Positions 1-64,000 of a stretch of DNA of 64,000 nucleotides are shown piece by piece. The stretch is taken from contig NZ_CP044016.1 of NCBI RefSeq assembly GCF_004337365.2, positions 620,001 through 684,000 on the forward strand, in the 5' to 3' direction. Under the pieces are notes generated by a model. It made no database searches, was not told the DNA's origin, and saw only the letters and a program-made list of their open reading frames with translations. Positions within the stretch are counted from its first letter, which is position 1, and every line of letters starts with the position of its first letter. Position numbers and translations under genes: made by a program. This stretch comes from Rhizosphaericola mali. Lineage in GTDB: Bacteria > Bacteroidota > Bacteroidia > Chitinophagales > Chitinophagaceae.

Positions 1-19
1 AATCAAGGATTTTAAGGGA

Positions 20-313
20 ATGAAATCCATTATTATGACAGTTGCCATTGTATTGGCCGTGGGGACAGTCTTTGGCAAAAGAGTATCAGCCTTTTTTTCA
101 GGGGCAACGACTTTCTATGCTGTCCAAACTCAGACAGGAGGATATACATGGGCTACTGCCTCGGAAATACCTAGTGGCTACTCTTGCCAAAGCGGCGATG
201 CTGCATGCTCTGTCTTATCTGACAATGGAACTAGGCCAGAAGACAATACGATGCCTAGTGGTTCAAATTATCATTATACCGATACGGGAAAGGAATACAA
301 GCCTGACCTTTAA
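20..313 (+). CDS. Small secreted protein, DUF6520-like
   Basis: This 97-residue protein starts with a short charged N-terminus and a hydrophobic segment (about residues 4-18), which reads as a signal peptide. The remainder is small and polar and has a Cys pair (CQSGDAAC). Length and layout resemble the small DUF6520 proteins that are common and functionally uncharacterised in Bacteroidota; the family call is from memory of the pattern. A strong intrinsic terminator follows directly, so it is the last gene of its unit. The upstream part of that unit is outside the window. An overlapping frame at 42-377 is a shadow. Confidence 0.65.
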   Translation: MKSIIMTVAIVLAVGTVFGKRVSAFFSGATTFYAVQTQTGGYTWATASEIPSGYSCQSGDAACSVLSDNGTRPEDNTMPSGSNYHYTDTGKEYKPDL

Positions 314-326
314 AGTAATGGTAGCA

Positions 327-369
327 CACGGTTCCGCTAGTTTTATTAGCAGAACCGTGCGCTTTTTTA
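327..369 (+). terminator. Rho-independent terminator
   Basis: A 13-base stem (327-339 with 347-359, one G-U pair) encloses a 7-nt loop and is followed by a run of six T. It ends the transcript of the small secreted protein and touches the stop codon of the convergent thioredoxin-like gene. Confidence 0.9.
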
Positions 370-1770
370 CTTTTTAACAAGGTTATTCAACAATAAACCC
401 AATGATCTACCATTGTCAGATCGGGGATCTTCGGATATGGATACAATGTCTCCTTTTTTGTCTATTACTATAATAGTTGGACAACTGTAAATATTAAATA
501 TGTCACCGATCTCCTTGATATTTTTTGGATGTAGATTAATACCATAGTCCGTTGTGTATATTTTAGATCTCAATCCATTTCGCCATTTTTCAATGTCCTC
601 ATCAATGTTGACAGAAAGAATTTTCATGGCGTCGCTAGAAAATCGCTCCCCTATACTTTTAATATAAGAAACTGTCTGCGTGCAAGCCCCACATCCATTG
701 AACCAAAAATCCAGAAGAACAACCGTATCTTTAAAATCGCTAAGCCTATAGTGTTTGCCATGTATATCCTCGAACGCTAAATTATATGCTTTGTGCCCAG
801 GTGTTATTTTTGCCGCTTGTTTTAAGATAGCCCTAAGTTCTTTATCCTTCATAAAGGAAAGGGCATCTCCGATACAACCTTGCGTAAGACTATCTTTATA
901 GTCAATCAATAGTTGAACAACCATTCTTTCTCTTAAAAGTCCGCTGTAACTATATTTGAAAAACGTATAGATATCTTGTAAATCTCTTTTTCTGTTGTTT
1001 TTTAGTCTTTCATACTTGTATTGCCAAAATGCATTTTGATAACCGAAGCTGAAATACCCTGCCAATGTGTTGTTAAAATGTAATACACTGTCCAGCTCTT
1101 TTTTAATTACATTGTTGCTTAGTTCTATAGTGTCGGAAAGTAACCCGCTATGAAAGTAAACATAATTGACTTTGCGTCCCTCTGTTTGGGCAAGAATCAT
1201 ACCCAACAAGCACTGATAGGCATCCGATGATAGCTGTGAACGCCTGCCCTTTAATGTTTCCCGCAAGAGAATTCCCACGGAATCCGTACGGTTTCTAACG
1301 ACTATAAGAGACGGACGATCACGTTCTAAAGACATTTGAAGGTCATTGAATGCGCTTGTAATTCCGGTCTTAATATTCAGTTTAGCAGATCCCCTTCCCC
1401 TAAAAACAATATCGTAGGGAGCTTTGTCTGATCTTCTGTCAATAAAACCAATACTATCCCCAGGTTCAATAAAATACCCAACAAGTGTGGATGTTCTTTG
1501 GCCTCTTTTATAATATCTCACGACGATAGGCATGGTGTGCTCTATAGAAGATAGCCGTATTTTAAATGTATTTCCAATGAGTGAAGAGCCTTTCTGCAAT
1601 ACCAATTGATCCAAATATTCCATTCCGTATTTCATTGCCAATACCGACACACTGTCAACATCATAGTCTGAACAGACGACTCCTGATATCGTGACGACAT
1701 TGTTGGCTTCCGTTTGGTCATTCAGGCTCAAGAGCAAGGCTATTAATAAAAGTAATTTCTTTTTAATCAT
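367..1770 (-). CDS. TlpA-like thioredoxin-fold lipoprotein/secreted protein
   Basis: 467 residues with an N-terminal signal sequence (about 1-22), a long alpha/beta middle region and a C-terminal thioredoxin/AhpC-TSA domain. The redox motif C360-G-A-C363 sits in a typical FW-x-x-CxxC context. Bacteroidota proteins of this shape (TlpA-like, with an N-terminal ligand-binding region) are periplasmic thiol-disulfide oxidoreductases. It lies 24 nt downstream of the SusD gene on the same strand, so it is probably the third gene of the susCD operon. Its substrate is not evident from the sequence. Confidence 0.85.
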   Translation of the reverse strand: MIKKKLLLLIALLLSLNDQTEANNVVTISGVVCSDYDVDSVSVLAMKYGMEYLDQLVLQKGSSLIGNTFKIRLSSIEHTMPIVVRYYKRGQRTSTLVGYFIEPGDSIGFIDRRSDKAPYDIVFRGRGSAKLNIKTGITSAFNDLQMSLERDRPSLIVVRNRTDSVGILLRETLKGRRSQLSSDAYQCLLGMILAQTEGRKVNYVYFHSGLLSDTIELSNNVIKKELDSVLHFNNTLAGYFSFGYQNAFWQYKYERLKNNRKRDLQDIYTFFKYSYSGLLRERMVVQLLIDYKDSLTQGCIGDALSFMKDKELRAILKQAAKITPGHKAYNLAFEDIHGKHYRLSDFKDTVVLLDFWFNGCGACTQTVSYIKSIGERFSSDAMKILSVNIDEDIEKWRNGLRSKIYTTDYGINLHPKNIKEIGDIFNIYSCPTIIVIDKKGDIVSISEDPRSDNGRSLGLLLNNLVKK

Positions 1771-1794
1771 GTCGAACTATTTTGGTTTATGTAA

Positions 1795-3174
1795 TTACCG
1801 TTGATTTTGTGAAATACCACTCAGCTCGATTTCAGTCGGCGGTATGGGCATGGCATATTTGGAATCTTTTGGGGCTAGTGTATAAGCCAAGGAAGCAAAA
1901 TGGCGCAGCAAGGTTTCCGCCGTGGAACTTTTAATGTTTAGCCTTCGTAAATCCAGCCATCTCAATCCACGGAAAATAAGCTCCCTACGTCTTTCCATCA
2001 AAACAATATCAATAATATCGTCCTTATCCGTTATGGACAGTGGAACATAAGAGCCTGTTTTAAATCTGTGGGACAGTAAATGGTTTATATCGTCCAGTGC
2101 ACTGAGGATGTTACCACGTCGGGCTTCGCATTCGGCCCTTGTCAGATAAAGTTCGTCCGTTGCGATACCGGAATAAGCCCTTCTTTTGTAATCATACGTA
2201 CCCTTGAATGTTATGGTGCCGATCGGTCGGGCCGTAAAAAATGCCTCCCGTCTTAAATCATTTACATTATAGGATGCCAGTAAGACGGAATCAACGGACG
2301 TGTATCCTATCGTAAGAAAATTGTAAGGATTGATCGTGCTGTGAAAAATATCCTCTGCTACATATCCGCTACTGAACGTAGGATAGGCGGCAGTGTTCAC
2401 TTCATTGTAATCCGTTAAACTATTTGTCATTTGAAGAGCATTGTCTGAATAGAGGAAAGCACTGTCGTAATTTCCCAGTGATAGATACACCCTTGCAAGA
2501 AAACCGTATGCAGCTGCCTGGGAAGGCATGGTAGGGTATTGGACCGTCGTAGGCAATAAAGCCGCAGCTTCTTTGGTGTCAGCAATGATCTGGTCATAAC
2601 AGGTCTTAATCTTGCTTCTTGGTACCTTCTCATTAAAATCGGAGGAAAGTCGCAATGGAATACCATCTTTGTTTGTGAATGTTGACGAATCACCTGGGAG
2701 GGAGAAGGTCTGCAGCAATCCGAAAAATTTCCATGCCCTGTAAAACAAGGCTCTTCCTTTTATACCTTGAAGAGTAGCCTTGTTCTCACTGGAAATATCC
2801 ATATTCGCGATTCCGTCCAATACAACATTGCAGACATAGATTGCCTGATAGGGTGCTGTCCAGTCTGAATAGTCCCCCGAGCCCTGGTAAATGTCCGATG
2901 CAAACATGTACGCATTCCTGTCAACTGTGGAGGCCAACAGCCATGTCGCATTAATGGGATAAAACTCTTCCGATGTCAACGTACCCAACCCGGGGTCATT
3001 GTTATTGAATAAATTTTCGTTGTTGAGCAATTGTTGAAAATCATTTATCGTGGACGGTACAGTAAGGTTGATGTTTGTCCGTGCATCCAAAAACTCATCC
3101 TGCTTTTTACATGCAGTAAATAGCAAAACAAGTATCATATACAATGTGAGATACGATATAGAATATCTTTTCAT
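1795..3174 (-). CDS. SusD/RagB-family nutrient-binding lipoprotein
   Basis: 459 residues. The N-terminus is a lipoprotein signal with the lipobox Cys in LLFTACKK. Then follow SusD features: an N-terminal region with NLTVPST..DFQQLLNN, internal TPR-like helices (ALFYRAWKFFGLLQTF, AYGFLARVYLSLGNY) and a C-terminal segment with ERRRELIFRGLRWLDLRRLN. SusD proteins sit on the cell surface and cap the SusC barrel to capture glycans or peptides. The gene starts 3 nt after the SusC stop. It is slightly shorter than many SusD proteins (500 or more residues). No glycosidase is nearby, so the ligand cannot be guessed. Confidence 0.95.
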   Translation of the reverse strand: MKRYSISYLTLYMILVLLFTACKKQDEFLDARTNINLTVPSTINDFQQLLNNENLFNNNDPGLGTLTSEEFYPINATWLLASTVDRNAYMFASDIYQGSGDYSDWTAPYQAIYVCNVVLDGIANMDISSENKATLQGIKGRALFYRAWKFFGLLQTFSLPGDSSTFTNKDGIPLRLSSDFNEKVPRSKIKTCYDQIIADTKEAAALLPTTVQYPTMPSQAAAYGFLARVYLSLGNYDSAFLYSDNALQMTNSLTDYNEVNTAAYPTFSSGYVAEDIFHSTINPYNFLTIGYTSVDSVLLASYNVNDLRREAFFTARPIGTITFKGTYDYKRRAYSGIATDELYLTRAECEARRGNILSALDDINHLLSHRFKTGSYVPLSITDKDDIIDIVLMERRRELIFRGLRWLDLRRLNIKSSTAETLLRHFASLAYTLAPKDSKYAMPIPPTEIELSGISQNQR

Positions 3175-3177
3175 AGT

Positions 3178-6100
3178 TTAAAAATTAATTTTGAATCCTA
3201 GTGAATAGGTTTTGGGCAAGGGATAGTTATCTCCGTACAGGTCAGGGTCAAGTTGTTTTTTATTGGCCCTCCATATAATACCGACATTGTTCACATAGCC
3301 ATAAACAGCAACCGACCTGATACTTTTTTTCAGGCTTGGGGAAAGTGGTATGTCATAGCTGAGACTTATATCCTGTAGCCTTACATGGTCCCCCTTTTCC
3401 ACCAATACTGACGAATATTTATAGAAAGTTTCCCTGTCCGCATCCAAGGGAAGGGAAGGTATTCCCGGTACATCCGTTGTCTTTTCATCCCCTGCTTTTT
3501 GCCATCTTGTGTAATAATCGCGGTTGCCTTGCCAACCATCGAACAGCCCGGAATAGCTGATGGAAGACCGGCGGAAGAAATAATTCAGCTTGTATATAAT
3601 ATTGAAAGAAAGCGTCAGCCCCCGATAGGTAAAGCCGTTCCGCAGTGATCCAAAGGTTGTGGGACGTGCCGATCCATTATATACAATACTGTCAGTGGAG
3701 GTAGACGAGAGTATTGATGCATAGTCGGTACTTGCCTGCCCTCCATATAGCCCCTGGGGGTTGCCTTTATCATCCAGTCCCTTCCATGCATAACTGTAAA
3801 CGGCAAAAACCGGTTTTCCGACCATGGGGTAAACAGAGCCTCCACTTCCGTCCGCATGCATAATGTAATCCGAAGCCGTGGTCGGCATGTCATATCTGGT
3901 CACCTTATCAGTGGCGAAACTGAGCAGGAACGAGGTCTCCCAATTAAAATATGGTAGGCTTAGGTTACGGGAATGGATTTGCAGGTCCAAGCCCCTGCCG
4001 GAAGTATTGGAAAAATTGCCATACAGCACAGTGAGTCCGGTGGAAGGGGCCAGGGGCGCCTGTCCAATGACGTCCAGTCCTTTCTTAAAATACAATTCAA
4101 GCGAGCCGCTGACGATTCCTGATTTATTCGAAAAGTCAATACCCGTATTGACCATCCGTATTTTTTCCCAGCGAAGCTGTGGATTCCCCGGATTCGCGAC
4201 AATGCTGTAAGGAAGGTTGTTGTAATAAGAACTGTTGCCGGTGTAGATGGCCGTGGTATAAGCCGACAGGTTGGCGTCCAGATTGGCATTGTAGCCATAG
4301 GTTGCCCGTAGCCTTAAATAGGGCAGTATGTCAAAATGGTAAAAAGCTTCTTTGCTTATTTCCCAGGAAGCACCGATGGAGTAGAGCGGCACGGAACGCT
4401 GGTTGGTACGTACACCGAAAAGGTTGCTCTTGTCAATCCTGCCGCTCAATGACAGTACATAACGCCCCAGGTAACCGTATGCCGCGTTCCCGAAATAAGA
4501 TATATACCTGTTGGTGGTCTTCGAGAATCCTATGCCGTCATTGGGTATCACGGCCATGCTCCCTGTAGGGTTGGTTGAATATTGCGTTTGCCAGTCTACA
4601 AAGCTCTGCTGTCCTGTGTTTTTGTCATAACCATATATCGTGTTGCTGTTGCCTTCGTTTATAGTCTCATTGATTTCCGCACCTACAATGGCATCCAGGG
4701 AGTGTAATCCGTTGAAATGACCGTTATAGCCGGTTTGTAGCCTTAGGCGATGGGAATGCATTTCGCCGCTTGAATATCTTAGGATACCTCCTACGGGGAT
4801 AGGATATTCCCCTGTTGAGGAATTATAATACCTGTTGATTAGGTTTCTTGTATAGTAGGTGGAATCACTGTAATAGTTATCCATTCTGGTCTTTAATTGT
4901 TCGTACTGGTATTTTGCCTCCGCCGTAAAGCCACTTGCAAATGCGTATTTCAAGCCTGCATTGAGTCGGTTATCTGTCGATCTTTGTCCATTGTCGGCCA
5001 ATTGGACTTCGGATATCGGGGAATAGCCCCAAGGCAAAAAATCTTGATTTGCCACGGAACCCTTATAGTAAGCTGAGAAATCCTTTGGAAGGCCGGTATT
5101 GGTTCCATCTGCATTTTTTAATGTTGCGTACGGATAATACGCCTTGGAAGCGATAGGGTATAAAGTGCCAAGGGAACTATTACTTGTCACTTTTGACTGT
5201 ATATAATTGTAACCGAGAGACAAGGTAAATCCCTTAAACAGGTGGAAATTATTATTGGCATTCAGTGTGATCCTGTAGTTTTCGTTCCCTATCTGGTTGG
5301 ATTGGCTGTTGTCATACCCAATGGAAAGGAAATAATCGTTGGTCGGACCTCCGCCACGGAAACTGGCACTGTACTGTTGCGCAACGGAATGGCGGTACAG
5401 GTATTTGCTAACATCCTTTCTGAAATCATTGTTGCGTAGGGCATCAATCTGGCTATTGGCATTTGCATCTGTTATCAATCCCCGCTTTGACCCGTCAAGC
5501 AATGATACCACGGGCGATACAACTGGATTATAGGAACTTGTCAGGTCATTGTCGTAATACCTCTTATCAAACAATGTTTTTTCGATATCGATAAAATCGG
5601 AAGCATTGATCCAATTGGGCGAATAATATAGATTGGGTCTATTGCCTATGGTAGTGTTGGCATTTACTTCAACATTCACTTTTTGGTTTTGTTTTCCCTT
5701 TTTCGTGGTCAGCACAATGACCCCATTGCCCGATTTGACACCCCATATAGAGGAAGCTGCTGCATCCTTCAAGACCGTTACGCTGGCAATATCATTTGGA
5801 TTGATATTGGAGATGTCACCGTCATAAGGGAAACCGTCCACGACTACCAATGGTTGGTCATTGGCAAATAAGGTACTCCTGCCGCGGATACTAAGGTTAT
5901 AACCTCCCGTATTGGTCAAAGAGGGAGAAACATTTCGATTGAACAACAACCCAGATACATTGCCCTCCAAACGGCTGATAACATGCGAGCCCACTCCCTT
6001 ATTGAACAATGCACTGTCAATAAAAACAAAACTCCCCGTCGCTCGTTCCTTAGGAATTTGTTGGTATCCTGTGGAGACTACAACCTCATCTAGATCAGAA

Positions 6101-6387
6101 ATTGTTGAAAGCTGTATGGTCAGGAATGTGTCTTTAGAAGTAACGGCAAATATTTCGGTACGGTAGCCTACATGCGAAACTTCCATTGTATCTTTTTGTG
6201 CAATGTATAGTGTGAAAAATCCCTTATCATCCGTGAGTTTTATAGTTGTGGCGTTTATTAAAAGTATTGTGGCATTGGGTAAAACATCTCCTGTAGAGGA
6301 TATTACTCGTCCCCTTATAGTCTGTGCTTGTAGGGAAATTATAGACAATAGTATCCCCAATACGCCCATGAGCGTTAATTTTCGCAT
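3178..6387 (-). CDS. SusC/RagA-family TonB-linked outer membrane protein
   Basis: 1069 residues: signal peptide (about 1-21), a carboxypeptidase-like regulatory domain (about 22-100, GRVISSTGDVLPNATILL), a TonB plug (about 105-235, with the SusC signature SIRGRSTLFANDQPLVVVDG and the DIASVTVLKDAAASSIWG motif) and a large beta-barrel ending in the typical aromatic terminus LGFKINF. It is the TonB-energised uptake channel that partners with SusD, encoded next. No anti-sigma or sigma gene precedes it. Base composition is clearly more GC-rich than the AT-rich region that follows. Confidence 0.97.
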   Translation of the reverse strand: MRKLTLMGVLGILLSIISLQAQTIRGRVISSTGDVLPNATILLINATTIKLTDDKGFFTLYIAQKDTMEVSHVGYRTEIFAVTSKDTFLTIQLSTISDLDEVVVSTGYQQIPKERATGSFVFIDSALFNKGVGSHVISRLEGNVSGLLFNRNVSPSLTNTGGYNLSIRGRSTLFANDQPLVVVDGFPYDGDISNINPNDIASVTVLKDAAASSIWGVKSGNGVIVLTTKKGKQNQKVNVEVNANTTIGNRPNLYYSPNWINASDFIDIEKTLFDKRYYDNDLTSSYNPVVSPVVSLLDGSKRGLITDANANSQIDALRNNDFRKDVSKYLYRHSVAQQYSASFRGGGPTNDYFLSIGYDNSQSNQIGNENYRITLNANNNFHLFKGFTLSLGYNYIQSKVTSNSSLGTLYPIASKAYYPYATLKNADGTNTGLPKDFSAYYKGSVANQDFLPWGYSPISEVQLADNGQRSTDNRLNAGLKYAFASGFTAEAKYQYEQLKTRMDNYYSDSTYYTRNLINRYYNSSTGEYPIPVGGILRYSSGEMHSHRLRLQTGYNGHFNGLHSLDAIVGAEINETINEGNSNTIYGYDKNTGQQSFVDWQTQYSTNPTGSMAVIPNDGIGFSKTTNRYISYFGNAAYGYLGRYVLSLSGRIDKSNLFGVRTNQRSVPLYSIGASWEISKEAFYHFDILPYLRLRATYGYNANLDANLSAYTTAIYTGNSSYYNNLPYSIVANPGNPQLRWEKIRMVNTGIDFSNKSGIVSGSLELYFKKGLDVIGQAPLAPSTGLTVLYGNFSNTSGRGLDLQIHSRNLSLPYFNWETSFLLSFATDKVTRYDMPTTASDYIMHADGSGGSVYPMVGKPVFAVYSYAWKGLDDKGNPQGLYGGQASTDYASILSSTSTDSIVYNGSARPTTFGSLRNGFTYRGLTLSFNIIYKLNYFFRRSSISYSGLFDGWQGNRDYYTRWQKAGDEKTTDVPGIPSLPLDADRETFYKYSSVLVEKGDHVRLQDISLSYDIPLSPSLKKSIRSVAVYGYVNNVGIIWRANKKQLDPDLYGDNYPLPKTYSLGFKINF

Positions 6388-6985
6388 TGGTAATCAATGA
6401 TTTAAAAACAGTAAATTATTATGGTTGAAAGATGCCGGCCGCACGGAAATTAAGTGTATCATCGTCGTACAAAAACTGCGGCCCGAAGTACTTATATAGC
6501 CTATTCGGGATGACGCAATTTTAGCGCATACAAAACATAATAAGAAATCTTGGTATTAAATAGAACTGGACAGCCATCAAATAGATAGCTTTGGCCGATA
6601 GCAAAAAAGATGTCGGTAAAAGTATAATTGTTAATATAGTAATTGCCTGTAATCATAACTTTTGATTAACAAGCCTGTTTTTTTAAATAACAAATCGGGA
6701 GGTCAGATTGCTACTTATGATACAAACAGAGGGAGGTCGAGGCCCTTAGACGTATGCATAAGTAAGCAATCCTTCCTCCCGAAGGAAGTTGGACTGCAAA
6801 CTTACACCTGTGTCTTGAAAAATTTCGACCTTTTCTGTTTACAGGCTTCGTAAGCACGTATTTAAAATGCGGTATTCTATAATATCCATAACAAATATAG
6901 GAACAGAAAAATAATGTACCAAATATTTGGTACATTATTTTTCTGTTTTTTCATAGATTTTACACGCTGATTTAAAAATCAGTAT
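6388..6985. other. Intergenic stretch with a perfect palindrome
   Basis: About 600 nt without a convincing gene. Short open frames on both strands (6662-6853, 6711-6935) have no recognisable features. The stretch holds a copy of the 14-mer CATAAGTAAGCAAT (6757-6770), which also occurs inside the iteron-like field near 24.37 kb, and a 44-nt perfect palindrome (6903-6946) just before the XRE regulator. It presumably also carries the susC promoter. Confidence 0.5.
6903..6946. promoter_or_regulatory. Perfect 44-nt palindrome, possible operator
   Basis: The two 22-nt halves are exact reverse complements with no loop; the centre reads GTACCAAATATTTGGTAC. It lies 40 nt upstream of the XRE-family regulator start, where an autoregulatory operator would be expected. 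A transcription-terminator role is less likely, because no gene reads into it from the left. The fold is certain from the sequence; the function is inferred. Confidence 0.6.
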
Positions 6986-7294
6986 ATGCTCGATAGCGTA
7001 AAAAGTAAAACGATTTTAGAAAAGATTGCAGAAATATTTAAAAATGCAAGACTTAATTATGATGGTCCATATGGATATCAAAGACAAAGAGGTCGCAAAG
7101 GTATCAGTTTGCGAGACCTAGCCAAACATACAGGGATAAAACATACTCAAATTAGTGAAATTGAAAAGGCAAAAAGAAATTCGGGTATCATAAATGTGAT
7201 AATTATTGCGGAATTTCTAAGCATCGACTTAAATAAAATTATTGAGATTATTAAAGCAGTAGGTAGTCTTGTTATTGAGAATAAGAATGATTGA
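6986..7294 (+). CDS. XRE-family helix-turn-helix regulator
   Basis: 102 residues. The HTH_3/Cro-CI domain spans about 30-90, with LRDLAKHTGIKHTQISEIEKA forming the two DNA-reading helices and FLSIDLNKIIEI closing the domain. Proteins of this kind are DNA-binding repressors or activators, often in mobile elements or defence islands. It is preceded by the 44-nt palindrome, a likely binding site. No obvious target gene is directly downstream on the same strand. Confidence 0.85.
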   Translation: MLDSVKSKTILEKIAEIFKNARLNYDGPYGYQRQRGRKGISLRDLAKHTGIKHTQISEIEKAKRNSGIINVIIIAEFLSIDLNKIIEIIKAVGSLVIENKND

Positions 7295-7565
7295 GTAATT
7301 GTTCCTTTGTAAAATTCCTGCTTGCACGGGATTCTGTTTGGCATTGACTATTCGCAATAGTACTTTTAGGAGAACTATGCAATAAAAAATATTTTAAGAA
7401 AAAAGGTAAGTAAATAACTTTAATCGTTTCTTGGATCGAAGTCGATCAGAAAAATAGCGGAAACAAAAAGCCTCTTTATACATAGTATCTGATAGCAGAT
7501 ATAGTTGGGCCGGCGGTCATATTTTCATCCAACTTAATGAACTAATTAGTTACCCGAATTGACAA

Positions 7566-7904
7566 TTGATTATTCTTTGCGAGAGCAGATACAAAAGAAA
7601 GCAAATCAAAAAAATTGCTGAGTTCATCTCGGAAGCGGTAAAACTTTACCCTCAAATGGCCTTAATTCAAAACTTTACAATCATATATGGAACAAGAATT
7701 GGCAAAGAATTTTATCTGTTCGAGTTTTCCTATGATCACAAAAAAACGAATTTCAATATAAAGAAATTGACTTGCCGTCGTTTTCAACGAAAGTCTTTAG
7801 TGGAGGTTCTGGAGCAAAAGAATTTGATGAAAACTTTAGACAATATAAAAACGATAAGCATAACGAATATAAAACAAGCCGTGGCATTTATCAATGATTT
7901 ATAA
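7566..7904 (+). CDS. Hypothetical protein
   Basis: 112 residues, starting at a TTG codon. It is rich in Lys and Ile, with no signal peptide or membrane segment, and has a mixed alpha/beta pattern (ALIQNFTIIYG, KEFYLFEFSYDH). I do not recognise the family. It sits alone between the XRE regulator and the Dam/ATPase pair. Amino-acid composition is protein-like, but coding status is not certain. Confidence 0.4.
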   Translation: MIILCESRYKRKQIKKIAEFISEAVKLYPQMALIQNFTIIYGTRIGKEFYLFEFSYDHKKTNFNIKKLTCRRFQRKSLVEVLEQKNLMKTLDNIKTISITNIKQAVAFINDL

Positions 7905-8311
7905 AAACAATTAACCAAATAAAAGATAATAATACCGGGGTTAAATCAAAATTGTCGGACTTTACAGAATAAAAAATTCCATGCTCTTTGGTAGTGTAAT
8001 TAGAGAAAAAATGTACATTTATGATAGAGAATTTATCCAAGATATAAACGCTGGAAATATTGAATGGAGAAATGAAAATTTTGAAAGAACAAATTCTCAT
8101 ATGGGTAAGATATTGGATGGTGCGCAAAAACAGCTATCCTGATAGAGCAACTCCCTGACTCTCCACAAATTTATTTTACAACATTTGGGAGGTCGAGGTG
8201 GGTGTTTATTTAATAGAAATGTTAACTTACCATTCAGGGTATTGTAGTGTAATTAGATAGCACGTTCACCACTTAGTGAAAGGATCTGGGGCTGATCCAG
8301 GATGACCTTTT
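7905..8311. other. Gap with a short uncertain ORF
   Basis: About 400 nt between the hypothetical gene and the methylase remnant. It holds the 53-codon frame at 7981-8142 and two copies of a direct repeat, GTAGTGTAATTAGA (near 7991-8004 and 8244-8257). Nothing else was recognised. Confidence 0.4.
7981..8142 (+). CDS. Possible small protein or gene fragment
   Basis: An open frame of 53 codons from ATG to TGA, with a soluble, protein-like composition (MYIYDREFIQDINAG, EWRNENFERT). The frame is open further upstream to about 7945. It could be a remnant of a longer gene. No family was recognised. Confidence 0.3.
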   Translation: MLFGSVIREKMYIYDREFIQDINAGNIEWRNENFERTNSHMGKILDGAQKQLS

Positions 8312-9177
8312 TTATATTTTAGAAATTGAGATTTTATTACAAGAGTATTGTTCAGGGAAAACAGTATTTAATGAATGTGTAATTACTTCCAAACCTTTTT
8401 TTACATTATGAGCACTATAATTTAGTGATAATTTGAATAACTCAAGACTTTTATATAAGTCCAGAATATTAGGCGTATAATCATAAGACAGCATCCATTT
8501 GAGTCCCTTTCTTTTATTTAAATAATTTCTCAATAAAACATGATCATCATTTCTATAATAATTCAAGTATAAAGCTTTTCCTTGTATAAAATAAGGTGGG
8601 TCTAAGTAAACAAACAGATTTTTTAATTTCAATTGTTTCAAAAAATCTAAAGCATCATAATTTGTAATAGAAATAGCATCTCTAAAATTTCCAATTTTCT
8701 GTAATTTCTCGATTAATAAGTCTTTTTTAAATCGACAATCAATTTTATATTCTGCCACCTCCTGATTTTTAGGATCCTGCCCTCCAATTGGACCTGCACC
8801 TAATATTCCAGATCGATTGGTTCTTGATAGAAAGAATGTGGCGAAAGCCAATTCAAAACAGGGATGCTTGGTCGAAAAAAAGATTAACCTTTGCTTTTGC
8901 CATTCATCTAGAGTAACCTTAGTGTTATTAACAGTCTCAACAAATCTTGCATTTTCATTTGTAATATAATTCCAAAAAGAAAATATTCCCACACTTGCAT
9001 CATTGATAAATGCATGCTTTACTTTGCCTTCATATAATAATTTTAGTCCAGCACCAAATCCCCCGAATAAGGCTCGGCGTAAGCATAATTTTCCATTCCA
9101 TTTATAGACAATACTTCCTCTATAAATGGGGCTAAGAATTCTTTACCTCCGGGATATCTTAATGGCGAATATTTCAT
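8312..9177 (-). pseudogene. Dam-type DNA adenine methylase, frameshifted
   Basis: Read across both frames, this is a D12-class N6-adenine methyltransferase of about 288 residues, a normal length. The N-terminal 42 codons (from ATG at 9177) give the AdoMet-site motif RYPGGK and AEPYSG. One G is then missing from a run (C5 at 9060-9064 on the + strand), giving an early stop. In the other frame the protein continues as GGFGAGLKLLYEG, INDASVGIFSFWNYI and the catalytic DPPY motif (YLDPPYF). The remaining open frame begins at 8992. The ATG overlaps the stop of the upstream ATPase (ATGA), so the two are translationally coupled. Either a pseudogene, a phase-variable state or a sequencing error. Confidence 0.85.
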
Positions 9178-10721
9178 ATCAATTTATCAAAACCTATTTT
9201 CGCTGCGAATTTATTGTATATAACCTTATAGTGACTTTTAAAATTTTCAACATCTGGTGCATTCTCCAGCATCCAAGCATGTATGATTTTCTCCTTCCAT
9301 TTGGGTTGCTTACAGTTTTCTCTAAACCAATTTTTCGCAATATCTCTATCTCTAATTATGTCATTAATATCATGAGAGCTAAAGCACATTTGTTTCGTAT
9401 AATCACTATGTATTTTTGCCCAAATTGGATCAGCATCCATTTTTTCATTTAGAAATAATGCCAAAACCCGTTCTGGACTATTTCCTCCTGGTAGTGCCAA
9501 TGCGTTTGGCAAAGACTTAACATCAGTATCTCCGTCAACAATTATCAAAGCATTAGGGAATGTAAATGAGATTATTTTTCGTTTGGCTAAATCTATTAGC
9601 TGTTTACCACCTATGTTTGATTTGTCAATAGTAAAATGGCTTCTCCATTTTGCAGGAATTAATGTATTGATAAAGATTCTAGCTTCATCATCTTCAGTAA
9701 AAATATTTATTCTGTCCGGTGTAGCTTCAGGATCAATGGAAACCTTTAAGAAATTCTTTATTCGTAAAAAAGGTAAACCCTCACTTATATCTATCAGCCC
9801 ATCAATTTTTCGTAAATAAAGAATATTAATATCCTTGGAACTTGATTTGTTTTTTTCTTGATATTCACAAGCTATTTCTAAAATTGTTAACGAATGTGTT
9901 GTAAATATTAACTGAAATCCTAATTCTTGTGAAAATTTATTGAGAAAATCAAATAGCTTTATTTGTGAGCCTGGATAGATTGAGGCATCTAGCTCATCGA
10001 TTGCTAATATTCCTCCTTTATAAACTTTTGGATATTTTTTCTTGAGCCTTCTGAAAGACAAAACTGCCAACAAAATTTTACTAATGTCATCCTGACCAGC
10101 TGAGTTAGACTCCCAATCATAATTATCGGTATTGATGCCCATACTTACTTTACTTGGACTCAATAGCATCTCATTCTGTATTGACTCATCAGCACTGATC
10201 AAGATATTCTTATGCCACTTATTGAAAAATCTTAATTCCTCATCTGTCAAGGAATGATTAATGCTCGCTTTTATATTTTTTATCTCACCTAATGGAAACA
10301 ATCGTCCAAGGCTTAAATATATAACGGGATATTGCATATATCCGCTACCTTGCTCCCTATTTCCTTTTTGCCAAAATCGAATTAGCCCTTTTCTTTTATC
10401 TCTATTTATACTTTCGAGTTCAAATGGAAGATCACTTTTATTATAGAAATTTAATTTCCATAAATGTTCTCCTGCTTTATCAAATTTTTTTGACAATCTG
10501 AATTTTTCTATAAAAGAAGATCTATAACTCCCACCACATAGTGGTCTTTCATCCTTAAACTCAGGAATTTCAGTTATAGTAAATGGTTGAGTCATTAATC
10601 CAAGAAGAGTGGTTTTTTGCGTACCATTTTGTCCAGCTATTATAGTTATGTTCTTACCTAAGTCAAAATGAACATTTTGAAATCCTCTAAATTTTTCAAT
10701 CTCTACCGATTTTATAATCAT
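9174..10721 (-). CDS. OLD-like ABC-ATPase with TOPRIM domain
   Basis: 515 residues. The N-terminal ABC/SMC-type ATPase has a P-loop at G30-QNGTQ-K36-T (Gln replaces the usual Gly before Lys), an ABC signature-like SAGQDD, Walker B with LAIDELDASIYP and a switch His in TTHS. The C-terminal part has TOPRIM acidic residues: E343 in FTEDDEARIF and D396/D398 in ALIIVDGDTD. This ATPase-TOPRIM order is that of the OLD family of nucleases, which includes several phage-defence proteins. Its stop overlaps the start of the Dam-type methylase by ATGA, so the two form one operon. The inferred role is nucleic-acid cleavage in defence, with the methylase as the possible protecting partner. Confidence 0.8.
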   Translation of the reverse strand: MIIKSVEIEKFRGFQNVHFDLGKNITIIAGQNGTQKTTLLGLMTQPFTITEIPEFKDERPLCGGSYRSSFIEKFRLSKKFDKAGEHLWKLNFYNKSDLPFELESINRDKRKGLIRFWQKGNREQGSGYMQYPVIYLSLGRLFPLGEIKNIKASINHSLTDEELRFFNKWHKNILISADESIQNEMLLSPSKVSMGINTDNYDWESNSAGQDDISKILLAVLSFRRLKKKYPKVYKGGILAIDELDASIYPGSQIKLFDFLNKFSQELGFQLIFTTHSLTILEIACEYQEKNKSSSKDINILYLRKIDGLIDISEGLPFLRIKNFLKVSIDPEATPDRINIFTEDDEARIFINTLIPAKWRSHFTIDKSNIGGKQLIDLAKRKIISFTFPNALIIVDGDTDVKSLPNALALPGGNSPERVLALFLNEKMDADPIWAKIHSDYTKQMCFSSHDINDIIRDRDIAKNWFRENCKQPKWKEKIIHAWMLENAPDVENFKSHYKVIYNKFAAKIGFDKLI

Positions 10722-11288
10722 AATAGTCTATAGCTATTGTTTTCGTCAGGAATATTTTCAAATATAAAACTATTATCATTTGTTGAAGTTTTATTTGGTA
10801 TTATCTCGGGACTTTCTCAACTAACCAAAACATCTTAGCAATACCTAAACATTGGTAGGCATGATGATAAATGACTCCAAAAGACATCGAAAGCATCGAA
10901 GAAATTGTCATACCGAACTGCTTAAGGCATGGAAAAGGAACCTCGGATTGTGAGGTAGTGAAAAGAATGGTATAGGCTAAAAAGAAAAATAAGTTTTCGT
11001 GCAGGGAATAATATGATTCTGGGATGTTTTTGGGGCTTTTAGGGGGATTCTTGTATTTGAAATCTCCAGTATTCATAACTTGTAGTTAATAAAAATTGTA
11101 CCCACTCAACTATCGAAAATAGATATATAGATATTCCAAAAGAACAATACCAAAAAAAGTATTGAGAAAGGTTGATCAAAAACAATTAGTCTAAACTCAA
11201 ATATTTCATATGATTTGTCTGTAGAGACAAATTGTGATTTGTTTTTTATTATTATAAACCTGGAATAATGATAGTAATAAAATAAATA
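10722..11288. other. Intergenic region with one uncertain ORF
   Basis: AT-rich stretch that should contain the promoter of the ATPase/methylase operon on the minus strand and that of the DUF6624-like gene on the plus strand. The only frame of note is 10801-11076 (minus). No repeat or RNA gene was recognised. Confidence 0.4.
10801..11076 (-). CDS. Uncertain hypothetical protein
   Basis: An open frame of 91 codons, with a Pro/Lys-rich start and a hydrophobic middle (LFFFLAYTILF). It is less AT-rich than its surroundings, which is why it is listed. I see no family signature and no clear ribosome binding site. It may be a fragment or noise. Confidence 0.25.
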   Translation of the reverse strand: MNTGDFKYKNPPKSPKNIPESYYSLHENLFFFLAYTILFTTSQSEVPFPCLKQFGMTISSMLSMSFGVIYHHAYQCLGIAKMFWLVEKVPR

Positions 11289-12332
11289 TTGCAAATGAAA
11301 ACAATATATATGATACTAAAAAAGGGAAAATTATTTGTGGTATTCTTTAGCTTTATAACCATTTTGAATTTACAAGGACAAACAATCAAGAGAATTAATC
11401 AATTTTATTATTCAGTACAAAAAGCGGATAGTCTCTATAAAAGTAAAAATTATATAGCGGCAGCGGATATTAATATTAGTGAATATTATTGGTTGAAGTC
11501 AATTGGACAACTAGAAAAAACTAATGAATTTTTTTCAGTACCATATGATGCACTATGCAATTTATCATTAGGGAATAAAAACGATTCGGCTTTTAAGTTA
11601 CTCAAGGAATTAATTCAATATGATAACTTTCCTTATATGTCTTCATTATTAACAGATAATGACCTTAATGATTTAAGAAAAGATAAGAAATGGAAAGAAA
11701 TTTATGGTTCCCAAATTGAAAATATAATAAATACCCAAAATCAAAAGATTAATAAACAATTGATTGGAAAACTTGATTCGATTCGGGAAAAGGACCAAAA
11801 ACCTAGGTTTCAATATATGGATACTATCAAAAAGTATGGTGTAAAATCAATACAGGCAAACTTTTTGGGCAAGCAAATTCTAAAGCAAGACTCATTAAAT
11901 CTAATTGCTTTATTATCACTGATAGATAGTAATGGTTGGCCTTCTAAGGTCGAGGTTGGAGAAAAGGGAGAGCAAACTATTTTTCTTGTTATTCAGCATG
12001 CCCCCCTTGATGTTCAAGAAAAGTATTTGCCTATTATGGAAAAAGCTGCATTTAATGGAGATATTAAAAAATCGCAATTAGCCTATTTACAAGATAGGGT
12101 ATTGTGGCGGAAAAGGTCACTACAACTTTATGGTTCACAGATAAAAATAGATGAACACGGAAAAGCATTGTATCCATTTCCTATGGAAGATCCATTGAAT
12201 GTTAATCTGCGTAGATTCAGTGTAGGGCTTTTTTCTATGGAAGAGTATATGTCAAAAAATGGGGGAGAATGGGACGCAAAAAATTATATAAAAATTCTTC
12301 CAGAGTTAATTGATAATCTAAAACGCAAATAA
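11289..12332 (+). CDS. DUF6624-like secreted protein
   Basis: 347 residues. A signal-peptide-like hydrophobic stretch (about 15-30, VVFFSFITILNLQGQ) is followed by a TPR-like helical region (ADSLYKSKNYIAAADI) and a C-terminal domain with DSNGWPSKVEVGEKGEQTIF, VIQHA and LAYLQDRVLWR. This C-terminal pattern is that of DUF6624, a Bacteroidota domain of unknown function. It stands 79 nt upstream of the RiPP precursor, on the same strand and with the same very AT-rich composition. It may be part of the cluster, but a biosynthetic role is not shown. Confidence 0.7.
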   Translation: MQMKTIYMILKKGKLFVVFFSFITILNLQGQTIKRINQFYYSVQKADSLYKSKNYIAAADINISEYYWLKSIGQLEKTNEFFSVPYDALCNLSLGNKNDSAFKLLKELIQYDNFPYMSSLLTDNDLNDLRKDKKWKEIYGSQIENIINTQNQKINKQLIGKLDSIREKDQKPRFQYMDTIKKYGVKSIQANFLGKQILKQDSLNLIALLSLIDSNGWPSKVEVGEKGEQTIFLVIQHAPLDVQEKYLPIMEKAAFNGDIKKSQLAYLQDRVLWRKRSLQLYGSQIKIDEHGKALYPFPMEDPLNVNLRRFSVGLFSMEEYMSKNGGEWDAKNYIKILPELIDNLKRK

Positions 12333-12411
12333 AAAATGTTGTTAATAACAAGGGCCATTTTCCTGAAAGCCTAATAGAAAAAGTAAGGAGTTAATCTTTC
12401 ATTACAGTATC

Positions 12412-12600
12412 ATGAAAAAGCTAGAATTAAAAAAAGCCGAATTGGAAGCAATGTCTGAAAATGATTTAGACAAAATCATTGGTGGATCTAAACCTGTTTC
12501 TGGGAGTGATGACACTACAACTGTAACTGTGACTATAACGATTACTGTATCGTCAGTTGCAGAAGATAGTGATGATGATCCAGATCCAGACAGTGATTAG
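12412..12600 (+). CDS. gwsA: Grasp-with-spasm RiPP precursor peptide
   Basis: 62 residues. The leader (1-25) has the LxxxELEAMS..DLDKI pattern and ends in the double-glycine site I22-I-G24-G25, typical of Bacteroidota GG-leader peptides. The inferred core (26-62) has an alternating hydroxyl/aliphatic stretch TTTVTVTITITVSS (35-48) and then the acidic tail EDSDDDPDPDSD (51-62). Graspetide ligases join Ser/Thr/Lys side chains to Asp/Glu carboxylates; this core has 7 Thr and 2 Ser facing 8 acidic residues. The ATP-grasp and SPASM genes follow, and a C39 peptidase exporter that would cut after GG is encoded downstream. A good AAGGAG ribosome site precedes it. The symbol is by analogy. Confidence 0.88.
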   Translation: MKKLELKKAELEAMSENDLDKIIGGSKPVSGSDDTTTVTVTITITVSSVAEDSDDDPDPDSD

Positions 12601-12620
12601 TATCGCATTCTTTTCTAAAT

Positions 12621-12668
12621 GGAGGTTGTTATATTTAATTTTTTATTAATAAACAACCTCCTATTTTA
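12621..12668 (+). terminator. Hairpin between precursor and modification genes
   Basis: A perfect 10-bp stem (12621-12630 with 12652-12661, GGAGGTTGTT/AACAACCTCC) with an AT-rich loop, followed by TATTTTAATT. It lies 20 nt after the precursor stop. It is probably a leaky terminator or RNA-stabilising hairpin that keeps precursor mRNA in excess over enzyme mRNA, as in many RiPP operons. Confidence 0.65.
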
Positions 12669-12727
12669 ATTGAAGCAAAAAAAGAATTATTCTTAATTAT
12701 TCCTCTTAATTTAATCTTTACTATACT

Positions 12728-13732
12728 ATGATTTTAATATTGAGTCGAGTAACCGATCATTCATCAACATTAGTACTTGAGTGGTTAAAGTCGCTTAAAG
12801 AAGATGTTATTAGAATTAATGGTGATAAGCCAAATGATATGACCCTGCTATTCTGTAATCTAAATGAGAATAAAACTATTATAGAGCATTTGGGAAAGGA
12901 AATTAACTTATTGGATTTCAATAGTATATGGTACAGAAGAAGGCCACTTTCTATCGATAATTTTCTATTGAATAAAAATGATTCTCTAAATAAAAGAATT
13001 TTTTTTGACAATATGGATTATCAAAAGGGGCATATAAAAAAAGAAATAGATACTTTAATTAATTTTATTTATTACAAAATAAATAGTGCTGGAATGTTTG
13101 TTTTAGGAGATCCGAATAAAGGAAACTTGAATAAATTAGAAGTTTTAAATATGGCACAAAAAGTTGGATTGAAAATTCCACAGACTTATATAATCTCTCA
13201 AAAGGAACAATTGATAAAATTAATGGAAAATAACTCATCATTCATAACTAAAGCAATGAAAGATAGTGTCTATTTAATAACTAAGCAGTTTGGTTACTAT
13301 ACTTATACTGAGCGTATAACTTCTAGTTTAATCCATAAATTACCAGACTCTTTTCCGCCTTCATTAATACAGCAGGAAATAACAAAAAAATATGAAATAA
13401 GATCATTTTATTTAAATGGAAGATTTTACTCGATGGTAATATTCTCTCAGTCAAATAAAAAAACAGAGGTTGATTTCAGAAAATATAGTCATGAAAAAAT
13501 AAATCGTTATGTACCATTTAATTTACCTGATAAAATCGAAAAAAAATTATTAATTCTTATGAATGACGAATTGAAACTTAATACTGGAAGTATTGATATT
13601 ATAGTCGACAAAAATGATAATTATATTTTCTTAGAAGTTAATCCTGTTGGCCAGTTTACTATGACTTCACTTCCTTGTAACTATTTATTAGAAAAAAAAA
13701 TAGCTGAGTTATTATGTCAGAAACAAAATTGA
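12728..13732 (+). CDS. gwsG: Grasp-with-spasm ATP-grasp peptide ligase
   Basis: 334 residues with the layout of RiPP ATP-grasp ligases (graspetide synthetases). The N-terminal domain starts MILILSRVTDHSSTLVLEWL and has WYRRRP, a hallmark of this group. The central ATP-binding part includes FITKAMKDS and the C-terminal metal-binding residues are in TGSIDIIVDKND..FLEVNPVGQF (Asp, Glu and Asn ligands). It is expected to activate Asp/Glu side chains of the precursor as acyl phosphates and form ester or amide crosslinks with Thr/Ser. It follows the precursor; the next ORF overlaps its end by 19 nt. Confidence 0.88.
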   Translation: MILILSRVTDHSSTLVLEWLKSLKEDVIRINGDKPNDMTLLFCNLNENKTIIEHLGKEINLLDFNSIWYRRRPLSIDNFLLNKNDSLNKRIFFDNMDYQKGHIKKEIDTLINFIYYKINSAGMFVLGDPNKGNLNKLEVLNMAQKVGLKIPQTYIISQKEQLIKLMENNSSFITKAMKDSVYLITKQFGYYTYTERITSSLIHKLPDSFPPSLIQQEITKKYEIRSFYLNGRFYSMVIFSQSNKKTEVDFRKYSHEKINRYVPFNLPDKIEKKLLILMNDELKLNTGSIDIIVDKNDNYIFLEVNPVGQFTMTSLPCNYLLEKKIAELLCQKQN

Positions 13733-13935
13733 ATAAATTAGAAATTGATGAGTGCCAACTCGCCACTTTGCCATTATTTTATCGAAATATTATATATAAT
13801 GAATTAACTCAACTTAGTAGTCCCTTAGATTTATCCAAATATATAGAAGATTGGAACAGTTATATATATTATGAATCTTCAGAAAATCCGATTTCGAAAA
13901 TTATTGACTATTCTATCGAAAAATTTGAAAAGTAA
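13714..13935 (+). CDS. Small unknown protein of the RiPP operon
   Basis: 73 residues, acidic and Tyr/Ile-rich, with no signal or membrane segment. Its ATG lies within the end of the ATP-grasp gene (19-nt overlap), which suggests translational coupling, and the SPASM gene begins 20 nt after its stop. No family was recognised. It could be a second small partner of the ligase or of the SPASM protein; it lacks a GG leader and so is not an obvious second precursor. Confidence 0.65.
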   Translation: MSETKLNKLEIDECQLATLPLFYRNIIYNELTQLSSPLDLSKYIEDWNSYIYYESSENPISKIIDYSIEKFEK

Positions 13936-13955
13936 AAAATTTTAAATATTATTTT

Positions 13956-14993
13956 ATGATTGAAAATTCATTATTAGCAAAATACATATATATATATTCT
14001 GATTGTTTCTTGGTTAGAGGTGCCAATCGAAGTCTTATTTATGATATAAGTAAGAGAAAAATGATTTTTATTGATAATCAATTGTATAATATATTAAAAT
14101 TGGCAAGGGAATATACAATTGGAGAAATTCTTGAAATGTTTACTGAAAAAGAAGATATAAATAATTTTGAAAAAATATTGAAAGATCTTATCAATACCAA
14201 CCTCTGTGAACTAGTTGAGGACATAAAGTTATTTCCTCCTATTGAGATTGCTTGGGAGCATCCCTCTATTATACAAAATGCAATAATAGATATACGAAAT
14301 ACCATTCATGATTTTGAAGATATTTTCAATGAATTGGACGAATTAGGGTGCTATCATATACAAATACGCATTTTTAGTCGTACAATTACTATTGCAGAGA
14401 TTCAAAATCTAATCTTGAATAAGACTAAGAATAAAAAATTTAGAAGCATTAATTTAACTCTTCCATTTGATAAACATATTGAAATAAGTGAATTAAGAGA
14501 ATTAGTTATAAAATTTCCATTTATACAAATTAATATATATGATTCAAAAGAATCGGGGTCTGTTCCTAATTGTAATAGTAGAATAATATTCGTGAAACAA
14601 AACATTCAATCATGTAATAATTGTGGAATTATAAATTTGGAATCATTGAATTTTCCTTCTATTCAAGGGTTGATGCATAATATATTATTTAATGGTTGCT
14701 TAAATAGGAAAATTTCTATAGATGAGAATGGCAATATCAAGAATTGTCCTTCTATGAATAAAGATTATGGTAAATATGGAGAATCTACATTTAAGGATAT
14801 ATTGCTAAAAGAAAGTTTTAATAACTTTAAAAAATATTGGTATATAAATAAAGATGAAATTGAAATTTGCAAAGACTGTGAATTTAGATATTTATGTTCA
14901 GATTGTAGGGCCTATACTGCTGATTCAAAAAATATACTTTCTAAACCAGAAAAATGTAAGTATAATCCATATACATCAACATGGGAAAAATAA
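13956..14993 (+). CDS. gwsS: Grasp-with-spasm SPASM-domain peptide maturase
   Basis: 345 residues. The C-terminal SPASM-like region has Cys at 248, 264, 305, 308, 314, 317 and 334 (NGCLNRK, IKNCPS, CKDCEFRYLCSDC), suited to auxiliary iron-sulfur clusters. The N-terminal part has no CxxxCxxC radical-SAM motif; only a CNNC pair is seen. This matches the SPASM partner that always accompanies the ATP-grasp enzyme in grasp-with-spasm systems, whose exact role is unknown. The early part (LIYDISKRKMIFIDNQLY) may be a precursor-recognition region. Confidence 0.85.
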   Translation: MIENSLLAKYIYIYSDCFLVRGANRSLIYDISKRKMIFIDNQLYNILKLAREYTIGEILEMFTEKEDINNFEKILKDLINTNLCELVEDIKLFPPIEIAWEHPSIIQNAIIDIRNTIHDFEDIFNELDELGCYHIQIRIFSRTITIAEIQNLILNKTKNKKFRSINLTLPFDKHIEISELRELVIKFPFIQINIYDSKESGSVPNCNSRIIFVKQNIQSCNNCGIINLESLNFPSIQGLMHNILFNGCLNRKISIDENGNIKNCPSMNKDYGKYGESTFKDILLKESFNNFKKYWYINKDEIEICKDCEFRYLCSDCRAYTADSKNILSKPEKCKYNPYTSTWEK

Positions 14994-15390
14994 ATAATAA
15001 AAGTATTTGTATTCCTGATTTATTTATAGGACAAAGCTATTTATTAAAGATTTTAGTTTAATTATCTAACATTAATAATATCGAATAATATATACGTAGT
15101 TGTATAAACTTTAAAAATATTTTTTTAGATAGTTATAGTTTATTATAACTCAATTAAAATTAGTCTTAATTCAATGGTTTTCGTCTAAAACTATTAAATA
15201 AATTCTTTTGCACTGATTCTTTATATTAAATGTAATTGTATTGAAGCCATTTGGCTTTTCTTGCCAGGAAAGTATTAGAAGTACTTCAGTTTTGAAATTT
15301 AGATAACTATAATATATTGTAATGAACTATGTTTTAATTATAATTTTTCGAATTGGAGTTAGATATAATTTGTTAAAAGTCTATATATAA
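14994..15390. other. AT-rich spacer inside the RiPP cluster
   Basis: Almost 400 nt of very AT-rich sequence with no open frame worth calling. It has a short weak hairpin around 15243-15257 (AAGCC/GGCTT) and the related words GATAGTTATAGTT and GATAACTATAATA. It probably separates two transcripts (biosynthesis and outer-membrane/export). Confidence 0.4.
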
Positions 15391-17769
15391 ATGAATAGCT
15401 TCAAATTAATTTTAATTTTTGTAGGACTAGCACTATTGGGCAAAGGGCAATCATTGAAAGTTATTGTTAGTAGTAATGAACACACTATTTCAGGGATAGA
15501 CTTGCAGTTATTTAACGGCAATAAAATAATTGGAAGCTCTACCACTGATAGTTTTGGAATATGTATCTTCAGCGGCTTAAAACCTTTAGATTATAAAATA
15601 AAAGTAGTTAGCAGTTTGTATGTTATGGATAGTTTTTTTATAAGATTAAACATAGACACCTCGATTGAAATACATTTAAAATTAAATAATCATAAATTAC
15701 AAGAGGTAGTTGTAAATTCACAAAAACCTTCCATTCAAAGGAAAATAGACAGGCTTATATTTAATATTGCAGATAATGTAAATTATATAGGCGATAATTT
15801 ATTATCAGTACTATCAAAATTACCTAAAATTAATGTTGATGAAAATTCTATTGCTATAATAGGCAAAGGGGATGTGTCTATAATGATTAATGATAAAATC
15901 GTTCCGATTCCGAATGGAAATTCTTTAATAGCTTTTCTTAAGTCAATCCCTGCATCTAGAATAGATCACATCGAAGTGATGACAAATCCGCCCTCTATAT
16001 ATAGTGCTGAGGGAAATGGAGGAATTATCAATATTATATTAAAAAAAAATAAAGATAAAGGCATTACCGGGTCTATTCAATCTACATTTTTTAAGGGAAA
16101 ATATATAAATATAGTGCCAAGCGTTAATCTAAATTACAATACCTCAAAGTATAAATATTTTCTAAATGTAACACCAGGAATAGGAGCACAAGAAAATGTT
16201 ATTATTTCAAATTTAAGAAACCAGATATCCAATAGGGTAACAAATGAAAGAAATAAAACTCTTTCGAATTTTTTAATGGTATCGGGAGGAATGGAAACTG
16301 AAATTGATAAAATTAATACAATAAGTGCCTCAATGAATTACATGGTATCATATCCTAAACAGAGTAGTTCTATTCAGTCAATTTTCACCAATCAAGAAAA
16401 TATAATTGATTCCCTATCAAAACAAACTAATATAAGCAAAACATGGGTAGAGACAATTTCAGGAAATTTACACTATACATTATCCTTTGATTCAATATCA
16501 AGAAGAAAATTAACGATTGATGCAGACTTGTCTCAAAATAAAGCAAGAATTCCGGTATTTATTGATAATGAAATATATAATGGACTTGTGAGTCAAAACA
16601 TTATATCCAAAAAGGGAAAGTACTCTAATAGCACCCCAAATACGGTACTCTTTTCACTTAATACATTAATACATTATCCAATAAAAAAAATTGATTTCTC
16701 ATTTGGTTTGCGTTTTAGTTTTGTTTCAAGTGAAATTAATACTGAGCTAAATACAAATAGTATAATGAGCTTAAATCCCCCGTTTAATAATTATTTTCAT
16801 TATAATGAAAATACCCAAGCTTTTTTTGCAAATATGAGTACAGATATAACGCGAAAGCTGTCTTTACAAACTGGAGTAAGATTAGAAAATACTTTTACAA
16901 CAAGTATTCCAAATCATAGAGAGGATAGTTCATATTCTTATAATTATCTTAATGCCTTTCCAACTATTTATTTATTATACAAAGCAGGAGATCATTATTT
17001 GAACATCAATTATGGAAGAAGAATATCTAGACCGAACATGTCAAGTTTCAATCCTAATTTACGGTATATAGATGATTATACATATATCCAAGGAAATCAA
17101 TATTTGAAACCAACTATTTCAAATAGTATAGAAATTTCAGATACATATAAAAATAATTTAATTTTTTCAACAACTTATTCTTTTAGTAATCATGGAATAG
17201 GAAGTATACCAATTATAGAATCTGATAGTAAGACGGTTATAAATCGGCAATTTAATTACTTGTCTGTCAGAAGCCTCAATATTGAACTATTATATATATT
17301 AAAAACATTTAAATGGCTGCAAAGTAGTAGTAGCTTAGTTTACTACTATAATAAGACTTATTCTGATTTAGATTTTACCAATTCTGATATCACAGGTTGG
17401 GGCGGGGCTTTTACAATTAATTCATCATTCTTCTTTAATAAAATAAAAACTATTAAAAGTGGTGTATATTTTAAATATAATTTTTCATCCGTTAACCAAA
17501 TATACAGGATACCTCACTATTATTTCATAGATTGGTCGGGTCAGTATACCTTTCCTAATAAAAAAACGTCTTTAGGAATTAGAGTTTCCGATATATTCAA
17601 AAGTAGAAGGATTATGAATAGTTATATTTTAAATAATATATCATACGATAGACTTTCCTTTTCTGATACTAGAAGAATATATTTGACCTTTCAATATAAT
17701 TTTGGTAATTTAAGGTTAAAAGGAGCAAAAGCATACAAGGGCGTGGAAGATTCACGAATAGGAAATTAG
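15391..17769 (+). CDS. TonB-receptor-like outer membrane beta-barrel protein
   Basis: 792 residues: signal peptide (about 1-19), a carboxypeptidase-like regulatory domain (about 20-110), a short plug region with LSVLSKLPKINVDEN, IDHIEVMTNPPSIYSAEGNGGIINIILKK, and an outer membrane barrel with YGRRISRPNMSSFNPNLRYID, ending in an aromatic-rich strand (LTFQYNF). This is the outer-membrane beta-barrel receptor group frequently found in Bacteroidota RiPP clusters. Here it may carry the peptide across, or recapture it at, the outer membrane. The composition is as AT-rich as the RiPP genes. Confidence 0.85.
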   Translation: MNSFKLILIFVGLALLGKGQSLKVIVSSNEHTISGIDLQLFNGNKIIGSSTTDSFGICIFSGLKPLDYKIKVVSSLYVMDSFFIRLNIDTSIEIHLKLNNHKLQEVVVNSQKPSIQRKIDRLIFNIADNVNYIGDNLLSVLSKLPKINVDENSIAIIGKGDVSIMINDKIVPIPNGNSLIAFLKSIPASRIDHIEVMTNPPSIYSAEGNGGIINIILKKNKDKGITGSIQSTFFKGKYINIVPSVNLNYNTSKYKYFLNVTPGIGAQENVIISNLRNQISNRVTNERNKTLSNFLMVSGGMETEIDKINTISASMNYMVSYPKQSSSIQSIFTNQENIIDSLSKQTNISKTWVETISGNLHYTLSFDSISRRKLTIDADLSQNKARIPVFIDNEIYNGLVSQNIISKKGKYSNSTPNTVLFSLNTLIHYPIKKIDFSFGLRFSFVSSEINTELNTNSIMSLNPPFNNYFHYNENTQAFFANMSTDITRKLSLQTGVRLENTFTTSIPNHREDSSYSYNYLNAFPTIYLLYKAGDHYLNINYGRRISRPNMSSFNPNLRYIDDYTYIQGNQYLKPTISNSIEISDTYKNNLIFSTTYSFSNHGIGSIPIIESDSKTVINRQFNYLSVRSLNIELLYILKTFKWLQSSSSLVYYYNKTYSDLDFTNSDITGWGGAFTINSSFFFNKIKTIKSGVYFKYNFSSVNQIYRIPHYYFIDWSGQYTFPNKKTSLGIRVSDIFKSRRIMNSYILNNISYDRLSFSDTRRIYLTFQYNFGNLRLKGAKAYKGVEDSRIGN

Positions 17770-18056
17770 GATAAAGCTTGCTATAATAATAGTGTTTAAA
17801 AAATAAGAATAAAATTGGAAACCATTGAGATTTTTTTAATGACTAATTTAAAAATAGATATACCAGAGTAAGATTGTAATTCAGAAATCAAAAAAAGATA
17901 TCAACAGGATTGTAAGAAATCTAATGTGTTAAGAGGTTGGCTAAACAGCTTCTTTGCTTATCAAATTCACATCTGAAAATGACGTTTTCTTTTTTGTGGT
18001 ATGAATGACATCTTAACGCTAGACCCTATTTTTATGAATAATATACTCTAATAAAA

Positions 18057-20273
18057 ATGAATTATCCATTTTATAAACAGCTTAACGTCAAGGATTGTGG
18101 TCCAACCTGCTTAAAAATTATAGCAAAATATTACGGAAAATATTTGAGAATTGAGTTTTTAAGAAAAAAAATGGGATTAAATAAATTGGGGGTCTCTTTT
18201 TTAAATATAAGGAATGCCGCCAAAGAAATTGGATTTGACGTTCAAGGATATCAAATTAATTATACCCAACTGCAAAGTATTGATTTACCAGCGATTCTTC
18301 ATTGGGATCATGATCATTTTGTAGTTTTATTTAGCATTAAACATCGTAAAATTACTATTGCCGATCCCTCTCAAGGCATAATAAGTTATTCTCCTGAGGA
18401 TTTTAAAGTACATTGGGAGCAAATTTTAAACAATAATTATAGTGAAAATTTAGGTTTTGTATTATGTATTTCACCAACAGAATTTTTTTTTCAACTTGAT
18501 AATCAAAAAGAAAATAAAATAAATTGGAAGTTAATTATTAAATATTTATCTCCTAGAAAAATGCAGTTAATAGAAGTAATAATTTCTTTAGTTATTATTT
18601 CAATTTTTCAGCTAATATTCCCCTTTTTAACCCAAACTATAGTAGATATTGGAATAGATACTAAAGATATACAATTTATTTTTGTAATACTTTTAGCCCA
18701 ATTAATGCTTGCAATGAGCCAGACATTTGTGAGTTTCTTTAGGAGTCGAATGCTTTTAAAAATTTCTAGTACTCTTAATTTACAATTACTATCTGATTTC
18801 TGGATAAAACTTAATAAAATACCTCTTTCGTTTTTTGATTCAAGGCAATCTGGAGATTTGTTACAGAGAATAAATGACCACAAAGTAGTGCAAGATTTTT
18901 TAACAAATACAGCATTAAATACATTTTTCTCTATTTTTACTTTTATAGTTTATGCTGTTGTCGTTATGACTTATGACATTTCTATATTTGCAACGTTAAT
19001 TTTATGTAGCTCCATCTATTTTTTGTGGAATTTTATTTTTTTTAAAATTAGAAGAAAAATAAATTATAGTTCATTTTCCCTCTCTTCTAATGAAAATAAT
19101 TCAACATTACAACTTATACAAGGAATGCAAGATATTCGCTTAGCTAATGCTGAAAGACAAAAAAGATGGGAGTGGGAGGATATTCAAGCTTCGGTTTTTA
19201 AATTAAATATTAAAAAATTAAATTATAGCCAAATACAATCAGCTGGAGGTAATTTAATAAATCAAACTCAAAATATTATAATTAGTTTTATAATTGCGCA
19301 AATGGTAATTAATAATTACTTAACGCTTGGTGGAATGCTGGCAATACAATATATTATAGGTCAGTTAAGTGGACCTATAAATCAATGGGTGTCATTTATC
19401 CAAGGACTTCAGGATGCTCAAATAAGTTTAGAGCGCTTGAATGAAATTCATGAGCTTCCATCCGAAGAAGATATTGATGTGAATTATGTAAATAGAATTC
19501 CCGATAATGCAAGCCTATACTTAGAGAATATTTCATTTGCTTATCCAGGAATGCAGAAAAAGGTTTTGGACAATATCAATTTAACTATTGAAAATGGTAA
19601 GGTAACTGCAATTGTTGGAGAAAGTGGAAGTGGTAAAACCACTTTGCTAAAAATATTACTTAAAGTTTATGATCAATATGATGGCAATATAGAATTAGGT
19701 TCAATTTTAAATAGAAATGAAAAATGTTTCGGTTTTTATCAAATACGACATAATTATTGGAGGTCAATAATTGGTGCTGTATTACAAGAGAGTTATATAT
19801 TTAATGATACTATAGAACTTAATATAGCTGTTGGTCAAAATGTTAGATCGATTAATCGAAAAGAATTATATGACAGTTGTAGAATTGCAAATATTCTTTC
19901 ATTTATTGAATCTTTACCGAAAGGTTTCCAAACAAAACTGGGTTTAGATGGACTAAACTTAAGTCAAGGACAAAAGCAGAGAATCTTAATTGCACGTGCA
20001 ATTTATAAAAATCCTAAGTATTTAATTTTGGATGAGGCTACAAATTCTTTAGATGCTAATAACGAAAGGGTAATTGTTAAAGCGCTAGATACTTTTTTTA
20101 AAGGTCGCACTGTAATAATTGTAGCCCATAGACTTAGTACTGTAATTAGAGCTGATAAAATTGTTGTCATTAATAATGGATGTGTTGTAGAAGAAGGTAA
20201 ACATGACGATTTGATTCAAAGAAAAGGTGAATATTATAATCTAATTAAAAATCAACTGGAATTAGATAATTAA
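18057..20273 (+). CDS. Peptidase-containing ABC exporter (C39 PCAT)
   Basis: 738 residues. An N-terminal C39 peptidase domain (1-130) with oxyanion Gln8, catalytic Cys14 (VKDCGPTC), His87 (DHFVV) and Asp103 (ADPS); a six-helix ABC transmembrane domain (about 160-450); and a nucleotide-binding domain with Walker A GESGSGKTT, signature LSQGQKQR, Walker B YLILDEATNSLD and the H-loop VAHRLST. PCATs cut double-glycine leaders and export the core peptide. It is intact and matches the GG site of the precursor at 12412-12600, so it is the probable maturation and export machine for that peptide. Confidence 0.95.
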   Translation: MNYPFYKQLNVKDCGPTCLKIIAKYYGKYLRIEFLRKKMGLNKLGVSFLNIRNAAKEIGFDVQGYQINYTQLQSIDLPAILHWDHDHFVVLFSIKHRKITIADPSQGIISYSPEDFKVHWEQILNNNYSENLGFVLCISPTEFFFQLDNQKENKINWKLIIKYLSPRKMQLIEVIISLVIISIFQLIFPFLTQTIVDIGIDTKDIQFIFVILLAQLMLAMSQTFVSFFRSRMLLKISSTLNLQLLSDFWIKLNKIPLSFFDSRQSGDLLQRINDHKVVQDFLTNTALNTFFSIFTFIVYAVVVMTYDISIFATLILCSSIYFLWNFIFFKIRRKINYSSFSLSSNENNSTLQLIQGMQDIRLANAERQKRWEWEDIQASVFKLNIKKLNYSQIQSAGGNLINQTQNIIISFIIAQMVINNYLTLGGMLAIQYIIGQLSGPINQWVSFIQGLQDAQISLERLNEIHELPSEEDIDVNYVNRIPDNASLYLENISFAYPGMQKKVLDNINLTIENGKVTAIVGESGSGKTTLLKILLKVYDQYDGNIELGSILNRNEKCFGFYQIRHNYWRSIIGAVLQESYIFNDTIELNIAVGQNVRSINRKELYDSCRIANILSFIESLPKGFQTKLGLDGLNLSQGQKQRILIARAIYKNPKYLILDEATNSLDANNERVIVKALDTFFKGRTVIIVAHRLSTVIRADKIVVINNGCVVEEGKHDDLIQRKGEYYNLIKNQLELDN

Positions 20274-20286
20274 ATTTTTTTTTATT

Positions 20287-20886
20287 ATGATTAACACAAT
20301 AAAAAAGATTAATACAAAATCCTCTTTAAAAGAAGAAGATTATAACAAAAGAACTCAAAGGTCAGATTTAGCTAATAATATCATTTTTGGTAAATTTGGC
20401 TATATAGAAAAATGGGGAATTTATATTTCAATTGTTTTGTTAATATTTGTTTTGACATTAATTTCCCTAATAAGATACCCGGAAAAATTAAATGCAAATT
20501 TAAAATTTTTAGACCAGAACTCTTCCTCGTTTCAACTAAGTAAATATGATAAAAATATGGGTCGACAAAAAATGTTATTTGCAGTTATAGAAACGCCGAT
20601 GTCGGACAGTAAATTGATTCATCTTAGAAAAAATATAAGGATACATTTTAAAGATAAAAATGTTTTAAATTCTAATCCTTTAATTACTGCAGAAATTGTT
20701 GGAGTTAGAAATAACATATCTATTAATCAAGCTTTTTGTTTCGTAAAATTTGAAAATATTTCTAAATCAGGATTGTCTAAAGATAATCGTAATAAAAAAA
20801 CTAACTATCCAATCTATGTAGTTATAAGTAAATCGAATTTATTTATAAAAATTTGTAAGAGTATAAAAAATAAATGGCTAAAATAA
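20287..20886 (+). CDS. Short HlyD-like secretion adaptor
   Basis: 199 residues, about half the length of usual HlyD adaptors. It has a cytoplasmic N-terminus, one membrane helix (about 43-62, IYISIVLLIFVLTLISLIRY) followed by YPEKLNANLKF, and then a C-terminal beta-rich part with LRKNIRIHFKD and a tail like those of Bacteroidota HlyD partners of PCATs. The coiled-coil hairpin and lipoyl halves are missing. It starts 13 nt after the PCAT stop. It could be an in-frame internal deletion or a truly minimal adaptor. The IS200-like relic begins just after its stop. Confidence 0.7.
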   Translation: MINTIKKINTKSSLKEEDYNKRTQRSDLANNIIFGKFGYIEKWGIYISIVLLIFVLTLISLIRYPEKLNANLKFLDQNSSSFQLSKYDKNMGRQKMLFAVIETPMSDSKLIHLRKNIRIHFKDKNVLNSNPLITAEIVGVRNNISINQAFCFVKFENISKSGLSKDNRNKKTNYPIYVVISKSNLFIKICKSIKNKWLK

Positions 20887-20906
20887 AAATTTAATAAATA
20901 AATGAA

Positions 20907-20930
20907 CCTCCCCGAAGCAGAGCTTCGAGG
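20907..20930. repeat. IS200/IS605-type end hairpin
   Basis: A subterminal hairpin with stem CGAAGC/GCTTCG (20913-20918 and 20922-20927) plus an outer CCT/AGG pairing, directly downstream of the transposase-like gene. Such imperfect palindromes near the right end are typical of IS200/IS605 elements and are bound by TnpA. Confidence 0.6.
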
Positions 20931-20946
20931 TATCCGGCCTTAAGCT

Positions 20947-21294
20947 TTATTCGGACAGCCTCAATTGTGAACTATAAACCTTTTTATATTCTTTGGACTC
21001 CTTGCTTTTACCCTGTCCGAATATATATCTGCATATAATGTCCTCGCTGGTATATTGCCCAATCGTATTCACATAATAGCCAATCGTCCAGAATGAGTCA
21101 CTCCACAATTCTTTTTTCACCTCTGGGTGACGACGGAAGACTTCTTTCGCCGTTATGCTCTTGATCGTCTGTGCAATCTCTTTAACGCTCAGAGCTGGGA
21201 GGCTTTGGACCCAAAAATGAACATGATTCTCGTGCAAGCCTATCTCCACAAAATGGATCTCATAACGCTCTGAAATCTGCCGACATATCGCCAC
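20947..21294 (-). pseudogene. IS200/IS605-family TnpA transposase, 5'-truncated
   Basis: 115 residues in frame. It has the HUH motif in ENHVHFWVQ, the catalytic-Tyr helix context SDSFWTIGYYVNTIG and the closing RYIFGQ, all typical of Y1 transposases. The family's N-terminal 25-35 residues (the first beta strand and the pair of basic residues) are absent: reading upstream gives a few matching residues (EEKSLVAICRQ) and then a stop. It is therefore a 5'-deleted, probably inactive copy. It marks the junction between the RiPP cluster and the mobilizable element. Confidence 0.8.
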
Positions 21295-21374
21295 TAGTGA
21301 CTTTTCCTCTGATTAAAAAAAATCATGCAAATTAAGTTTTTATTAAGCATTACTTTTTATTACCAAGCCTCATG

Positions 21375-21933
21375 CTATTCTTTTTTATTGTGATGAGATT
21401 TCTTATTTAGGATTGAGGTTTCGTGCTTTTCCACCCACTTAGGGTTCACTTGATAAAAGCTATCCAATTCTTGGATATGCTCCGGCATTTCCTTTCGTAA
21501 AAATCCATATTTGATTTTTAGTCCTTTGGCCTCATAATAGTTATCCAGCGCATACCATCCCAACAAAACCGACAATCCGATGAAAAGAAAAAGGACTATT
21601 AGCCATCTCCAGTTTATAAAAGAGTGTTCATGACTAACGACTTGTGTATGTGGTAGCAACGTCTGGATTCGCTTGAGTTCTTTTAGCTTTTCCTCAAACT
21701 TAAAAATAGGAGTATAGTCTATCTTTGGCACATCTGGTGATGTTTTATGTGTCACGATATTGACACTATCCTTAAGTGTAGCCCATTTCTTTAAGTATGG
21801 ACTCTAGTTGGCTGTTTACCCAATTTTCGTTTTCTTGCTTGAAGGGATTTGAACTTTGTTTGATTTCCGATTTTATAGTCTGTACATCCCTTAAAAGCTC
21901 CTGTAAAATAATTTCTATTTCTGTGTTGTTCAT
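21375..21933 (-). pseudogene. Mobilization-region membrane protein, frameshifted
   Basis: Two frames join into one protein. From ATG 21933 a helical, charged N-terminal part (NNTEIEIILQELLRDVQ) stops early. A +1 change near the ATACTTAAAG site (about 21810) leads into the frame that reads LKKWATLKDSVNIVTHK and continues to the end of the 126-residue frame at 21375. The latter part has a single transmembrane helix (WLIVLFLFIGLSVLLGWYAL). Proteins with this layout follow relaxases in Bacteroidota mobilizable elements; the role is unknown. It lies 19 nt after the relaxase stop. Confidence 0.6.
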
Positions 21934-21951
21934 TTTGAGTATTTTAAAATG

Positions 21952-22935
21952 TTATCTACGAATACCACGCTTTCTCTTGAGTTTTTTGAGTTTTTCCTCT
22001 TCCGTTTCGGAAAGGGAAATAGAACCACCATAAAAGTCTTCTGCTTGCATTGTCTTACCGATATGGTTTAACAATGTCTCTATGATATTAAAAGATGAGA
22101 GTTCTTGGCTCTTCGTAGTATTACCATTGGAGGGAGAGGACATTTTTTGCTGGTAAATGCTGTCCATCCGAAAAGCTGGATTTTCATACTGTTTTTCCTG
22201 GATCTTGTTAAAGGCAATAATCTTTTCTATTTTCTGAAGACTCAGTCCTAAATCACTCGCTTTGTAGTAAATACCGGTCTTGTCTTCCACAATACCCAGT
22301 CCTCTTCCTTTTCTTAAGGAATAACCTACCCCATTCATTTTTGCTACAAACTCCAACATTGACTTTGTTCCAATGAGGGCCTTTCCCAAATCCTGTCTGG
22401 CCTTTTCAAATCTTGCATTGTTTCTCAAGCGCTGCTTTGGGTCAATCCCAATTTTCGGTGTTTCAACTTGTTTGAGTCCAAATTCCAATTCGCATGATCT
22501 TGCAATTTCCATCAAACGTATTTTGGATTTAAACATATTAGGTGTGGCCTTGCCATCAATAGGAGGTAGGCAAACGATAAAGTGGTAGTGGTCTTTATTC
22601 TCAGAAGAAGCGTGTTTCACGCCCAACACAATGCTATTCTCCAATTTAAATTCCTTGACCAGTTTTTCAGCTAAAGCAAGTTCCTGATCCTTGGTCAGTC
22701 TTTCGTTTTCTGCGAGGCTAAATATTGCGTGGAACATAGGGGATTGACATTTGCCTTTGTTGAGTTCCATTGCCATCTTCATTTGCTCTTTTATTTCAGC
22801 ATGGGAACCGTAGCATCCGTTTTGGACAACGATGTTTGCTTTTTCGTCCGGGTGTTTCAGTCCTTTTTCCCGTAGGGCATAGTCCACCATTCTGGGACAC
22901 GACCCTGCCGAACCCCTTGTTTGCTTTGCTATCAT
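21952..22935 (-). CDS. Relaxase/mobilization nuclease
   Basis: 327 residues from the ATG at 22935, which overlaps the stop of the MobC-like gene (ATGA) and is therefore preferred over an upstream start at 23034. The N-terminus IAKQTRGSAGSCPRMVDYALREKG is that of Bacteroidota MobA/VirD2-type relaxases. The metal-binding HUH motif appears as KDHYHFIVCLPP. The C-terminal half is helical and charged. The enzyme nicks the transfer origin and pilots single-stranded DNA during conjugative mobilization. It appears intact although the element's integrase is lost. Confidence 0.88.
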   Translation of the reverse strand: MIAKQTRGSAGSCPRMVDYALREKGLKHPDEKANIVVQNGCYGSHAEIKEQMKMAMELNKGKCQSPMFHAIFSLAENERLTKDQELALAEKLVKEFKLENSIVLGVKHASSENKDHYHFIVCLPPIDGKATPNMFKSKIRLMEIARSCELEFGLKQVETPKIGIDPKQRLRNNARFEKARQDLGKALIGTKSMLEFVAKMNGVGYSLRKGRGLGIVEDKTGIYYKASDLGLSLQKIEKIIAFNKIQEKQYENPAFRMDSIYQQKMSSPSNGNTTKSQELSSFNIIETLLNHIGKTMQAEDFYGGSISLSETEEEKLKKLKRKRGIRR

Positions 22936-23258
22936 TGTAATGCATTTTTGATTTCGTTCGCCAGTTGGTACAGTCTGTTTGCGTAAAAATGAAGTTCTGA
23001 TTCGGCTATGTTTTTGAGTCGGTCCGAATGGCAATACCTTGTGAACTGGTTAAAATTGTTGGCACTTTGTAGCATGGCCAATACAGTTTTGTTAACCGAT
23101 GCCGGAATCGTTTTTTTGTAAAGTTTGATCTCCACGTTACGTGCAGAGGCGATCAAAAAATCGGAAACCGTCATCTCGCATTTGGCGGCTTTTTGTTTTA
23201 TGATGGCTTTTTCTATGGTGGTAGCACGGAGATATATCCTAGTTGTTTTATTTTTCAT
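22932..23258 (-). CDS. MobC-like relaxosome accessory protein
   Basis: 108 residues from the ATG at 23258 (a longer in-frame start exists at 23306). The N-terminal ribbon-helix-helix-like part, TRIYLRATTIEKAIIKQKA..MTVSDFLIASAR, is typical of MobC/MbpB DNA-binding accessory proteins that load the relaxase at oriT. Its stop overlaps the relaxase start. A transfer origin would be expected in the 110 nt upstream (23260-23370), but no specific motif was recognised there. Confidence 0.82.
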   Translation of the reverse strand: MKNKTTRIYLRATTIEKAIIKQKAAKCEMTVSDFLIASARNVEIKLYKKTIPASVNKTVLAMLQSANNFNQFTRYCHSDRLKNIAESELHFYANRLYQLANEIKNALQ

Positions 23259-23373
23259 TTTTATAAAATTTTGGATGAATAAATACGAATGCAAAGCATG
23301 AGGCATTTTATTTTGGCCGGCTGCGTACGTACCAGCCTCCTGCTTGCCTATACGATTAATTTTAAAGGTCGTG

Positions 23374-24285
23374 TTACAACGACCGTCCTCTGTTCCTTTT
23401 TTGTCCCTTATTGTATTTCAGGAAATCGTTCAAGTCTTTACCGTCCTTCATTTGGTATTTAGGAGATAAATCAATGAATTTGGAGTCGGATTCTATTAGA
23501 TTTTTTGTTTTGATTCTCCCTGGAAAATCAAGATCCAGTGCAAGAAAAACTTTGTTATGTTCAAGCATTTTGGGAATGGATCTGTCCAGATTACTAAGGG
23601 AATGAAGTACCAAATAATTGACTTTTTCGAAACAGATTTTGTCTCCCAATTTAACCGCAGAAAGAAGGTCAAACATACCCTCGACGACTAAAACTTTGTC
23701 GAAACCTTCATCAAAGAAAGTAAAGTCTTTATGTCCAATACAGGATTTGAAATTTCCGTTTTTGCCTCTCACCTCCCAACTCCCAGAATTGTTTTTCATA
23801 CCCAGAACAATCTGCTTTTTGTGAAAAATTCTGTGTTCAATTTCCAATTCACGCAGATATTTTTGGGCAATCTCGATTGGAATTCCTCTTTCGCTCGAAA
23901 CATAAGACAACAGTTCTTTATCCGCTAAATCACTTTCCCTGTTGATTAGAAAACTTGGATTGGCTGCTATATCAACGTTGATGATTGAGGTATTGGGCTG
24001 CTCCATTGGAGCAGTAATTCCAAATATTTGTTCCAATTTTTTGGAGGCATCTATTAAGCTGCAGTTGTCTAGATTCATCACCAAATCAATTACAGAACCA
24101 CATCTTTTTTCGTCTCCATAGTCAATAAACAGATTGTCACGGATGGACACTTTCACGCTAGCTGTATTTTCTGCTCTCCAAGGAGCGAAGTAAAATAGTG
24201 CATCTCCACTACGTCTAGCAATGGGATGACCGTATTTTTCCATGATGGAAGGGATAGGCGTTCTTTTAATTTCTTGGAAATTCAT
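23374..24285 (-). CDS. Primase-like CHC2/TOPRIM protein
   Basis: 303 residues. The N-terminal part resembles a CHC2-type zinc-binding primase domain (FYFAPWRAENTASVKVSIRDNLFIDYGDEKRCGSVIDLVM). The C-terminal half is a TOPRIM domain with the Glu in VLVVEGMFDLLSA and the acidic pair in FLALDLDFPGR. Such small primases are standard in Bacteroidota mobilizable elements, where they prime replication of the transferred strand. It lies between the MobC gene and the iteron-like field. Confidence 0.85.
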   Translation of the reverse strand: MNFQEIKRTPIPSIMEKYGHPIARRSGDALFYFAPWRAENTASVKVSIRDNLFIDYGDEKRCGSVIDLVMNLDNCSLIDASKKLEQIFGITAPMEQPNTSIINVDIAANPSFLINRESDLADKELLSYVSSERGIPIEIAQKYLRELEIEHRIFHKKQIVLGMKNNSGSWEVRGKNGNFKSCIGHKDFTFFDEGFDKVLVVEGMFDLLSAVKLGDKICFEKVNYLVLHSLSNLDRSIPKMLEHNKVFLALDLDFPGRIKTKNLIESDSKFIDLSPKYQMKDGKDLNDFLKYNKGQKRNRGRSL

Positions 24286-24317
24286 TATTAATGATTTTTA
24301 AAATTATAAATACTGGA

Positions 24318-24467
24318 TAAGTAAGTTACTTGTGCCTACTTGCTTACTTGAAATCGCTGATAAGTAACCATAAGTAAGCAATAAGTAAGCTTAAGTAAGC
24401 AATGCTTACTTATTGTAAATAACTGTAATTGAATAGGTTATAGCAGTGAAAAGAGAAATAAGTAAGC
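24318..24467. repeat. Iteron-like field of TAAGTAAGC repeats
   Basis: The 9-mer TAAGTAAGC occurs four times in direct orientation (24371-24379, 24382-24390, 24392-24400, 24459-24467) and once inverted (24404-24412). Near copies lie at 24318-24325, 24361-24368 and, inverted, 24342-24349. The three central copies are spaced 10-11 nt apart, about one helical turn. It fills the gap between the primase-like and VapE-like genes and is a plausible replication origin (iterons) or operator array of the element. Confidence 0.75.
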
Positions 24468-24478
24468 ATTTTTTATTT

Positions 24479-25630
24479 TCACCGTCTAAATTTTAAATAA
24501 TATGCCTTGATCGGGTAGCCTTTTTCCTCAGAATAGCGGTTGTCCTTGGTGAACCCAAGTACTTTTAACGCCTTCCCCAATTGCTGGGTGCTAATGGTAA
24601 TTCCTACATTGTTGGTTTCCCGGATGCCAATTTCGATTTCTGTTGTGGATCGAAAAAGATCGTGATCTTCCTTAGTTCCCACTTCATACAAATTCATGAT
24701 TAGTTCCATTTCCTTTGTGATGACTGTAAAGGACTGGTTTGCTAATTCATTTTCTTTGATTTCATCTGCGGTTAGATCACAAGGATAACCAGATAGATAA
24801 AGATTGTAGGCTTGTTTCCAAACGAAATCAATATTAATCTCCTTGGAATAGGCAAAATCAATATCCAAAACTTCAAAAGGAATCCATCGAACATTACCTG
24901 TCTCATCGGTGAGAAATTCGGTTCGGTTTGTACTGCCAATAAAAGATGCTCTTCTCGGAATTTTCTTTGCCTTTCTTTCAAAAGGATGACGTTCTTTTAC
25001 AAAAGCTTTTGATAAGATTGCCTTTAACATATTGATTTCCAATTTATTAAATGAAGCTAACTCATCAAGATTGATGATGTAATTCTCACAGAGCGCAATC
25101 ATACTATCTTTATCAAACGAGATATTCTCGGCGGAATAACTTTTGAGCAATGAAGGAATGAGAAATCTGCAAAACGTCGTCTTACCTCCATTTTGCTTTT
25201 CTTGCACCAATATCAAAGCGTTCTTGTTGACATAGTCATCTTCCAATGCACATTTTACTGTTCGAACCAGCCATTTTTTTAAATGTCTTCTAAATCTCCT
25301 GTTGGCAGTTGTTTTTACATAAGATGCTAACTGATCGATATAATCGAAGTCGTGATCAAATCCGATTAATTGCATCTTGAAGTAATCTAGAAAAGCATTG
25401 AAAGATGGAACAAAGTCCGATTTTAGAATATTAATCAGATCATTCATAGAAGCTTTTACACTTTGTAACTTCAATTGGCGCAAAACATTGAACTCGTTTA
25501 GTTCTTCCCATTGTTCCAATTCTGAATGTCTGAATTCAATGATGCCATTAATGATGTTGCATCGGAATTGGTAGTTTTCCAATAGAAACTGTTCCAATCT
25601 TTCATAAGAGGTCATTCTTTCATTATCCAT
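24479..25630 (-). CDS. VapE-like P-loop helicase/primase protein
   Basis: 383 residues from the ATG at 25630, which overlaps the end of the HTH gene by 8 nt; an upstream start at 25654 is possible. The central P-loop NTPase has Walker A in VQEKQNGGKTTFCRFLIP and Walker B-like IINLDELASF, with an arginine-rich segment RHPFERKAKKIPRRASFIGSTNRTEFL. This is the virulence-associated E (VapE) superfamily-3-type helicase domain. In mobile elements it drives unwinding at the element's origin. The position next to the iteron-like field fits that role. Confidence 0.85.
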   Translation of the reverse strand: MDNERMTSYERLEQFLLENYQFRCNIINGIIEFRHSELEQWEELNEFNVLRQLKLQSVKASMNDLINILKSDFVPSFNAFLDYFKMQLIGFDHDFDYIDQLASYVKTTANRRFRRHLKKWLVRTVKCALEDDYVNKNALILVQEKQNGGKTTFCRFLIPSLLKSYSAENISFDKDSMIALCENYIINLDELASFNKLEINMLKAILSKAFVKERHPFERKAKKIPRRASFIGSTNRTEFLTDETGNVRWIPFEVLDIDFAYSKEINIDFVWKQAYNLYLSGYPCDLTADEIKENELANQSFTVITKEMELIMNLYEVGTKEDHDLFRSTTEIEIGIRETNNVGITISTQQLGKALKVLGFTKDNRYSEEKGYPIKAYYLKFRR

Positions 25631-25850
25631 TTTCCACCTCCTTTTTGCCACCATTCAGAAAGGTTTCAACGGCTTCCACTGTGTAACGAATGAATCTTCT
25701 TCTTGCCCTATTTTTGTTTAGATTGTCTCCCCAATCAATAGGCTTTAACACTCCCGCTTTTTCAAGTTTTTGGACTTGTGTTTTTGATACCTTTAGGATA
25801 ATTGCCACCTCTTTAGCGGTATAGGTGGTCATGTTGTCATGTAACTTCAT
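25623..25850 (-). CDS. Helix-turn-helix protein, excisionase-like
   Basis: 75 residues (a start at the internal MTTYT is also possible). The N-terminal winged-HTH segment TYTAKEVAIILKVSKTQVQKLEKAGVLKPI is that of MerR/excisionase-like DNA-binding domains common in Bacteroidota mobile elements. It is the first gene of the operon leading into the VapE-like and primase genes, and its end overlaps the VapE-like start. Confidence 0.8.
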   Translation of the reverse strand: MKLHDNMTTYTAKEVAIILKVSKTQVQKLEKAGVLKPIDWGDNLNKNRARRRFIRYTVEAVETFLNGGKKEVENG

Positions 25851-25975
25851 GGTACTTTATTTTTGTTCCACAAAGCTCATAGTTGCCTAAAAAAAATAGA
25901 CTGAAAGTATACTTTGTAAGTTGGTAAAAGTATACTTTCAGTCTATTAAGTAATTGAGAATCAATCTAATTTATT

Positions 25976-26040
25976 ATTACCTTTAAGCTTTCATTGAAGT
26001 CATTAATGTTGATTATGGGAAAATTGAAGTCATAATTTTG
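25976..26040 (-). pseudogene. Integrase gene fragment
   Basis: 65 nt that match 45917-45981, inside the intact integrase gene, at 60 of 65 positions by my alignment, on the same strand. It encodes QNYDFNFPIININDFNESLKV against QNYDFNVPKIHINDFNESLKV. Flanking sequence does not match. It lies just upstream of the HTH gene, where an integrase gene is expected in such elements, so it is the last visible relic of the element's own tyrosine recombinase. The rest of the gap 25851-26262 holds nothing else recognisable. Confidence 0.75.
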
Positions 26041-26262
26041 GACCAGGCAGTGAAATGAATAACAGATATTTCTTTTTTTGCATTCGAACAAAATACAGAT
26101 TACTTGAAGATTATTGGACATTGGTATGTAAAAACAGCAGATGATTTTTAGTACTGGTAACAACAGTTCCTTACTTCTTAGTTAAAAAATAGGAATAAGG
26201 TGCTGTTGTTTGTTTTTATAGTAATTACTAGCGGCATAAGAATCAAAAATAAGTATCAACTT

Positions 26263-27231
26263 CTACTTTGTAGTATATGATTCAGGATTCCTAAGGAAAG
26301 CTTCCTTACAGGTACTGGAACAAAAGCCGTACAATTTTCCTTTGTAATAAGCGGTGACACCAATACCCATTCCTAAAGACATACCACAGACTAGGTCTTT
26401 TGGGCTGTCGTAGTGTAGGTTTTTGAGGCTTTCATTTGGATGTGTCGCAGGATGCACCCCTTCGTTGTAGATAGCACGCAATCCCTCGACCATGCTTTTG
26501 TCGCTATTGCCTTCGCTACCACCTTGAAATGGAGGCTGCGGATTATACTCCATATCCAGCATCGTGGCTTTGGTAAAGTGCTCCCCTGCAATATCGTTCA
26601 ATAAGGCTAGACTAAGGTCTATCCCAGCAGATACACCCGCAGCCGTCCAATATTTACCACTATGGGTATAGCGTTTATTCTCTATATTGGCACCAAATTC
26701 TTTTGCTAATATAGATTTGGCAAACCAGTGCGTGGTGGCATTCTTGTCTTTTAATAAACCTGCGGCCCCTAGTACCCATGCACCAGTACAAACGCTAGTG
26801 GTATATTTGGATGTACGGTCAATATTACGAATCCAGTTTAGTAAAGAAGTGTCTTTCGTCTCCGTATAGGTTTGTGCCAGCCCACCAGGGATCAGTAGTA
26901 TATCCAAATGCTTTACCTCACTAATGGATGTATCGACCATTACTTTCAATCCAGCACCGTCTTCGACAATTTCTTTTTGTTTTGCTATAAAAAACACTTT
27001 CGCACCCATGATATGTGTAAATACCGAATAAGGACCCATTGCATCCAATGGAGAATAACCATTGTACAGATATATGCCTACGGTCTTAATCTCTACTTTT
27101 GGCTGCGGGAAAAGTTCCATGATGGATTCCGGATGTGACCTAAAGGGTTCGATGTCCTTATCTTGCTTTTTGTTCTGACATGATAGCACCAGTAACGTGC
27201 AAAACATCAGAGATATGATTCTTTTTATCAT
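26263..27231 (-). CDS. DJ-1/PfpI lipoprotein with C-terminal YHS domain
   Basis: 322 residues. Lipoprotein signal (LLVLSCQNKK); DJ-1/PfpI (GATase-like) domain about 45-240 with the nucleophile Cys in SVCTGAWVLGAAGLL and the following THW; and a C-terminal YHS domain (about 275-322, DLVCGMSLGMGIGVTAYYKGKLYGFCSSTCKEAFLRNP). YHS domains bind metal through Cys, so the protein is probably a periplasmic or surface-anchored metal or small-molecule stress protein. It follows the TonB receptor gene by 10 nt on the same strand, which suggests joint expression. The fusion of these two domains on a lipoprotein is unusual. Confidence 0.88.
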   Translation of the reverse strand: MIKRIISLMFCTLLVLSCQNKKQDKDIEPFRSHPESIMELFPQPKVEIKTVGIYLYNGYSPLDAMGPYSVFTHIMGAKVFFIAKQKEIVEDGAGLKVMVDTSISEVKHLDILLIPGGLAQTYTETKDTSLLNWIRNIDRTSKYTTSVCTGAWVLGAAGLLKDKNATTHWFAKSILAKEFGANIENKRYTHSGKYWTAAGVSAGIDLSLALLNDIAGEHFTKATMLDMEYNPQPPFQGGSEGNSDKSMVEGLRAIYNEGVHPATHPNESLKNLHYDSPKDLVCGMSLGMGIGVTAYYKGKLYGFCSSTCKEAFLRNPESYTTK

Positions 27232-27241
27232 TTTTTACTTA

Positions 27242-29569
27242 TTAAAATCTAATTGAAAATGTTACACCATACATTCTTGGGCTTCCCAATAGGTAGGATC
27301 CGTATCCGTAGGCAATGTAGCGAACATTGTTAATGTTTCTGCCCCAGAATGCTATTTCAAATTTTTTCGCGGTAATGCCTGCTCGGGCATTGACAAGTCC
27401 ATATCCAGACTGGGTATCAGTATTGACAAAATCCAGATAGTACTTGCCTATGTATCTATATTCTCCTCTCACAAACAAAGATAAACTCTGTTTAGTCTGT
27501 GTAAGTGGAAAATTGTATTGCACCGCCAACATGCTAGATATATTTGGGTTGTTGATAGGACGATTGCCTTTATAGTTGACCGTAGACCCGGAGGTATAGT
27601 CATACAAATTTAGTTTGGCATATTTGGCATCAGACCAGGATGCGTTCCAGTCTATAGAAAGGTTCTTGACGAGTATTGCCGTCACTTCCGTTTCTATACC
27701 GAAATTATTCATGTTACCCACGTTCAATGTCAAAGAGTTGACGCCATCTGTCGATGTCCCTACCTGCTGGTCTTTTTGCTGTAAGTAAAACGCCGTGACA
27801 TTTAACTTCAACCTGTTGTCAAATAAATTGTTTTTGATGGCAACTTCGTAGTTGTCAGATTTTTCCGGACTGTAAAACTGTTGGCTAACCGTGGTGGCGC
27901 CAATATTAAAACCACCTACACGGAATCCTTTAGCAAAGGATGCATACACTAGAGAATTGTCAGTAAGTTTATAACTGAGTGTTACTTTGGGTGTAAAAGC
28001 ATTGAATGTCCTATGGTTTGATTCTAAGCCACTAAGAGGTGTAATGACCTCATCTTTTTCATAATTAATAGTCTGATCCTGCTGTCTTCTTTCCACGTCG
28101 TAGCGTGCTCCCATTGTGATGTTCAGTTTGGATGTTAAATTATAAGTCGCTTGCCCAAAAAAGGCAATACCACTGTTTTTACTTTCCGTGTAAGTCAATG
28201 TTCCATAAGGTGCAGAAGGATTGTATGCCGCATAGTCTTCGTCATAGTAGGTATTGGTATTGGTTTTTATTTTCTCTGCGAAAAGAAACGCACCTCCCGT
28301 CCATTTCCATTTACTGATACTGGCTGGAGATGTGAAACGAAATTCCTGTGTGAGCTCACGGGAGCGGGTTGCATTGCTTCCACTGATCAGATTGGCAGAG
28401 GTAAAATCAAAGTCATATCTCCCTGGTATCCAAATATGGTAATCTATACCAGAAGTAATGGAAGTAAAATTAAAATGTTTGCCAAAATAATTGATGGTAG
28501 CTGAGACGTTTGTATTGTTTCTTTTTTCAATGTTTTCCCAGTTTCCAAAGTATTGGTAAGGGTGGTTACGAGCAGCAGAATCACTAGCTGCCCATGGATA
28601 GGCTCCCCGGTCATCGTCGTGTTCAGTTTTAGCATTGATGTTTATCTGCCATTTGTCGTTTACGAAGTATTTTAGGTTACCGTTAATGTTATAGTCTTTT
28701 CTTCCATCATAATGTTTCATGTTCAGAGTAGGATCACTATAGATGCTTCCGCGACCATTGTATTGCCCCGATACGTTAAAGAACAGTTTATCTTTTACGA
28801 TAGGCGTATTTATACCGACCGTATAGCGCTGCTGTCCATAGTTTCCAAGATCGACCTCTGCATATCCGTGCAGACCATTTGTTGGTTTTTTGGTAAAGAT
28901 ATTGACCACACCACTGAATGCATTTCTACCATAAAGTGTACCCTGAGGTCCACGTAAAATCTCGATACGCTCAATATTGTTGAAATTAATTGGCGCAGAA
29001 TAGTAGTCAAACTGATATACGCCATCCACATAGGTTGCTACCGACTGGCCATTGCTGAATCCCATCGTTCCACGGATATTGAAAAAATTGGATCCCGTAC
29101 TATTTCCATGTTCAATCACGTAGAGACTTGGAACGAGTGCCGTCAGGTCGGCAATGTTCCATGCTCTATAATCATTCAATTTTTGAGCACTTAGCGACGA
29201 TACCGCCACTGGTGTCTGTTGCAAACGTGTTTCTATCTTATCGCTGCTTACAACAATATCGTCTAGTTGTTTTCCGTTTTCAGTAAGGATGATAGAAGTT
29301 GAAGTTTTATCTACACCGACCTTCACGCTGTTGATCAACGAGGCGTAACCAACACGTGTGACGTTGAGCTGATAGCGACCTTCCTTAATATTAGAGAAAA
29401 TGAATTTTCCTTCTCTATCTGTAGTTGTGGTTCTATCCGTATTCAGGATATGAACCGTAGCGGCATCTATGGGTTGCCCATTTTTTGTATGTACTCCTCC
29501 TTGGAGCGTTTGTGTGTATAGTTTGCTATATATGATTAAGAAGAAAAGTAATAAATATTTTCGAGTCAT
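27242..29569 (-). CDS. TonB-dependent receptor
   Basis: 775 residues from the ATG at 29569 (MTRKYLLLFFLIIYSKLYTQ gives a clean signal peptide; a start at 29611 is less likely). A carboxypeptidase-like domain (GGVHTKNGQPIDAATVHIL), a TonB plug with LQQTPVAVSSLSAQKLNDY and IERIEILRGPQGTLYGRNAFSGVVNI, and a full barrel ending GVTFSIRF follow. This is a classical (non-SusC) receptor like those for siderophores, heme or metal chelates. Its partner, the DJ-1/YHS lipoprotein, supports a metal-related substrate; which one is unknown. Confidence 0.95.
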   Translation of the reverse strand: MTRKYLLLFFLIIYSKLYTQTLQGGVHTKNGQPIDAATVHILNTDRTTTTDREGKFIFSNIKEGRYQLNVTRVGYASLINSVKVGVDKTSTSIILTENGKQLDDIVVSSDKIETRLQQTPVAVSSLSAQKLNDYRAWNIADLTALVPSLYVIEHGNSTGSNFFNIRGTMGFSNGQSVATYVDGVYQFDYYSAPINFNNIERIEILRGPQGTLYGRNAFSGVVNIFTKKPTNGLHGYAEVDLGNYGQQRYTVGINTPIVKDKLFFNVSGQYNGRGSIYSDPTLNMKHYDGRKDYNINGNLKYFVNDKWQININAKTEHDDDRGAYPWAASDSAARNHPYQYFGNWENIEKRNNTNVSATINYFGKHFNFTSITSGIDYHIWIPGRYDFDFTSANLISGSNATRSRELTQEFRFTSPASISKWKWTGGAFLFAEKIKTNTNTYYDEDYAAYNPSAPYGTLTYTESKNSGIAFFGQATYNLTSKLNITMGARYDVERRQQDQTINYEKDEVITPLSGLESNHRTFNAFTPKVTLSYKLTDNSLVYASFAKGFRVGGFNIGATTVSQQFYSPEKSDNYEVAIKNNLFDNRLKLNVTAFYLQQKDQQVGTSTDGVNSLTLNVGNMNNFGIETEVTAILVKNLSIDWNASWSDAKYAKLNLYDYTSGSTVNYKGNRPINNPNISSMLAVQYNFPLTQTKQSLSLFVRGEYRYIGKYYLDFVNTDTQSGYGLVNARAGITAKKFEIAFWGRNINNVRYIAYGYGSYLLGSPRMYGVTFSIRF

Positions 29570-29944
29570 ATAGTTATATTTAATAAGTACTTTATTATTG
29601 CAGTAATGCATTATTACAGTTAAGATTTTTCCATTCTATAAAGACAAAAGATGTTTATTTTAAATGCTTAGACACTTATTGATTTGCACTAACTTTTGGC
29701 ATGACAATTCCAGCATGACGGATTCAAATTGTCCATCATGTAAATTGATTGTTTTTTATAAAATTATTATGGAGCGGATACAATTATAACACTTAAGCAT
29801 TATACGCATTCGCCCTTTAGAACTATGTATGTAAATGGTTCTTTAGTGAATGATTTTTGCCAGACATTACTGGGCAATAACCTTCTACTAGAATGTTAAA
29901 TAAACATACTAATTAATAGAATTCTATAATTGAAAAGATGAAAT
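29570..29944. other. Upstream region of the TonB receptor
   Basis: About 375 nt with no gene. It has one half-site of the TetR operator motif (ACATACTAATT at 29904-29914) whose other half has diverged. No terminator was recognised. The receptor promoter must lie here. Confidence 0.4.
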
Positions 29945-30373
29945 TTAAGTGTATTGCAGTATGGGCGGCTTCAATAAGTGAAAATAATATTGATGATATA
30001 GCATAGACAAATTTCTAGGAGTAATTTTGGATATAGTATTATTGATAGAAGGATTGGCTATATTTTCAATTACAGGAAAATTGTTAGCACATATTTGATA
30101 GTTTGCTTTATTGAATTCCAACCCAAGATCCTTTTCTTTTTGCTCCTCTTTTTTTAACGCCCTCATCAAAAAACAATGACCGTTACAATGCAACATCGGC
30201 TTGTCTTTGTTGATACAGTACTTGGCTGAAAGTTCATTCCTGTTCGCATAAAAGTCCAGTATAACAAGATTTTTGTTAAAGCAAAGCATAGAATAAGCAA
30301 ATAAGAACAATATAGTGAGAAATCTTTTCAAGCTTGGAAACAATTGCGTTGCAAATATATGGCCTATTTTCAT
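29945..30373 (-). CDS. Small membrane protein with Cys-rich motif
   Basis: 142 residues with one hydrophobic helix near the N-terminus (about 15-32, FLTILFLFAYSMLCF) and the motif YCINKDKPMLHCNGHCFLMRALKKEE (written in parts: YCINKDKP, LHCNGHC). Bacteroidota often carry such proteins next to TonB receptors or metal-resistance genes; the Cys/His cluster suggests metal or heme contact, but the function is unknown. Its ATG overlaps the stop of the 30370-30567 frame. Confidence 0.65.
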   Translation of the reverse strand: MKIGHIFATQLFPSLKRFLTILFLFAYSMLCFNKNLVILDFYANRNELSAKYCINKDKPMLHCNGHCFLMRALKKEEQKEKDLGLEFNKANYQICANNFPVIENIANPSINNTISKITPRNLSMLYHQYYFHLLKPPILQYT

Positions 30374-30567
30374 TCATCTAAAAGATATTTATACAACTCC
30401 TTTAAGGCAAAGATCAAGTCTCTGGGAGACTTTACCAGCAATGAATTAATACGTCTTGCCGAAGTCATCTGTTTTAATTTTGGATATATTAACAACTTTA
30501 TTTTAACGCTATTAAAAATATAGAATAACTTATTTCTCATAGAGAAATTAATATATCTAAACCCCAA
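30370..30567 (-). CDS. Uncertain small basic protein
   Basis: 65 codons, Lys/Arg-rich, no recognised domain. The only support is an ATGA overlap with the next gene and position in a same-strand gene train 13 nt after the rhodanese stop. It may instead be leader sequence. Confidence 0.35.
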   Translation of the reverse strand: MGFRYINFSMRNKLFYIFNSVKIKLLIYPKLKQMTSARRINSLLVKSPRDLIFALKELYKYLLDE

Positions 30568-30580
30568 TCTCCATGAAATA

Positions 30581-30949
30581 TTATTTTTTGATTAGTAAAT
30601 TTTGCAACCCTAACCAAGCCCCTCCATCAAATACGTTTTGAAATCCTTTTTTCTGTAGGACGTACAGAGCTTTTTTACTTCTGATCCCATGGGAACAGGT
30701 GGTTATGTATGTTGTGTTTTTATTCAATAAAGTGTATTTATTATTTAAACTTTCTAATGGAATGTTTATCGCACCTTTGATATGAGCCGCTTGAAATTCT
30801 TGTTCGGTTCTTACATCTATTATAGTTGGATGTTGTAAGATAATTTGTTGTAGTTGGTCTTTCTTTTTCAGATTAGACATGTAATCTAATCCAAAACAAA
30901 GTGATATCAATACTATTCCAACAATTGCTATACTTTTCATTGAATACAT
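30581..30949 (-). CDS. Rhodanese-like domain protein
   Basis: 122 residues. A membrane anchor or signal segment (about 4-22), then a single rhodanese domain with the landmark IDVRTEQEFQAAHIKGAINIP and an active-site loop with Cys in YITTCSHGIRSKKAL. Single-domain rhodaneses carry sulfane sulfur; an envelope-located one often serves thiol or sulfide stress. The stop of the upstream membrane gene and this start are immediately adjacent, indicating co-transcription. Confidence 0.88.
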   Translation of the reverse strand: MYSMKSIAIVGIVLISLCFGLDYMSNLKKKDQLQQIILQHPTIIDVRTEQEFQAAHIKGAINIPLESLNNKYTLLNKNTTYITTCSHGIRSKKALYVLQKKGFQNVFDGGAWLGLQNLLIKK

Positions 30950-31408
30950 TTATCTTAAGAATGGACGTTGTGCCAAGGGTGAAAATGGCCAAGGTATCAT
31001 GAGTAATATAATTAACAGTGCCAAAGAATACCATAAACTAAGTACTTTAAATTTCTTTTGGTCTGTGCTAGCTTTTTTTGCGTTTATAGAACCAATGGTG
31101 ATGAGTACAATGCTAATTATCATCATAACGCTGTGCTCCATGCCAAAAAATCTTATATTTCTAATTTTCATCGCAGATGCTGAGTTGTGAAATAAAAATT
31201 TTATAGTTGGACTAATACCGTACAATACCACACCTATCAGCAATTGAATATGACAAATAATGACGGATGCGATTCTTAACTTATTATCTCCATTAGTATA
31301 TTTTTTATGAAATATCCAACCTCTAGTAGACTTAACTATAACAGCAATCAATGCAAAAAGTACCGCCCATCGTGTAATGGAATGTAGTGATAAGACAAAT
31401 GAAAACAT
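30950..31408 (-). CDS. Small integral membrane protein, cytochrome b-like fold
   Basis: 152 residues from the ATG at 31408 (MFSFVLSLHSITRWAVL); an upstream start at 31441 lies inside the TetR operator and is unlikely. Four hydrophobic segments with His residues in LHSITRW, ICHIQ and GMEHSVM, spaced like heme-ligand positions, and the conserved-looking TRGWIFHKKYTNGDNKL. I recognise it only as a Bacteroidota membrane-protein family; heme binding is an inference from the His placement. It is the first gene of the minus-strand unit controlled from 31433-31450. Confidence 0.65.
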   Translation of the reverse strand: MFSFVLSLHSITRWAVLFALIAVIVKSTRGWIFHKKYTNGDNKLRIASVIICHIQLLIGVVLYGISPTIKFLFHNSASAMKIRNIRFFGMEHSVMMIISIVLITIGSINAKKASTDQKKFKVLSLWYSLALLIILLMIPWPFSPLAQRPFLR

Positions 31409-31432
31409 AATTTTTTTTGCAAAAATAGTAAA

Positions 31433-31450
31433 AGATACCAATTAGTATGT
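31433..31450. promoter_or_regulatory. TetR operator, copy 1
   Basis: AGATACCAATTAGTATGT, the exact reverse complement of the 18-mer just before the TetR gene (32723-32740). It stands 25 nt upstream of the minus-strand membrane-protein gene and 115 nt before the epimerase gene on the other strand, so it may control the divergent pair. Confidence 0.75.
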
Positions 31451-31565
31451 TTCTTTGTAAAAATTTATTTTTTTGATAAAAAAACATTCACTCGTAAATT
31501 ATGGTAAAACAATATGCAAGCTTTTGAATGTTTAAAACATCAACTATTCTAAAAAAAAATTTTTA

Positions 31566-32606
31566 ATGGAAATAAAAGCAATGGAGGCGCAAAAAGTATT
31601 ATTAACGGGTATTACAGGCTTCTTGGGATGCCACACCGCTATTAAGCTTTTGGAGAAAGGCTACAAAGTGGTAGGCACATTTCGAGATCAAAAGAGATTA
31701 GATGCGACTAAACAAACAATTAGTAGGTACACTGACAAACTTAGCAATCTTTCTTTTGTGGAGACCAATCTTTTGGATGAAAATCAATGGTATGAAATAA
31801 CCAAATACGTGGATTTTGTTCAACACATAGCATCACCCTTTTCGAAAATATTGCCAAAAGATGAAAACGAACTTATTCGTCCTGCAAAAAAAGGAACGTT
31901 AAGTATAATGGATGCCGCATCGAAAAATGGAGTCAAGCGTGTAGTCATGACCTCTGCCTTAGGTGCTATTTGCTACGGAAAAACCAATGAAGAGTTGCAA
32001 TCTGTTTTTGACGAAAAGGATTGGACAAATATTGCCAACCTTGATGACACAACACCTTACTATCGAAGCAAGACCATCGCAGAAAAGACGGCATGGGATT
32101 TTCTTGCGACAGATAAAAGTGGTCTTGAACTGACAACCGTATGTCCTAGTGCTATTTTAGGTCCTGTTTTTGAAAATGACTACGGTGCATCTGTCAATAT
32201 AATTGTCAGTTTGCTCAATGGAAGCACCCCCGTCATTCCAAAAATAGAGTTTGATATTGTTGATGTCAGGTCTGTCGCCGATTTGCTTATACTAGCTATG
32301 GAGTTGCCGCAAGCTGCAAACAACAGATACATTGCCGCTGCTACACATTTTACATATAAAGAGATCGCTAAGATTCTAAAAGTGGCCTATCCCAAAAGGA
32401 CAATACCAACTATAGAATTGCCCAATTCATTCTCCAAGTTGTTGTCTTTCTTTATGCCTATATTGAGACCCGTATTATTGGAAAATAAAGTAAGAAAGAT
32501 AGATGCCAGCAAAGCTACAAAAGAGTTGGATTGGACTCCATTGTCTGGTCAGGAAGCAATACTATCTTGTGCTAAAAGTTTATTTGATTTAGAGGTAGTA
32601 AAATAG
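31566..32606 (+). CDS. NAD(P)-dependent epimerase/reductase, extended SDR
   Basis: 346 residues. Nucleotide-binding glycine motif LLTGITGFLGCHTA near the N-terminus; TSALG and the catalytic YRSKTIAEK; and substrate-domain features VCPSAILGPVFENDYG of dihydroflavonol/cinnamoyl-reductase-like SDR enzymes. It probably reduces an aldehyde or ketone; the natural substrate is unknown. It lies between two TetR operator copies and next to the TetR gene, so it may be a member of the TetR regulon. Confidence 0.88.
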   Translation: MEIKAMEAQKVLLTGITGFLGCHTAIKLLEKGYKVVGTFRDQKRLDATKQTISRYTDKLSNLSFVETNLLDENQWYEITKYVDFVQHIASPFSKILPKDENELIRPAKKGTLSIMDAASKNGVKRVVMTSALGAICYGKTNEELQSVFDEKDWTNIANLDDTTPYYRSKTIAEKTAWDFLATDKSGLELTTVCPSAILGPVFENDYGASVNIIVSLLNGSTPVIPKIEFDIVDVRSVADLLILAMELPQAANNRYIAAATHFTYKEIAKILKVAYPKRTIPTIELPNSFSKLLSFFMPILRPVLLENKVRKIDASKATKELDWTPLSGQEAILSCAKSLFDLEVVK

Positions 32607-32722
32607 CCATTTATAAACTATAATAACTAACCTTTACAACTATAGTAAAGAATTAGAAATTGAAATAACTAATTTATTTGAAAATAAAATAGGTCATTTC
32701 AATATTTGAAACTATGTTTGCA

Positions 32723-32740
32723 ACATACTAATTGGTATCT
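32723..32740. promoter_or_regulatory. TetR operator, copy 2
   Basis: ACATACTAATTGGTATCT, an imperfect palindrome (ACATAC, 6-nt centre, GTATCT), ends 3 nt before the TetR ATG. The place fits autorepression. Confidence 0.8.
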
Positions 32741-32743
32741 TTT

Positions 32744-33331
32744 ATGTCAAAAGCAGAAACAACAAGAGCAGATATATTAAAACAAGCACTTGAACTAATC
32801 TACAAGCAAGGTTATCAATCCACAAGTATTGATGATATCTTAGCTTCGACACATGTCACTAAAGGCGCCTTTTACTATCATTTTCGCAACAAGGAGGAAA
32901 TGGGTATAGCCATGATTGATGAGGCTATGCATGATGAGATTTGGCCTCATATAGAGAGATCGCTATCATCCACTAAGGATTTTAGGAATAATCTATATGC
33001 GATGATGAGTGGATTACTAATAAAACATCCGTTTCTAACGGTAGAAAATGGGTGCCCGGCAGTAAATCTGATACAAGAGATGGCGCCTTTAAACAAGGCG
33101 TTCCGGGATGCACTGTCAAAGTCTTTTGACAAATGGGAAAAAGCGATTGTAAAAGAGATTAAAAGAGCTCAACAGTTAGGGCAATTAAGTCCTTCTCATG
33201 ATGCGAAGCAGATAGCAGTACACATAATTACACTATATCATGGCATTCGAAATATGGGCAAGTTACTAGGAAAGACTTGCTATAGTTCATTTTTAAAAGA
33301 TTTCCGTAAATACTTAGACTCATTGGAATAG
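32744..33331 (+). CDS. TetR/AcrR-family regulator
   Basis: 195 residues from the ATG at 32744 (the longer frame from 32732 would start inside the operator). The N-terminal HTH reads ILKQALELIYKQGYQSTSIDDILASTHVTKGAFYYHFRNKEEMG, a classical TetR DNA-binding domain; the C-terminal helical ligand domain has FLTVENGCPAVNLIQEMAP. It is flanked by three copies of an 18-bp dyad, which I infer to be its operators. It is expected to release DNA when it binds a small ligand; heme, porphyrin or a drug are candidates. Confidence 0.93.
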   Translation: MSKAETTRADILKQALELIYKQGYQSTSIDDILASTHVTKGAFYYHFRNKEEMGIAMIDEAMHDEIWPHIERSLSSTKDFRNNLYAMMSGLLIKHPFLTVENGCPAVNLIQEMAPLNKAFRDALSKSFDKWEKAIVKEIKRAQQLGQLSPSHDAKQIAVHIITLYHGIRNMGKLLGKTCYSSFLKDFRKYLDSLE

Positions 33332-33378
33332 TTGTTTATAATACACCATTGAACTGTAAATATTTTTTTTGTCACAAA

Positions 33379-33396
33379 ACATACCATTTAGTATGT
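33379..33396. promoter_or_regulatory. TetR operator, copy 3
   Basis: ACATACCATTTAGTATGT, with perfect ACATAC/GTATGT arms around a 6-nt centre. It lies 47 nt after the TetR stop and 47 nt before the DUF420 gene, the probable first gene of the efflux/heme operon. Confidence 0.8.
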
Positions 33397-33443
33397 TTTG
33401 TAATTTACTAAAATTAATTACTTCATTTAATTAAAACATATAT

Positions 33444-34004
33444 ATGAAGGTCAATCTTATTCACTCTATTTTTTATCAGATGCAACAGAAACAGTACAAG
33501 AAAACGATAGTATTACTAACCGTAGCAATAAATGGGCTTATTGCTTTAGCATATTTTTTACCTAAACATAGTTTGTTCAAATCGTTACATTATTCTCTCA
33601 TTCCATTGGCGAATGCTACATTGAATGGATTGACCTTTTTGTCATTAGTTGCGGCATTCATATCTATTCGGCGTAAAAAAATAAAAACACATCGTTTTTT
33701 CGTTCTTTTAGCTTTTGCTTTTACTTCCATTTTTTTAGTGCTATACCTTTTGTACCATTTTTCAATGCCCACTACAAAATTTGGCGGCAGTGATAGCATG
33801 AAGCTTTTTTATCTCTTCATTTTACTTACACATATCATACTGGCGGCAGTTATAGTTCCTCTTGCGCTATACACAATGTCATTGGCATTGACTCATCAAA
33901 TAAGCAAACATCGCAAAATTGCAAAGTGGTCTATGCCTATATGGTTATACGTCAGTTTTACCGGCGTTCTCGTTTACATACTCATTTCGCCTTACTACGC
34001 TTAA
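33444..34004 (+). CDS. DUF420 family membrane protein
   Basis: 186 residues with five hydrophobic helices and His residues at conserved-looking positions (KKIKTHRFFVLLAF, YLLYHFSMPT, LLTHIILA, ALTHQISKHRKIAKW). DUF420 (YozB/CtaM-like) proteins are linked to heme-copper oxidase assembly in Firmicutes. Here the gene leads an operon with RND efflux and heme oxygenase genes, so a heme-related role is likely. It follows TetR operator copy 3. Confidence 0.82.
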   Translation: MKVNLIHSIFYQMQQKQYKKTIVLLTVAINGLIALAYFLPKHSLFKSLHYSLIPLANATLNGLTFLSLVAAFISIRRKKIKTHRFFVLLAFAFTSIFLVLYLLYHFSMPTTKFGGSDSMKLFYLFILLTHIILAAVIVPLALYTMSLALTHQISKHRKIAKWSMPIWLYVSFTGVLVYILISPYYA

Positions 34005-34071
34005 TCATTAGCTAGTTTGATTGGGTTTTAATTTTTAGCATAAAACATATCACACAAATAAAGTCGATTTT

Positions 34072-35208
34072 ATGAAAATAAGACTATCGTATCTTATGAC
34101 AATCACTGTAATCATATTGTCATCCTGCAATTCAGGCGAACAGCCAACACAACAGTCAACAGCCCCAGAAATACCTATTGCCGTTCTTCACAAATCAGAT
34201 GAAGTTGTATATACCGAATATCCCGCAAAGATGGAAGGTTTGGCAGATATAGAAATCCGTCCACAAGTGAATGGTATATTGGAACATGTATTTGTGGATG
34301 AAGGGTCTTTTGTAAAAAAAGGCACACTATTATTCCAAATAGATTCTCGTCCCTATTTGGAAGCTTACAACAATGCTCAGGCAGAACTTTGGGCGGCGAA
34401 TGCCGAAGTGTCGACAACCCAAATTGAGTTGGAAAAATTAAACGCCTTGGTAAAAAGCAAAGTTTATTCCAATTACCAACTAAAGATTGCAGAGATGGCT
34501 TTCGATGCCGCCACCGCAAGAAAAAAGCAAGCTATTGCCAAGGTTGGTAATGCAAAAATCACCTTGGGTTATACCCAAATAAAAGCGCCTATGCATGGTT
34601 ATATTGGGCGTATTGGAAAAAAAGGTGGTAGTCTAGTCGCTCCGTCTGATCCTCAACCATTGTCCTATCTTTCTGACAATAAAAATGTACGTGCCTATTT
34701 TTCCATAGGGGAAAAAGAATTTGTATCGTTTAAGAACAGCCTTACGGGAAATGCGATCGGAGATAAACTTAAGCAATCTCCTCCCGTAACTATGGTACTT
34801 CCGGGTGGTTTGGAATACGCTCATGCTGGCAAACTAGACATGGTGGACGCTATGTTTGACAATAGAACGGGCGCTATTACTTTGCGCGCTACATTTCCCA
34901 ATACTGAAGGATCTCTCCGTTCTGGCAATTCAGGAAAAGTAAGGCTGGGCATCAAAGAAAACGGGATATTTAAAATTCCCCAATCAGCTACGTTTGAAAT
35001 GCAAGACAAAGTATTTGCATTTGTTGTAGATCGTAATAATAAAGTCCACCAAATAGCATTGTCTATAACTGGAACAACCGAAGATAGCTATTATATATCA
35101 AAAGGGTTAAACGATGGCGATCGCCTGGTACTTAAAGGAATGGAAGCACTAAAAGATGGCGCTGCCATACATCCAGAAATAGCCAAAGAAAATCTCACTA
35201 AAAATTAA
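34072..35208 (+). CDS. RND efflux periplasmic adaptor lipoprotein
   Basis: 378 residues. Lipoprotein signal (IILSSCNSGEQ), then the AcrA/MexA order: barrel-sandwich lipoyl half (EIRPQVNGILEHVFVDEGSFVKKGTLLFQID), alpha hairpin (about 100-150), second lipoyl half (ITLGYTQIKAPMHGYIGR), beta-barrel and membrane-proximal domain (TLRATFPNTEGSLRSGNSGKV). It joins the inner-membrane pump encoded 17 nt downstream to the outer-membrane channel. Confidence 0.94.
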   Translation: MKIRLSYLMTITVIILSSCNSGEQPTQQSTAPEIPIAVLHKSDEVVYTEYPAKMEGLADIEIRPQVNGILEHVFVDEGSFVKKGTLLFQIDSRPYLEAYNNAQAELWAANAEVSTTQIELEKLNALVKSKVYSNYQLKIAEMAFDAATARKKQAIAKVGNAKITLGYTQIKAPMHGYIGRIGKKGGSLVAPSDPQPLSYLSDNKNVRAYFSIGEKEFVSFKNSLTGNAIGDKLKQSPPVTMVLPGGLEYAHAGKLDMVDAMFDNRTGAITLRATFPNTEGSLRSGNSGKVRLGIKENGIFKIPQSATFEMQDKVFAFVVDRNNKVHQIALSITGTTEDSYYISKGLNDGDRLVLKGMEALKDGAAIHPEIAKENLTKN

Positions 35209-35225
35209 ATCTCAATTTTTAAATT

Positions 35226-38200
35226 ATGTTGAAAACATTTATAGATAAACCTGTCATAGCGACCGTAGTTTCCATTTTGCTGGTCATCTTGGGGCTAGTT
35301 GGGCTAAAGGAGCTACCCATACAGCAATTTCCTGATATAGCTCCGCCGGTGGTTCAGGTTACGGCAAACTATCCTGGTGCAAATGCAGAGACGATGCTTC
35401 GTTCAGTGGCTCCCCGTTGGAAGAAGCTATCAATGGCGTGGAAAATATGACTTATATGAGTTCAACCTCCAGTAATGACGGGACTTTGACCATATCCGTT
35501 TATTTTAATTTAGGAACTGATCCGGATCAAGCTGCTGTGAACGTGCAAAATAGAGTATCATCCGCCACTGGCTTATTGCCCACAGACGTGGTACAGGCTG
35601 GCATTACAACCCAAAAAGTGCAGAACTCATTGGTCATGGCGATCAATCTGATGAGCGATAAACCAGAATTGTATGATGCTACTTGGCTGACTAATTATGC
35701 TCAGATAAATGTCATTCCAGATATAAAAAGGATTACGGGCGTTGGGCAAGTAACACTCTATGGAAGCAATAGGGATTATTCCATGCGTATTTGGCTTAAT
35801 CCCTCCCAAATGGCCGCATACAACATAACACCTACCGAAGTTATGACTGCTATCAAATCTAAAAACATAGAAGCCGCTCCTGGTAGATTTGGGGAATCTA
35901 GCGATCGATCTTTTGAATATGTACTGAAATATGCAGGTAAATACACAAAACCTGAAGAGTATAGCAATATAATCGTTCGAACCAATAAAGATGGAAGTAT
36001 ATTAAAGCTTAAGGATATTGCCAAAGTAGAGTTGGGTAGTTACACTTATAACTCCCTCAATAAAGTGCATGATAAAGAAAGTATTCTATTTCAAGTAATA
36101 CAATTGCCTGGCTCGAATTCTAGGGAAATACAAACCAAGATAGGCGAATTCATGAAGAAGGCGGCAAAGGATTTTCCGCCAGGAATTACGCAACAGACGC
36201 TTTATAACACCAAGGATATGTTGGACCAATCTATTGAACAAGTGGAGCATACTCTAATAGAGGCTTTCATTCTTGTGTTTATAGTTGTATTTCTTTTCTT
36301 GCAAGATTTTCGGTCAACACTCATTCCTGCAATAGCAGTTCCTGTGGCGATATTAGGTACATTTTTCTTTATGTCTGTTTTTGGTTTTTCCATAAATCTT
36401 TTGACCTTGTTTGCACTTGTGCTTTCGATTGGAATTGTGGTTGATGATGCAATTGTCGTGGTGGAGGCGGTACATGCCAAGTTGGAGTCTCACAATTTAA
36501 CGCCTAAGAAAGCTACATTTTCAGCTATGCATGAGATTACAGGAGCTATCATCTCCATAACGCTGGTCATGGCGGCGGTGTTCCTTCCCGTAGGTTTCAT
36601 GAAAGGGTCTGCAGGTGTATTCTACCGGCAGTTTGCATTCACTTTGGCGATTGCCATTGTTATTTCTGCTGTTAACGCACTAACGCTAAGTCCTGCCTTA
36701 TGCGCTTTACTTCTAAAAAATGAAGCACATAAACATGGAGAAAAGCCAACCAATTTCAAACAGCGTTTCTTTTTTGCTTTCAATAAAGGGTTTGAAAACA
36801 TTACGCAAAAGTATGTAGGTGGCGTCAAGAAACTGATTAAATACAAATGGGCAGGAATGGGCGCTTTGGTTGTTATTATATTATTGACCTGCGTTCTAAT
36901 TCGAAAGACACCCACTGGTTTTATTCCATCTGAAGACTTGGGTTTTATAGCCATTTCAGTCAATCTTCCTCCTGGCTCATCCATGAAAAGAACTCAGGCT
37001 ATTCTTGACGAAGCAGCTAATAAAGTCCGAGATATGAAAGCCAAATTTGCGTTCAATGAAGTTGCAGGCTTTAATGTTTTGACAAGTTCTACTAGTCCTT
37101 CCTCTGGTGTGGCCTTTTTTAGAATGAAAAAAGATGGAGAACGTGGAGAGATGAACAGTGTGACGGAAAATATCGCAGAGCTGCAAAAAAGACTATCTAC
37201 TATAAACGGCGCTCAGTTTTTTGTCTTTTCCTTTCCAACGGTTCCTGGTTTTAGTAATGTAGATGCGCTTGACTTAGTGCTTGAAGACAAAACCGGTGGC
37301 GATCTGAAGAAGTTTGGAGGTATCGCCAATCAATTTATTGCGGCATTAATGAAGCGAAAGGAAATTGCCATGGCGTTTACCACATTTCGAGCGGACTATC
37401 CACAATATGAAATGGTACTTGATCATGAAAAAATAGAGCAATTGGGTGTTGATGAAAAAGAGGTTTTAAGCACCATGCAATCTTATTTTGGAAGTGCGCA
37501 GGTTTCCGATTTCAACAGATTTGGAAAATATTATCGTGTCATGGTACAAGCAGAGAAAGATGAGCGAGCCGATCCATCCTCTTTGAAAGAGATTTACGTT
37601 AAGAATAATATTGGAAACATGGTTCCAATCAATACCCTCATGGAATTAAAACGGGTGTATGGACCTGAAGCTATAACGCGTTATAACCTTTTTAATTCCA
37701 TTGGCGTGAATGCCATACCTAAGCCTGGGTATAGCACTGGAGATGCGATACAAGCCATTAACGAGGTCGCCTCACAGCTACTACCTACGGGCTATTCATT
37801 TGAGTTTTCGGGTATGACAAGAGAAGAGATTGCATCAGGCGGACAGTCCGTGCTCATCTTTACCCTGTCTCTACTATTCGTTTATTTCCTACTTTGTGCG
37901 CAGTACAATAGTTATATTCTTCCTTTGGCTGTAGTTCTATCAGTTCCTACGGGTATTTTAGGTGTCTTTATCGCAATTGGACTTGCCGGTATAGACAATA
38001 ATATCTATATACAAGTAGCCCTAATCATGCTTGTTGGACTTTTAGCCAAAAATGCGATCTTGATTGTGGAGTTTGCCGTACAACGCAGACATGCGGGGCA
38101 AACATTAATAAGTTCAGCCTTAGAAGCAGTCAGACTACGTTTTCGTCCCATCATTATGACGTCCATTGCATTCGTGGCAGGCATTACACCTATGATGAGG

Positions 38201-38407
38201 GCGACGGGGCCTTCAGCGATGGGAAATCATTCCATTAGTATTGGAGCTGCAGGAGGCATGTTAGGAGGTGTCATTTTAGGGTTATTTCTCATACCTGTAC
38301 TTTTTGTGGTTTTCCAAAGCTTACAAGAAAAAATATCCGTAAAACAGAAATTCCTGGTTCCTCAACCAATATTGGCAAACGGTCAATCTCAAATTGATAA
38401 TATTTAA
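35226..38407 (+). pseudogene. RND efflux pump (AcrB/HAE1 family), frameshifted
   Basis: Read across both frames the gene gives a pump of about 1060 residues, the normal length. The first 60-odd codons (FIDKPVIATVVSILLVILGL, PIQQFPDIAPPVVQVTANYPGANAET) are in one frame. At a run of four C (35412-35415) one base is missing relative to the expected SVAPPLEEAINGVENM, and the rest continues from about 35417 in the next frame. The later part is full length, with the transmembrane proton-relay segment LVLSIGIVVDDAIVVVEAV and periplasmic domains intact. One base would restore it. Pseudogene, phase state or sequencing error cannot be separated here. Confidence 0.92.
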
Positions 38408-38422
38408 GACTATTATAATCCA

Positions 38423-39835
38423 ATGAAAAAAATAAATAAAGTAATTTTCATATTCTTTATACTCGGTTTGTTGTTGAGTTGTAAAGTTTCGAAAGACATT
38501 CAATTACCGTCAGCTGATCTACCGACTACGTTTGATCAGACAGCGCCGACAGATTCTGTTGGAATCGGATCCATTTCATGGAAACGTTTTTTCTCAGATT
38601 CAATACTAAGCGCTTTAATCGATAGTGCCTTGCGTAAAAATTACGACATGGCAATAGCCCTAAAGAATATAGAGGCGGCAAGCCAAATTATAAAACAATC
38701 GAAATGGAACAATATTCCAACCGTTGATTTTAATACTACTATTGCCTCAAATAGACCTTCAAAAAATAGTCTGAATGGTTTAACTGCAAGTAAATTTTTG
38801 GGCACAAACCATATAGATGACTATTCGATTGGAGTGGGAGTTTCATGGGCGCCAGATATATGGGGCAAGATCAGAAATCTAAACAAGTCGGCACTTGCTA
38901 ATTATCTTCAAACCAAGGAAGTGCGTAATGTTTTGCAGACTGATCTTATTGCGAGTGTATCTAAAGGTTACATCAACTTGCTCATGCTAGATGAACAGCT
39001 TCGGATAGCAAAAAATAGCCTTGCCCTAAACGACACGACGGTAAGTATTGCCAATGCTATGTATGATTTTGGACAGGCTTCTTTATTAGCCGTTCAGCAA
39101 GCGAAAGCTCAACTACTCAGTGTAGCTGAATTAATTCCTGTAATAGAACAGGAAATTGCTATACAGGAAAATGCGTTACACGTACTTTCTAGTAATATGC
39201 CAGGTACTCACATATATAGATCAAGACTAGATGCGATCAAATTCTCAGACAGCTTATCAACGGGTATTCCTACTATTGCAATACGACAGCGCCCTGACGT
39301 TAGAAAATGTGAATTTGAGCTTTTAAATGAAAATGCTAAAGTCGGTATTGCGAAAGCCCAATTATACCCAGCAGTAAATATTACAGCGAGAGGTGGTCTT
39401 GAGTCTCTAAAAGCCAGCAATTGGTTTAGTATGCCAAATTCTCTTTTTGGTTTGGTTAGTGGTTCTTTACTTCAGCCTTTACTACAACACAAAGAATTAA
39501 GAACGCAATACAGCGTTGCAAAGATTGAACGAGAAAAATCCGTTATTAATTTTAAGCAAACTGTATTGAGTGCGGTTGGAGAAGTCTCTGATGCCATGCA
39601 AAAAATAGAAAAGCTAAAACAGCAAGACCAAATAGTTGGGGCACGTGTAGCGATGCTTCATGATGCGACCTCGAATATCAACCAATTATTTCAAAACGGG
39701 ATGGTCAATTATTTAGAAGTTATCAATGCGGAAAGCAATGCTTTGGATGGCGATCTTGAGCAGATGTCTGTCAAGCAGAAAAAGTTATCTGCTATTGCTG
39801 ATCTATACCGAAGTCTGGGTGGGGGTATATTCTAG
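38423..39835 (+). CDS. TolC/NodT-type outer membrane efflux lipoprotein
   Basis: 470 residues. Lipoprotein signal (LGLLLSCKVSKD), two OEP repeats with the typical W..F.D..L..LI..AL..NYD start, long helices with VRNVLQTDLIASVSKGYINLLMLDEQL, and IRQRPDVRKCEFELLNENAKVGIAKAQLYPAVNI in the second half. It is the outer-membrane exit duct of the RND system encoded just upstream (15 nt gap). Confidence 0.94.
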   Translation: MKKINKVIFIFFILGLLLSCKVSKDIQLPSADLPTTFDQTAPTDSVGIGSISWKRFFSDSILSALIDSALRKNYDMAIALKNIEAASQIIKQSKWNNIPTVDFNTTIASNRPSKNSLNGLTASKFLGTNHIDDYSIGVGVSWAPDIWGKIRNLNKSALANYLQTKEVRNVLQTDLIASVSKGYINLLMLDEQLRIAKNSLALNDTTVSIANAMYDFGQASLLAVQQAKAQLLSVAELIPVIEQEIAIQENALHVLSSNMPGTHIYRSRLDAIKFSDSLSTGIPTIAIRQRPDVRKCEFELLNENAKVGIAKAQLYPAVNITARGGLESLKASNWFSMPNSLFGLVSGSLLQPLLQHKELRTQYSVAKIEREKSVINFKQTVLSAVGEVSDAMQKIEKLKQQDQIVGARVAMLHDATSNINQLFQNGMVNYLEVINAESNALDGDLEQMSVKQKKLSAIADLYRSLGGGIF

Positions 39836-39911
39836 TCCATCGTGTTTTGAGGCAAGAGGACGCATATTTTATTGATAAACTTATTCAAAATAAACAAATA
39901 AAAACATAAAT

Positions 39912-40484
39912 ATGACACACAAAATATTAAAAGAGAATACTGTAGTAGCTCACCAAGAACTTGAAAAGCTGATTGTGGCGAACTTAAAAGAAATAAGAAA
40001 TACAAAGGACTATGTGAACTTTTTGAAATTGTTTTACTCCTTTTTTGTTGGGCTAGAATCAGCAATAGAACCTTATATAACTTCGGATATACTTCCAGAT
40101 TACGCAAACCGTAGACATGTTGATTGTCTTATGAATGATTTAACGAGTTTGGGTGCAAATATTGAAGATCTTCAATTAGTCTCTTTTGACTCAATAATTG
40201 ACGACAAAATCAAAGCTTTAGCTGCACTTTATGTAATAGAAGGGTCTATAATGGGTGGTCCAATTATTCTCAAACTTTTATCAAAGAAAGGAATTACACA
40301 AGGAGGGTCCTTCTTTGCGGGATATGGTTTGGATAATTTAAGCAAATGGACAAGTTTTCTTACCGTCTTAGATTTACATATTAAAGGAGATGATCAAAAT
40401 GTTGCGGTTGAGATAGCAAACCAAGTTTTTACATCCTTTGCAATATGGGTTATTTATAATACAAAAGATAGAGTTGAAAATTAA
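39912..40484 (+). CDS. Biliverdin-producing heme oxygenase
   Basis: 190 residues of the all-helical HemO/HO fold. The proximal heme-ligand His is H14 in ENTVVAHQELEK; the distal helix has the flexible glycines in GGSFFAGYG; AALYVIEGSIMGG is the other family landmark. It opens the heme ring to biliverdin, CO and Fe2+. It follows the RND genes by about 75 nt and precedes the CcmC/CcmD-like genes on the same strand, so the operon links efflux with heme breakdown. Confidence 0.88.
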   Translation: MTHKILKENTVVAHQELEKLIVANLKEIRNTKDYVNFLKLFYSFFVGLESAIEPYITSDILPDYANRRHVDCLMNDLTSLGANIEDLQLVSFDSIIDDKIKALAALYVIEGSIMGGPIILKLLSKKGITQGGSFFAGYGLDNLSKWTSFLTVLDLHIKGDDQNVAVEIANQVFTSFAIWVIYNTKDRVEN

Positions 40485-40543
40485 AAATGACCAAGCTATG
40501 TAGGAATACTTAGTCCTTGTTACAAATCTATAATAGGAGCAAC

Positions 40544-41224
40544 GTGAAGCTAAACGTAAAAAGACATTGGTGGAAAATTCTTAGTGTTGTTTTAATAAAC
40601 ACATCGATATTTTTAGGTTTTATTATGCAGGTTACAATGAAACCAATAGTAGAAGAAAGCATAAGGAACTATTTCTTTCATCCTTCTTTATGGTTTGTGA
40701 TGATGATAGATTTTTCCATTGCATTAGTCTATTCCATAAAGTTTTTGCAAAGTGGAAATCTGGATTTCGATATCGCTGTGAGGTGTTATGCGAGCACAGG
40801 AATATTCTTTGGTATTGTAGGCTTGTTAACAGGTATGTTTTGGGCAAATTATACATGGGGGCGAGGTTGGGTAGGTGATCCGAAACTTATAAGTGCAGCG
40901 ATTGCACTGTTGATATATTCCGCCTATTTTGTTTTGAGAGGCTCAATGGAGGAGATTGAGAAACGAGCAAAAGTTTCCGCGATATATAACACTTTTTCCT
41001 ACGCGATGTTATTCCCGACCATTTTTATACTACCGAGACTAACGGATAGTCTTCATCCTGGTAGTTCAGGCAATCCAGCTTTAAATCCTAAGGATGTAGA
41101 CTCTTCCATGTTTCTTGTTTTCTGGATTTGTTCAGTGCCAGGTTGGCTTATGTTTAGTTTTTGGATTACTTCCATCAGGTTGAAAATTATAAAACTTCAG
41201 GAGAGTGATTTAAAAACTTTCTAA
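40544..41224 (+). CDS. CcmC/CcsA-like heme-handling membrane protein
   Basis: 226 residues from the GTG at 40544, which has TAGGAG upstream (a TTG at 40517 is also open). Six hydrophobic helices and a WWD-like segment, MFWANYTWGRGWVGDPK, that matches the heme-binding WGxxWxWDPK of cytochrome c assembly proteins, except that the last Trp is Gly. CcmC and CcsA present heme on the periplasmic side. Together with the neighbouring CcmD-like protein and heme oxygenase it points to heme export or delivery rather than full c-type cytochrome maturation, since no other ccm genes are here. Confidence 0.82.
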   Translation: MKLNVKRHWWKILSVVLINTSIFLGFIMQVTMKPIVEESIRNYFFHPSLWFVMMIDFSIALVYSIKFLQSGNLDFDIAVRCYASTGIFFGIVGLLTGMFWANYTWGRGWVGDPKLISAAIALLIYSAYFVLRGSMEEIEKRAKVSAIYNTFSYAMLFPTIFILPRLTDSLHPGSSGNPALNPKDVDSSMFLVFWICSVPGWLMFSFWITSIRLKIIKLQESDLKTF

Positions 41225-41289
41225 TGATTGAGCTTATTAAAAAAGCAAGCCATTTGCTAATGATATTCAAATAACGTCAAAAAAACAAT

Positions 41290-41529
41290 ATGACCATATT
41301 AAAAAAAACAATTAAGTTATTAATAATTTCCTTTTTTATTTTTTCTCAATATGCTAGGGCGACTCGTCACAATGTACAAACAGAACACTCCATTTTACTA
41401 TCGAATGGAAAAATTTATGTTGTGGTGGGTGTTTTGGTTATTATTTTTACCTCCTTGGCATTCTATCTTTATAGGATCGACAAAAAGGTCTCCCAATTCA
41501 CATTAGAACAGAGAGAAATGGATAGCTAG
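41290..41529 (+). CDS. CcmD-like small membrane protein
   Basis: 79 residues: an N-terminal signal-like helix (about 8-20), then the helix KIYVVVGVLVIIFTSLAFYLYRIDKKVSQFTLE, typical of the CcmD-like proteins that accompany CcmC/CcsA in Bacteroidota. CcmD stabilises the heme-handling complex. It sits 65 nt after the CcmC-like gene. Confidence 0.78.
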   Translation: MTILKKTIKLLIISFFIFSQYARATRHNVQTEHSILLSNGKIYVVVGVLVIIFTSLAFYLYRIDKKVSQFTLEQREMDS

Positions 41530-41625
41530 ATAGATAGATTGTTTATATGTTAATGTCAATTGGGCTAAATTAATATACATTGAGTTTTTAGGAAATAAAT
41601 TGATCCACTTCTTAAACCATGGATT

Positions 41626-42174
41626 ATGAAACAAAAGCGTGTTTTTTTGAAAAAAGGAATAGTTGTAATTCCGGATATTTCAGGTTTTACTGATTTTGTA
41701 ATGAGTACCAAATTATTATTAGGACAATTTATAATCTGCAAGTTATTACATTCGATTGTACGGACAAATAATCTTCATTTTGAAATCTCAGAAATAGAAG
41801 GTGATGCCGTATTATTCTACAAGTATGGTAATATTCCCACATTTGTCGAAATTATCTCACAAATAAAGTTAATACATGAAAACTTTAAAACAGAGATAGA
41901 GCGATTGTCAATAAAACTTATGATGGATATTCCTCTTTCATTAAAAGTAATAGTGCACTATGGAGCCTTTTCTAAATATCGCATTGGACGATTCGAAAAG
42001 CTTTATGGAATCCCAATTGTAGAGGCTCACAAAATGCTTAAATATCGTATTCCTAAGGCTCCTCCATATGCATTGTTGTCTGATGAATACTTAGCTGTTT
42101 ATTTTAGTACGTATTCAAACGCACTTCAGTATGGCGTGTATATACCAGATGTTGGTTATATTCATTATTTTTAG
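41626..42174 (+). CDS. DUF2652 protein, cyclase-fold-like
   Basis: 182 residues. The segment VVIPDISGFTDFVMSTKLLLGQFIICKLLHSIV with later ISEIEGDAVLFYKYG is characteristic of DUF2652, which resembles the class III nucleotide cyclase fold but is of unknown activity. It is the last gene on this strand in the heme/efflux group, with no clear terminator after it; 42175-42386 holds nothing recognised. Confidence 0.75.
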   Translation: MKQKRVFLKKGIVVIPDISGFTDFVMSTKLLLGQFIICKLLHSIVRTNNLHFEISEIEGDAVLFYKYGNIPTFVEIISQIKLIHENFKTEIERLSIKLMMDIPLSLKVIVHYGAFSKYRIGRFEKLYGIPIVEAHKMLKYRIPKAPPYALLSDEYLAVYFSTYSNALQYGVYIPDVGYIHYF

Positions 42175-42386
42175 ATGATGGTATTATATATAATAAATGC
42201 TCCGAATTTCTTCTGTCGATGATTATTATACAACCTCATATAGATCTATTTTGCATATAAGTTACAAAAGATTGTTGATTATGAATATGTCGATATTAAT
42301 TATGCATGATATTGTAATATGATATTGTTTGTTGTTATCCATAAATTCAATTAATTCATTTCTTATAAAATTATTTGAATAATCAA

Positions 42387-43277
42387 TTATTCTTCCCCAA
42401 TAAAGTTTTCTATAAAATGACTGACTATTTCATGATTTTCTTCCATTAAGAAATGTCCTACGTTTTCCACTTGCTTTAATTCCAAATTACTAGCAACTGC
42501 AGGTAATGCCATTTGCAACATATAAAATCCACTTCCTCCAATTCCTAAAACAGGCAATTTTATTTTGGGATATGTTTTAAAATCATCAATATCCTGTGCG
42601 AATGCCTGATACCAAGCATTCGCAGATCGGATTGCTTCAGTACTATCATAGGCATTTGCATATACAGCTTTATCAAATTCGCTCACTGACGTTTTATTAG
42701 CTAATAAGTGATCAAATAACCAATTGATAAGGATATTCATTTTTCCATTAAGCAACTGTTCTGGCAAAATCTTAACTTGATTAAAAGATAACCACCATGG
42801 ATATAAATACGGCGCATTGGGTATCGGTAACATGGGTAATTGGTACATACTAGGATCTGGATGCGGCGTATCCAAAATGATTAGTTTACTTGTAGATTCT
42901 GGAAACTGTGCCGCAAAGCTAAATGCGACGTGTGCACCAATATCATGGCCAGCAATAATTATACTACCAAGTTCTAATTGATTAACCAAAGAAAGAACAT
43001 CTTGTGCCATTTGTTTTTTTTCATAACCATTTTGAGGTTTTTCACTTTCTCCCATTCCTCGAATTTCCAATACGATTACTTTGTATTTTTTTGCTAAAAT
43101 GGTCATTATTTTATGATAAGCCCACCAGGTTTCAGGATAGCCTGGTATTAGTATTAGAGGAGCACCTTTACCACCTTCAAGATAATGCAATTGTATATTA
43201 TTTACACAAATAAATTTGCTTTCAAAATCTGGAACTCTTTGCAGTAATTTTTCTGAATCATAAATATTGTTGGACAT
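42387..43277 (-). CDS. Alpha/beta hydrolase, epoxide-hydrolase-like
   Basis: 296 residues. The oxyanion segment ILIPGYPETWWAYHKIM, nucleophile elbow AGHDIGAHVAFSFA with Asp as nucleophile, and a late His in VENVGHFLMEENHE form the triad. The Asp nucleophile puts it with epoxide hydrolases and haloalkane or fluoroacetate dehalogenases rather than esterases. The substrate is not evident. Single-gene unit, facing the GAPDH gene. Confidence 0.88.
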   Translation of the reverse strand: MSNNIYDSEKLLQRVPDFESKFICVNNIQLHYLEGGKGAPLILIPGYPETWWAYHKIMTILAKKYKVIVLEIRGMGESEKPQNGYEKKQMAQDVLSLVNQLELGSIIIAGHDIGAHVAFSFAAQFPESTSKLIILDTPHPDPSMYQLPMLPIPNAPYLYPWWLSFNQVKILPEQLLNGKMNILINWLFDHLLANKTSVSEFDKAVYANAYDSTEAIRSANAWYQAFAQDIDDFKTYPKIKLPVLGIGGSGFYMLQMALPAVASNLELKQVENVGHFLMEENHEIVSHFIENFIGEE

Positions 43278-43468
43278 TGTTAAGGTATTTTATTTATTAT
43301 TTACAAAGTTAAAAATTAAGCTTGATTTGATATATTAATTGGCCGTAATTGACTGATAATTGACCTAACTAATGATCTTTTTAAAAAGAAAATAGATTGG
43401 CATAAATTGAATTAAAAATGTCATTTATGCAATATTTTAAACTGAATAAATTTGTAAAAATATAAATC

Positions 43469-44467
43469 ATGACAAATATTGCAATTAATGGATTCGGAAG
43501 AATCGGAAGAATGACGTTTAGGAAATTGTTTGGGCTTTCTGATATTAAAATAGTCGCTATCAATGACTTAAGCACGCCTGAGATATTAGCTTATCTTTTA
43601 AAGTTTGATTCTATTCATGGTGTGTATAGTAAAGATATTCAAGCCATTGATCAATATTTGGATATAGATGGAGAAAAGATAACTATTTATTCAGAAAGAG
43701 ACCCCTCTAAACTTCCTTGGAAAGACGAAAATATAGATGTAGTAATAGAGTGTACTGGACTATTTGAAACCAAAGAAAAAGCATCTTTTCATTTACAAGC
43801 AGGAGCAAAAAAAGTAATAGTGTCGGCTCCATCTGATAATGATGTTAAAACTGTAGTGTATAACGTAAACCATACTATTTTAAATAGTGAGGATACGGTT
43901 ATTAGTGCTGCATCCTGTACCACAAATTGTTTAGCTCCTTTAGCAAAGGTACTAAATGAAAATTTTATAATTAAAACTGGTCAAATGAATACGATTCACG
44001 CTTATACTAATTCGCAGCCATTGATGGATGTTGCTGATAATAAAAATGGTTTTAGAAAATCAAGAGCTGCCGCAGACAGTATTATTCCATATACCACAGG
44101 AGCGGCGAAAGCAATCGGTTTAGTTATTCCTAGTTTAGATAAAAAATTAGATGGAGCGTCTCAAAGAGTACCTGTTCACTCTGGATCTATAGTAGAACTC
44201 TATACAATATTAGAACGAGAAACTACAATAGAGGAAATTAATACTATAATGAGACAAAATGCAAACGAATCATTTGGTTATAATGAATTGCCTATAGTTT
44301 CCCAAGATATTGTTGGTTCATCTTATGGTTCCATATTTGATGCAACGTTGACCAAAGTTGTAGGAATGGGTAATCAACAATTAGTAAAAACCGCTGCATG
44401 GTATGATAATGAAATATCATTTGTTTCACAAATGGTTCGTACTTTATTATATTTTTCTAAATTATAG
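43469..44467 (+). CDS. gap: Glyceraldehyde-3-phosphate dehydrogenase, type I
   Basis: 332 residues. NAD-binding INGFGRIGRMTFR with Asp33 as the NAD-selective residue, catalytic Cys150 in SAASCTTNCLAP, and His177 in MNTIHAYT. All key residues are present, so it should oxidise glyceraldehyde-3-phosphate in glycolysis. It stands alone between a hydrolase and a regulator, without other glycolytic genes, so it may be a second, accessory copy in this genome. A TAAATTTG (-7-like) box at 43447-43454 precedes it. Confidence 0.95.
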   Translation: MTNIAINGFGRIGRMTFRKLFGLSDIKIVAINDLSTPEILAYLLKFDSIHGVYSKDIQAIDQYLDIDGEKITIYSERDPSKLPWKDENIDVVIECTGLFETKEKASFHLQAGAKKVIVSAPSDNDVKTVVYNVNHTILNSEDTVISAASCTTNCLAPLAKVLNENFIIKTGQMNTIHAYTNSQPLMDVADNKNGFRKSRAAADSIIPYTTGAAKAIGLVIPSLDKKLDGASQRVPVHSGSIVELYTILERETTIEEINTIMRQNANESFGYNELPIVSQDIVGSSYGSIFDATLTKVVGMGNQQLVKTAAWYDNEISFVSQMVRTLLYFSKL

Positions 44468-45442
44468 TTATCCAAAATTTTTTAAATATAAACCAGGAGT
44501 GGTGGCTAGATGCCGGTGAAATAATCGTCGCAATCCATTTGCATTACTTAATCCGCAAATGGAGGATATTTGTTCTAAATTAAAATCAGATTCTTCCATC
44601 AGTCGTCTTGCAGCCTCCACTCTAGTTTTCTCCACAAACTTAGCTGGAGAGACTCCAATTTCTTTGGAAAAAATACGGGAAAAATTACGATTACTCATAT
44701 GAGCAATCTCAGCTAAGTTTTCTACAGATAAATCAGATTGAAGATTTTGCTGCACCCACTCCATTACTTTGGCAATTGGACCATATTCTGTAGTCTGTGC
44801 CATAAGTACCGGGCTAAATTGAGATTGATTTCCTGGTCTTTTTATATACAAAACCAGTAATTTAGCAACGTTCATTGCTATAATTCTTGAAAGATCTTCT
44901 TCTACTAATGCTAATGTTAAGTCAATACCAGTTGAGATTCCCGCAGAGGTATATACATTTCCATCTTTAATATAAATAGGCTCTTTCTCCACAAGTATAG
45001 AGGGGTAACGTTTTGCTAATTCATCACAAAGCAACCAATGTGTAGTTGCTCTGCGTTTATCTAATAATCCCGCCTCCGCAAGTATAAAGGCTCCTGCACA
45101 TACTGATGTAATTCGTTTTACTGCGTTTTTCTTTGAAATTTTCTTAAGCCAAATTATTATTTCTTCGGGAGCATTTTGAATATATTTCCCCCTTCCTGCT
45201 ACGATAATTGTATCTATTGGATAATAAATAGAAGAAATACCCCCTTCCGTGATTATCGGCATACCGGAAGTAGTAGAAACTATAGTTTGTTCGTCCATGG
45301 AAATAAGATGACACTTATAGTATTGCTTATTATCATTATTCAATTTTGAAAAATATTCATTTGATTTTGTCAATACTTCAAGTGGACCAGTAACATCTAA
45401 AATAGAAGTTTGTGTAGGTACTAGAATTACAATATGCTTCAT
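44468..45442 (-). CDS. GlxA-family AraC-type regulator
   Basis: 324 residues. The N-terminal DJ-1/PfpI-like domain (about 1-190, SVCAGAFILAEAGLLDKRRATTHW) followed by an AraC HTH domain (about 225-324, MEWVQQNLQSDLSVENLAEIAHMSNRNFSRIFSKEIGVSPAKF and a second HTH in ICGLSNANGLRRLFHRHLATTPGLY). GlxA-type regulators sense small molecules through the DJ-1-like part. Its stop abuts the GAPDH stop. Confidence 0.92.
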   Translation of the reverse strand: MKHIVILVPTQTSILDVTGPLEVLTKSNEYFSKLNNDNKQYYKCHLISMDEQTIVSTTSGMPIITEGGISSIYYPIDTIIVAGRGKYIQNAPEEIIIWLKKISKKNAVKRITSVCAGAFILAEAGLLDKRRATTHWLLCDELAKRYPSILVEKEPIYIKDGNVYTSAGISTGIDLTLALVEEDLSRIIAMNVAKLLVLYIKRPGNQSQFSPVLMAQTTEYGPIAKVMEWVQQNLQSDLSVENLAEIAHMSNRNFSRIFSKEIGVSPAKFVEKTRVEAARRLMEESDFNLEQISSICGLSNANGLRRLFHRHLATTPGLYLKNFG

Positions 45443-45639
45443 TTATAAAAAATTAAATATCTAAAATTGAATCTTTAGTCAAATTTATGCCAAAAAATAT
45501 TAACAATTCGCCTTTCTAGTATCAAAACTTAAATTGCCTATTAAAACGCTTTTGGCATTGAAACATATAAAAGAAAAAATATCAAAAAGATTACTTTGTT
45601 ACTTTTAGAATGGATTAAAATGTTTACCATGATTATTTT

Positions 45640-46926
45640 TTAGGCAAGTCTTCTATCTTGCCAACACTCTGCAATTTTTTGTGCAGCCATCAACTCATCT
45701 ACTTTAATATATGTGAGAAATGCTCTTTCTGTTTTGTGTCCACTGATTTTTCTGATAAGCATAGGATCTGTACCTCTTAAATATTCATTGGTACAAAAGG
45801 ATCTGCGGCAAATGTGGCTGGTAAACAATTCGTATTTGGGTACGGATTTTTGCAATGATTTGCCCTTTTTAAAATGTGTTACTTCTATCATCTCATCAAA
45901 GCCCATTAATTTCCCCATTACCTTTAAACTTTCGTTGAAGTCATTAATGTGGATTTTGGGAACATTGAAGTCATAATTTTGAAGTATATCATAAGTATCG
46001 TTAATAATAGGTATTTGCACAAACTTCTGTACTTTCTTTTGTCGGATTTTAAGGACATTGTTTTGGATATAGTTGGCGGAGATTCTTGACAAGTCTGAAT
46101 AACGTAATCCTGTAAGACAACCAAGTACTAATAAATTACGAGTGTCTTTCAGTTCTGGATGCGCTTCTAAATCGAAACGATAAATTTTTACGATTTCCTG
46201 CCATGTGAGAAAGATCATGTCAACCTCTTCAGTGATAGTCGTATAACCGGAAAGGTCAAGGCTGGCACAATATCCCTTTCTGATTCGGTTACGTAGAAAG
46301 CATTTCAAATTTTTAATTTGCTTACCAACGGAATTAGCCAATAGTCCGCATTCACCATTAGGCTTTTCCGTTTCATAAAAGAGAAAATCAACAAAATCCT
46401 CATAAAAATAATAATCGAAACTAGTAAAATTCAAATGGCAACCTCTGCTTTTTTCATATGCTTTTAAATGCTTTATCAAAGATCTGTAATCTTTCACGGT
46501 ATCTTTTGCAACGGCATCTTCCTTGTTTTTAATAAAGTCCACAAAATGATCTTCGAGCGTTACAAGCTCTGTAGGAATCGGTTTAGCATTTTGACTATTG
46601 TTTTTGATGTATTGGTCAAAATGGTCAACTACATATTTGATATTCGGAATTTGATTTCTTAAGAGGGTAGAGGAAAGAAAAGCCTTGAACTTTGCCATTA
46701 AATCCGACAATTCAGCATTTACGACTGCATACGTTTTCTTTTCACAGACAAAATCAAAGCTAGGTTTAACGGATTGCGTATTTACATTCCATAGGTTCGG
46801 AAAAATTTCAAATCCTGTATTGATAAGGACTTTATTTTCTGAATTAAAGATGTACTGCAAATAAATAGGCGTCTTGCCTGATTTTTTGACGTAATGTTTC
46901 TTGGTTACAAATTTTGCGGTTGCCAT
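45640..46926 (-). CDS. Tyrosine recombinase (phage/transposon integrase)
   Basis: 428 residues. An N-terminal Arm-type domain (KKHYVKKSGKTPIYLQYIF), SAM-like core-binding domain (about 110-215) and the catalytic domain with Arg in TGLRYSDLSRI, His-x-x-Arg in SHICRRSFC, His in ISGHKTERAF and the nucleophile Tyr in LTYIK. All catalytic residues are present, so it is probably active. No element genes lie directly beside it, making it an orphan. Part of it (45917-45981) is repeated as a fragment at 25976-26040, near the mobilizable element. Confidence 0.92.
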   Translation of the reverse strand: MATAKFVTKKHYVKKSGKTPIYLQYIFNSENKVLINTGFEIFPNLWNVNTQSVKPSFDFVCEKKTYAVVNAELSDLMAKFKAFLSSTLLRNQIPNIKYVVDHFDQYIKNNSQNAKPIPTELVTLEDHFVDFIKNKEDAVAKDTVKDYRSLIKHLKAYEKSRGCHLNFTSFDYYFYEDFVDFLFYETEKPNGECGLLANSVGKQIKNLKCFLRNRIRKGYCASLDLSGYTTITEEVDMIFLTWQEIVKIYRFDLEAHPELKDTRNLLVLGCLTGLRYSDLSRISANYIQNNVLKIRQKKVQKFVQIPIINDTYDILQNYDFNVPKIHINDFNESLKVMGKLMGFDEMIEVTHFKKGKSLQKSVPKYELFTSHICRRSFCTNEYLRGTDPMLIRKISGHKTERAFLTYIKVDELMAAQKIAECWQDRRLA

Positions 46927-47136
46927 TGTTGATAATTTTTTTTGTTTAAATAAGCTGTCGAGTTTTCGACGAGCTAAAATTGAAAAACAATGGCTTCAAA
47001 TAGCAATTATGGCAGTTAATAAAAATGCAACATATTGAATATCAGTAAATAATAAACAACGATGGCAACTATGAACAATTATAAATCGGCTGGGAAAATC
47101 CCGTCCGGTCCGCTATTAAGGAGTTCAAAAAGATAT

Positions 47137-47172
47137 AAACCGTGTTAAATCATTGATTTACACGGTTTTTTT
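47137..47172 (+). terminator. Rho-independent terminator without an intact gene upstream
   Basis: A 15-bp stem with one bulge (47137-47152 with 47154-47168, AAACCGTG/CACGGTTT ends) followed by a run of T. No coding gene reads into it; the only candidate is the tRNA-like relic 25-50 nt upstream. Confidence 0.75.
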
Positions 47173-47223
47173 ATTTATTTCTGATCCAAGTAAATACAAA
47201 AAAGTTCAATTGTAAAGGTCGTA

Positions 47224-47265
47224 ATTCGGTTAGCATAGAATTCGTATTAACATTGCTAACCGAAT
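47224..47265. repeat. Perfect 12-bp inverted repeat
   Basis: ATTCGGTTAGCA at 47224-47235 and its exact reverse complement at 47254-47265, with an 18-nt centre. It could be an operator or recombination site; nothing else supports a role. Confidence 0.5.
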
Positions 47266-47632
47266 GATAGCCTAAAGTATTGGTTTTAAATCTGTTAAGC
47301 CGAACCTGCCTATTATTCAAATGACAAACCATTTTTCACGCATTAAAATGTTTTATCATGAATTTGGACCATGTATCCAAATAACCAAGAATATTTTGAA
47401 TTACAAAGAAAAGAAACACCGAAATAGATTATAAATACCAGTCAAAAATAAGTAGCCTTTAGTTCTCTCAGTAGCGAAGTATTAGAATTGGTAATACTTT
47501 TAAGTATAGAATTCTATAAAGAAATAGTAATTGCCGTAGAAATCATTTTCTTTAAAAAGTAATTGAAAAATTATTTTACCAAGACTAATTTAAGTTTTTC
47601 TATTAAATCAGCTCCATAATACAACCTTAAAC

Positions 47633-48091
47633 ATGCACTTTTTAATAAGACTGCAAACATCTCATCCAAATACTGAGATATCGCTCAATTATCCATACAT
47701 GCTCAGTGCGGCTATTTATAAGATAATAGCCAAGGAGGATGCGGAATATGCCCAATTTCTCCATGAGCAGGGTTATGGTAAGAAGTTTAAATTCTTTACC
47801 TTTTCGCAATTAAATACGCCTTTTAAGATTGATAGAGGCAGAATGAAACTGATTTCTAATGAAGCCTATTTTCAAATTGCCTTTCATTTGCCACATGCAG
47901 TAGAAAGCTTTGTAAAAGGTTTATTCCAGTCGGAGCAGATTGAGCTTGCCGATAAAATATCGAAAGTGGCTTTTAAAGTTACTTCCGTGGAAAGTTTGCC
48001 AGATCCGCTAAAGTTCCATAAGGACAATGAATTGATCTCTGTTCTACTCAAACTGAAAGCAAGATTAATCACCTTGGTTATTTTATTCTTT
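47633..48091 (+). pseudogene. cas6: cas6 remnant, 3'-truncated
   Basis: The first about 142 residues are those of a type I-B/III Cas6 CRISPR RNA endonuclease: INYPYMLSA-like start (SLNYPYMLSAAIYKIIAKED), AEYAQFLHEQGYGKKFKFFTF and the following ferredoxin-like domain. The second half, with the glycine-rich loop, is gone. The frame leaves homology near LKLKAR (about 48066) and runs through a partial spacer into CRISPR repeats, stopping at 48154. No other cas gene is in the window. It looks like one deletion junction between the middle of cas6 and the array. Confidence 0.85.
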
Positions 48092-48317
48092 CTCTTAATC
48101 GCACTTAGTAGAATTGAAATTCGGCAACATACACGACAATCCCGAATTGCTTAACTACTCTTAATCGCACTTAGTAGAATTGAAATTTTGCAGAACTTAA
48201 CCCTGTTGGAGTTTGTAAAGAAACTCTTAATCGCACTTAGTAGAATTGAAATTGATAGTTCCTTGGGCATTTGTGACCATATCCTTTTCTCTTAATCGTA
48301 CTTAGTAGAATTGAAAT
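48092..48317 (+). CRISPR. Four-repeat CRISPR array remnant
   Basis: Repeats of 29-30 nt (beginning CTCTTAATCG, ending GAATTGAAAT) at 48092-48120, 48158-48186, 48224-48252 and 48289-48317. They are spaced 66, 66 and 65 nt, giving three spacers of about 36-37 nt. The 3' end ATTGAAAT is typical of Cas6-processed type I-B or III repeats. The fourth repeat has a base change (CGT for CGC), the usual sign of the trailer end. No leader is seen on the cas6 side, where 25 nt of a partial spacer remain. Expression or use would need cas genes elsewhere. Confidence 0.95.
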
Positions 48318-48500
48318 AGATTTGACAAGATGGAGAAACAAATTCTTTACACGCAAAAGAAAAACAGAATCTCTAGCTTTGGGAGATAATTTGGGGAGGT
48401 TCAGCTTCTTTTATTCATAAAAATAGCCCCAATTAGTATCAGACTTTTTGGGGATATTACAAATTCTATGCTGCTTTTGTTTGTATAATATGGATTGTGC

Positions 48501-49139
48501 TTACCACAAATTTTCAAATTGATATACTTTTTCAATTGGACTATTTGGTTCTTCTGCAATTAGAGATTTTATTTTTCCTGTTTCCAAACTGAAAACCCAG
48601 CCATGTAAAGTAGGACCGTCATCTTCTTTCCATGCCTTTTGTATGGTAGATGTATTCTTCAAATGTTCAATTTGTTTCAATACATTGAATTCTACCAATT
48701 TTTCTTCCATCTCTTTTTCTGTCGCGATTGTAGAAAGTTCTTCTTTATTTTCAGAGTAAACTTCTTTGATGCTTTTTAACCACATATTCAAAGTCTCCCC
48801 GAAGTCTTGATTAGATAAAGCAGAATGAACACCTCCGCAACCATAGTGACCGCAAACAATTACATGTTTTACTTTCAAATGTAGAACTGCATATTCAATC
48901 ACACTTCTTGCATTGATATCAGTGTACAATACTTGATTTGCCACATTTCTATGTACAAATACTTCACCTGCTTCTAAGCCAAGAATTTCTTCTGCTGGCA
49001 CTCGACTATCTCCACAACCAATCCATAAAAATTCTGGTTTTTGTCCAGAAGACAATTTTTTAAAATAATCTGGATCTAATTCCGCTTGTTTTTTTGCCCA
49101 AGATTCATTTTTTTCAAATAAACTTTTAATGGTATGCAT
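48501..49139 (-). CDS. can: Beta-class carbonic anhydrase
   Basis: 212 residues. Zinc ligands Cys42 (WIGCGDSRVP), His98 and Cys101 (CGHYGCGGV), with the Asp44-Arg46 dyad present. It hydrates CO2 to bicarbonate in the cytoplasm, feeding carboxylases and fatty-acid synthesis. The length is typical of Can/CynT-type enzymes. It opens the conserved gene block that fills the rest of the window. Confidence 0.96.
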   Translation of the reverse strand: MHTIKSLFEKNESWAKKQAELDPDYFKKLSSGQKPEFLWIGCGDSRVPAEEILGLEAGEVFVHRNVANQVLYTDINARSVIEYAVLHLKVKHVIVCGHYGCGGVHSALSNQDFGETLNMWLKSIKEVYSENKEELSTIATEKEMEEKLVEFNVLKQIEHLKNTSTIQKAWKEDDGPTLHGWVFSLETGKIKSLIAEEPNSPIEKVYQFENLW

Positions 49140-49171
49140 GATAATTTATTTTGATTGTTTAATGCAAAGTA

Positions 49172-49204
49172 AAACAGCTTTTTCTAATTAAGAAAAAGCT
49201 GTTT
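49172..49204 (-). terminator. Hairpin terminator after fabG
   Basis: A perfect 14-bp stem (49172-49185 with 49191-49204) around a 5-nt loop, between the fabG stop and the carbonic anhydrase start. On the minus strand it would end the fabG transcript. Confidence 0.65.
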
Positions 49205-49234
49205 CATATATTAGAAAATTTTAATCTAAATGGA

Positions 49235-49990
49235 TTACATATTTAAACCGCCACAAACATTTAAAGTTTGTCCAGTAACGTAAGTACTCATGTCAGAAGC
49301 CAGGAATAAAACGGCATTTGCCACATCTTCCGCTTGTCCAAATCTGTTCAATGGAATTCTTGATTTATAATCAACCGTCGCCGCATCATCTTGCAAATAA
49401 TTGGTCATATCTGTTTCGATAAAACCAGGAGCAATGGCATTGCAACGTACATTTCTAGAGCCTAATTCTTGTGCAATAGATTTTGTAAAACCAATAATAC
49501 CTGCTTTAGATGCTGCATAACTAGATTGACCAGCATTTCCAGAGATGCCAATAATCGAACTCATGTTGATAATACTACCAGAGCGAGCTTTCATCATGGT
49601 ACGTATAACGCATTTAGTTACATTGTAAACACTAGTAAGATTTGTTTGAATTACCTTTTCCCATTGTTCGGGTGTAATTCTAAGCAACAAATTGTCGATA
49701 CTGATACCTGCGTTATTTACACAAATATCTACTGTTCCAAAGTCTTTAACTACGCTTTGTACAAATGATTCTGCTGCTGCAAAATTGCCTGCATCACTTT
49801 GGTAAGCCTTAGCATCAACGCCAAATTCTTTTACTTTTTGAACCAAGGTTTCGGCTTTATCTTTACTACCTTCGCTTACATATGTAAAGGCAATATTTGC
49901 ACCATTTTCAGCTAATTTAAGTACGACAGCTTCTCCGATTCCTCTAGCTCCGCCGGTAACTATAGCAACTTTACCATTAAGAATACCCAT
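49235..49990 (-). CDS. fabG: 3-oxoacyl-ACP reductase FabG
   Basis: 251 residues of the classical SDR fold. TGGARGIG (12-19) binds NADP(H); NNAG (92-95), Asn118, Ser144/145, Tyr158 and Lys162 (SSYAASKAG) form the catalytic set; the FIETDM loop is that of FabG. It reduces 3-oxoacyl-ACP in fatty-acid elongation. A TACATTTG promoter-like box lies upstream (50014-50021, minus). Confidence 0.94.
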   Translation of the reverse strand: MGILNGKVAIVTGGARGIGEAVVLKLAENGANIAFTYVSEGSKDKAETLVQKVKEFGVDAKAYQSDAGNFAAAESFVQSVVKDFGTVDICVNNAGISIDNLLLRITPEQWEKVIQTNLTSVYNVTKCVIRTMMKARSGSIINMSSIIGISGNAGQSSYAASKAGIIGFTKSIAQELGSRNVRCNAIAPGFIETDMTNYLQDDAATVDYKSRIPLNRFGQAEDVANAVLFLASDMSTYVTGQTLNVCGGLNM

Positions 49991-50013
49991 TATAGTTGAT
50001 TTATTTTGATTAG

Positions 50014-50021
50014 CAAATGTA
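50014..50021 (-). promoter_or_regulatory. -7 promoter box of fabG
   Basis: TACATTTG on the minus strand, 24 nt before the fabG ATG, matches the Bacteroidota TAnnTTTG -7 element; no clear TTTG -33 box was found at the ideal distance. Confidence 0.45.
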
Positions 50022-50055
50022 GGGAAAATAAAAGTTCCTAATTCGCGATGAATAA

Positions 50056-50919
50056 TTAGTAAAAAAAGTTGGTAAGATTTGGTTTGATCAACAATCCTAT
50101 CCTAACCATGCTCGTCTTTTGTTGGTAACTGATAAGATTCTCTCCATATCCTTGAAACCATTGAATCCCAATAAATTGGTTTCCTTTTTTGAATGGCTTA
50201 TAATACAATTGTCCCATAACACTACCTTTCCAATTCCATTGATTACCTTTTTTGACCAAAACATCCGCATACCATCTGGATGGTTTGATAATATAGGCAG
50301 CACCGAATTGTCCGTATCCCACATAGTTAATCAAATCAGGATTATCATCTTTATAGGCAAATGGTAACCATACTTTTGCGTTTAATTGTATTCTATCCGA
50401 AATATTCTGTTGCCAACCCGCGGACAAAAAATTCCAACTACGAGATTGAATACTGTCACGCCCATTGGATTCATGCTCCAGCATTAAGGTAAAAAAGCCC
50501 GATTTTCCCATTTTGGTATCGTAAGGTCTTATCAAACCAAGCGCAGGATTGAAATTGATTTCTGCAAATGGTTTAGAATTTTTATAAATGTCCCAAAATG
50601 ATTTCTGTGTGTAACTTACAAATAAGAAACTTTTTGCTACCAATGGATTACGATATAACAATTGCTTAAAACTAATTTGATATTTCACATCCGAATTATA
50701 TTTACTTGGAGCTTCCCTTAAGGTCGTACCCGTCAAGAAATAATTATCGTTGAAAATAGTAAATGATGGTTGGCTCAAAAATTTCTCTTCGGCAGTTAAC
50801 CTTTTTGGAACAGAGTCTCCGTTATATTTTTCTGATTGACTCCAGGTATTTGAATAAAAGAAAAAACTTAATAGAAAAAAAAAGCTGTTTTTAATACGAA
50901 AGCGCGTGCTATTGGGCAT
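50056..50919 (-). CDS. pldA: Outer membrane phospholipase A
   Basis: 287 residues. Signal segment near the N-terminus, then the OMPLA active-site motif MLEHESNGRDSIQSRSWN, which holds the His-Ser pair and the following Asn, and a 12-stranded barrel ending in an aromatic residue (PNLTNFFY). It hydrolyses phospholipids that reach the outer leaflet of the outer membrane. It is followed downstream by fabG on the same strand. Confidence 0.88.
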   Translation of the reverse strand: MPNSTRFRIKNSFFFLLSFFFYSNTWSQSEKYNGDSVPKRLTAEEKFLSQPSFTIFNDNYFLTGTTLREAPSKYNSDVKYQISFKQLLYRNPLVAKSFLFVSYTQKSFWDIYKNSKPFAEINFNPALGLIRPYDTKMGKSGFFTLMLEHESNGRDSIQSRSWNFLSAGWQQNISDRIQLNAKVWLPFAYKDDNPDLINYVGYGQFGAAYIIKPSRWYADVLVKKGNQWNWKGSVMGQLYYKPFKKGNQFIGIQWFQGYGENLISYQQKTSMVRIGLLIKPNLTNFFY

Positions 50920-50927
50920 GTGTGTCG

Positions 50928-51158
50928 TTAATTATCGTGATTTGTATTTTCTTGTTCAGATGTTTTTTTATATTGTCTAAACCAACTGATTGCTAATATA
51001 ATCCACATAAACAATAAAATACCATTGAAAAGAATTTTATGATTCCTTGAATCTGTATAAATATGAAAAGATTTGTAAAATTGCCAGCCATACAAAACGG
51101 CCAAAACTGTGGAGAATACGGTTAATAATTGATATTTATTCGACGTCTTTTTTGCCAT
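50928..51158 (-). CDS. Small two-helix membrane protein
   Basis: 76 residues with two hydrophobic segments (about 10-25 and 45-60, GILLFMWIILAISWF) and basic ends. No known family. It lies 2 nt after the GH3 gene and 8 nt before the phospholipase gene on the same strand, so it is part of that operon. Confidence 0.7.
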   Translation of the reverse strand: MAKKTSNKYQLLTVFSTVLAVLYGWQFYKSFHIYTDSRNHKILFNGILLFMWIILAISWFRQYKKTSEQENTNHDN

Positions 51159-51160
51159 TT

Positions 51161-52690
51161 CTATGCGGATATTTTATTGATTGCGTTGATTTTATGTAAT
51201 AATTCTTCTAAATAATTTCTATGATTTGCAAGGCGTGGTACTTTATGTTGACCGCCTAATTTACCTCTTTCTTTCATCCACTTATTGAATGTTCCGGATT
51301 CTACGGTATGAATTATTGGCAATTGTAAAGCAATACTTTTGTATCTTTTCGCTTGATAATCACTATTTAATTTTTGTAATTCCTCATCTAAGATTTGGGT
51401 AAATTTTTCCAAATCTTCAGGTGTTTTATCAAATTCTATGATCCACTCGTGTGTGCCATTATTATTTTCTGAAAAATAACAAGGACCAGCCGTATATTCA
51501 TTGATGGAAACATTCATTTTTTGCGAAGCAATAGCAATGGCTTTATCTGTATTGTCAATAATTAATTCCTCTCCAAATGCGTTGATAAATGCTTTCAATC
51601 TGCCGGTAACTTTTATTTTAAAAGGATATAGAGAAGAGAATTGAATAGTATCACCTGGTAGATAACGCCATAATCCACCATTCGTAGATATTACTATCGC
51701 ATAATTTGTATTTAATTGAACTTCGTCTAGACTTAATGTTTTAGCATTAGGCACTTTATACTGATCGATCGGTAAAAATTCATAATAAATACCGTGTTGT
51801 AAAAATAACAACATGCCATCATCATCAGTGTGCGCTTGTGCAGAGAAAAAACCTTCACTCGCATTGTACATATCCAAATAATTGATTTTTTTACCAATCA
51901 ATTTTTCGAAATTATTTTTATAAGGAGTGAATGATACCCCACCATGCATGTACAATTCTAAATTGGGCCAGACTTCTCCGATATTCTTTTTACCCGTTAA
52001 TTCCAATATACGTTTTAATAAAATAGATGTCCAAGATGGAACGCCAGAAATAGACGTTACATTTTCGGAAATGGTTGCATGTGCGATCGCTTCGATTTTA
52101 CTTTCCCATTCATCCATTAACGCAATGGATAATTCTGGAGTGCGTATCCATTCTCCCCAAAATGGAGTGTTTTGCATTAATACAGCACTTAGATCTCCAT
52201 AATAGATTTCTTCTGATAATTGGCTGATCTGATGACTGCCCCCAATTACAAGTCCTTTTCCTGTTAATAATTGGCTTTCAGGATATTCGTTATAATACAT
52301 AGTAAGGACATCTTTCGCTCCTTGAAAATGGCATTTGTCAAGACTTTCCTCAGATATCGGTATAAATTTACTAACGCCTCCACTTGTACCACTACTTTTC
52401 GCAAACCAATTAACAGGTGTGTTCCAAAGTATATTTTCCTGACCGTGCATAATCAGGTCTATATACGGTTGTAAATCTTCATATTCAGAGATGGGAACAT
52501 TTTTTTTGAAATCTTGAGTATCCCATTCTCTATTAAAGCCATATTTTTCTCCGAATACGGTATATTGTCCGTGTGAAAGTAAATTGTCTAAAACCTCCAT
52601 TTGCGCTTCTAATGGATGTTCTATCCATGATTCAATACGCCAGTATCTTAGGCGAGCCAATCTTGATATAGCAGAACTTAACAAATTCAT
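51161..52690 (-). CDS. GH3-family acyl-adenylating enzyme
   Basis: 509 residues. Features of the GH3 auxin-responsive promoter family: phosphate-binding FAKSSGTSGGVSKFIPIS, YNASEGFFSAQ and WRYLPGDTIQF, with the C-terminal lid domain after FKIKVTGRLKAFINAFGEELI. Plant GH3 enzymes link acyl acids to amino acids through an acyl adenylate; the role of the bacterial branch, conserved in Bacteroidota, is unknown. It heads an operon with a small membrane protein and phospholipase A. Confidence 0.9.
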   Translation of the reverse strand: MNLLSSAISRLARLRYWRIESWIEHPLEAQMEVLDNLLSHGQYTVFGEKYGFNREWDTQDFKKNVPISEYEDLQPYIDLIMHGQENILWNTPVNWFAKSSGTSGGVSKFIPISEESLDKCHFQGAKDVLTMYYNEYPESQLLTGKGLVIGGSHQISQLSEEIYYGDLSAVLMQNTPFWGEWIRTPELSIALMDEWESKIEAIAHATISENVTSISGVPSWTSILLKRILELTGKKNIGEVWPNLELYMHGGVSFTPYKNNFEKLIGKKINYLDMYNASEGFFSAQAHTDDDGMLLFLQHGIYYEFLPIDQYKVPNAKTLSLDEVQLNTNYAIVISTNGGLWRYLPGDTIQFSSLYPFKIKVTGRLKAFINAFGEELIIDNTDKAIAIASQKMNVSINEYTAGPCYFSENNNGTHEWIIEFDKTPEDLEKFTQILDEELQKLNSDYQAKRYKSIALQLPIIHTVESGTFNKWMKERGKLGGQHKVPRLANHRNYLEELLHKINAINKISA

Positions 52691-52881
52691 TTTATGTGTA
52701 AAATTCTTTGGGCAATGTTACGAAAAAACTAAATTAAAAGTAAGAACGAATGATGATTACATATTTTAATGCTTATAAACAAATTTTTTTAAAAAATAGT
52801 TCTATAAAAATTTTTATCATAAGTTTTTTTGTATATTATTGCAAGCGTCATCATTCTATAATGAATAAATAAGAAATAATT

Positions 52882-53265
52882 ATGGCTAAAAAACAGCTGT
52901 ACTCCATAGAATATCCTATTAAGTGCTCGCCAACTATACTATATGGTTTTTTATCAACTGCTTCTGGAATGCAAGAGTGGTTTGCAGATAAGGTAACAGA
53001 AAGAGATGATGTAATGAGTTTTTCTTGGAGTGGAGGTACGCCTGATCAAGCAAAAATTATAGAACAAGAGGAGGATAAGTTTGTACGTTATCAATGGTTA
53101 CACGAGGCTCCTGAAGAATATTTTGAATTTAGCATAGAGACTGCAGAGATTTCGAATCAGACTATTTTAGTAATTAAAGCTTTTGCGGAAAAAAATGATA
53201 TCAAAGATGATACCTTGGTTTGGGATCATCAAGTGAAAGATTTGTTTCGCAGATTGGGAAGCTAG
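52882..53265 (+). CDS. START-like/AHSA1 domain protein
   Basis: 127 residues of the SRPBCC fold: SIEYPIKCSPTILYGFLSTASGMQEWFADKV at the start, then FSWSGGTPDQAKIIEQEEDKFVRYQW and the long C-terminal helix HQVKDLFRRLG. This Bacteroidota START-like family binds hydrophobic ligands or assists chaperones; the ligand is unknown. It overlaps the convergent gene by 4 nt. Confidence 0.85.
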   Translation: MAKKQLYSIEYPIKCSPTILYGFLSTASGMQEWFADKVTERDDVMSFSWSGGTPDQAKIIEQEEDKFVRYQWLHEAPEEYFEFSIETAEISNQTILVIKAFAEKNDIKDDTLVWDHQVKDLFRRLGS

Positions 53266-53846
53266 CAAAAGGAAGCTTCCATAATTTGTTGAAAGGATTC
53301 TAGGAAAAATGTTTCGATCGTTTGCCAATCTTGTAGCGGTTTACTATTTGTTAATTTGAGAAATGGATGTTGATTTATTTGGGATTTAGATATTGTGGAA
53401 AAATGATTTTTCGAACTGTCTGATTGAAAATGAATCCAAGGTGAATCTTCTGTTTCGTATTGCCAATTTCTCAAAACTTGATTTTCAAAAATTTTGGTTT
53501 GTAAGTGATTTTTATATTCTCCTTCTAATAAGAGTGAGATTGAAAATGCTTTTCCCCAAAGAAAAAAACTGCGAATTGCAAACGTATTTCCATTTTGAAA
53601 TATTCTTGGAAAATCTAACATGAGATAAGGTAATCCTTCATATTTTTCTCCTTTAGAGACTTTTGGAGAGGTCTGTAACAATTTTTCGTTTTCCTTTGGA
53701 ATCGTATTCTTTGCAATATCACGATAGGTACATCCTAATTGCGTAAAAAACTGTTGAATATGATCAATAATTTGATTTTTTGTTAAAAGGAAGTCGAAAT
53801 TTTGAACAATGCTCCATTCTTTTTCAGATAAAACTAACTTTGCCAT
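53262..53846 (-). CDS. Conserved hypothetical protein
   Basis: 194 residues, soluble, alpha/beta, no signal peptide (LVLSEKEWSIVQNFDFLLTKNQIIDHIQQFF; then GLPYLMLDFPRIF, AIRSFFLWGKAFSISLLLEG). Family and function not recognised; it reads like a Bacteroidota-specific protein that follows the START-like gene tail to tail. Confidence 0.7.
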   Translation of the reverse strand: MAKLVLSEKEWSIVQNFDFLLTKNQIIDHIQQFFTQLGCTYRDIAKNTIPKENEKLLQTSPKVSKGEKYEGLPYLMLDFPRIFQNGNTFAIRSFFLWGKAFSISLLLEGEYKNHLQTKIFENQVLRNWQYETEDSPWIHFQSDSSKNHFSTISKSQINQHPFLKLTNSKPLQDWQTIETFFLESFQQIMEASFC

Positions 53847-53932
53847 GCAATAGCAATTTTGAGGAATAGCGATTAAAATGCTGTAAATATCCTAAAAAGT
53901 TGCATCTTCGAGCATCGTATCGTACTGAATTC

Positions 53933-55372
53933 ATGATTAAAAAGTTAGACAAGCTCATTCTTCGCGCATTTGTTGGACCGTTTATCGCCACATTTCTGAT
54001 CTCCTTATTTGTGTTGGTGATGCAGTTTTTCTGGTTGTGGATCGATGATTTTGTGGGTAAAGGTTTGGATGTGTTTACCATTGCCAAAATGATTGGTTTT
54101 GTAGCAGCGACTTGTGTGCCGCTCGCTTTGCCATTATCACTATTGCTTTCCTCTATCATGACTTTTGGTAGTATGGGAGAATCATTCGAATTAGTTGCTA
54201 TCAAATCTTCAGGTGTTCCATTGACTCGATTCATGCGACCATTGACTGTCGTTACGATTTTATTGAGTTTAGTCGCTTTTTATTTTGCCAATAATCTTAT
54301 TCCCATAGCCAATCTAAAAATGAATAGAATGCGCTATGATATTGTCAAAACTAAACCTGCATTGGATATAAAAGCGGGCGTTTTTTATGATAAAATGTCT
54401 GGTTTTGTTATCAAAATAGGAGAGAAGGATAAAGATAATATGCATATAAGGGATGTAATTATCTTAGAAAAAAATCAGGGTTTGCAAGATAATTTAATGG
54501 TTGCCAAAAGTGGATTGATGTCGATGACGCCTGATAAGTCTTCTTTGCAATTTACCCTAAATGATGGTTGGCGCTATGAGGAAGAAGGTCGCAATAACGA
54601 TCTTAATACGCAATTTACCCGTACAGGTTTTAAGGAATATAAAAAGCTATTTGACCTTTCGACATTTAAAATGACGGAAACCAATGAAGAAGGTTTTAAA
54701 TCTGATCCGAAGATGTTGACTGTTGGGCAATTGTCTCCTTCTATTGATAGTTTGTACAAATTGGACACATTGCAACAAATAAGACGACGCAATGATTTGA
54801 CGCCTTATTTCTATTTTGTGCGGTATCAAGATAGTACTTGGGCGAAAGCCAATCCAAAAGCAAAGCTGAAAAAATCTTATTTCAATACTTTAAAAGATAC
54901 ATTTCAACTAGAAGTCGTACAGCGTGTTAATAATTCATTACAGAGTGTAAAATCTAATCTTGATGTTGCGCAAAATGACAATAAATCAGCGCAAGAAACA
55001 ATTCGAAAATATAAAATTGAATGGCATCGCAAGTTTACCCTTTCCGCGGCGTGTTTGATTTTATTTTTGATCGGAGCTCCATTAGGTTCCATTATTAGAA
55101 AAGGAGGATTAGGTGCCCCATTATTATTTGCGATCATATTTTTCGTGATTTTTTACATATTTAATACCGTAGGTGAAAAAATCGCTAAGCAAGGTGTCGT
55201 ACCTGTATGGGCAGGCATGTGGCTTTCCTCCGCAATTTTGTTACCGGTAGGTATATTTCTAATGGTAAAAGCGCTCAATGATTCTCAGATTTTGGGTAAA
55301 GAAGTTTGGTTCAGAATTGGAAAAGCAATCAAAAAAATATTACCTCAAAAGAAAAAAGAGATAGAAGAATAA
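53933..55372 (+). CDS. LptF/LptG-family permease
   Basis: 479 residues from the ATG at 53933 (an upstream start at 53900 gives an unlikely N-terminus). Helices 1-3 (FVGPFIATFLISLFVLVMQFFWLWIDDFVGKGLD is the family start), a large periplasmic beta-jellyroll and C-terminal helices (GAPLGSIIRKGGLGAPLLFAIIFFVIFYIFNTVGEKIAKQG). These YjgP/YjgQ proteins drive LPS from the inner membrane with LptB. It is longer than the E. coli proteins because of an extended insertion with coiled charged sequence (about 280-380). Confidence 0.92.
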   Translation: MIKKLDKLILRAFVGPFIATFLISLFVLVMQFFWLWIDDFVGKGLDVFTIAKMIGFVAATCVPLALPLSLLLSSIMTFGSMGESFELVAIKSSGVPLTRFMRPLTVVTILLSLVAFYFANNLIPIANLKMNRMRYDIVKTKPALDIKAGVFYDKMSGFVIKIGEKDKDNMHIRDVIILEKNQGLQDNLMVAKSGLMSMTPDKSSLQFTLNDGWRYEEEGRNNDLNTQFTRTGFKEYKKLFDLSTFKMTETNEEGFKSDPKMLTVGQLSPSIDSLYKLDTLQQIRRRNDLTPYFYFVRYQDSTWAKANPKAKLKKSYFNTLKDTFQLEVVQRVNNSLQSVKSNLDVAQNDNKSAQETIRKYKIEWHRKFTLSAACLILFLIGAPLGSIIRKGGLGAPLLFAIIFFVIFYIFNTVGEKIAKQGVVPVWAGMWLSSAILLPVGIFLMVKALNDSQILGKEVWFRIGKAIKKILPQKKKEIEE

Positions 55373-55393
55373 TCATAGATTCTTCAAATTTAA

Positions 55394-55424
55394 TTTTAGA
55401 TTTGAAAGAGTCGGACTACCTTTG
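55394..55424 (+). promoter_or_regulatory. Bacteroidota-type promoter of the CDF transporter gene
   Basis: TTTT at 55394-55397 and TACCTTTG at 55417-55424, separated by 19 nt, close to the TTTG-N19-TAnnTTTG consensus. It lies 24 nt before the TTG start. Confidence 0.6.
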
Positions 55425-55447
55425 CAGACCTTTCAAATTTACATATC

Positions 55448-56434
55448 TTGGATAACGCAAAAGAAAATTATCGGATTCAAAAATGGATTTGTGGTCTCGC
55501 TGTGGTTTTGTTTTTACTCAAAATCTTGGCGTGGTATGTAACCCATTCTGTAGCTATCTTGGCAGATGCTTTAGAAAGTATTGTCAACGTAGTTGCGGGT
55601 TTCATCGGTCTGTATAGTTTGTATGTGGCTGCGAAGCCCAAAGATGTAGATCATCCTTATGGTCATGGAAAAGCGGAATTTGTATCTGCTGCAATGGAAG
55701 GTTTGATGATTCTTGCTGCCGGTTGTTTGATTATTTACCATGCAATTATTCATTTTGGCGAACAAAATGCGGTTGAATCTTTGGATAAAGGTTTGATTTT
55801 GGTTTTAGCAACCGCGTTACTCAATTATTTCTTGGGATATCGATGGGTAAAACAAGGCGAGAAAAATCATTCATTGGCAATTACTGCTTCTGGTAATCAT
55901 TTAAAAATAGATGCTTACAGCACATTTGCCGTAATTATTGGGCTAATTTTTATTCTAATTTTTCATCTTTATTGGTTAGATAAAGTCATTGCGCTGGTGA
56001 TGGGGTGTTTCATTTTGGTAAATGGATATTCTATTTTACGCAAATCGATTGCGGGAATTATGGATGAAGCGGATTTAAATTTGATTAATGAATTAGTTGC
56101 AGTATTAAGTTCCAATCGTCAACCTGATTGGATTGATATTCACAATTTGAAAGTGGTAAAATACGGTAGTAAGCTACATATAGATTGTCATTTTACCGTT
56201 CCGTATTATCTAACTGTGCAAGAAGCGCACGATGAAATAACTCGTTTGCAGAAATTGGTTGCAGCACATTTTTCTGAAAGTATTGAATTCAATATTCACA
56301 CAGATCCTTGTCGGGATTGTAGCTGTGCTATTTGTACAAAAACGGAATGTCCTGTACGTAAACATCCATTTGTACGTCAGTTGGAATGGAATTTAAAAGC
56401 AATGGTAGATTCCAAACAACATCGTATTAATTAA
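55448..56434 (+). CDS. Cation diffusion facilitator (CDF) transporter
   Basis: 328 residues starting at TTG. Five to six helices with the metal-site pattern ADALESIVNVVAG in helix 2, HPYGHGKAEFVSAAMEG, and HLKIDAYSTFAVI in helix 5. The C-terminal cytoplasmic domain ends with a Cys-rich stretch (DPCRDCSCAICTKTECP), an extra metal-binding tail. It should export Zn2+, Mn2+ or Fe2+ by proton antiport. Confidence 0.92.
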   Translation: MDNAKENYRIQKWICGLAVVLFLLKILAWYVTHSVAILADALESIVNVVAGFIGLYSLYVAAKPKDVDHPYGHGKAEFVSAAMEGLMILAAGCLIIYHAIIHFGEQNAVESLDKGLILVLATALLNYFLGYRWVKQGEKNHSLAITASGNHLKIDAYSTFAVIIGLIFILIFHLYWLDKVIALVMGCFILVNGYSILRKSIAGIMDEADLNLINELVAVLSSNRQPDWIDIHNLKVVKYGSKLHIDCHFTVPYYLTVQEAHDEITRLQKLVAAHFSESIEFNIHTDPCRDCSCAICTKTECPVRKHPFVRQLEWNLKAMVDSKQHRIN

Positions 56435-56494
56435 GCGAATCTTTCATTTCTCCTTATTAATCATTTACATTTGTCCCTCAAATAAGCAATTATT

Positions 56495-57868
56495 ATGGAA
56501 GCATGGAAAAAATTTCAGGAGGAAAATCAAGAAAGATTTCTGGAAGAATTGAAAGCACTTTTGAGAATACCAAGTATTAGTTCGAGTACACCCAATAAGC
56601 CCGATATGTTGAATGCGGCTGATTTGGTTAAAAAATATTTATTAGACGCCGGTGTTGATAACGCGGAAATTTTTCCTACGGCTGGGCATCCAGTTGTTTA
56701 TGGTGAAAAAATCGTAGATGTCAATAAGCCAACTGTTTTGGTATATGGTCACTATGATGTGCAACCTGTAGATCCGATTGAATTGTGGCATACAGATCCA
56801 TTCGAACCCACTGTAAAAGAAGATGGAAATATCTACGGACGTGGTACTGCGGATGATAAGGGACAATTTTTCATGCATGTAAAAGCATTTGAAATCTTAT
56901 CCAAAACAGACAGCATTCCTTTGAATGTAAAATTCATATTTGAAGGAGAGGAAGAAATAGGTTCTCCACATTTGAAACCATTTTTACAAGAGCATAAAGA
57001 TCTTTTAAAAGCAGATGTCGTATTGGTAAGTGATACGTCAATGCAATCTTTGGAAAATCCAAGTATTGATGCAGGTGTAAGAGGTTTGGCATATTTGCAA
57101 GTAGAAATTACGGGTCCGAATAGAGATTTGCATAGTGGTGTATATGGTGGCGCGGTGGCAAATCCGATCAATATTTTGGCAAAATTAATCGCAGGAATGC
57201 ATGATGAAAATAATCATATTACGATTCCTGGCTTCTATGACGATGTAGATGAATTGTCTGCAGAGGAAAGAAAAGCGATCAATAAAGCAGATTTTGATCA
57301 AGCTGAATATACCAAAGATCTTGGTGTTGGCGATATATATGGCGAAAAAGGCTATACAACAGTGGAGCGTACGGGAATCCGTCCAACAATGGATGTAAAT
57401 GGTATCTGGGGTGGATTTATGGGTGAAGGTGCGAAAACCGTGTTGCCATCCAAAGCATTTGCAAAAATTAGTTTCCGTTTGGTACCACATCAAAGCAATG
57501 AAAAAATTACAGAAATGGTGGTGGCTTATTTGAAAGAAAAAGCACCCGCTTCTGTGGAAATAAAAGTAACCCCAGATCATGGTGGTGATCCTTACGTAAC
57601 CCCGATTGATAGTGTAGAATATTTGGCTGCGCAAAAAGCAATTGAAGCGACGTTTGGAAAAAGGCCTATTCCTATAAGAGGTGGTGGTTCTATTCCGATT
57701 ACGGCATTATTTGAGTCCGTTTTGGGATGCAGCACGGTATTATTAGGATTTGGTTTGGATAGTGATAACTTGCATAGTCCCAATGAAAAATATGGTTTGA
57801 AGAACTTTTACAAGGGAATTGAAACCATTCCATATTTTCATAAGTATTACGCAGAACTTAAGAAATAA
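56495..57868 (+). CDS. M20-family dipeptidase
   Basis: 457 residues. Metal-site motifs VLVYGHYDVQP (His, Asp), YGRGTADDKGQFFMHVKA, IFEGEEEIGSPHL (Glu catalytic base and ligand), and later the dimerisation domain and LHSPNEKYGL with the last His. This is the carnosinase/CNDP-like M20A branch; it cleaves dipeptides in the cytoplasm. Confidence 0.95.
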   Translation: MEAWKKFQEENQERFLEELKALLRIPSISSSTPNKPDMLNAADLVKKYLLDAGVDNAEIFPTAGHPVVYGEKIVDVNKPTVLVYGHYDVQPVDPIELWHTDPFEPTVKEDGNIYGRGTADDKGQFFMHVKAFEILSKTDSIPLNVKFIFEGEEEIGSPHLKPFLQEHKDLLKADVVLVSDTSMQSLENPSIDAGVRGLAYLQVEITGPNRDLHSGVYGGAVANPINILAKLIAGMHDENNHITIPGFYDDVDELSAEERKAINKADFDQAEYTKDLGVGDIYGEKGYTTVERTGIRPTMDVNGIWGGFMGEGAKTVLPSKAFAKISFRLVPHQSNEKITEMVVAYLKEKAPASVEIKVTPDHGGDPYVTPIDSVEYLAAQKAIEATFGKRPIPIRGGGSIPITALFESVLGCSTVLLGFGLDSDNLHSPNEKYGLKNFYKGIETIPYFHKYYAELKK

Positions 57869-57920
57869 TTATTTATTCACATAAATGGGAAATGTGAGGA
57901 TAAGTATCTGAAAATATAAT

Positions 57921-57951
57921 TTTGATATAAAAATATTTGTACTTACCTTTG
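57921..57951 (+). promoter_or_regulatory. Consensus promoter of rplS
   Basis: TTTG at 57921-57924 and TACCTTTG at 57944-57951 with exactly 19 nt between, a full match to the Bacteroidota sigma-A-type promoter. It lies 21 nt before the L19 ATG. Confidence 0.8.
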
Positions 57952-57972
57952 CAGTCCTTAAAATTTTTAGCA

Positions 57973-58323
57973 ATGAGCGCAGCAGTAACTTTTGTGCACG
58001 AGCAGTTAACAGCAGTAAAAGAATTTCCAAAATTCAAGGCGGGCGATAACGTTACCGTTAATTATAAAATTGTGGAAGGTGGTAAAGAACGTATCCAAAG
58101 TTTCCGCGGAGATGTTATCAAAATCCAAGGAAATGGAGCTACTGCAACATTCACTGTTCGTAAAATTTCTGAAGGAATAGGTGTGGAAAGACTTTTCCCA
58201 TTTGCTTCTCCTAATGTAGATTCTATCGTTTTAAATAAAGTAGGTAAAGTACGTCGTGCTAGATTGTTTTACTTACGTGAACGTAGTGGTAAGAGAGCTA
58301 GAATTAAAGAAAAAAGATTCTAA
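57973..58323 (+). CDS. rplS: 50S ribosomal protein L19
   Basis: 116 residues from the ATG at 57973 (the upstream frame overlaps the promoter). FKAGDNVTVNYKIVEGGKERIQSFRGDVIKIQGNGATATFTVRKIS (parts FKAGDNV, FRGDVI, FTVRKIS) and the basic C-terminus VRRARLFYLRERSGKRARIKE are diagnostic of L19, which lies at the 30S-50S interface. Single-gene unit closed by a terminator. Confidence 0.98.
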   Translation: MSAAVTFVHEQLTAVKEFPKFKAGDNVTVNYKIVEGGKERIQSFRGDVIKIQGNGATATFTVRKISEGIGVERLFPFASPNVDSIVLNKVGKVRRARLFYLRERSGKRARIKEKRF

Positions 58324-58351
58324 TTATTTCTTCTGGAAAACAAAATATTAT

Positions 58352-58384
58352 GGCGGGCCTTATCCTATAAGCTCCGCCTTTTTG
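58352..58384 (+). terminator. Rho-independent terminator of rplS
   Basis: GGCGG (58352-58356) pairs with CCGCC (58374-58378), extended by a shorter inner stem, and is followed by TTTTT. Confidence 0.75.
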
Positions 58385-58465
58385 TGTTTTTTTAACATTA
58401 CAAAAGAAATAAATCTTCGGTTTCTTATTTTTAAATATTAATTTCGCAATATAAATTTTTTAGTT

Positions 58466-58708
58466 ATGAGTATGCCAGGCGGATCAGAATGGATTCTGAT
58501 AATTTTAGCAGTATTAATACTTTTCGGTGGTAGAAAAATTCCTGAATTCATGCGTGGATTAGGTAAAGGTATCCGTGAATTCAACGATGCTAAAGATAAT
58601 GTACGTCGTGAGATTGAAGAAGGGGCGAAAGAGAAAGATGTAAAAAAAGTGGTTACTACAAATGAAGATGGTAGCGTTACTACAACGACAACTACCACAA
58701 CCCATTAA
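58466..58708 (+). CDS. tatA: Sec-independent translocase TatA/E
   Basis: 80 residues: one transmembrane helix (EWILIILAVLILFGGRKIPE) with the typical FGGRKIPE hinge, the amphipathic helix MRGLGKGIREFNDA, and a charged and then Thr-rich tail. TatA oligomers make the twin-arginine translocation pore for folded proteins. No tatC is in the window. Confidence 0.95.
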   Translation: MSMPGGSEWILIILAVLILFGGRKIPEFMRGLGKGIREFNDAKDNVRREIEEGAKEKDVKKVVTTNEDGSVTTTTTTTTH

Positions 58709-58725
58709 TTTTTATAACCCCCTAA

Positions 58726-60180
58726 TTGGATACGTTGTTTAGTTTTAATTCCATTGAGGAGTATCAAAAAGATTTATTGCACGGTCAGACTTCATGTATG
58801 GAGGCCGTGCAATATTATTTAGATCAAATAGCAAAGAATACGCATCTGAATGCGTTTCTCGAAGTGTATACCGATGAAGCTTTAGATAGAGCAAAATCTT
58901 TGGACGAACAAAGAGCTCAATCAGGTATTTCAGGTAAACTACACGGTGTTGTTATTGGACTAAAAGATGTGATTTCGTATAAGAATCACTCCTTAACTGC
59001 TTCTTCCAAAATCTTGGAAGGTTACGAGTCGGTCTATGATGCAACTGCTGTTGCACATTTATTACAAGAAGGTGCTATCATAATCGGTAGACAAAATTGT
59101 GATGAATTTGCAATGGGAAGTAGCAATGAAAATTCTGCCTATGGCAATGTTCTAAATGCCAAAGATAATTCGCGTGTTCCTGGTGGATCTTCTGGTGGTT
59201 CTGCTGTTGCAGTACAAGCTGGACTTTGTATGGTGAGTTTGGGTAGTGACACCGGAGGGTCCGTAAGACAACCTGCAGATTTTTGTGGTATTATCGGTTT
59301 TAAACCTAGTTATGGACGCGTGTCGCGCTATGGTTTGATTGCTTACGCTTCTTCCTTTGACCAAATTGGGATATTTGGAAATACGGTTTCTGATGTAGCT
59401 AAGGTATTGGAAGTAATTGCTGGTGAAGACGATTTTGATAGTACAGTAAGTAATGAAGCGGTGCCTTCTTTTGAATCATTTAAAGCAAATAAGGATCGCA
59501 AATATAAAATAGCTTATTTTGATCAAGCGTTACAAGCATCGGTATTAGATGGCGAAATCAAAGACAATATTTTACAAACCATTGACTCTCTTAAGGAAAG
59601 TGGCCATGAAGTAGAAGCGATTGATTTTGACTTTTTAGATTATGTAGTGCCGACCTATTATGTGTTGACCACAGCTGAAGCGTCTAGTAATTTATCTCGT
59701 TTTGATGGGGTGAAATATGGACATCGTACGGCTATTCCTAATTTGGATTTGGATACTTTCTACAAAAAATCTCGTTCAGAAGGATTTGGAGCAGAAGTGA
59801 AAAATCGCATTATGTTGGGATCATTTGTATTAAGCTCTGGATATTTTGATGCCTATTTTACCAAAGCTCAAAAAGTTAGACGTATTTTATCCGAAAAAAC
59901 AAAAGCTATTTTCGAAAAATATGATGCTATCATTTTACCAACAGTAACTGCACCTGCATTCAAATTTGGAGAAAAAAGTACAAATCCATTGGAAATGTAT
60001 CTTTCTGATATATATACTGTATTTGCCAATTTGGTTGGGATTCCTGCCATTTCATTGCCTTTGTACACACATTCCAATGGTATGCCGTTTGGTTTGCAAG
60101 TCTTGACGCCGGCAATGCAAGATACTTTGTTGTTGCAATTATCAGATAGCATAATGGAGACTAAAACGCTTAAAGCGTAG
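58726..60180 (+). CDS. gatA: Asp/Glu-tRNA amidotransferase subunit A
   Basis: 484 residues, starting at TTG 17 nt after tatA. The amidase signature with the catalytic Lys in GVVIGLKDVI, the cis-Ser in RVPGGSSGGSAVAVQAG and the nucleophile Ser in SLGSDTGGSVRQPADFCG. It supplies ammonia from glutamine to GatB for Gln-tRNA(Gln)/Asn-tRNA(Asn) formation. Full length and intact. Confidence 0.96.
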   Translation: MDTLFSFNSIEEYQKDLLHGQTSCMEAVQYYLDQIAKNTHLNAFLEVYTDEALDRAKSLDEQRAQSGISGKLHGVVIGLKDVISYKNHSLTASSKILEGYESVYDATAVAHLLQEGAIIIGRQNCDEFAMGSSNENSAYGNVLNAKDNSRVPGGSSGGSAVAVQAGLCMVSLGSDTGGSVRQPADFCGIIGFKPSYGRVSRYGLIAYASSFDQIGIFGNTVSDVAKVLEVIAGEDDFDSTVSNEAVPSFESFKANKDRKYKIAYFDQALQASVLDGEIKDNILQTIDSLKESGHEVEAIDFDFLDYVVPTYYVLTTAEASSNLSRFDGVKYGHRTAIPNLDLDTFYKKSRSEGFGAEVKNRIMLGSFVLSSGYFDAYFTKAQKVRRILSEKTKAIFEKYDAIILPTVTAPAFKFGEKSTNPLEMYLSDIYTVFANLVGIPAISLPLYTHSNGMPFGLQVLTPAMQDTLLLQLSDSIMETKTLKA

Positions 60181-60254
60181 GCTTGAAGTGATGAAAAATG
60201 TAGTTCAATTAACTTATAACTCATTATTCATAACTTCTATACGGATCTTTAACG

Positions 60255-60283
60255 TTTGAAAAATAGAAATATATTTACCTTTG
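60255..60283 (+). promoter_or_regulatory. Promoter of the lytic transglycosylase gene
   Basis: TTTG at 60255-60258 and TACCTTTG (TTACCTTTG context) at 60276-60283, spacer 17 nt, just 7 nt before the ATG. The -7 box fits well; the short leader suggests a near-leaderless mRNA. Confidence 0.55.
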
Positions 60284-60290
60284 TCATAGA

Positions 60291-61292
60291 ATGAAAAAGG
60301 TGCGAAATAGAAAAAAAGGACGGGCAAATTATAGTTTAAAGCTAGGTTTTCCAGTCCTTTTTTTCTTGTCATTTACCCAAAAAAATTTCGCACAAGGAAA
60401 TACTGCTTTTAAAAATCTTTTACCCAAACAAGACTCCATAGTAACGCAAACTGAAAAAATAAAAGCGCCACTAAATCCGCAAGTTCTTGGTTTTAAGAAC
60501 AATTATGTCAAAAAAGAAGCGCATGAGATGGACAATATGCGCCATTGGGGAAAGCATTATTTTGATATCTATGACAAAATATTTACCCAATATCAATTGC
60601 CGCTAGAGTTAAAATATCTTTCTGTGATTGAGAGTAGTTTACAATCGAGTATGCGTTCTTGGGCGGGAGCCGTTGGTCCATGGCAATTGATGTTTGATGA
60701 GGCAATGCGATTTGGACTAGTCGTCAATGAAAATCGCGATGATCGTATGGATTTCAACAAAAGTACGGTTGCTGCAGCAAAATTGTTGACCGAATTACAT
60801 CATCAATTTGGCGATTGGTTATTGGTTATCGCTGCATATAATGCCGGTCCTGGCGCAGTGAGAAAGGCCATTCGAAAATCGGGAAGCGAAGATTTTTGGA
60901 AATTGCAATATTATCTACCTCAAGAAACCCGCAACCACGTAAAGAAATTTATCAGTACACATTATTATTTCGAAGGAAGTGGTGGTGTGACGACCATGAC
61001 CAAAAGCGAATCTAAAAATAGCTTTTACATACAGAAAAAGGAGTCTAAATTGACGCCGCAGGAGTTGAATAATACCACAATTGACTCAATTAGAGGTTTT
61101 TATAATAGTACGATTATTACCAAATCAATAGGTGTGAATATGCAATTATTTGACCGTTATAATCCTGGTTTTAATAAGATAGTGAGTAATGGACAACCGT
61201 ATCCTTTACGTCTGCCTAAAGATAAAATGATAGAATTTTTAAGTAAAAAAGATCAAATATTACAAGATTGTTTTCATCAATTGCTTCATTAA
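60291..61292 (+). CDS. Lytic murein transglycosylase (MltD/SLT-like)
   Basis: 333 residues. A signal-like N-terminal segment (LGFPVLFFLSFTQKNFAQ), then an SLT domain: catalytic Glu in LKYLSVIESSLQSSMRSWAGAVGPWQLM, and AYNAGPGAVRKAIRKSG, with ETRNHVKKFISTHYYF. It cleaves peptidoglycan glycan strands in the periplasm. No LysM repeats follow, unlike full MltD. Its stop overlaps the convergent RecQ gene by 4 nt. Confidence 0.92.
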   Translation: MKKVRNRKKGRANYSLKLGFPVLFFLSFTQKNFAQGNTAFKNLLPKQDSIVTQTEKIKAPLNPQVLGFKNNYVKKEAHEMDNMRHWGKHYFDIYDKIFTQYQLPLELKYLSVIESSLQSSMRSWAGAVGPWQLMFDEAMRFGLVVNENRDDRMDFNKSTVAAAKLLTELHHQFGDWLLVIAAYNAGPGAVRKAIRKSGSEDFWKLQYYLPQETRNHVKKFISTHYYFEGSGGVTTMTKSESKNSFYIQKKESKLTPQELNNTTIDSIRGFYNSTIITKSIGVNMQLFDRYNPGFNKIVSNGQPYPLRLPKDKMIEFLSKKDQILQDCFHQLLH

Positions 61293-63190
61293 TTGGGATG
61301 AATGATACCTATATCCGAAATTTTGATTAATCTTTCGGATTGTAATATTTGAAATGCTTTGTCAAATAATTGTGTGGTATCTGGAAATAATTCCACCAAT
61401 TTATCCAAACTCAAACCTTCATTTCTAATGGCATTTAAGATGGCAAGCATCATTGAATGAACTTCTTTTTCAGTGGAGTTTTGTTTCTTTTTATCCAAAC
61501 AATTGTCACAAATACCACATGGTTTGGCTGCTGCATCGCCAAAATATTTGGAAATAAATTGCATCCGACAATCTGTGTCTAATTGTATGTATTCCAATAA
61601 TTTAGCTAAACTATTTTGATAAATTTTCTTTCGATTAAGATAAAATGCATGATCGAAACGTAGATAATCTACATTGGCTCTATTTTGCACAAAATAGACT
61701 TGCGGCGTTTCTTTTGTCGGCCAATATTCCAATATTTTGTATCGCTGTAATTGCGCTAATAAATATTGCACTTCCTCTTCTGTTACATGGCAATAGCGTG
61801 CAATTTGCTTTGTAAAAACAGAAACTTTAAAGTCAAATATTCCTTCATATAAGCGAAGTAAACAAGACGTAATTCGTTCTAATTCAGGATGCAATTCCAA
61901 GAATTCACTTAATTCTTTTCGTTCAATGGTAAAATTTATTTTCGCAGGCAAATAAATACTCTCATTAAATTCCAAGATATTTTGCTGTTCTAATATTTTG
62001 AAAATAGCTAAGGTTTGTAAAGGATTTAATTCAAATATTCGGATAAATTCATTCAAATCAAAATCATAAAAACGCTCTTCACCCGAACCAACAGGTATTT
62101 GCAAAAAATCGAAAATTTTGCGATAGCAGTCTTTTATAATTTCAAAGTCGGGAAATTTTATAGCGGGCATCTTTTGTAAGTCGACCAAATCGTCGGCATA
62201 GTACAACAATACGGCAAAAGCTTTTTGACCATCTCTGCCAGCACGTCCAGCTTCTTGATAATAATTTTCCAAATTATCTGGCGCATCGTGATGAATAACC
62301 GTGCGTACATCCGCCTTATCAATACCCATTCCAAAGGCATTGGTACTCACCATAATCCTTGTCTGTCCAGATGTCCAGCGTGCTTGTTTATCATTTTTGG
62401 CCTCTTCCGTTAAACCCGCATGATAATATTCGGCATTTATTTTGTTTAGTTGTAGTAGATACGCAATTTCTTGTACGAGTTTTCGCGTCTTACAATACAC
62501 GATACCCGTACCAGAAATTTTGGTGAGAATTTCTATTATTTTGTTGATTTTACTGTCTACTTTGAATACGCTAAAAGACAGATTTGCTCTTTCAAAAGAT
62601 TGTTGAAATACTTGATATTGTTTGAATTGTAATTTTTCAATAATATCTTTTTGTACTTCTTGTGTAGCTGAGGCGGTTAATGCAATCATGGGAATTTTTG
62701 GAAAAACTTCCCTTAATTGATGTATTAATAAATAGGATGGTCGAAAATCATAACCCCATTGGGAAATGCAATGCGCCTCATCAACGGCAATATAATTGAC
62801 GTCCAAATCATACAATGTGTCTTTGAATATTTCAGATTGGATACGTTCTGGAGAGAAATAAATAAATTTATAATCTCCAGCTGTAGCTTTTCGCAAAATG
62901 GTGCGCAACTCAAAAGGAGAGAGACCGCTGTGAATCGCCACAGATGGAATGCCTTTTTCTTTTAAATGTGCGACTTGATCTTTCATTAATGCAACAAGTG
63001 GCGTGACGACCAAACACGTGCCCTCAGACATTAAGTTAGGTACTTGAAAGCAAATAGACTTGCCGCCTCCAGTGGGAAGCAATGCCAAGGTATCATGACC
63101 ATCAACTAAGGACTGAATGATAACATCCTGAGGCGAACGAAAGGACGTAAAACCCCAAAATTTTTTTAAAATGTCAATAGATGTTACCAT
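61289..63190 (-). CDS. recQ: RecQ-family DNA helicase
   Basis: 633 residues. Motif 0/I LLPTGGGKSICFQVP, DEAH box AVDEAHCISQWGYDFRPSY, motif V/VI STNAFGMGIDKADVRTVIHHDAP and QEAGRAGRDG, and the zinc-binding Cys set CRMQFISKYFG..PCGICDNC, then a winged-helix region. It unwinds DNA 3' to 5' in repair. An HRDC domain is not evident in the short tail. Confidence 0.95.
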   Translation of the reverse strand: MVTSIDILKKFWGFTSFRSPQDVIIQSLVDGHDTLALLPTGGGKSICFQVPNLMSEGTCLVVTPLVALMKDQVAHLKEKGIPSVAIHSGLSPFELRTILRKATAGDYKFIYFSPERIQSEIFKDTLYDLDVNYIAVDEAHCISQWGYDFRPSYLLIHQLREVFPKIPMIALTASATQEVQKDIIEKLQFKQYQVFQQSFERANLSFSVFKVDSKINKIIEILTKISGTGIVYCKTRKLVQEIAYLLQLNKINAEYYHAGLTEEAKNDKQARWTSGQTRIMVSTNAFGMGIDKADVRTVIHHDAPDNLENYYQEAGRAGRDGQKAFAVLLYYADDLVDLQKMPAIKFPDFEIIKDCYRKIFDFLQIPVGSGEERFYDFDLNEFIRIFELNPLQTLAIFKILEQQNILEFNESIYLPAKINFTIERKELSEFLELHPELERITSCLLRLYEGIFDFKVSVFTKQIARYCHVTEEEVQYLLAQLQRYKILEYWPTKETPQVYFVQNRANVDYLRFDHAFYLNRKKIYQNSLAKLLEYIQLDTDCRMQFISKYFGDAAAKPCGICDNCLDKKKQNSTEKEVHSMMLAILNAIRNEGLSLDKLVELFPDTTQLFDKAFQILQSERLIKISDIGIIHPN

Positions 63191-63249
63191 GTAAGAAATT
63201 AATTATCAAATGCGTATATATTTACAATATTATTTAAAATCAAGAATAA

Positions 63250-63873
63250 ATGCTCGAATTTGAGTCATTTCATAAAAAATTTAAGAAGGAAACCGTCCTT
63301 CAAATGGATCAATGGAAATTGGAAGAGGGGATCTATTGGTTAAAAGGAGAGAATGGCGCTGGTAAATCTACTTTTCTGAAATCATTGAGTGGCATTTTCC
63401 CGTTTGATGGAGACGTAAAGTTAGATGGGACTTCCCTTCGGAAAAATAAATTAGAGCAACGTCGTTGGTTCAACTATGGAGAAGCGGAACCAACCTATCC
63501 CAATTTCCTTACAGGGCAAGAACTATTGTCCTTTGTGGAAGATGTCAAGGATGGTACAAATGAACTTGCTTTTTATTTGACTACCGTATTTCAGATGCAA
63601 TCCGCTTTGAATGAAAAGGTAGGAACCTACTCGAGCGGCATGAAAAAGAAATTGTCATTGATCTTAACTTTTTGTGGATCTCCGAAATGGATATTGTTGG
63701 ATGAGCCATTAATCACTTTGGATGTTGCCTCTGTGCAAGTTTTATTGCAAGTAATCGAACAAATGTTTCTCAATGGAACTTCGTTTATAATGACTTCGCA
63801 TCAGCCATTCACATTAGAAACGGTCCAAACGCAAACTATAGAAATAAAAAATAAAAAGCTTGAATTAATATAA
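63250..63873 (+). CDS. ABC transporter ATP-binding protein
   Basis: 207 residues. Walker A LKGENGAGKSTFLKSLSG, signature YSSGMKKKLSLIL, Walker B WILLDEPLITLD and the His loop MTSHQPF. The short form is that of simple ABC-2-type exporters. The stop codon overlaps the start of the next gene (TAATG), the membrane partner. Confidence 0.93.
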   Translation: MLEFESFHKKFKKETVLQMDQWKLEEGIYWLKGENGAGKSTFLKSLSGIFPFDGDVKLDGTSLRKNKLEQRRWFNYGEAEPTYPNFLTGQELLSFVEDVKDGTNELAFYLTTVFQMQSALNEKVGTYSSGMKKKLSLILTFCGSPKWILLDEPLITLDVASVQVLLQVIEQMFLNGTSFIMTSHQPFTLETVQTQTIEIKNKKLELI

Positions 63874-64000
63874 TGCACGCAGCTTGGAATCTTTTAAATA
63901 AAATTATCGTAATTCCATTTTACAAAAGAAATGGGGGCTGGATGGCTCTTATGATTTTTGTTTTGTTTGGATTGATGCAAAATCCAATTTTGTTTCATAG
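63873..64000 (+). CDS. ABC transporter permease, 5' part only
   Basis: The first 42 codons are present before the window ends, with a basic start and a hydrophobic helix (WMALMIFVLFGLMQNPILF). Start ATG at 63873 overlaps the ATPase stop. It is presumably the membrane subunit of the ABC pair. Confidence 0.7.
   Translation, partial: MHAAWNLLNKIIVIPFYKRNGGWMALMIFVLFGLMQNPILFH

What the first reader, a model, noticed from the sequence alone, without database searches (positions are those of the whole stretch)
12412..14993. Graspetide-like cluster with a threonine-ladder core and acidic tail
The precursor at 12412-12600 has a GG leader and a core in which TTTVTVTITITVSS (7 Thr, 2 Ser) is followed by EDSDDDPDPDSD (8 acidic residues). 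The ATP-grasp ligase and SPASM partner directly follow. Known graspetide ligases join Thr/Ser to Asp/Glu; a ladder of up to 7-9 donors facing 8 carboxylates would give a densely crosslinked hairpin, which I do not recall as a described graspetide pattern. Connectivity and number of crosslinks are inference.
Basis: partly seen in the sequence, partly recalled or inferred. Interest (0 to 1): 0.78.

Follow-up and report, generated by a model that had tools for sequence, protein, structure and literature searches.

The report
Zipper-like crosslinked peptide gene cluster
A bacterium carries genes for a small peptide whose two halves look built to be stitched together rung by rung like a zipper, and related bacteria carry versions with fewer or more rungs, which makes the predicted stitching easy to test.

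Summary
Window 12412-12600 encodes a 62-aa GG-leader precursor. Its core has Ser/Thr at seven alternate positions (T35-S47) and Asp at six (D52-D62); an antiparallel hairpin (i+j=99) pairs six on one face. Ligase and partner pass the NCBIfam cut-offs of the 'grasp-with-spasm' graspetide system, so the class is known. The ladder is a family trait: the six other ligases of its clade (45-49% identical; Deminuibacter, three Kordia, Pontibacter, a Mucilaginibacter MAG; SH-aLRT 95) sit beside precursors with other letters (Ser/Glu, Thr/Glu) and runs of 3-7. Donor and acceptor run lengths rise together (r=0.79, n=9). Among 5,962 small ORFs held, mostly from loci fetched around such ligases, 11 distinct ones carry a 4+4 ladder, each in a locus holding such a ligase. 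The SPASM partner lacks the radical-SAM CxxxCxxC motif, as do 78 of 78 relatives; its model has an N-terminal leader-binding (RRE) domain. Nested graspetides with 2-4 links, and one with five esters of unresolved connectivity, are published, so this is a longer variant. No chemistry was shown; AlphaFold did not predict the hairpin.

The parts
12412..12600 (+). precursor peptide: leader M1-G25; core S26-D62 with alternate donors T35,T37,T39,T41,T43,T45,S47 and alternate acceptors D52,D54,D56,D58,D60,D62
12621..12661 (+). RNA hairpin between precursor and ligase genes, perhaps a partial terminator or stabiliser that lets precursor outnumber enzymes (role inferred)
   Evidence: 12601-12680: z -5.65, 0 of 200 shuffles as stable; the consensus terminator scan, limited to loops of 3-8, listed none
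12728..13732 (+). ATP-grasp graspetide synthetase (TIGR04192)
   Evidence: 337.8 bits, cut-off 230; CdnC 7mgv E 3.6e-23
13714..13935 (+). LPL-family small protein (ATLPLFYRN), overlaps the ligase end
   Evidence: family described in PMC8939145
13956..14993 (+). SPASM-domain partner (TIGR04193): RRE (residues about 9-88), radical-SAM-like body without CxxxCxxC, SPASM cysteines
   Evidence: 327.4 bits, cut-off 175
11289..12332 (+). DUF6624 protein upstream; a DUF6624 gene also lies just after the partner gene in L072 and L073
15391..17769 (+). outer-membrane beta-barrel (OMP_b-brl_3), possible export or uptake partner (inferred)
   Evidence: a gene of the same Pfam family (23% identity) at the same place in Pontibacter L075
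18057..20273 (+). C39 peptidase-containing ABC transporter: expected to cut after GG and export (inferred from family)
   Evidence: 39% and 41% identical to the transporters in L075 and L072
20287..20886 (+). 199-aa protein directly after the transporter, no Pfam match at E<=1e-4; possible short membrane-fusion accessory (inferred)

Best explanation
It is a grasp-with-spasm graspetide cluster whose core is a multi-rung zipper. The RRE of the SPASM partner (perhaps with the LPL protein) binds the leader and presents the core to the ATP-grasp ligase. The core folds as an antiparallel hairpin with alternate Ser/Thr of strand 1 facing alternate Asp of strand 2 (i+j=99: S47-D52, T45-D54, T43-D56, T41-D58, T39-D60, T37-D62). 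The ligase phosphorylates each carboxylate in turn and the facing hydroxyl attacks, giving up to six nested omega-esters (-108 Da), probably zipping from the turn outwards as reported for amycolimiditide. The C39 transporter then cuts after GG and exports the stapled hairpin. Shown: sequence pattern, gene families, ladder precursors throughout the ligase's clade, co-variation of run lengths, absence of the radical-SAM motif, RRE fold of the predicted model. Inferred: ester chemistry, number, pairing and order of links, and the roles of partner and LPL protein.
For: Ligase and partner over curated cut-offs; ligase related to CdnC and other solved graspetide ligases. Ladder-type precursors beside 7 of 7 ligases of one clade spanning four NCBI families. 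Letters differ (Thr/Asp, Ser/Glu, Thr/Glu) but alternation stays; Deminuibacter has 7 donors and 7 acceptors with the same 4-residue turn. Donor and acceptor run lengths correlate (15 peptides r=0.73, p=0.002; 9 distinct r=0.79, p=0.011; relatedness not removed). 11 of 5,962 small ORFs carry a 4+4 ladder, each in a locus with such a ligase, nine in the clade and two outside. In four Kordia-Kordia precursor pairs the two runs are unchanged but for one terminal acceptor, with 28 silent codon changes among 110 shared core residues. Published nested esters make it plausible.
Against: No mass data. AlphaFold2 of the precursor (10 sequences) gave pLDDT 65 and no strand in the core. The gap between the runs is not constant in the clade (4-10 residues), and 6 of 15 precursors have an acceptor run of only three. 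Two registers (sums 97 and 99) both give six same-face pairs in the window core. Prolines 57 and 59 in strand 2 would disturb a regular sheet. I labelled the loci 'ladder' after reading the precursors, and two ligases of similar identity outside the clade (L076, L077; 44-45%) have ordinary 2-rung precursors.
Confidence: 0.6

Rival explanations
1. Ordinary graspetide with few links: the ligase installs two or three esters near the turn, and the extra Thr/Asp are a flexible or redundant substrate tract (register slips, mixed products).
For: Other precursors beside related ligases mostly show one or two alternate pairs (86 of 99 candidates scored 1-2); the fuscimiditide ligase can make non-native links; the gap between runs varies in the clade.
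Against: Donor and acceptor runs lengthen together and keep strict alternation over 11-13 residues in the window and Deminuibacter cores in different letters; the runs are kept between paired Kordia precursors but for one terminal acceptor.
Confidence: 0.27
2. The alternating Thr strand and acidic tail are not the crosslinking sites: the peptide acts as a self-assembling beta strand or a metal-binding acidic tail, with another modification.
For: Asp-rich tails bind metals in many proteins (general knowledge, recalled); SPASM proteins are linked to other chemistries (PMC8939145).
Against: Graspetide ligases use Ser/Thr/Lys and Asp/Glu; the window core has no Cys for thioethers; the partner lacks CxxxCxxC, so radical chemistry is unlikely.
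Confidence: 0.08
3. The 62-aa ORF is not the substrate; the true precursor lies elsewhere.
For: Branch-5 loci often hold several unlike precursors (PMC8939145).
Against: In the locus held around the ligase (L001/L002) it was the only upstream small ORF that passed my GG filter; it has the same place and leader motif as in the related loci.
Confidence: 0.05

Closest known systems
Grasp-with-spasm graspetides (TIGR04192/TIGR04193; 'branch 5' of Makarova 2022; probably group 14 of the RODEO survey, my inference)
   Same: Precursor, ligase, LPL small protein and SPASM partner in the order described.
   Different: The precursor is under the cut-off of TIGR04149 and reached no NCBIfam or Pfam cut-off; the core is a 6-rung ladder, where most candidates show 1-2 pairs.
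PF14406 Bacteroid_pep
   Same: The Kordia algicida ladder precursor is a member (44 bits, cut-off 25), so one cousin is already in Pfam.
   Different: The window, Deminuibacter, Pontibacter and Mucilaginibacter precursors did not match it; Kordia L074a is just under the cut-off (23.8).
Amycolimiditide, fuscimiditide, SsfA (group 13 graspimiditides) and OEP6-1
   Same: Nested esters on a stem; strict loop-first order in amycolimiditide.
   Different: 2-4 nested links (SsfA: five esters, connectivity unresolved) against 6-7 predicted; 10-aa loops in fuscimiditide and amycolimiditide against a 4-aa turn in the preferred register here; methyltransferase in group 13, SPASM partner and LPL protein here.
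Rosaritide (MirA/B/C)
   Same: Acceptors at alternate positions D22, D24, D26 and a partner protein needed by the ligase.
   Different: Three interlocking lactones; partner is a PPIase-like protein.
TigE, CteB, SuiB, PqqE (SPASM radical SAM enzymes) and the RRE protein TbiB1
   Same: Fold of the partner's body (Z 10.4-11.9, rmsd 5.0-7.3 A) and of its N-terminal domain (TbiB1 Z 9.7, rmsd 2.4 A over 80 residues).
   Different: The partner lacks the radical-SAM cysteine motif.

Membership tests
Grasp-with-spasm system | ATP-grasp over TIGR04192 cut-off | tested here: met
   337.8 bits against 230
Grasp-with-spasm system | SPASM partner over TIGR04193 cut-off | tested here: met
   327.4 bits against 175
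Grasp-with-spasm system | LPL or similar small protein directly upstream of the SPASM gene | tested here: met
   73-aa ORF with LPL motif ending 20 nt before the SPASM gene
Grasp-with-spasm system | GG-leader precursor upstream of the ligase | tested here: met
Grasp-with-spasm system | associated 'cluster 23' protein | tested here: inconclusive
   a DUF6624 gene is present; that cluster 23 equals DUF6624 is my guess
TIGR04149 rSAM-modified RiPP precursor | score over cut-off | tested here: not met
   15.9 bits against 25
PF14406 Bacteroid_pep | score over cut-off | tested here: not met
   no match listed for the window precursor at E<=1; Kordia L073 matches with 44 bits
Graspetide (chemical class) | side-chain ester or amide crosslinks | not testable with these tools
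   needs mass spectrometry
Graspetide (chemical class) | ligase homologous to known graspetide synthetases | tested here: met
   CdnC 7mgv E 3.6e-23, 5ig9 E 2.1e-21; K175, R225, D290, E303, N305 invariant in 68 aligned ligases (catalytic roles recalled, not tested)
Group 13 graspimiditide | isoaspartyl-type methyltransferase in the cluster | tested here: not met
   none among the 7 ORFs scanned at 11.3-20.3 kb; not sought elsewhere in the genome
Radical SAM peptide maturase | CxxxCxxC motif in the partner | tested here: not met
   absent from residues 71-200 of the window protein and residues 61-210 of 78 of 78 relatives
Radical SAM peptide maturase | SPASM cysteines | tested here: met
   C305, C308, C314, C334 invariant in 69 aligned proteins; motif found in 77 of 78 relatives
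RRE-containing protein | PqqD-like winged helix | tested here: met
   predicted model only: TbiB1 (88 residues) Z 9.7, 80 residues aligned, rmsd 2.4 A

The most novel reading that the evidence does not exclude
A clade of 'zipper' graspetides of adjustable length (about 3 to 7 nested rungs, Thr/Asp, Ser/Glu or Thr/Glu), whose ligase stitches a beta-hairpin processively, and which depends on a former radical SAM enzyme that has lost its radical chemistry and survives as an RRE-bearing, iron-sulphur presenting partner.
Probability: 0.4. Interest if true: 0.72.

Novelty: new variant of a known kind. Interest (0 to 1): 0.52.

Why it matters
If true, it gives the longest nested-ester graspetide stem that I know of and a natural series with about 3 to 7 rungs, so one ligase clade could show how a graspetide synthetase counts, orders and stops crosslinks. 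It would also assign a non-radical role (leader presentation) to a SPASM protein family usually described as radical SAM maturases. Stapled hairpins of chosen length are of use in peptide design.

Tried and rejected
Tried with no result: first genome-contig scan with the single ligase (77 pattern hits, no relative); search of 395 genomes with the Deminuibacter precursor letters (best E 0.0254, 15 genomes at E<=0.1, hits not inspected); solved-structure search with the core (0 hits at E<=10) and with the partner (0 hits at E<=0.1); AlphaFold2 of the precursor (no strand in the core, pLDDT 65); a ladder-specific insert in the ligase (none clean; a Y-[HQ]-K-x-H motif is shared by the 5 ladder ligases of the 68-row alignment); TRF on the ladder DNA (no repeat).

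Considered and rejected: DNA slippage as origin of the ladder (mixed codons); thioether formation by the partner (no Cys in the window core, no CxxxCxxC).

Limits of the counts: the 5,962 ORFs are not a random genome sample; 228 come from the window, 212 from L152-L167 and 261 from L057-L071, nearly all the rest from loci fetched around such ligases or their partners, with overlapping loci counted twice. One of the 11 ladder ORFs (L175) lies 44 nt upstream of its ligase but has no GG/AG before the ladder. In one search the pairs with L073 are misaligned in the leader by a gap and are not used; the four pairs that I use also differ in 19 of 129 core residues. The correlation ignores relatedness.

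Rows dropped: of 80 ligases in L072-L151, two (L092, L148) were left out of the tree because the frame held a stop; L078 is cut by its contig end. Two loci (L078, L103) had no partner hit, so 78 were examined. LPL counts depend on the filter (40 of 78, 47). In one search not every match was fetched as a locus, so 'two ladder loci in the family sample' would be a lower bound and is not used. The genome search scored at most 5 candidates a genome.

Not in print, as far as searched: (open-licence PMC papers only).
Full report
WHAT IS THERE. The window lies in a 4.7-Mb genome. It is in the same family as Deminuibacter soli, i.e. Chitinophagaceae: G100 is 'same family' and its contig has the length of the Deminuibacter contig. 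At 12412-12600 is a 62-aa ORF with GG at 24-25 and the core SKPVSGSDDTTTVTVTITITVSSVAEDSDDDPDPDSD. Donors stand at alternate positions T35, T37, T39, T41, T43, T45, S47; acids at D52, D54, D56, D58, D60, D62. Over antiparallel registers with i+j from 90 to 107, sum 99 is best with seven pairs, six on one face and S48-E51 at the turn; sum 97 gives six.

NEIGHBOURS. 127 nt downstream, past a stable RNA hairpin (z -5.65), is the ATP-grasp ligase (TIGR04192, 337.8 bits, cut-off 230). A 73-aa LPL protein overlaps its end, then comes the SPASM partner (TIGR04193, 327.4 bits, cut-off 175). Further on are an outer-membrane beta-barrel and a C39-peptidase ABC transporter, in the same order as in the Pontibacter ladder locus. 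Upstream is a DUF6624 gene; a DUF6624 gene also lies directly after the partner gene in Deminuibacter L072 and Kordia L073. At E<=0.001 the window ligase has one match in its genome, itself.

THE LADDER IS A FAMILY TRAIT. I fetched the 80 best of 488 related ligases in GTDB genomes and read the small ORFs with GG-like motifs upstream. Ladder precursors stand beside Deminuibacter (SLSASASASASFSWGYTETDIEIEVEGEVEV), Kordia algicida (DTATATATASFNSSAEAEAEAESAE), an uncultured Kordia with four precursors, a third Kordia (found) with five, Pontibacter (ISLTISSAVTEAKEDSDSD and a sister) and a Mucilaginibacter MAG. Of 99 candidate precursors scored, 86 had one or two rungs, 6 three, 5 four, and one each six (window) and seven (Deminuibacter). 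One of the fours (L135 Fluviicola) and three of the threes (L093, L117, L148) lie outside the clade. In an ML tree of 81 ligases the seven ladder loci form one clade (SH-aLRT 95, no bootstrap; 0 of 500 label shuffles as clustered). Caveats: I assigned the label after reading the precursors; Pontibacter and Mucilaginibacter reach only three rungs; and two ligases of similar identity, L076 and L077 (44-45%), fall outside the clade with 2-rung precursors.

TESTS AGAINST CHANCE. Shuffling each core 20,000 times and asking for both runs at once: window 0, Deminuibacter 0, Kordia algicida 13, Kordia L074d 0, Pontibacter 517, Mucilaginibacter 813. Donor-run and acceptor-run lengths correlate: r=0.73 for 15 precursors, r=0.79 (p=0.011) for nine distinct ones; relatedness is not removed. 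In all sequence held (209 sequences, 1.59 Mb, overlaps counted; 5,962 ORFs of 30-150 aa) only 11 distinct ORFs have at least four alternate Ser/Thr followed within 2-12 residues by at least four alternate Asp/Glu. Each lies in a locus holding such a ligase. Nine are in the clade. The other two are L135 and L175, the latter 44 nt upstream of its ligase and without a GG/AG motif before the ladder; they hint at repeated origin. Since most of this sequence was fetched around such ligases, the count shows specificity within the loci, not genome-wide. Ladder codons are mixed and no tandem repeat is found. In four Kordia-Kordia precursor pairs the runs stay the same but for one terminal acceptor, with 28 silent codon changes among 110 shared core residues and 19 replacements, outside the runs otherwise.

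RARITY. A profile of five ladder ligases scored 402-597 bits in the ladder loci of five genomes and 551 in the window; the best of the other 394 genomes in a class sample was 312 bits. At E<=1e-90 it was found in 3 of 11 Kordia genomes, 1 of 50 in the Pontibacter genus and 1 of 149 in the Mucilaginibacter genus, each count including the genome already known. In the window's genus the window ligase matched 1 of 2 genomes at E<=1e-30, the window's own.

THE PARTNER. PMC8939145 (sections 5 and 7, two of three parts of section 6, and passages) describes it as a radical SAM enzyme of the SPASM family. In 78 of 78 relatives with a partner next to the ligase no CxxxCxxC or CxxCxxC occurs in residues 61-210, while 77 keep a SPASM cysteine motif. 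AlphaFold2 with 69 sequences gave pLDDT 94.2. Residues 9-88 match the RRE of TbiB1 (Z 9.7, rmsd 2.4 A over 80 residues), and the body (about 100-340) matches TigE, CteB, SuiB and PqqE (Z 10.4-11.9, rmsd 5.0-7.3 A). So it most likely binds the leader and does not do radical chemistry; the second half is inference from absence of the motif.

MECHANISM. Graspetide synthetases phosphorylate Asp/Glu and let Ser/Thr/Lys attack (PMC13097080, parts 1 and 2 of 6 and passages). The ligase is related to CdnC and other solved ligases of this kind. In amycolimiditide four esters are installed strictly from the loop down the stem (PMC13003496, passages). The simplest reading is the same zipper with six rungs here and seven in Deminuibacter. 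Against it: no chemistry was measured, AlphaFold2 put no strand in the core of the free precursor, the gap between the runs varies (4-10), 6 of 15 precursors have an acceptor run of only three, and two prolines sit in strand 2.

PRIOR WORK. Nested stem-loop graspetides with three (OEP6-1), two (fuscimiditide) and four (amycolimiditide) links are described (PMC12291112, passages), and SsfA has five esters whose connectivity could not be determined (PMC10787088, passages; PMC13001092, passages). [quoted passage not shown] no characterised member of that group was named in the parts that I read. Eleven graspetide clusters were refactored in PMC9576775; the passages I saw name products of groups 2, 7, 8, 19 and an unnumbered group, not 14. 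The Kordia algicida precursor is already a member of PF14406. Hence: new variant of a known kind.

Noticed in passing
L074 and L208 upstream of the ligase: Two Kordia genomes carry four and five neighbouring ladder-type precursors with different cores but one leader type, a small natural library for one ligase.
   Followed up: partly
L135 (1041 nt upstream of the ligase) and L175: Two precursors outside the ladder clade also have 4+4 or 4+5 alternate ladders, suggesting convergence.
   Followed up: partly
window 8312-9177 (-): A D12-class adenine methyltransferase appears split over two frames (226-aa piece with the Pfam match; a 44-aa piece with a PLRYPGGK start, whose link to the family is recalled), beside an AAA ATPase gene at 9174-10721.
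   Followed up: no
window 21952-25654 (-): Relaxase, Toprim/DnaG-zinc-ribbon and VapE-like genes: probably a mobilisable element next to the cluster.
   Followed up: no
window 12621-12661: Strong RNA hairpin between precursor and ligase genes, not listed by the consensus terminator scan.
   Followed up: partly
L072 10346-13158: The Deminuibacter ladder locus also holds a glycosyltransferase-like and a LanC-like protein.
   Followed up: no
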